22,334 nt of DNA from a virus. The notes under the pieces were generated by a model. The model searched no databases. It worked only from the letters and a program-made list of their open reading frames with translations, and was not told where the DNA came from. Shown here one piece after another: positions 1 to 22,334 of this stretch. The stretch is taken from positions 1 through 22,334 of IMG/VR virus record IMGVR_UViG_3300027418_000503; one strand, 5' to 3'. Positions within the stretch are counted from its first letter, which is position 1. The number at the start of each line of letters is the position of its first letter. A program made the position numbers and the translations under genes.

Positions 1-1
1 T

Positions 2-862
2 TGGATTGAGTCACCATTTTTCAACCAACTATTAGAAAAATCAGATTTAACTGATAAACAAAAAGAAGATTGTAAATTTTACAATGAAAATGGTTACCTT
101 GTTATAGATTTAGAATTAACTGATGATGAGATTTCACCAATAGTTAATGACATGTATAATGCATTGGACGATGAAAAAACAAAATATCATGCTGACCATT
201 TTCAATACACAGAAAGTAAAAGAGTTTTTGAATATTGGAGAAATAGTGACTCAATTGCTAATTTAACAATTCACCCTAATATTATTAATACCCTTAGTTA
301 TTTATATGGAAAAACACCATTCCCATTTTCAACAATTAATTTTGTTAAAGGTAGTAATCAACCACTTCATAGCGATACAATACATTTTCACACAATACCT
401 CACCTTTGGATGGTTGGTGTATGGATTGCGTTTGAAGATGTTGACGAAACTAATGGTACTTTAAGAATTGTACCAGGAAGTCATAAATGGCCAGTATATG
501 AATATCACAATCTTAATTTACCACACCCTGATACCATTGAAAATGGTGAGGCTCACAATTATAAAATATATGAAGATTTTTTAGTTGAGTTAATAAAAAG
601 TAAAAACGCTTCTGAAAAAAATATAAAATTAAAAAAAGGTCAGGCGTTAATATGGGCTGCTAATATGCTACACGGAGGTTGTAATGTTGAAGGTGTAACA
701 GATTTAAATAAAACAAGATTAACTCAAGCAAACCACTACTTTTTTGAGGGGTGTTCTAAGCACTACCACCCAATGTTTTCAAGACCATTAGACGGACAAT
801 ATGCACTTAAATGGTGTAACGATGACAATAACATTAAAACTTACTTAAATAATAAAAAATGA
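2..862 (+). CDS. Phytanoyl-CoA dioxygenase (PhyH)-family 2-oxoglutarate/Fe(II) oxygenase, 5'-partial
   Basis: The frame is open from base 2, so the start lies left of the window; the ATG at 152 is internal. Residues before it (FYNENGYLVID) match the typical PhyH N-terminus. Counting from base 2, the probable iron ligands are His123 and Asp125 (HSD) with a distal His224 (LHGG), and Arg239 is a candidate 2-oxoglutarate-binding residue. About 286 residues are visible, a normal family length. PhyH enzymes hydroxylate small molecules or biosynthetic intermediates in the cytoplasm using O2 and 2-oxoglutarate. The stop overlaps the next start as ATGA (859-862), so it is cotranslated with a DegT-like gene and gmd. 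A role in modifying a sugar or glycan precursor is inferred from context; the substrate is unknown. Confidence 0.8.
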   Translation, partial: WIESPFFNQLLEKSDLTDKQKEDCKFYNENGYLVIDLELTDDEISPIVNDMYNALDDEKTKYHADHFQYTESKRVFEYWRNSDSIANLTIHPNIINTLSYLYGKTPFPFSTINFVKGSNQPLHSDTIHFHTIPHLWMVGVWIAFEDVDETNGTLRIVPGSHKWPVYEYHNLNLPHPDTIENGEAHNYKIYEDFLVELIKSKNASEKNIKLKKGQALIWAANMLHGGCNVEGVTDLNKTRLTQANHYFFEGCSKHYHPMFSRPLDGQYALKWCNDDNNIKTYLNNKK

Positions 863-1458
863 ACTTTGAGGTAGTTTCAACTTTTGAAAATAAAATTTCG
901 GAATTTTTTGGTGCTTCGTATGCTGTTGCGGTTGATAGTTGTACACACGGATTAGAATTATGTTTAAGACACACCAACGAAACCAAAATTAATGTACCTA
1001 AAAGAACTTATTTATCAGTACCATTTTTAGCTGAAAAAATTGGTTTAAAAAGAGAATGGAGAGATGATGATTGGGAAAAATATTATACCATAAATTATGG
1101 TGATAAAAGAATTATAGATGCCGCTGTATTATGGGAAAAAAATAGTTATATTCCTAATACCTTTATGTGTATTAGTTTCCAATATCAAAAACATCTTTCA
1201 TTGGGTAGAGGTGGTGTAATTTTAATTGATAATGAATCTGATTATATTTCATTGAAAAAAATGTCTTATGATGGAAGATTACCAAATATACCTTGGCGAG
1301 ACCAAGACATTGACACAGTTGGTTTTCACTATTACATGACACCAGAAACAGCACAATTAGGATTGGATAAACTACAGACGGCAATAGATACACCACCAAG
1401 ACAATGGGTGGTTACTGATTGGCCAGATTTAACAGAAATGCAAATCTTTAAAAAATAA
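859..1458 (+). CDS. Short DegT/DnrJ/EryC1/StrS-type aminotransferase-like protein
   Basis: The N-terminus (EFFGASYAVAVDSCTHGLEL, residues 15-34) is the classic start of DegT-family PLP sugar aminotransferases. Asp87 in IIDAA fits the Asp that contacts the pyridine nitrogen of PLP, and Lys111 in SFQYQKHLSLGRGG fits the Schiff-base lysine. The protein is only 199 residues against about 370 for the full family, so much of the large domain and the C-terminal small domain are reduced or missing. The stop is clean and the next gene follows after one base, so this looks like a stable short form and not a frameshifted remnant. Next to gmd, the expected chemistry is 4-amination of GDP-4-keto-6-deoxymannose (perosamine synthase type). 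Activity of the short form is uncertain. Confidence 0.7.
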   Translation: MNFEVVSTFENKISEFFGASYAVAVDSCTHGLELCLRHTNETKINVPKRTYLSVPFLAEKIGLKREWRDDDWEKYYTINYGDKRIIDAAVLWEKNSYIPNTFMCISFQYQKHLSLGRGGVILIDNESDYISLKKMSYDGRLPNIPWRDQDIDTVGFHYYMTPETAQLGLDKLQTAIDTPPRQWVVTDWPDLTEMQIFKK

Positions 1459-1459
1459 T

Positions 1460-2470
1460 ATGAAAAAAGCGTTTATAACAGGTATCAACGGTCAGGACGG
1501 TTCATACTTGTCAGAATATTTATTATCCTTAGGATATGAAGTTCATGGTATTGTCAGAAGAAATTCCGTACCAGAACATCAACAAAGTCGTATTGAAACC
1601 ATAAAAGATAGAATGCACGTTTACTATGGTGACGTATTGGACCAAACAAATTTACAAAAATTATTAGATAAAATACAACCAGATGAGATTTATAACTTGG
1701 CGGCACAAAGCCACGTTAGAATTAGTTTTGATATTCCTGAATTTACATTACAAACAAATTCAAGTGGTGTTTTAAATATATTAGAGGCGTATAGAAGAAG
1801 TTGCCCAACCGCAAAATTTTATCAAGCGTCATCATCTGAAATGTTTGGTAATTCAGTGGATAATGATGGGTTCCAAAGAGAAACAACACCTATGACACCA
1901 GTGTCGCCATATGGATGTTCTAAATTGTGTGGATATTCATTAGTTAGAAACTATAGAAGAGCCTATGGGTTACATGCTGTTAATGGAATATTATTTAATC
2001 ACGAATCACCAAGACGAGGTTCAAATTTTATTACAAATAAAGTTGTTAAAACTGCTGTTGAAATTAAACACGGTATTAAAGATAAGTTAGTTGTTGGTAA
2101 TATGGACTCGTACCGAGATTGGGGTCATTCTAAAGATTATGTCAGAGCGATGCACTCAATGTTAAACCACCATACCCCTGACGATTTTGTTGTTTCAACA
2201 ATGGTGACACATTCTGTTAGAGAAATGATTGATTATGTTTTTACAAAATTAGGTTTGGATTATACAAAATATGTAATTCAAGACCAAGAATTTATGAGAC
2301 CCGAAGAATTAAAATACCTTAAAGGTGACTCAACTAAAATGAGAAAAGAATTTGGGTGGGAACCTGAATATTCATTTGAATCTTTAATGGATGAAATGAT
2401 TGAACATTGGGAAGAACAAATTAGAATTAATAATATTATTGATAAACACTCAAAAAATAGTGAAAATTAA
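1460..2470 (+). CDS. gmd: GDP-mannose 4,6-dehydratase
   Basis: This is an NADP-dependent short-chain (extended SDR) enzyme that converts GDP-mannose to GDP-4-keto-6-deoxymannose, the branch point to fucose, rhamnose and perosamine. Visible motifs are the Rossmann glycine motif GINGQDG (8-14), the RR NADP-binding pair near residues 33-34, SSSE (124-127), the catalytic Tyr151/Lys155 pair (YGCSK) and NHESPRRG (180-187). The 336-residue length is close to the usual 340-370. It starts one base after the DegT-like gene and overlaps the following glycosyltransferase, so the four genes probably share one transcript. The substrate would come from the host GDP-mannose pool, since no mannose-activating gene is visible here. 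Confidence 0.95.
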   Translation: MKKAFITGINGQDGSYLSEYLLSLGYEVHGIVRRNSVPEHQQSRIETIKDRMHVYYGDVLDQTNLQKLLDKIQPDEIYNLAAQSHVRISFDIPEFTLQTNSSGVLNILEAYRRSCPTAKFYQASSSEMFGNSVDNDGFQRETTPMTPVSPYGCSKLCGYSLVRNYRRAYGLHAVNGILFNHESPRRGSNFITNKVVKTAVEIKHGIKDKLVVGNMDSYRDWGHSKDYVRAMHSMLNHHTPDDFVVSTMVTHSVREMIDYVFTKLGLDYTKYVIQDQEFMRPEELKYLKGDSTKMRKEFGWEPEYSFESLMDEMIEHWEEQIRINNIIDKHSKNSEN

Positions 2471-3509
2471 AATTGTTTTTTATTCACATACAATTGATTA
2501 CGCTGGTACTTGGAGGTCCCACGAACAAATATTACTTAATTTAAATAAAAACATATTTCAACCATATGTGTTGTATAATCAAAATGTTAATCACAATAGA
2601 TTAAATTTTGTTATAGAAAATTTAGGTAATGAATATGTAATTCCATTTTCAGCATCAACTGAAAAGACAGGTCCTGATTTGGGATATTCTTTTATATCAA
2701 CCAATTTTGAAGAAAAATTATTAGATATTAATCCTGACATAATTCATTACGCACGAAGTGGATACTACGAATGGCCGTTCACAAAAAGATTATCCCCTAT
2801 CCAAATTGAAACGAACATTTTTGGGTTTAAAGATTCAACACCTTTTTTAGATTATTCCATTGCAATTTCAAATACAATTAAAAATATTAGGGGTGGAGCA
2901 AATGAAGTAATTTACAACCCAATACCAAAACCAATTAATAATAATGAAAATTTAAAGAAAGAGTTAAACATTTCTGAAAATACATTTGTCTTAGGTCGTA
3001 TTGGAAGACCCGATAATTTTACACCTATTTCAATAGAATGTGCTAAAATTATGAAAGAATCTAAAATTGATTTTAAATACATTATTATAGGGGCTTGTGA
3101 TTTAATTAAGAACAAAATTAAAGAACTTGATTTGGAAGATTTTTTTATACTTTTAGATACCACTAATGATGATAATTTAATACATAAATTTTACAACACC
3201 ATTGATGTGTTTGCACATTATAGAAGTGATGGTGAAACATTTGGGGTGTCAATCGCCCAATCAATGACTTATGGAAAACCAGTTGTTTCACATATTGCTG
3301 GGTCAAATGGACAATCGGAAATAATTGGGGATTCAGGATTTGTTGTTAAAAATTCTATGGAGTATTTTCTTTCGATATTAAAATTAATAAAAGATAAAAA
3401 TCTATATAAAAATTTATCAGATTTGTCTATTAAAAACAGTGAACAATTCCAAATACAAAATATTATACCTAAAATTGAATCAACTTATTTAAGTTTATTA
3501 AAGAAATGA
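2460..3509 (+). CDS. Glycosyltransferase, GT4-like (GT-B fold)
   Basis: The chosen start is GTG at 2460, which gives MKIKIVFYSHTIDYAG, a normal GT-B N-terminus, and overlaps gmd by 11 bases. The in-frame ATG at 2400 would add 20 low-complexity residues lying over gmd coding sequence and is unlikely. The C-terminal half has the nucleotide-sugar binding region of GT4 enzymes (FVLGRIGRPDNFTP, then DGETFGVSIAQSMTYGKPVV). The usual E-x7-E pair appears as Glu259 and Gln267, so the second acid is replaced. It probably transfers an activated sugar, perhaps the product of gmd and the DegT-like protein, to a glycan or protein. Donor and acceptor are not deducible. It ends as ATGA with the next gene. 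Confidence 0.8.
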   Translation: MKIKIVFYSHTIDYAGTWRSHEQILLNLNKNIFQPYVLYNQNVNHNRLNFVIENLGNEYVIPFSASTEKTGPDLGYSFISTNFEEKLLDINPDIIHYARSGYYEWPFTKRLSPIQIETNIFGFKDSTPFLDYSIAISNTIKNIRGGANEVIYNPIPKPINNNENLKKELNISENTFVLGRIGRPDNFTPISIECAKIMKESKIDFKYIIIGACDLIKNKIKELDLEDFFILLDTTNDDNLIHKFYNTIDVFAHYRSDGETFGVSIAQSMTYGKPVVSHIAGSNGQSEIIGDSGFVVKNSMEYFLSILKLIKDKNLYKNLSDLSIKNSEQFQIQNIIPKIESTYLSLLKK

Positions 3510-4366
3510 AAATATTAATTATACAAGAAAACGGAAGACATCTTGAAAATAGAGAATTTAGAGAGTGTTTTAATTTACAACGAGCCTTATTGAGAAAAAA
3601 TGTGGATACAATTGTTTGGGGTTTAGGACATGATAATTTTAATACTTCTTTCCAACAAATAATAAAAGATATTGATGTTATAATTCTTTTGGAAAACTAT
3701 GAATCAAATGGATGGTTACCTGACTTAAGTAATATTAATAAATTAAAAATATTTTGGAGTATTGATTCACACATGGTGTTAATGAACCATATTACAACTG
3801 TTGTAAAAAATAAAATAGATATTGTTCTTAATGCTATTGAGTCACATCAAAACTACTTTAAAACTTCAAAAACTTTTTACTTTCCAAATGCTTACCCATC
3901 TGATTTAATATCACCAATTGACGGGATTGATAAAAATACATTTTTAGGATTTTGTGGTTCATTGTTAAACCGTTCTGAAATATTAGATAAGTTAGAAAAT
4001 AAATTTGGATTAAAAAAAGATATTTGGAAATTAGGCAATGAAATGATTAAAACAATAAATGGTTATAAAATACATTTTAATAAGACATTATCTAATGATA
4101 TTAATTATAGAATTTTTGAAACTATGGGTTGTAATACTTTGATATTAACAAACCATACCGAAAATATTAATACATTTTTTAATGACATGGAGAACATTGT
4201 CATTTACAACAATGAAACTGAATTGTTTGAAAAATTAAATATATTATTATCAGATAATGATTTAATAAAGAAGATTAGTAATTCAGGATATAAATTAGTT
4301 AAAAACAATCACACATATGATAATCGTGCCGATGTTTTACTTAAAATAATTAGTGATTACATTTAA
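3506..4366 (+). CDS. CgeB/YkvP-like glycosyltransferase
   Basis: The 286-residue protein starts with MKILIIQENGRH, a Rossmann-type strand. It ends with a pattern typical of the CgeB-type glycosyltransferase C-terminal domain (Glyco_trans_1_2): YRIFETMGCNTLILTN around residues 200-215, a run of acidic and hydrophobic positions, then a terminal Tyr-Asp-x-Arg-Ala segment (TYDNRADVLLKII). The N-terminal half has a weaker GT-B pattern. It overlaps the preceding glycosyltransferase by an ATGA junction and is the last gene before a 9-base gap to phoH. Such enzymes in phages are usually taken to glycosylate virion or surface structures. The target here is unknown. Confidence 0.7.
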   Translation: MKILIIQENGRHLENREFRECFNLQRALLRKNVDTIVWGLGHDNFNTSFQQIIKDIDVIILLENYESNGWLPDLSNINKLKIFWSIDSHMVLMNHITTVVKNKIDIVLNAIESHQNYFKTSKTFYFPNAYPSDLISPIDGIDKNTFLGFCGSLLNRSEILDKLENKFGLKKDIWKLGNEMIKTINGYKIHFNKTLSNDINYRIFETMGCNTLILTNHTENINTFFNDMENIVIYNNETELFEKLNILLSDNDLIKKISNSGYKLVKNNHTYDNRADVLLKIISDYI

Positions 4367-4375
4367 TTTTAAATT

Positions 4376-5125
4376 ATGGATAATAAAAAACCGAGAAGAA
4401 ACTCTACAGTATTTGTTGAGGACTCAAACCAACAACACAAGAGTAAAAAAGAAATTATTAGTACTTTAATTAAGAAAAAAACAAAAGATAAATTTTTGTC
4501 AGATAGTCAAAAAGAGTATTATGAAATACTACAAAACAATCAAATAACAATTTGTTCAGGTCCGGCAGGTGTAGGTAAATCATATATTGCAATGAAAGCG
4601 GCTGTTGATTTATTAGCCGACCCCAACAATTCTTACGAAAAATTAATTATTGTAAGACCCGCTGTTGAAGCTGAAGAAAAACTTGGTTCACTACCTGGTA
4701 ATGTTGAAGAAAAATTAGACCCTTATATTTTCCCATCTTACTATCTTTTAAATAAAATTATTGGAAAAGATATTAGGGAAAAATTAAAAAATATGGAAAT
4801 TATTGAGGTTTTTGCTTTGGCGTATATGAGAGGTATGAACATTGATAACTCAATTCTTATTTTTGAAGAAGCTCAAAACTGTACACCAAAACAAATGAAA
4901 CTTCTTTTAACAAGAATTGGATTTAACAGTAAATTTTTTATATCGGGTGATTTAGAACAAACTGACCGATACAAAGACAAAACACATTCAGGATTATGGG
5001 ATGCTTTAGAAAAGTTTAAAAACATTGATGATATTGGAACTTTTACATTTAAAGATTCTGACATTGTTAGAAATGCGATAATTACAAAAATATTAAAAAA
5101 ATACGAAGATGAAGTTCGCTTTTGA
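4376..5125 (+). CDS. phoH: PhoH-like P-loop ATPase
   Basis: The 249-residue protein has a Walker A motif GPAGVGKS (62-69), the PhoH signature around RPAVEAEEKLGSLPGN (94-109) followed by EEKLDPY, a Walker B ILIFEEAQN (160-168) and the sensor-like SGDLEQTD (190-197). The first 40 residues are basic and probably disordered. PhoH-type ATPases are very common in marine and freshwater T4-like phages; proposed roles include RNA metabolism or phosphate stress, and the phage function is not settled. The last 17 bases overlap the next gene, which implies translational coupling with a HAD-like protein. Confidence 0.92.
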   Translation: MDNKKPRRNSTVFVEDSNQQHKSKKEIISTLIKKKTKDKFLSDSQKEYYEILQNNQITICSGPAGVGKSYIAMKAAVDLLADPNNSYEKLIIVRPAVEAEEKLGSLPGNVEEKLDPYIFPSYYLLNKIIGKDIREKLKNMEIIEVFALAYMRGMNIDNSILIFEEAQNCTPKQMKLLLTRIGFNSKFFISGDLEQTDRYKDKTHSGLWDALEKFKNIDDIGTFTFKDSDIVRNAIITKILKKYEDEVRF

Positions 5126-5720
5126 TACTGATGAAGTTTTAAGAGACACAATCTCTAAAATGAAGGCAACTTATGAAAAATTTTTTATTGAGGATTATGT
5201 TTCTGAAGAAGGTGAGGAAGAGTTTGAATATAAAATAATTGAACCTATTACATCACACAAATTTTCAGAACATTTTTTATTTCCATCCGACGGTGATTAT
5301 ATAAATTTTATGTATTTGGATTTCCCTATGAATATTTTTGGACATTCACCGTCAATTTCTGCAAATACGTTTAATATTTTTTCAGAAATTCAAAAAACAG
5401 TTTTATCTAAACGAGATAAATTAAGTGTTATTGGAATGGGAGTTGCAAAAATAAAACCAGCATCTTTATTTTTTTATTCAAAATATGGAATGGAGGCTGA
5501 CAACATACAATTTTATAATAAAAAAACAATAAAGAAAATTTGGTCTAAGTTTGATGTTATTGTTACTGCAAATCCCGACCTACTTGAAATTAAACCTAAA
5601 AATAAAATTTCAATTAAAATTAACACAGAATATAATAAAAATTATCAGTCAGATTTTTCAATAGATTCTATTGAAGGTTTTACTTCGGTATATAATCAAT
5701 TAAAATTAAAACATGCTTAA
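5109..5720 (+). CDS. HAD-superfamily-like protein
   Basis: The 203-residue protein opens with MKFAFDTDEVL, a HAD motif I (Asp6 nucleophile, Asp8 acid/base). Lys116 in AKIKPASLFF could be the motif III lysine, and FDVIVTANPDLL (148-159) resembles the motif IV region. The Ser/Thr expected just upstream of the lysine (motif II) is not obvious: the strand reads VIGMGV (107-112). HAD enzymes of this size are commonly phosphatases or 5'-nucleotidases. The substrate is unknown and the missing motif II residue may mean weak or altered activity. It overlaps phoH by 17 bases and the next small gene by 8 bases. Confidence 0.5.
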   Translation: MKFAFDTDEVLRDTISKMKATYEKFFIEDYVSEEGEEEFEYKIIEPITSHKFSEHFLFPSDGDYINFMYLDFPMNIFGHSPSISANTFNIFSEIQKTVLSKRDKLSVIGMGVAKIKPASLFFYSKYGMEADNIQFYNKKTIKKIWSKFDVIVTANPDLLEIKPKNKISIKINTEYNKNYQSDFSIDSIEGFTSVYNQLKLKHA

Positions 5721-5979
5721 CATATTAGGACAACAATATTACATTGATTTTCAAAAAATTGAAGATTTAATTGCAATCCAACAAACAAACACAGGTGATA
5801 CTGAACAAAATATTAGTATCGTTAAATTTGAGTTAATAAAAACAATGTTAGATGTTGTCTTTTCAGAATCGGGAGATATTGATGAAAAGATGGGTTTAAA
5901 AGGAAGTAATGATTTAACTATTCCTTTTAAAATTGCATTCAACACATTATTAAGATACGGAATAATAGAAACACTATGA
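5713..5979 (+). CDS. Hypothetical protein, 88 aa
   Basis: This small acidic protein is not recognised. It has no signal peptide, membrane segment or Cys pair. It is held between two overlapping neighbours (8 bases with the HAD-like gene, an ATGA junction with the following glycosyltransferase), and this arrangement is the main support that it is real. The second half (residues 40-88) looks helical. No function can be given beyond membership in the phoH-to-sigma operon. Confidence 0.65.
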   Translation: MLNILGQQYYIDFQKIEDLIAIQQTNTGDTEQNISIVKFELIKTMLDVVFSESGDIDEKMGLKGSNDLTIPFKIAFNTLLRYGIIETL

Positions 5980-7031
5980 ATACAGAACTTATAACAAAAT
6001 TAGAACTATCCATTGGTAATCTAAAAGAAAAAAAATCTAGAATATATTTTTTAGTTCAGGATACTAAAGGAAACGCAAAAGCCTCAATTAGAGTGACTTA
6101 TGAAATGGCTTACCATTTGTTTGAAAATGGTTACAACGCAATTATTATGCATGAACAAAGTGACTATAAAGGTGTGTCATCTTGGTTAGATGAGAAATAT
6201 ATGTCATTACCACATAAACCAATTGAAGGTCAAAATTTAGAAATTTCACCTGAAGATTTTATGGTAATACCTGAACTATATGGTCACGTAATGGAACAAG
6301 TTTCAAAATTCCCTTGTGGTAAAATTGTACTTTGTCAATCATATGATTATATAATGGAAACACTAAGTCCTGGTACTTCTTGGTCACAATATGGTTTTTT
6401 AAAATGTATTACAACTAGCGAAGAACAAAAACAGCACTTGGAAAAAATAATGAAGAATGTTTCATTTGACATTATTAAACCAACAATTTCAAGTTCTTTT
6501 GAAAAGAAGTCGGTACCAGCTAAACCAATTGTTTCAGTGCATACCAGAGACCAAAGAGATACTATGAAATTAATTAAAACCTTTTATTTAAAATACCCAC
6601 AATTTAGATGGATTACTTTTAGAGACATGAGAGGTTTGAGTGAATGGGAGTTTGCGTCAATATTAAAAGATTCATTTGTGTCAGTATGGATTGATGATGT
6701 ATCGGGTTTAGGAACTTATCCGTTAGAATCTATGAAAACAGGAACACCCGTTATTGGTAAAATACCTAATTTAAAACCTGAATGGATGACTGAACACAAT
6801 GGTATTTGGACAAATGATACAATTAATATGTCAGATATATTAGCTGAGTTCACACAAAATTGGCTTGAGGATAATATTTCTGAAAAATTGTATGAGTCAG
6901 GTAATGAAACCGCTGAAAAATATACAAACACGGATGATTTTAAATCAAATGTTTTGGAACGTTTTTCATCGTATATAAACACGAGATTAAATAATTTTGA
7001 ATCTCAATTAGAAAAATTAAAAACAAATTAA
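5976..7031 (+). CDS. Glycosyltransferase-like protein (GT-B, GT4-like C-terminal half)
   Basis: The 351-residue protein has an N-terminal Rossmann-like half (RIYFLVQDTKGNAKASIRV, then FENGYNAIIMHEQS). Its C-terminal half resembles glycosyltransferases: a strand-helix after VSVHTRDQRD, then LGTYPLESMKTGTPVIGKI around residues 245-263, which aligns with the donor-binding segment of GT4 enzymes. The first Glu of the usual E-x7-E pair is not present. It sits in the same operon as a GT2-like gene that begins 2 bases downstream, so the pair may act in sequence on one acceptor. The donor sugar is unknown. Confidence is moderate because only the C-terminal pattern is clear. Confidence 0.6.
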   Translation: MNTELITKLELSIGNLKEKKSRIYFLVQDTKGNAKASIRVTYEMAYHLFENGYNAIIMHEQSDYKGVSSWLDEKYMSLPHKPIEGQNLEISPEDFMVIPELYGHVMEQVSKFPCGKIVLCQSYDYIMETLSPGTSWSQYGFLKCITTSEEQKQHLEKIMKNVSFDIIKPTISSSFEKKSVPAKPIVSVHTRDQRDTMKLIKTFYLKYPQFRWITFRDMRGLSEWEFASILKDSFVSVWIDDVSGLGTYPLESMKTGTPVIGKIPNLKPEWMTEHNGIWTNDTINMSDILAEFTQNWLEDNISEKLYESGNETAEKYTNTDDFKSNVLERFSSYINTRLNNFESQLEKLKTN

Positions 7032-7033
7032 TT

Positions 7034-7843
7034 ATGGAAAATAAAGTAGATATTTCAGTTATATTACCAATTGCATCGTCTTTTGGAAAAGATTTTGATA
7101 TTCTTTTTGAAAAGGCTATTGACTCAATTAAAAAACAACAAATTGCAATTAATGAATTAATTATTGTACATTCAGATGAAGAATCATTGTGTAATAAATT
7201 AAATTCATTTGATTTTGGTGATTTAAATGTTGTTAAAGTTTTAAACTCATCAGACCATACCGATTACGCAACTCAAATAAATCTTGGTATTCAAAACGCT
7301 AAATCAAATTGGGTTAGTTTTTTTGAACATGATGATGAATATTCATTTATTTGGTTTAAAAACGTAAACGACTATATCAAATATCATCCCGAGTGTGATG
7401 GGTTTTTACCAATTGTTGTTGATGTTGATGAGACAGATGTGTTTGCGGGTTATACAAATGAAGCAACATTCGCGGCTTCTTTTAACACAGAAATTGGTAT
7501 TTTGACAAACGATTTATTAAACCAATATCAAAATTTTCAAACTAGTGGTATGGTTGTTAAAAAATCAATCTTAGATAATTTTGGTGGGTTTAAAAAATCA
7601 ATGAAATTAACATTTGTTTACGAGTTTCTACTTAGATTGACGTATAATTCTGCTAGAATTATGACAATACCAAGATTAGGATACAAACATGTTAACATGA
7701 GGGAATCATCAATTTTTTGGAGTTATAAAAATGGGAATAATACCCTCACAGATAATGAAGTAAAATTTTGGATTGACACCGCAAAAAAAGAATACTTTTT
7801 TACTAATGACCGTGACATAAAATACGAAGAAACCAATAGTTAA
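7034..7843 (+). CDS. Glycosyltransferase family 2-like protein
   Basis: The 269-residue GT-A-type protein begins with VDISVILPIAS, the first strand of GT2 enzymes. It has LIIVHSDEE at 42-50, and the segment ATQINLGIQNAKSNWVSFFE runs into the acidic metal-site equivalent EHDDE (98-102). The later stretch with SGMVVKKSILDNFGGF and YEFLLRL fits the acceptor-side region of this family. No membrane segment is visible, so it is probably cytosolic. Its stop overlaps the sigma-factor start as TAATG. It probably adds a sugar to a phage or host component; the donor and acceptor cannot be read from the sequence. Confidence 0.75.
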   Translation: MENKVDISVILPIASSFGKDFDILFEKAIDSIKKQQIAINELIIVHSDEESLCNKLNSFDFGDLNVVKVLNSSDHTDYATQINLGIQNAKSNWVSFFEHDDEYSFIWFKNVNDYIKYHPECDGFLPIVVDVDETDVFAGYTNEATFAASFNTEIGILTNDLLNQYQNFQTSGMVVKKSILDNFGGFKKSMKLTFVYEFLLRLTYNSARIMTIPRLGYKHVNMRESSIFWSYKNGNNTLTDNEVKFWIDTAKKEYFFTNDRDIKYEETNS

Positions 7844-8598
7844 TGTTAACTGCCGAAGCAATTCAAAGCGGAACCACAGAATCCGTAGACGAAAAAAGTA
7901 GTAAAAAAGTTAAGTCAGTTAATTATTTTGACGTAAGGGAAGAAACTGCTGTTGTTATGTTTTTGCAGGCGGAAACAACGAAAGAAAGAAATGAAATTTA
8001 TAATGAGTTTCTCAAAAAACCAATAGAAAAAATGGTTTCTTCTATTATTAGAAGATACAAACTTTATAGAAAGGACATGTCATTTGATGAAATATTAAAT
8101 GATACCCATTCTTTTTTAATCACAAAATCAGACAAATTTATACCAGATAAGAATAAGAAAGCTTATTCTTATTTTGGTACTATTTGTAAAAACTATTTGA
8201 TGGGTCAAATTATAAAAGACCAAAAAGATACAAATAGAAAAGTATCTTATGAAGATATTTCATCAAGTTTAGAGGAAAGACCTGATTTGGTTTATTATAT
8301 TGAAAATGATGTTGTTGAAAGTGATAAAATTATATTGGATTATATTAAACAACTAAAAACTTTTATTGATGTATCATCGTTAAATGAAAATGAAGTAAAA
8401 CTAGGGTATGCTCTTTTAGAACTATTTGAAAATTACGATTCAATTTTTATTGGCAATGATAATAAAAAATTTAACAAGAATTTAGTACTAATGTCTATTC
8501 GTGAAATGACAAATCTTTCAACAAAAGAAATTAGATTAAGTATGAAAAAATATAAGAAATTATATTTTGACTTTGTTAAAAGCATTGATAACAGATAA
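7843..8598 (+). CDS. 55: gp55-like RNA polymerase sigma factor for late transcription
   Basis: The 251-residue protein has a sigma region 2-like core at about residues 60-125 (FDEILNDTHSFLITKSDKF, then KNKKAYSYFGTICKNYLMGQ). This is the pattern of T4-type late sigma factors in marine and Bacteroidetes phages, where the YFGTICKNYL helix lies in the promoter-melting and -10 contact region. It is longer than T4 gp55 (185 aa), with an extra basic C-terminal half. In T4 this factor with the clamp gp45 directs host RNA polymerase to TATAAATA late promoters. It lies directly upstream of the structural genes, and a related octamer recurs before late genes here. The family call is from memory of motifs, not alignment. 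Confidence 0.65.
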   Translation: MLTAEAIQSGTTESVDEKSSKKVKSVNYFDVREETAVVMFLQAETTKERNEIYNEFLKKPIEKMVSSIIRRYKLYRKDMSFDEILNDTHSFLITKSDKFIPDKNKKAYSYFGTICKNYLMGQIIKDQKDTNRKVSYEDISSSLEERPDLVYYIENDVVESDKIILDYIKQLKTFIDVSSLNENEVKLGYALLELFENYDSIFIGNDNKKFNKNLVLMSIREMTNLSTKEIRLSMKKYKKLYFDFVKSIDNR

Positions 8599-8611
8599 AA
8601 TCCGTTATTAA

Positions 8612-8619
8612 ATATTTAT
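8612..8619 (+). promoter_or_regulatory. Candidate late promoter element ATATTTAT
   Basis: The octamer lies in the 25-base gap after the sigma-factor gene, 4 bases before the ATG of the 125-aa gene. The same octamer occurs on the coding strand before seven other late-type genes. It is the likely entry point for transcription of the 8624-12938 virion genes. With this spacing the message would be leaderless or nearly so. Confidence 0.5.
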
Positions 8620-8623
8620 TAGT

Positions 8624-9001
8624 ATGTCTAGACCTAAGAAAAAAGAAATATCTTTAAACAAAGAATCTGTATTATCTTTAATGCAAGAAATATACAATGA
8701 ACTTGTTGAACAAAGAGCAACCGCATTAAGGATACAAAACAAAATGTTGGCATTAATGAAGGATGCTTCGGATATGGCGGTAATAGGTCCAATTATCAAG
8801 GAACAACAAAAAATTATTAATGACACCGTTGAGAAAAAATTAACATTATCAAAATTACAATCTACAGTTTGGGAAAAATCACAACAAAAAAACAACGAAG
8901 AAAATTTCTCAATGTCAGACTTAGATGATGCATTAATCCAAGATTTACTTAAAAAAGACATATCAGACGAAGGTTCAGGTGGATATAAACTTAATAAATA
9001 A
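8624..9001 (+). CDS. Hypothetical virion-region protein, 125 aa, helical
   Basis: This is an unrecognised small protein with a basic N-terminus (MSRPKKKE). Long predicted helices cover roughly residues 12-85 and could form a coiled coil, followed by an acidic tail. It is the first gene after the sigma-factor operon and the first of the structural run, with its own upstream octamer. Its position directly before a large probable structural protein suggests an assembly or chaperone role, which is inference only. The antisense open frame over it is a shadow. Confidence 0.65.
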   Translation: MSRPKKKEISLNKESVLSLMQEIYNELVEQRATALRIQNKMLALMKDASDMAVIGPIIKEQQKIINDTVEKKLTLSKLQSTVWEKSQQKNNEENFSMSDLDDALIQDLLKKDISDEGSGGYKLNK

Positions 9002-9010
9002 TTTAATGTT

Positions 9011-11185
9011 ATGGCAGATGAAACACCTTCCGAAGGGCACAAAAAAGTTAGGAAAAAAATTAGTGTCTACCAAACTGCGGTAGATATTAATAAAAAACAA
9101 AAAGAAATTAAAAAAAATGTTGAGACGGGTAATGCCGATGTCAATACTGTTACTGAACAATACGAAGGTAAGTTTAAAGACAAATTAGAATCTTATACTC
9201 AAAAGGCTAAGGACAAACCAAAACAATTTAAAGAGGCAGCTAAAAATCAATTATCACAATTAATTGAGACATTTAAAATGTCAGCATCTAATGGTGAAGA
9301 TGCTGGTGCAAATTCTGAAACTGAAACCGTTGATGTACAAAAATTAAAAAAAGAAGTTGCCCAAAATGAAACGTTATTGGTAAAGGCGAAAAAAGATAAT
9401 AACACGGGTAATGTTAAAATATATCAAGACAAAATTGACGAGTTAAATAAGGAAATTAACAAGGCAAATTTCAGTCAACTTAAAACTGATACCGCAAAAA
9501 ATGCGACAGAAGCGTTAAGAAATACATTTATTCAAACTGTTAACCGAACAAAAGAAAGAATTCAAGAAGTATTAAGTCAAGAAGCCGTTTCAGCGTTAGG
9601 GTGTTCACAAGAACAAAAATACAATAATACATCATTATACATTAAAGTTTTGAGTATTGATGTGTTTGGCAAAACATTACAAAACAACCCAAACACATCA
9701 CCAGGTCAATACATTTATGAAGTTAAACCATTTTCACCAAGACAACAACCTTTTTCATTTAACAGGGAATTATATAACCGATTACAAAATCCAGGAAAAA
9801 GTTATAAAGATGAATATGGAATAAATTTTTTGGGTGCAACCGCTCAAGAATTATTTAATATAACATATGTTAAAGACCCCACACCAATAGGTAAACCACA
9901 ATTGTATGGTGACTATTATAAAGTGGATTTGTCACCAAGAGTTAGTGGCGAAAAGGTTGTTGATTTTTTAAATGATTATTACAACTCAATTGATATTTTA
10001 AACTTTAACGAACTTTATAGTAATGTTTTAAATTTATTAACGGGTGCCGTTTCAATGAAATTAAAAACGGGTGAAGATGATTTGAGAAAACAAACCGAAT
10101 TTGAAAAAATATTACAAAGAATATTAGGATTGTGTTTTGACAATAGACAAGAAATTGATGTAAGTGGTTCAGGTAAACTTGACCCATTAGACCAAATTGA
10201 TGATAGTTTTTTTGTTCTAAGTCCAAGAGAAATGGTTGAGGTTGAAAACAAAGTTAAAAACATTTTAGAAAATGTAATACAATATAGGGATTGTGGTACT
10301 TTAATATTACCTGTTGATGTTGATGCAAATTTATCATTGTTAGATAAGTTATTAAATCCTGATTTAGACGCCGCAAACGCTGATAGAATTGCACAAGATT
10401 TATTAAATGAATTGGCCAAAAATCCTGATTGGAAACTTAGGATACCAAATAGTGTTGACTTAGGTATTACAATTAATACTGAATTCTTAAATTTAATTCC
10501 AATTGCAATTACCAACTCACTACTATCACCAAAACATTTGTTTCCGTTAATGGTAATGGGTAAAGCTCTTCAAAATGAATACATTGATAATATTGAAGAT
10601 TTACAAGATTTTATTCGTGAATTTAAAAGATTCATTGTGAATTTAACATCTAAAATATCCGCAATTTTTGTTGAAGAATTGGTAAAACAAATTCGTAAAA
10701 ATATTAAAGATTTGATGCAATCAATAGTTCAACAAACCACAAATGAATTATTAAATAAAAAAGCTAAAATAGTATTAGCAAGTATTAATTTGGCGTTAAA
10801 CTTGGCTGCGGCAATTGAGGACTATAGGAGATGTAAAAGTATTATTGATGAGTTACAGAGAATGCTACAATTAGCATCGTCTATTAGAAACTTAACAGGT
10901 GGGGGCGTTCCACCATTGATAAACTATTTGGCAAATCTAAAACCCGGAATGTCAGCAACATCTTTGTTAACAAGATTTATTGAAAAATTAGAGGATTCGG
11001 GTGTACCGACTGGTGATTTACCTGACGGAAGCCCAAATTTAGGTGTTGTTATTCAACAAGGATTTAATCAGTCACTTATGGATGAAATTGCTGAAAATGG
11101 TAAAACTGAAGTGACAATAACAGGTATTGAAGTTGGTGATTTATCATTAAAAGGATTTACCAAAGTATCGGGAAATGTATTATAA
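9011..11185 (+). CDS. Large probable structural protein, 724 aa
   Basis: The protein is not recognised. Residues 1-200 are highly charged and helical, rich in Lys, Glu and Gln. A mixed middle region from about 205 to 330 is rich in Pro and aromatic residues, followed by helical segments. A hydrophobic helical stretch lies near residues 580-640 (LASINLALNLAAAIEDYRRC), and the tail is Gly/Val-rich and probably beta. It lies between a small helical protein and the gp5-like hub gene in one operon, so a baseplate or tail-hub role is likely, but no single T4 counterpart can be named. Its stop overlaps the next start as TAATG. It is too short, and not repetitive enough, for a typical tape measure. 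Confidence 0.6.
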   Translation: MADETPSEGHKKVRKKISVYQTAVDINKKQKEIKKNVETGNADVNTVTEQYEGKFKDKLESYTQKAKDKPKQFKEAAKNQLSQLIETFKMSASNGEDAGANSETETVDVQKLKKEVAQNETLLVKAKKDNNTGNVKIYQDKIDELNKEINKANFSQLKTDTAKNATEALRNTFIQTVNRTKERIQEVLSQEAVSALGCSQEQKYNNTSLYIKVLSIDVFGKTLQNNPNTSPGQYIYEVKPFSPRQQPFSFNRELYNRLQNPGKSYKDEYGINFLGATAQELFNITYVKDPTPIGKPQLYGDYYKVDLSPRVSGEKVVDFLNDYYNSIDILNFNELYSNVLNLLTGAVSMKLKTGEDDLRKQTEFEKILQRILGLCFDNRQEIDVSGSGKLDPLDQIDDSFFVLSPREMVEVENKVKNILENVIQYRDCGTLILPVDVDANLSLLDKLLNPDLDAANADRIAQDLLNELAKNPDWKLRIPNSVDLGITINTEFLNLIPIAITNSLLSPKHLFPLMVMGKALQNEYIDNIEDLQDFIREFKRFIVNLTSKISAIFVEELVKQIRKNIKDLMQSIVQQTTNELLNKKAKIVLASINLALNLAAAIEDYRRCKSIIDELQRMLQLASSIRNLTGGGVPPLINYLANLKPGMSATSLLTRFIEKLEDSGVPTGDLPDGSPNLGVVIQQGFNQSLMDEIAENGKTEVTITGIEVGDLSLKGFTKVSGNVL

Positions 11186-11382
11186 TGGAACCTAATAAAA
11201 TTAAAGAAATAATTAACGACCCTAAAAATCAATCAAATATTGATTTAATGGAATGTATGGATTTTTTATCTAATGAACATGAAGAATTAAAAAATACAAT
11301 TTTAAAATTAACATATCATTTAGATGAAGTTGAATTTTCATACAATAAAATTTTAGAAGAATTTAAAAATAGAACCAAATAA
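11185..11382 (+). CDS. Small helical protein, 65 aa
   Basis: This tiny acidic protein has a probable coiled coil over residues 15-60 (heptad-like Leu/Ile spacing in ECMDFLSNEHEELKNTILKL). TAATG junctions link it on both sides to the 724-aa protein and the gp5-like hub protein, which strongly suggests coupled translation with baseplate genes. No family is recognised. It may be a small baseplate component or an assembly chaperone; this is inferred from position only. Confidence 0.65.
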   Translation: MEPNKIKEIINDPKNQSNIDLMECMDFLSNEHEELKNTILKLTYHLDEVEFSYNKILEEFKNRTK

Positions 11383-12938
11383 TGGATGATGTAAGACACC
11401 ACTCCTCGTTACCCAAAAAGTATACACAAGTTGTTAACTACGGAAAGGTAATTAGCAACAATGACCCAATGAATTTAGGTAGGATTAGGGTGGAACCAGT
11501 TGCTTGGCAAAATGAGGACCAATATACAGCATTTAAGGACCCATTTGGTAAAACACTTACTGAAAAAAGTTTTTGGACAATAAACGACCCATTTGTCTAT
11601 ATGCCGTTACTACCATTGTTTATTTATCAAGTTCCAAAGGTAGGTGAATATGTACACGTAATATACTATAATACTGAATTACAAGATAGGAATAAGTTTT
11701 ACATTCAAGGAAATTTTTCAAACCCAAATAATACCAAATTTGAACCTTATGATTCATCTTTAGCATTTACAGCAAAAGGTGAAAGAAACTCATTACCAAA
11801 TAACATTAGAACCAATAATGGTGAATATATTAATGTTGACCAAATTGGTTTATATCCTGATGTTAATACAATAGGTTTATTAGGTAGATATAATTCTGAT
11901 ATTTTTTTACCTGAAAATGGTGTCGCTTTAAGAGCGAATACAATATTAGATGGTTCGGACCAATTAAATCCCACCTTTAATAAAAAGCACAGTTCAATAT
12001 CACTACAAAAATACGAAACAAGAAATGTTGATAATGGTACCAGTACTTACTTTGAAAACAACAAGGTGGTGCAACCTGTTAAATATTTAATTGAGTATAA
12101 CGTATATGGTGGTATTGGTACATTGGTAGGTAGATATTCCGCAAATGCATTTGTGTATAAGATTTCTGAATACCAACCCGTTTACACAAATAGTGTTGAC
12201 AAAGGATGGTATGAATTTCCTGAAATATCTAAGATTGGTCCAATATATAAGGAAGATTATACATTCAAAACTTTTGATGAAATTGTTACAGGTATTAATA
12301 ATTTAATTCAAAAAGTTAATAGTGGTAAATTTTTAGTTGGTAATACATTAATCACGGATATTTTTCCATTTGTTTTCCAACCTGAAAAACCATTATATGA
12401 CAAATATTCATTAAATAATGTTAGTGATGTTAGTGAAGCAATAAATGCACAAAGATTTATATCTGCAGTTCATTTAAATAAAACAGACGCCAACGTTGGG
12501 TTTGGATTAGTTTGTAAACAAGGTGAATTAGGTCCGTTAACAGAACTTACATCATTTGAAATTGAAAATATAACTGCGGAACCAAATCCAATAACATACG
12601 GTATTAATGTTTCAGATATTTCATTTTTGTTATCTCACGATTCACAAATTCCGGGTACAAATAAGATTGATTTTGATACTGCTGATTTCTCAGGTAATAC
12701 TTTATCACAAAAATTTATTGAAGAATCAATTCTACCAAATACCAATTCAATGGTAAGAGGAGAACAGCTTTTAAACTTAATTGAATTAATAGTAAAGTAC
12801 TTAATTACACACGTTCACCCCTATCATGGAATGGCTCCAAATTCTGTTGGATTGGATGGAACCCAATCACAAAAAATACTTGCAGAATTATTTAATGCAA
12901 CTGAAACCATATTAAACAAAAACTTACGAATTAACTGA
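11382..12938 (+). CDS. 5: gp5-like baseplate hub / central spike protein with OB-fold
   Basis: Residues about 17-117 match the N-terminal OB-fold of T4-like gp5: GKVISNNDPMNLGRIRVEPV, then MPLLPLFIYQVPKVGEYVHV and FYIQGNFSNPNN. This domain docks the spike to the gp27-type hub at the tip of the tail tube. Near the C-terminus, LVKYLITHVHPYHGMAPNS resembles the conserved His-Pro region seen in hub proteins of marine T4-like phages. No T4-type lysozyme domain and no obvious triple-stranded beta-helix repeat is visible in the middle (residues 120-450). The protein is 518 residues and the operon context is virion genes. The assignment rests on the OB-fold and context. Confidence 0.7.
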   Translation: MDDVRHHSSLPKKYTQVVNYGKVISNNDPMNLGRIRVEPVAWQNEDQYTAFKDPFGKTLTEKSFWTINDPFVYMPLLPLFIYQVPKVGEYVHVIYYNTELQDRNKFYIQGNFSNPNNTKFEPYDSSLAFTAKGERNSLPNNIRTNNGEYINVDQIGLYPDVNTIGLLGRYNSDIFLPENGVALRANTILDGSDQLNPTFNKKHSSISLQKYETRNVDNGTSTYFENNKVVQPVKYLIEYNVYGGIGTLVGRYSANAFVYKISEYQPVYTNSVDKGWYEFPEISKIGPIYKEDYTFKTFDEIVTGINNLIQKVNSGKFLVGNTLITDIFPFVFQPEKPLYDKYSLNNVSDVSEAINAQRFISAVHLNKTDANVGFGLVCKQGELGPLTELTSFEIENITAEPNPITYGINVSDISFLLSHDSQIPGTNKIDFDTADFSGNTLSQKFIEESILPNTNSMVRGEQLLNLIELIVKYLITHVHPYHGMAPNSVGLDGTQSQKILAELFNATETILNKNLRIN

Positions 12939-12945
12939 TATTTAT
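12938..12945 (+). promoter_or_regulatory. Candidate late promoter element ATATTTAT
   Basis: The octamer overlaps the last base of the hub-gene stop codon (TGA, 12936-12938) and lies 5 bases before the ATG at 12951. It is preceded by G, as at two other sites. It would start a separate transcript for the 498-aa and 236-aa genes. If it behaves like a T4 late -10 box, the start of transcription would fall on or beside the ATG. Confidence 0.5.
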
Positions 12946-12950
12946 TTATA

Positions 12951-14447
12951 ATGTCAGTACACAAATCGTATTTAAGCAAAAACAACACTATTATTTACAA
13001 TAGTACAACAAACACAGGACTAAATCCTGTGACTGAACTATTTTTTGGTAGAGCCGATAACGTATTATCAACACCAGGATACTCAAGATTTATTTTTGAT
13101 ATTGACTTAAGTCAATTACAACAAAAAGTAAGTGATGGTGTGGTCTATACAGGTAGCCCAATGACTCACAAATTAAAAATGACAAATACAATCATGTTTA
13201 ATTATGAGTTATTAAATACAACAACATCCGATAACAGAATAAGGGCGACAGCATTTGACTTAAGGGTTTTTGATATTCCTAAATTAAATTACACAGGAAG
13301 TTCTCAGACTTGGGACGAAGGTGTTGGATATGATTATTATAATAATAATACCCAAAACACATCAAACTCAAGTTTAACATCAAGAAACTATAGGGATAAT
13401 GATAAATCATATTCAAATAGACCCTCAAATTGGTACGGTAGAGACCTTATAAATAATTGGAGTACACCTGGTATATATAACAATGATAATAGTGGTACAG
13501 GGACAACTATAAATTATTCAGGATTAACTCAAAGAGGTTTACAACATTTTGAATTTGGTAATGAAAATCTTGAAATTGATATTTCGACAGTAATTAATAG
13601 TATTATAACGGGTAACACCACAACAACAGGTTTTATTTTAGCCTTTTCACCTCAATTAGAAAATTTAACAGGTTTAACTGAAAATTATTCTGTTGGTTTC
13701 TTTACAAGACACACACAAACTTTCTATGAACCTTATTTGGAAACCACTTATGATGATTTAATTCTTGATGATAGAACAGCATTCTTTGAGAATAAAGTAA
13801 ATAAGTTATATCTATATTCGTATATTAACGGAACACCAACCAATTTTGATTTTAACCCTAAAGTTAACATTGAGGATTCAAATGGTAATTTAATACCATC
13901 GTTAACAGGTTTAACAACCGTAAGACGTACTGAAGGTGTATATGAATGTACAGTACCCGCATTGACGGGATACTCAACACCATGTCAATTTAGTGATATT
14001 TGGAGTGGTGTAACAGTCAATGGTGTATCTTTAGGAAATATTACAAATGACATTATATTAAGACCGTCATCTGAATATTATCAAATTGGTCCATTGGCTA
14101 AAGACCCTGTTTTATATGGTTTTGAATTTTCAGGTATAAAACAAGATGAAAAAATATTAAATACTGATACACGTAAAGTTGTTGTTACAATAAAACAAGC
14201 TTACACATCAAATGTAATATATCCAAACTTTAAAGCGTATTACAGATTATATGTTAAAGAAGGTACCACAGAGGTTATTGTCCAAGATTGGACAAGAATA
14301 AATCAAACACCAAATGAATATTACTTTATCTTTGACACTAAAGATAAAATCCCTAATGAATATTATGTTGACATCAAGGTGTTAACTTCAGGTGAAGTAG
14401 ATACTTATAAAAGACAATTAAAATTCCAAATAGTTAACCAAAAATGA
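12951..14447 (+). CDS. Beta-rich structural protein, 498 aa (possible tail fibre/baseplate protein)
   Basis: The protein is rich in Asn, Thr, Ser, Tyr and Gly, typical of beta-structured virion proteins. Residues 1-270 end with a pattern FFTRHTQTFYEPYLETTYDD that resembles the closing strands of DNRLRE-type carbohydrate-binding domains. Residues 280-498 hold alternating strands of the kind seen in Ig-like or carbohydrate-binding modules. The middle contains a low-complexity Asn/Ser/Tyr stretch around residues 125-160. It follows the baseplate hub gene and has its own octamer. A host-surface-contacting tail protein is the most likely role, but the domain match is from memory and weak. The ATGA junction couples it to the next gene. 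Confidence 0.55.
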   Translation: MSVHKSYLSKNNTIIYNSTTNTGLNPVTELFFGRADNVLSTPGYSRFIFDIDLSQLQQKVSDGVVYTGSPMTHKLKMTNTIMFNYELLNTTTSDNRIRATAFDLRVFDIPKLNYTGSSQTWDEGVGYDYYNNNTQNTSNSSLTSRNYRDNDKSYSNRPSNWYGRDLINNWSTPGIYNNDNSGTGTTINYSGLTQRGLQHFEFGNENLEIDISTVINSIITGNTTTTGFILAFSPQLENLTGLTENYSVGFFTRHTQTFYEPYLETTYDDLILDDRTAFFENKVNKLYLYSYINGTPTNFDFNPKVNIEDSNGNLIPSLTGLTTVRRTEGVYECTVPALTGYSTPCQFSDIWSGVTVNGVSLGNITNDIILRPSSEYYQIGPLAKDPVLYGFEFSGIKQDEKILNTDTRKVVVTIKQAYTSNVIYPNFKAYYRLYVKEGTTEVIVQDWTRINQTPNEYYFIFDTKDKIPNEYYVDIKVLTSGEVDTYKRQLKFQIVNQK

Positions 14448-15154
14448 AAAATATAAATGAATTAGATGTTGCCAGTATATTAAAAAACTTAGCTGGTGAC
14501 ACCGCAAGAAACGTATTAACAAGTATTCCAGGTATAGGTACCGCAGTAGGTATTGGTGCATCTGTGAAAAATTACAGTGAATTAAACGACGATTTAGACA
14601 AGTATAAGGAACTAAAAGCCTCTATAGTAAACGACGAAGACATCCAAGCGGATACTTTAAAACAATTACTTGATGTTCAAGACGAATTAGAAGTTGATTT
14701 TATTGATTTATTACAATCAATCGTTGGTATTGCGAGTATTCCCGGATTAGGATTTATAACACAAGGTTTAGGACCCTTATTAGTTAAACTAAGTATTGAA
14801 GAGATACTTGAAAAAATTAGTAGTATTATACCAATTGGTAAAGATGCTGAGAAATCAATGATTCCGTATTTGTCGGCAATCAAAGACATTGAGGATTTAA
14901 AAATAAAGGCTGAAGAACTTGAACCTCTTTCAAAAGATGCTGATGAGTTTATGGACCAAATGTTGGAAAGAAAAAATTTAGAAGAGGGTAGAAAAAAAAC
15001 AGGAACTAAATTATGTGCACGTGGAAAAGCTGCTGCTAAAGCAAAATTTGATGTTTATCCATCAGCGTATGCTAATGGATACGCAGTACAGGTCTGTCAA
15101 GGTCGTATAAAGGGATTAGATGGAAAGAAAAGGTCCTCAGGGGCATATTCATAA
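14444..15154 (+). CDS. Protein with hydrophobic N-terminal helices and basic C-terminal Cys/Tyr module, 236 aa
   Basis: Two Gly/Ile-rich segments (about 24-42, IPGIGTAVGIGAS; about 89-130) could be membrane-active or packed helices. The C-terminus (187-236) carries a well-conserved phage module: KLCARGKAAAKAKFDVYPSA, YANGYAVQVC and GRIKGLDGKKRSSGAY, with Cys191 and Cys218. I recall this module at the ends of virion proteins of many large and T4-like phages; its function is unknown. The DUF5872-like gene next door, on the opposite strand, carries another Cys/Lys-rich module that often occurs in the same phages. The gene ends just before a bidirectional terminator. Confidence 0.6.
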   Translation: MKNINELDVASILKNLAGDTARNVLTSIPGIGTAVGIGASVKNYSELNDDLDKYKELKASIVNDEDIQADTLKQLLDVQDELEVDFIDLLQSIVGIASIPGLGFITQGLGPLLVKLSIEEILEKISSIIPIGKDAEKSMIPYLSAIKDIEDLKIKAEELEPLSKDADEFMDQMLERKNLEEGRKKTGTKLCARGKAAAKAKFDVYPSAYANGYAVQVCQGRIKGLDGKKRSSGAYS

Positions 15155-15162
15155 CAAAATAA

Positions 15163-15190
15163 AAAAAAGGGGTTTTAAGACCCCTTTTTT
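15163..15190. terminator. Bidirectional intrinsic terminator between convergent genes
   Basis: The stem is AAAAAAGGGG (15163-15172) with CCCCTTTTTT (15181-15190) and an 8-base loop. It gives a U-run on both strands, so it can end both the 12951-15154 transcript and the minus-strand 15175-15828 transcript. The TAA stop of the minus-strand gene (15175-15177) lies in the loop, and the right arm encodes the last residues KKG. Confidence 0.85.
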
Positions 15191-15828
15191 AATGAATATA
15201 GAATTGTGTTAACCCATTGTTTGGTTTTGTCACCTCCGAGCAATAAATAATTTACATCAGCAATTTCTGACTCATTTAAAACATTTTTGTTTAATGATTT
15301 ATGAAGCTCTGTAATCATTTTTTCGGTAAATGGAACTCTGTTGTACAAATTTTTAATTACGGTTAAATTTTCGTTGACACCTTTTTTTTTCATCTCGTAT
15401 AAAATTTTACCAGCTAATTTTGATAAAGCAATCGGTGGTAAATAATTAACAGATTCTTTTGTTGTTTTGTAAGACGAGTAAACAGGTTTTTGTCCTTTAC
15501 CTGTTTGTGTATCTGCTTTCTCCGCCTTTCTTTTCTTAGCACAAGCGGCTCTTTTCTGAGCGTCACTCATACTAGCTGCAACACCTTTGGCCCTACATTT
15601 AGGATATGACTTTGAGTCAGCATCTGGTCTTCCACAAGGAGGGTGTCCACCACCTTCTTTTTTTCTACATATATTAACCCAAGGACCAGCGGGTTGTTTA
15701 GAACCTTTAGGTTTTTTCTTAGTTCCAAACCAAACCGCCAAGTCTTCAGTAATATTTGTATTGGGCTCAAATAAAACTTTTTTATACTCATTAAGAATAT
15801 CTTGAATTATTACTTTATTATCCATCAT
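15175..15828 (-). CDS. DUF5872-like Cys/Lys-rich protein, 217 aa
   Basis: The central part (residues 30-110) has a distinctive pattern: a Trp-Phe-Gly start (LAVWFGTKKKPKG), GPWVNICRKKEGGGHPPCGR, then YPKCRAKGVAASMSDAQKRA with basic Arg/Lys runs. Cys54, Cys65, Cys78 and Cys96 could bind metal or form disulfides. I recall this arrangement as DUF5872-like, found in many large phages and some other large DNA viruses with unknown function. The C-terminal half (120-217) is helical. Two adjacent ATGs (15826-15828 and 15823-15825) are possible starts. It is transcribed alone, from a region with a candidate late element to a terminator that overlaps its stop codon. The basic charge suggests nucleic acid contact, which is inference. 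Confidence 0.65.
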   Translation of the reverse strand: MMDNKVIIQDILNEYKKVLFEPNTNITEDLAVWFGTKKKPKGSKQPAGPWVNICRKKEGGGHPPCGRPDADSKSYPKCRAKGVAASMSDAQKRAACAKKRKAEKADTQTGKGQKPVYSSYKTTKESVNYLPPIALSKLAGKILYEMKKKGVNENLTVIKNLYNRVPFTEKMITELHKSLNKNVLNESEIADVNYLLLGGDKTKQWVNTILYSLKKGS

Positions 15829-15846
15829 TTTTTTACGATTATTATA

Positions 15847-15855
15847 TATAAATAT
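15847..15855. promoter_or_regulatory. Candidate divergent late promoter element TATAAATAT
   Basis: The 33-base gap between divergent genes holds TATAAATA on the plus strand (15847-15854), the exact T4 late -10 octamer, 7 bases before the ATG at 15862. The same DNA read on the minus strand is ATATTTAT (15855-15848), 19 bases before the minus-strand start at 15828. One element may therefore serve both genes. Confidence 0.5.
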
Positions 15856-15861
15856 CTTACT

Positions 15862-16083
15862 ATGATTAATAACAACACAAAACTATTTGATTTTTTACAA
15901 TATAACTCAAATGACGAGCTTGAAAAAATAATTAATTCTATAGAAAAGGAACAATCTTTATTCTATTTAATACAATCTGTAAAATCAGCATATAAACGAG
16001 GTTGTTTTACATTAGAAGAATCTGAAATTATTTCAAAATCATTACGTGTTTTAAGTACACCCGATAAAAAAGAAGAGGCATAA
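15862..16083 (+). CDS. Hypothetical small helical protein, 73 aa
   Basis: The start is taken as ATG 15862 (MINNNTKLFDFLQYN). An in-frame ATG at 15802 would add 20 hydrophobic residues encoded over the divergent gene's start and the promoter element, so it is rejected. The protein is helical and unrecognised. It stands alone on the plus strand between two minus-strand genes, with a candidate promoter in front and a strong terminator behind, which is a moron-like layout. Its function is unknown. Confidence 0.6.
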   Translation: MINNNTKLFDFLQYNSNDELEKIINSIEKEQSLFYLIQSVKSAYKRGCFTLEESEIISKSLRVLSTPDKKEEA

Positions 16084-16112
16084 AAAAAGGGACAATTTCT
16101 CGTCCCTTTTTT
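16083..16112. terminator. Bidirectional intrinsic terminator between the 73-aa gene and gp23
   Basis: A perfect 11-bp stem, AAAAAAGGGAC (16083-16093) with GTCCCTTTTTT (16102-16112), has an 8-base loop. U-runs occur on both strands. It ends the plus-strand small gene and the minus-strand gp22-gp23 transcript, whose stop is at 16130. Confidence 0.9.
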
Positions 16113-16129
16113 ATTTCATTTAGAAAAGA

Positions 16130-17956
16130 TTATCTCAATTCTCTTAAGTCAAATGTTCTAACACCATCAACTGTGATTTTACCGTAGAAACGGTTGTTCA
16201 CCATCTTCTTAGCGTATCTTGTCATGATACCTTTGATAGGTGTGAAGTTGAATGGGTTATACATTGTTGGAGTCAATTGTAATGGTACGTATGGTGCGTA
16301 CACATAACCTGTGTCTAACAATGAGTTACCTTTATGACCAATCAATACTGTGTTTGGTGGGAAATAAGGGTCTCTGTAAACTTGGTATCTACCAGCCAAA
16401 GTTCCAACTCTTTCAATACCCATGTTATATTGGTCTTGCTCAGGAGCTGCGTTTGATACGTGGAAGTATTCCAAATCATCAAAGATTGCACTGATTTCAG
16501 AAGAAACAACAATCCAGTTAGCACCACCTCTCAATGTTGATTTGTGGATTTGAGCTGAAAGTTGGTTGATTGCAGTAATCAATGTTTGGTTCCAATCTTT
16601 TTGAGTGTATTGTGTTAATGGATTTGAAGTAGTACCTCTCTTCCAACCGTTGTAATCCCATCTTAAAGTCCATGCTGCGCCTTTTCTCAAATCTCTCAAG
16701 ATTTCTCTATCAATTTCAGCCGCAACTTGCTCAGACAATAAAGCTGTTAATTCAGCTTCTGCGTCAATGTTGTGGAATGCTGCAACGTCTTGTGCTAATT
16801 CAGGAGACCATTGTGCTCTCAATTTTCTTTCAGTTACAGAAACTGTTACTGATTCCAAATCAAAAGAAACTTCACCGATTTCATCTTCAAATTCTAAGTT
16901 CTTATATGCTCTATAAGTACATTTGAATGCTTGGTTGTATGGTGTAGTTGCTGGGTGTGCTTGAGTTGTGAAACCTGAGTAACCGTCCATTGAGTTTGAA
17001 CCCACTGAACATGGAACTTGTGTATCAACCTCTAAGTAAATAACACCGTCAGCAGTACAAATGTCATCATATTGACCACCGTTACCATATGGCCAAGAAG
17101 CTGTTGCTTGTGAACCATACTGAACAATACCTTTTCCGTATTTTTGAGTTACAACTCTGAATAACAAAGGACCTGTACCTAAGCTAGTTGTTAATGAAGT
17201 ACCTGAGAAACCGTTACCACTTGCGTTAGTAACAACTCTTACTTCTAAACCACTTAAGAAAGCTTCTGAATCTTGTTCGTTACCATCAGGACCAACTAAT
17301 TTACCTTGACCTGCTGATTGGAAACCAGAAAGAGCGATAATAACTTTTCTGTATTCCTGACTTGCAGTGTACGCAGATTGTTGTAAGTTAGCACCGTTCC
17401 AAGCTTGTGTAGAAGCTGTGATAGTTACAGCACTGAATGTACCTTTAGAGTAATCAAATAACCCTGGAGGGTCTAATGCCGCTTCGTTACCTTCGTAGAA
17501 TCTGTCATACAAATTCTTGTCGTTTGCTCCATAACCAGCGTTTGTTGTTGATGGTCCATCTGGTGCTCCGAAAGGTGCGAAGTGTGTACCACCAGCAGTT
17601 GGGTCTTGACCCATGTCATAACCCTGAATTTTAGGTACGAAGTAGAACAATTTACCGATAGGTAAGTTCATAGCTTGTACAGATACGATGTCGTTAGCCA
17701 ACAATTTAGAGAAAACTCTTCTTACGATTGGAAATACAACCGTTTCGAAAGAACCGTCTGATGCTGTGCTAGCAGCTTCGTTAATTAAGTGAGATGCTTG
17801 GTTTTCATAAAGTTGAGCGATGTTTTCTTTAACGTGTCCTCTCAAACCTTCCAAGAATCCTAATTTGTCCCATTTGTTAATAGTATCTTCTTTGATAACT
17901 TTAAGGTGCTTAAGACCGATGTTACCAACAAGACCTGATTCTAATAATGCTCCCAT
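16130..17956 (-). CDS. 23: Major capsid protein gp23
   Basis: The 608-residue protein forms the hexamers of the head shell. Recognisable T4-like gp23 features are the helical N-terminal delta region (1-60), FETVVFPIVRRVFSKLLANDIVSVQAMNLP at about 69-98, YFVPKIQG after it, and the C-terminal RYAKKMVNNRFYGKITVDGV. A gp21-type processing site (I/L-x-E) is visible as INE at residues 58-60, followed by AAS, close to the position cleaved in T4. It is longer than T4 gp23 (521 aa), with a Gly/Ser/Thr/Ala-rich insertion around residues 120-340. It follows gp22 by 38 bases with an A/T-rich leader and no Shine-Dalgarno, and ends at a strong terminator. Base composition is visibly richer in G+C than in the sugar genes, as expected for a very highly expressed gene. 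Confidence 0.95.
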   Translation of the reverse strand: MGALLESGLVGNIGLKHLKVIKEDTINKWDKLGFLEGLRGHVKENIAQLYENQASHLINEAASTASDGSFETVVFPIVRRVFSKLLANDIVSVQAMNLPIGKLFYFVPKIQGYDMGQDPTAGGTHFAPFGAPDGPSTTNAGYGANDKNLYDRFYEGNEAALDPPGLFDYSKGTFSAVTITASTQAWNGANLQQSAYTASQEYRKVIIALSGFQSAGQGKLVGPDGNEQDSEAFLSGLEVRVVTNASGNGFSGTSLTTSLGTGPLLFRVVTQKYGKGIVQYGSQATASWPYGNGGQYDDICTADGVIYLEVDTQVPCSVGSNSMDGYSGFTTQAHPATTPYNQAFKCTYRAYKNLEFEDEIGEVSFDLESVTVSVTERKLRAQWSPELAQDVAAFHNIDAEAELTALLSEQVAAEIDREILRDLRKGAAWTLRWDYNGWKRGTTSNPLTQYTQKDWNQTLITAINQLSAQIHKSTLRGGANWIVVSSEISAIFDDLEYFHVSNAAPEQDQYNMGIERVGTLAGRYQVYRDPYFPPNTVLIGHKGNSLLDTGYVYAPYVPLQLTPTMYNPFNFTPIKGIMTRYAKKMVNNRFYGKITVDGVRTFDLRELR

Positions 17957-17994
17957 TTTTTAAAATATTTAGTTTGTTTTTAGTTTATTTTTAT

Positions 17995-19227
17995 TTATTT
18001 ATTCATTTTTGACATAAGGTCCTTCATTCTTAAGAATTGTGGATTTTCATATGTCTTACTTTCAACCAAATTAGTTGAACCTTTAGTTGGTGTTCTATCA
18101 ATATTTTCAACGATAGATTCTTTAACCATTGGTTTACCAACTGAACCTAATTCATCTTTAATAGTTTGATAAAGATTTTTAGATTCTTTGATTGTTTCGA
18201 CGTTGTCAAAACGTCTCATGATATTTATTTTTTCTGATTTTGTTGTAGTATGTTCAGTAAACAATCTTGTAGCGTAAGCCAAGTTAGAATTGAAAACAGC
18301 AACTTCATTTAATTTTTCTCTGAAAATATTTAATGCTTTTCTGTACTCCTCATTCTTAGCTCTTAAGTTTTCAACTTCTTCTTGTAAAGCAGAATTTGTA
18401 ATAACCTTCATCTTTGGAAGACCTTTTCTTTTTGGAAAATTTCTACTTCCATTTCCGTAGGTTCTTGATGCTTCTTTTGTTTCAGTTTCTTTTGTTTCAA
18501 CATCATCATGTTCACCTTCCTTAAATTCAACTTTCTTAGGACCTTTAAAGCTTTCTTTATGTTGTGACATATCTTCTTTAAAACCTTTCATGTTGACTTT
18601 ACCTGTAGGTAATTCTGATTTAGCTTTTCCCATACCCAAACCTTTTGGTTTAACCATCATACTAGATTCCATTACTGTAGAGTCATCTTCATCAACATTA
18701 TCATCTTCACCTAATTCAATTTCGTAAACAATTTCTTCGTCAACTGACTCATCAGTATCATCAGCGTCGTCATCATCTGACTCTTCTAATGATTCCATCA
18801 TGTCTTCGTCTTGGAAAGTAATTTTGTCCACATCTAAATCTTCACCAGTTTTCTTAATGATAACTCCGTCATTATCGCCCATACCGTTAAGTACTGCCAT
18901 AATTTCTTCCATAGATGCTCCCGTCATATCTAACGGTTCTAGTTCATCCTCATCATCTTCTAATCCCATGTCATCCATATTCATAGAATCTGAATCATCA
19001 GGCATTTCATCACCCATCATAGGTCCTTCAATGCCCATAGCATCCAATGAATCTTCATCTTCATCTTCAGCATACATTTCAGTCTCGTCAAGAGACTCTT
19101 TTACTAACTCTTCGATTTCTTCCTTCATTGTAGAAGCAAGTATTCCTTTTGCGTTTTCAGTGACAACGTGTTCCAAATTTTTCATTTGTAACAACGCTTC
19201 CTCAACTAATGATTTTTTTTCGCTCAT
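17995..19227 (-). CDS. 22: Prohead core scaffolding protein gp22
   Basis: The 410-residue protein has a helical N-terminus (MSEKKSLVEEALLQMKNLEH) and a long, very acidic Asp/Glu/Met/Ser-rich region at about residues 45-195. A basic linker around 240-285 is followed by a coiled coil near 280-345 (LQEEVENLRAKNEEYRKALN) and a C-terminal helical tail. This layout and its place directly before gp23 fit the internal scaffold that shapes the prohead and is later digested by gp21. It is much longer than T4 gp22 (about 270 aa), mainly because of the acidic region. It has its own upstream octamer and lies after a terminator, so gp22-gp23 form a separate high-level transcript. Confidence 0.85.
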   Translation of the reverse strand: MSEKKSLVEEALLQMKNLEHVVTENAKGILASTMKEEIEELVKESLDETEMYAEDEDEDSLDAMGIEGPMMGDEMPDDSDSMNMDDMGLEDDEDELEPLDMTGASMEEIMAVLNGMGDNDGVIIKKTGEDLDVDKITFQDEDMMESLEESDDDDADDTDESVDEEIVYEIELGEDDNVDEDDSTVMESSMMVKPKGLGMGKAKSELPTGKVNMKGFKEDMSQHKESFKGPKKVEFKEGEHDDVETKETETKEASRTYGNGSRNFPKRKGLPKMKVITNSALQEEVENLRAKNEEYRKALNIFREKLNEVAVFNSNLAYATRLFTEHTTTKSEKINIMRRFDNVETIKESKNLYQTIKDELGSVGKPMVKESIVENIDRTPTKGSTNLVESKTYENPQFLRMKDLMSKMNK

Positions 19228-19259
19228 TTTTGTATAATAAAATATTTTTTATTTACACT

Positions 19260-19267
19260 ATAAATAT
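19260..19267 (-). promoter_or_regulatory. Candidate late promoter element ATATTTAT before gp22
   Basis: On the minus strand the octamer lies 32 bases before the gp22 ATG, just downstream (in transcription sense) of the terminator that ends the gp21 transcript. A terminator followed by a new start element is a sensible way to set capsid and scaffold expression apart. A second A/T box (AAATATTTTATTATA) follows it in the leader. Confidence 0.5.
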
Positions 19268-19312
19268 GCCCTTAATCAAAAAAATCTTAAATGGTGACAT
19301 AATAAAATAAAA

Positions 19313-19334
19313 AAAACCCGATTTCTCGGGTTTT
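19313..19334 (-). terminator. Intrinsic terminator after the gp21/DUF4494-like genes
   Basis: The stem AAAACCCGA (19313-19321) pairs with TCGGGTTTT (19326-19334) across a 4-base loop. Read on the minus strand it is followed by a long U-rich run, right after the stop of the 69-aa gene at 19338. It separates this transcript from gp22. Confidence 0.85.
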
Positions 19335-19337
19335 AAC

Positions 19338-19547
19338 TTACTCAAAAACTTCGTCAATTTTACTTTCACTGACTGCCGTTATTCGCCAATCGTGTTGAAA
19401 TGATTTAAATTTCTCAGTTACTTTCGCTTCAACGTCTGTTACGCTGTAACCTTTAACTAATTTCTCTTCTCTAACTTTTTTGATTTTTCCTGAGTTTTCA
19501 TCAATCAAGTCGTACTGAATTTTTGCTACAAAATATTTTTCGTCCAT
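19338..19547 (-). CDS. DUF4494-like small protein, 69 aa
   Basis: The sequence (YFVAKIQYDLIDENSGKIKK, then LVKGYSVTDVEAKVTEKF and ending WRITAVSESKIDEVFE) fits my memory of DUF4494, a small family found mainly in Bacteroidetes genomes and their phages. Its function is unknown. It lies 10 bases after gp21 on the same strand and just before a terminator. In T4 no gene sits between 21 and 22, so this is an accessory insertion in the head block. It is one of the clues to a Bacteroidetes host. The match needs a profile search. Confidence 0.55.
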   Translation of the reverse strand: MDEKYFVAKIQYDLIDENSGKIKKVREEKLVKGYSVTDVEAKVTEKFKSFQHDWRITAVSESKIDEVFE

Positions 19548-19557
19548 ATTAATTATT

Positions 19558-20280
19558 TTATCTATATCCCAAAAAGTCGTTCAATTTTCCCATTAAGTCA
19601 AGCGATTTACTAATACCACCATCAATTCTTCCATTTTCTTTTGATTTTTTTTCTTCTTCAAGATTTTCATCGTATTTGTGACGGTCATCCTTATTAACAA
19701 ATAGATATGCCCCTGGTGTAGATGGATTCATAACTAAGTCAAAACAAATCATTTCATAATCATTTTGAACTTCATTGTGTTCACCTTTTTTTGCTAAGGA
19801 ACCAACACCACGTGAAGAAACCCCCATTGTAACACCTTGTCTCATTAAGTTTGCCGCAACATCACCCTTAGATGATACAATACCTCTTTCATGAAAACCT
19901 GGTGTTGTCAACAATCTTAGTTTACCTATAAGAACATTATCCTCCCACCATATATCATCAATAATGTGTGATACTCTGTCCAAATCAATCAAAGATGATT
20001 CAGGGTGGTTAAGTTCTGATGTTGCCAAACCTTTAGATATTGTTTGTTTATATTTTTCAGCTTCTCTTTTTAATATATTTTCAGGATATACACGACCATT
20101 TCTATTTGGTGTACCATACTTTTGTAATGTTGCGTAAAATACAAATGGTTTAGAGTGGTCTAATTGTGATTTTTGTTCATTAACAAAATCATTATCTACG
20201 GCATTTTTCATAGATATATGACCTGCATCATATTCTATCAATATTCCTTTACCTATTTCATTCGGTTTAAGTATCTTCAT
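19558..20280 (-). CDS. 21: Prohead core protease gp21
   Basis: The 240-residue protein is a serine protease of the T4 gp21 type that digests the scaffold and trims the capsid protein during head maturation. Visible features are TPNRNGRVYP (57-66), the catalytic His92 in ELNHPES, GVSSRGVGS (153-161) with the probable nucleophile Ser155 or Ser156, and FDLVMNPSTPGAY (180-192). The C-terminal 40 residues are charged and may be self-cleaved. The start at 20280 follows an A/T leader with a palindromic pair of octamers. The upstream 152-aa gene ends 23 bases before it. Confidence 0.92.
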   Translation of the reverse strand: MKILKPNEIGKGILIEYDAGHISMKNAVDNDFVNEQKSQLDHSKPFVFYATLQKYGTPNRNGRVYPENILKREAEKYKQTISKGLATSELNHPESSLIDLDRVSHIIDDIWWEDNVLIGKLRLLTTPGFHERGIVSSKGDVAANLMRQGVTMGVSSRGVGSLAKKGEHNEVQNDYEMICFDLVMNPSTPGAYLFVNKDDRHKYDENLEEEKKSKENGRIDGGISKSLDLMGKLNDFLGYR

Positions 20281-20286
20281 ATTAAA

Positions 20287-20304
20287 ATATTTATAGATAA
20301 ATAT
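20287..20304 (-). promoter_or_regulatory. Palindromic double late-type element before gp21
   Basis: The 18-bp stretch ATATTTATAGATAAATAT has an octamer in each direction around a central AG. On the minus (coding) strand it gives ATATTTAT 16 bases before the ATG and TATAAATA (20295-20288) 7 bases before it. The upstream gene's stop codon touches its edge. It could be a late promoter, a dyad operator, or both. Confidence 0.45.
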
Positions 20305-20762
20305 TAGAATATCTCAAAGTTTTTACTTTTTAACTTACTTTTGGCATATTGGATGGTAAAATATTTTGATTTCTTTAATACATTGTCGTGAACTTCTTTT
20401 AATATATGGTTAAGTTCATTTGATAATTCGTCTGATTTGAATTCAAGATTTTCTTTAGTAAAAAATGTTATTTCAAGATTTAAAAAACTTGCTTTGTCAA
20501 TTTTAATTCCACTTGTCCTTAAATCTAAATCAACAATACAATGTTCTTTGAATATTGATTTATTATAAATTTCTAAAACTTTATGTTTTATGTTACGAGA
20601 TATTGTTCCAACCACTCTATCCCAATTATCTTTTTCTTGTGTTGGTTTGACCCATGTTTGTAATACTAAATAAATTGATTTTAATTCTGTCGCGTCCACA
20701 CTACCGTAATAACACTTAGCATCTTGGAATAATTCCAATTTTGATGTTTTTCCTTTTTTCAT
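20304..20762 (-). CDS. Hypothetical protein in head block, 152 aa
   Basis: This basic, mixed alpha/beta protein is not recognised. It has a Lys-rich N-terminus, a central segment with WDRVVGTISRNIKHKVLEIY, and a helical Lys-rich C-terminus. T4 carries small core proteins gp67 and gp68 at this place between 20 and 21, but no clear similarity is visible. The N-terminus faces a 112-base divergent region shared with bS21. It may be a prohead core or head-completion protein by position only. Confidence 0.6.
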   Translation of the reverse strand: MKKGKTSKLELFQDAKCYYGSVDATELKSIYLVLQTWVKPTQEKDNWDRVVGTISRNIKHKVLEIYNKSIFKEHCIVDLDLRTSGIKIDKASFLNLEITFFTKENLEFKSDELSNELNHILKEVHDNVLKKSKYFTIQYAKSKLKSKNFEIF

Positions 20763-20874
20763 TCTTTTTCATTTGTGAAATGTTTATTTGTTGTAGTGAA
20801 AATATAATAAAAAAATACTTATTAACAAATTTAAATTTATTTGTATATTTATATCAATAACACACATTTTTTAT
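20763..20874. promoter_or_regulatory. Divergent intergenic region between the 152-aa gene and bS21
   Basis: This 112-base, very AT-rich gap must hold start signals for both directions. On the plus strand ATATTTAT lies at 20845-20852, 22 bases before the bS21 ATG. No octamer is evident for the minus-strand gene, whose leader has CAAATAAACA instead. No Shine-Dalgarno sequence is visible on either side. Confidence 0.45.
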
Positions 20875-21069
20875 ATGATAAAAATTATAATTGGAAAAGG
20901 TGAAAGTTTAGAAAAAGCTTTAAAACGTTACAAACACAAAGTTATCAAAACAAAACAAATTGAACATCTTCGTGCTAAACAAGAGTATTTGAAAAAATCA
21001 ACTCTTAAAAGAGAACAAATAAAAAAGGCTAAGTACAAACAACAAATCGCCCAAAGTAACATTGACTAA
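20875..21069 (+). CDS. rpsU: Phage-encoded ribosomal protein bS21
   Basis: The 64-residue basic protein fits bS21 of the 30S subunit along its length: IGKGESLEKALKRYKHKVIK (6-25), the LRAKQEYLKKSTLKRE segment (32-47) and KKAKYKQQ (50-57). Its length matches Bacteroidetes bS21 (about 64 aa) rather than E. coli bS21 (71 aa). bS21 sits near the 3' end of 16S rRNA and affects mRNA recruitment. In Bacteroidetes it helps to hide the anti-Shine-Dalgarno sequence; Tyr54, which I recall as a key residue in Flavobacterium, is at position 54 here. The gene is paired with a holin-like gene on the strand opposite the head block. It may replace the host protein on ribosomes late in infection, which is inference. 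Confidence 0.8.
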   Translation: MIKIIIGKGESLEKALKRYKHKVIKTKQIEHLRAKQEYLKKSTLKREQIKKAKYKQQIAQSNID

Positions 21070-21076
21070 TATTTAT
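21069..21076 (+). promoter_or_regulatory. Candidate late promoter element ATATTTAT before the holin-like gene
   Basis: The octamer begins on the last base of the bS21 stop codon and lies 21 bases before the ATG at 21098. It could let the holin-like gene be expressed late even if bS21 is made from its own start. Confidence 0.45.
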
Positions 21077-21097
21077 TGGTAACAAAATACCAAGAAT

Positions 21098-21337
21098 ATG
21101 AAAAAATTTATTATGAATTTACTAGGAAACGGTTCTGACGTTTCATCAAAAAGATTCGCATCTTTATTTACATTATTAAACGTAATTGTCTTAACTTACA
21201 TTGCAACACTTACATCTAAAGAAGGTATAACACCTGAATATATGTTTGATGCTCTTTGTTTAATTGCTGGTGGTGGATTAGGACTTACAGTTGTAGAAAA
21301 GATTTTCTCAAAAGGTTCAGACAAAAAAGCTGAATAA
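21098..21337 (+). CDS. Holin-like small membrane protein, 79 aa
   Basis: A basic N-terminus is followed by two predicted membrane segments, residues about 20-39 (FASLFTLLNVIVLTYIATLT) and about 48-67 (YMFDALCLIAGGGLGLTVVE), and a charged tail. Size and topology fit a small two-span holin, and similar proteins (SSKRFA start, PEYMFD loop) are common in Bacteroidetes phages as I recall. A holin would time lysis by permeabilising the inner membrane, but no endolysin gene is in this window. It shares a transcript with bS21 and is followed by a strong terminator. Confidence 0.6.
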   Translation: MKKFIMNLLGNGSDVSSKRFASLFTLLNVIVLTYIATLTSKEGITPEYMFDALCLIAGGGLGLTVVEKIFSKGSDKKAE

Positions 21338-21339
21338 CA

Positions 21340-21365
21340 AAAAACCCCTCTTTTGAGGGGTTTTT
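21340..21365. terminator. Bidirectional intrinsic terminator after the holin-like gene
   Basis: A perfect 11-bp stem, AAAAACCCCTC (21340-21350) with GAGGGGTTTTT (21355-21365), has a TTTT loop. It lies between the plus-strand stop at 21337 and the minus-strand stop at 21369, so it can end both transcripts. Confidence 0.9.
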
Positions 21366-21368
21366 ATT

Positions 21369-22094
21369 TTAAAGTCCTTCTGACAATTTTTTCAGTTTGT
21401 AGTACGATATGGAATCAATTGATGTTGATTCAATTCTTTGTTTTGTTTCACTAAGTTTCTTGTTTGTATCTTCATCACTTTCGTTAACTACTGAAAGTTT
21501 TCCAAGAACTTCTGTTTTCAATCTTTCAATTCCCTCATTTAACTCATCTTGGGACATTCTTAAAATTGATTTTAATTCAAATAATTCTGATTCACTTAAT
21601 TGTGAATATTCTTTTGCGAATGTGTCAGCAGCAACCCCAAACATAGACTCCAATGGGATGTTAATTGACTCAGTTAATGTTGATTCTTCTTTTGTATCAG
21701 ACATCAACTTCCACATTTGTTTTCTTGATTCAACCAATTTAGTAAAATCATCAGCCGTTTTGGCAAATACCATATTATCTAATAACTCATATTGGTTTTC
21801 AACATTTTCACCCAATGTTTCAACCCAAGCATCAAATTGTTCAAATTCACGTTTGTTATTGTTAATTGTTGATTTAATGAAATCAACAGAAAGTCCCAAA
21901 AATTCTTTTGCAACCTCTTCGTTTAATCCTTTAGTTTTCATTAAGGAACCATATTCAACATATAGTTCACCAACAAATTTGTGGTCCTTAATAAAATCTC
22001 TAAATTCTTTTATAATTTGTTTAAAATCTTCGGTTTTGTATGTTTTAACCAAAGCATTTTCAACAATGCTTTTTAATAATCCAAAATTTCTCAT
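21369..22094 (-). CDS. Hypothetical helical protein in head block, 241 aa
   Basis: This acidic, almost entirely helical protein is rich in Glu, Lys, Leu and Ser and is not recognised. It directly follows the probable portal gene, the place where T4 carries prohead core proteins. Several L/I-x-E triplets (for example LSE, LTE) could serve as gp21 sites if it is a core component. It starts 13 bases after the upstream stop, with an octamer in between. It is separated from the rest of the head block by the plus-strand bS21-holin pair and ends at a terminator. A prohead core role is inferred from position and composition. Confidence 0.6.
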   Translation of the reverse strand: MRNFGLLKSIVENALVKTYKTEDFKQIIKEFRDFIKDHKFVGELYVEYGSLMKTKGLNEEVAKEFLGLSVDFIKSTINNNKREFEQFDAWVETLGENVENQYELLDNMVFAKTADDFTKLVESRKQMWKLMSDTKEESTLTESINIPLESMFGVAADTFAKEYSQLSESELFELKSILRMSQDELNEGIERLKTEVLGKLSVVNESDEDTNKKLSETKQRIESTSIDSISYYKLKKLSEGL

Positions 22095-22098
22095 ATCA

Positions 22099-22106
22099 AT
22101 AAATAT
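22099..22106 (-). promoter_or_regulatory. Candidate late promoter element ATATTTAT before the 241-aa gene
   Basis: On the minus strand the octamer, preceded by G, lies 4 bases before the ATG at 22094. It sits in the short gap after the portal-like gene. The spacing is the same as at 8624. Confidence 0.45.
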
Positions 22107-22107
22107 C

Positions 22108-22334
22108 TTAACTATTTAATAATTCATTTAGTTTGGTTTCAATTTCATTAATTGATGTTCTACCTTTTGATAAATCAATTTCATCTCTACCACTAATTAA
22201 ATCATCTTCCAAAATTAAATTCAAATCATTCATTCTACTTTCAGGTGTGATTTCACCTCCTGCAGGTGCCTCAGGAGCTTCAGGAGCTTCTGGTGGTGCT
22301 CCCATGTCTCCACCTCCTCCACCTAATCCACCTA
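22108..22334 (-). CDS. 20: Probable portal protein gp20, C-terminal fragment
   Basis: The frame is open to the right edge of the window, so only the C-terminal ~75 residues are seen; the ATG at 22305 is internal. It begins with a Gly-rich run (GLGGGGGDMG), then an imperfect Pro-Glu-Ala repeat (PPEAPEAPEAPAGG), then a charged helical tail (INEIETKLNELLNS). Gly/Pro/Ala-rich tails of this kind occur at the ends of gp20 portal proteins in many T4-like environmental phages. The gene order portal, core proteins, gp21, gp22, gp23 supports the call. The conserved portal core lies outside the window, so this is inference from synteny. Confidence 0.5.
   Translation of the reverse strand, partial: GGLGGGGGDMGAPPEAPEAPEAPAGGEITPESRMNDLNLILEDDLISGRDEIDLSKGRTSINEIETKLNELLNS

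Follow-up and report, generated by a model that had tools for sequence, protein, structure and literature searches.

A phage-encoded, Bacteroidetes-type bS21 gene without the extended Shine-Dalgarno signal common on host rpsU

The window, that is, the whole stretch of DNA analysed here, is a linear virus record of 22,334 bases with T4-like late genes (Table 1). Its bS21 gene lies on the plus strand between two minus-strand genes, for proteins of 152 and 241 aa, and is followed on its 3' side by a plus-strand gene for a 79-aa protein and then by a hairpin. Homologues of the bS21 neighbours occur in the same order and on the same strands in most viral contigs with bS21, even where the 152-aa protein is about 37% identical. 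Homologues of the 79-aa protein occur in the clade of the window and in the L198- and L232-type groups and were not found in most other bS21 groups, and Pfam and PHROG profile searches with this protein gave no family match. No terminase was recognised in the 22-kb window. Beside the late genes, a plus-strand sugar or surface gene cluster (positions 2-7843) includes a PhyH dioxygenase, a GDP-mannose 4,6-dehydratase, and several glycosyltransferase-like ORFs.

Table 1. Features of the window that bear on the bS21 gene and its setting.
Feature	Position	Strand	Evidence or remark
PhoH	4376-5125	+	profile searches
Major capsid protein (gp23 type)	16130..17956	-	PF07068, 246 bits
DUF4494-type gene	19338-19547	-	profile searches
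Prohead protease (gp21 type)	19558..20280	-	PF03420, 76.3 bits; phrog_207
Conserved divergent neighbour, 152 aa	20304..20762	-	divergent to bS21 in most viral bS21 contigs
TATATTTAT, candidate phage late-promoter element	20844..20852	+	22 nt before the start codon
SD-less leader (last 25 nt)	20850..20874	+	anti-SD pairing +2.8 kcal/mol vs -18.4 to -21.6 in Flavobacterium rpsU
bS21 (rpsU-like) CDS	20875..21069	+	PF01165 and TIGR00030 above cut-off; 7jil_z best PDB match; dN/dS 0.16
79-aa protein downstream of bS21, same strand	21098..21337	+	own ATATTTAT at 21069-21076
Terminator-like hairpin between convergent genes	21340..21365	.	2 terminator-like sites vs 0.1 expected
Conserved neighbour, 241 aa	21369..22094	-	stands immediately before the 152-aa gene where contigs lack bS21

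The bS21 ORF starts with ATG and its 64-aa product is MIKIIIGKGESLEKALKRYKHKVIKTKQIEHLRAKQEYLKKSTLKREQIKKAKYKQQIAQSNID. The preliminary description had assigned it to bS21 of the Bacteroidetes type, with an ALKRYK core and a tyrosine at position 54, and this is confirmed. The product scores 38.7 bits (E = 8e-10) against PF01165, for which the Pfam curated cut-off is 27, and 36.3 bits against the equivalog family TIGR00030 (NCBIfam cut-off 28.95). In a phmmer search of the PDB, the top chain was 7jil_z, the bS21 of Flavobacterium johnsoniae, at E = 5e-11 and ungapped over residues 2-60; ALKRYK occupies positions 15-20, and Tyr54 is in register between the two proteins. Like the F. johnsoniae protein (7JIL; PMC9976891), the window bS21 keeps Tyr54 and the basic anchors; the two are 44% identical and differ at residues 21-28. 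The AlphaFold model (pLDDT 87) has helices at 12-26, 28-36, and 41-63. With this model, all Foldseek rows were bS21 chains of ribosome entries, at E values of 0.02 or worse and with F. johnsoniae 7jil absent among them, and the VIA rows were likewise bS21 chains (Z 5.5); the assignment therefore rests on the sequence match. Chance is excluded by the profile scores, by purifying selection, and by the location of the gene, which is conserved across dozens of contigs.

The earlier remark that viral bS21 genes are known from other environmental phages also holds, both in the literature (PMC9723584, PMC6375957) and in the 71 relatives of the window bS21 that were recovered from one viral scan. Phage relatives were taken from IMG/VR contigs, since a tblastn search of annotated phage records yielded no more than two weak hits. 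Pooled dN/dS in the closest clade of the window bS21 (13 haplotypes) is 0.16, which indicates purifying selection. In a tree of 174 bS21 proteins, which has only 64 columns and weakly resolved deep branches, 75 of the 78 phage proteins cluster together within Bacteroidia, in a group that also includes one long-branched host. The hosts that adjoin this group (L367, L372, L390, L360, L251, L365, and Flavobacterium) have anti-Shine-Dalgarno (anti-SD) pairing of -17 to -21 kcal/mol.

Among 138 distinct phage bS21 proteins, K40 and R46 are invariant, and K20, K22, K51, and A52 are nearly so. Position 54, where an aromatic residue stacks on A1534 in the anti-SD-sequestering bS21 of the Bacteroidia type, is Y in 134, H in three, and F in one. 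When 78 phage proteins were compared with 76 host proteins that have an aromatic residue 54, the overlap in residue use was below 0.2 at positions 5, 8, 21, 23, 24, 27, 28, 30, 37, and 53, as well as in the tail. Where host proteins have the motif R-K-F-D-K-T-G-T at 21-28, phage bS21 has x-K-V-I-K-T-K-Q. This contrast reproduces that of Chen et al. 2022 (PMC9723584), who reported Arg21, Phe23, Asp25, and Thr28 as divergent in phage bS21 and the aromatic residue 54 as kept; the residue that they number Asp25 seems to correspond to position 24 here. The divergent sites were placed over the mRNA path by the same authors (PMC9723584), and residues 21-28, which are consistently unlike those of host bS21, lie in or beside the helix over that path.

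A search with the 152-aa protein as sole query retrieved 80 contigs, and in 74 of these its gene is accompanied by a divergent bS21 gene. Of the remaining six, one is cut too short to tell, and five have the 241-aa gene directly before the 152-aa gene with no bS21 between. The 152-aa protein is therefore rejected as an obligate partner of bS21, and bS21 is instead a discrete slot that is left empty in some relatives. The 152-aa protein of the window has no Pfam or PHROG match, its relatives have only scattered weak matches, and searches of the PDB gave neither a sequence match nor a confident solved fold. Its predicted structure is a confident, new-looking alpha/beta model (pLDDT 87), and the same predicted fold was found in one uncharacterised myovirus protein.

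Leaders were compared by the duplex energy between the last 25 nt of each and the 16S tail UCACCUCCUUUCU, a general tail sequence applied to all genomes in place of the tail of each. All 80 Flavobacterium-type rpsU loci (69 distinct) have anti-SD pairing energies between -18.4 and -21.6 kcal/mol, whereas the 138 distinct phage bS21 leaders range from -9.7 to +3.0 kcal/mol, with a median of +0.6. Only one phage leader reaches -7 kcal/mol or better, and 137 of the 138 have no Shine-Dalgarno sequence (SD). An extended SD of the kind found on autoregulated rpsU, below about -13 kcal/mol, is present neither in the window nor in any of the 138 distinct phage genes. In a phylum-wide sample of hosts with an aromatic residue 54, and with an alternative anti-SD allowed, 18 of 28 pair at -7 kcal/mol or better and 13 of 28 at -13 or better, and ten are without a strong SD. 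An extended SD on host rpsU is thus common, but not universal.

The absence of an SD extends to the other phage genes, as the preliminary description had noted for this genome. None of 24 window genes has GGAG, GAGG, or AGGA in the last 20 nt of its leader or reaches an anti-SD pairing energy of -5 kcal/mol, and in related phage contigs none of 723 distinct ORFs of at least 120 aa reaches -13 kcal/mol. These phages have SD-less leaders by default, and the SD-less bS21 leader does not of itself imply special selection for loss of the SD. A literature search, with most subscription papers and all preprints outside its scope, found no published report of the contrast between SD-less phage bS21 and host bS21 with an extended SD, and the existence of phage copies without the self-limiting mRNA signal of the host seems to be a new observation.

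Two further contigs deserve separate mention. L153 (IMGVR_UViG_3300002520_000085, 72 kb) is listed as viral, and its bS21 is 77% identical to the host type. It was rejected as a phage bS21 and left out of the phage set, since both leader and protein match bacterial rpsU (L388 and L401); it is a host-type rpsU with an SD that fits the alternative anti-SD, and the contig is probably bacterial DNA or a prophage flank. The viral contig L275 (IMGVR_UViG_3300031227_001734, positions 2001-3318) carries bS21 together with bL12 (PF00542, 73.9 bits). Its bS21 is the only one in the phage set with a partial SD (-9.7 kcal/mol), and in the tree it branches off close to the root of the phage group, a placement that is weakly supported.

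A different element recurs in the phage leaders. ATATTTAT is present in 70 of the 138 distinct phage bS21 leaders, or 109 if a looser form is included, and was not found in host rpsU leaders; a TATTT element occurs in most phage bS21 leaders in place of an SD. Sites in the window lie at 8612, 12938, 15848(-), 19260(-), 20297(-), 20845, 21069, and 22099(-). Of the 24 window genes, eight have ATATTTAT on the sense strand in the 50 nt that precede them, compared to a mean of 0.45 in dinucleotide shuffles; it is therefore probably a phage promoter element and a candidate late promoter of this phage group. A sigma-70 promoter scan of the window gave results near chance. In some relatives ATATTTAT ends 4-6 nt before the start codon, and such transcripts would be nearly leaderless. 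F. johnsoniae rpsU has an extended SD and TAnnTTTG, and the window gene has neither; TAnnTTTG occurs in Flavobacterium leaders for 49 of 49 distinct proteins, versus 6 of 79 phage leaders.

By its bS21 and gene arrangement, rather than by TerL clade, the window phage is a further member of the freshwater Bacteroidetes bS21 phages described by Chen et al. 2022. Like those myophages (clades a-e, PMC9723584), it has a Bacteroidetes-type bS21 with an aromatic residue 54 and the same divergent N-terminal positions, and it is AT-rich and T4-like, with PhoH. The window and its relatives also share with them a bS21 gene that is reversed among those for prohead protease, capsid, and other late proteins. 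The clades in that study are defined by TerL, and leaders, promoters, and rpsU autoregulation are not discussed in it (PMC9723584). Similarities to pelagiphage HTVC008M and other viral bS21 (Mizuno et al. 2019, PMC6375957) include phage encoding, purifying selection, and occurrence in mostly aquatic lytic phages. Unlike the window bS21, that of HTVC008M is of alphaproteobacterial-host origin and was tested in E. coli.

On the ribosome, bS21 occludes the anti-SD, and it is reported to be the commonest ribosomal protein in phages. F. johnsoniae rpsU has an extended SD and is better translated by ribosomes without bS21, and is thus autoregulated (McNutt et al. 2023, PMC9976891). Either a Y54A substitution or loss of bS21 leads to more translation of rpsU and of other strong-SD reporters, and bS21 loss also leads to less initiation on SD-less mRNA (PMC9976891). 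Phage bS21 is transcribed together with late structural genes (PMC9723584), and pelagiphage bS21 was incorporated into E. coli 70S ribosomes (PMC6375957).

Given this background, we consider it on balance probable that a late, autoregulation-free bS21 would keep 30S subunits replete and the anti-SD sequestered, favour SD-less phage mRNAs, and turn host rpsU down. The product of the phage gene would be a functional bS21 of the Bacteroidota type, and late in infection it would be incorporated into host 30S subunits. Its SD-less mRNA would be translatable by replete (bS21-bearing) ribosomes and, because it needs no SD, phage bS21 would escape the host loop, in which ribosomes without bS21 translate rpsU best. 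The protein would then fill bS21-free 30S subunits, with the anti-SD remaining tucked away, and ribosomes would stay in the state most favourable for initiation on SD-less mRNAs, such as those of the sampled phage genes. SD-dependent translation of host rpsU would be held down, and the host protein would gradually give way to phage bS21. A preference for phage mRNAs may come in addition from the altered residues 21-28.

The position of the phage group in the tree, adjoining hosts with strong SDs, counts in favour of such a supply outside host control. The evidence leans to this side because the phage gene is without the SD element by which many hosts limit bS21 synthesis, and selectivity is also possible given residues 21-28. 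If the host of this phage is a bacterium with rpsU lacking a strong SD, as in 10 of the 28 sampled, there would be no loop to escape. Since translation of rpsU by replete ribosomes is reduced rather than abolished, shut-off of the host gene may also be partial.

The preliminary description had suggested that a phage copy could tune ribosomes toward phage messages or compensate for limiting host bS21, and hypotheses like these two have been published before (Mizuno 2019, Chen 2022). It is possible, though doubtful, that phage bS21 replaces the host protein to change mRNA selection, with altered helix-1/turn residues that favour phage late mRNAs over host mRNAs, as in the model of Chen et al. 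2022. Phage and host proteins share the C-terminal anchors but are consistently unlike at residues 21, 23, 24, 27, and 28, and the placement of divergent sites over the mRNA path (PMC9723584) fits this model. However, apart from the promoter-like element, no phage-specific leader motif was seen for such ribosomes to read, and host mRNAs are mostly SD-less as well, leaving no clear target for selectivity; the residues may just as well have diverged by drift in an old lineage.

It is also possible, though doubtful, that phage bS21 is an ordinary dose supplement and that its SD-less leader is the usual phage leader without regulatory meaning. All sampled phage genes are SD-less, and the bS21 leader would therefore need no special cause; in addition, bS21 is absent in several contigs. 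This would leave its long conservation with a consistent phage-specific sequence unexplained, and, given how host rpsU is known to be regulated, any extra bS21 should repress it all the same; a regulatory effect is therefore expected even if unselected. A poison subunit that damages host translation or frees the anti-SD is very improbable: E. coli ribosomes with pelagiphage bS21 were only ~5% active in vitro, but in a foreign host (PMC6375957), and residue 54 is counted as aromatic in 138 of 138 phage proteins, no extended-SD phage genes would profit from a freed anti-SD (0 of 723 ORFs), and expression is late, when the phage need for translation is greatest. A non-ribosomal role, such as virion packaging with delivery at infection or head assembly, would agree with the location among head genes and was raised, as encapsidation, by Chen et al. 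(PMC9723584), but is most unlikely given that the ribosome-anchor residues are conserved and that relatives with the same head genes lack bS21, which is thus not needed for heads.

Supply outside host feedback, the reading preferred here, sets an SD-controlled host gene against an SD-free phage gene for seemingly interchangeable proteins, and thus leads to a specific prediction for the role of bS21 in infection, namely that phage bS21 would lower the output of host rpsU while its own synthesis continues.
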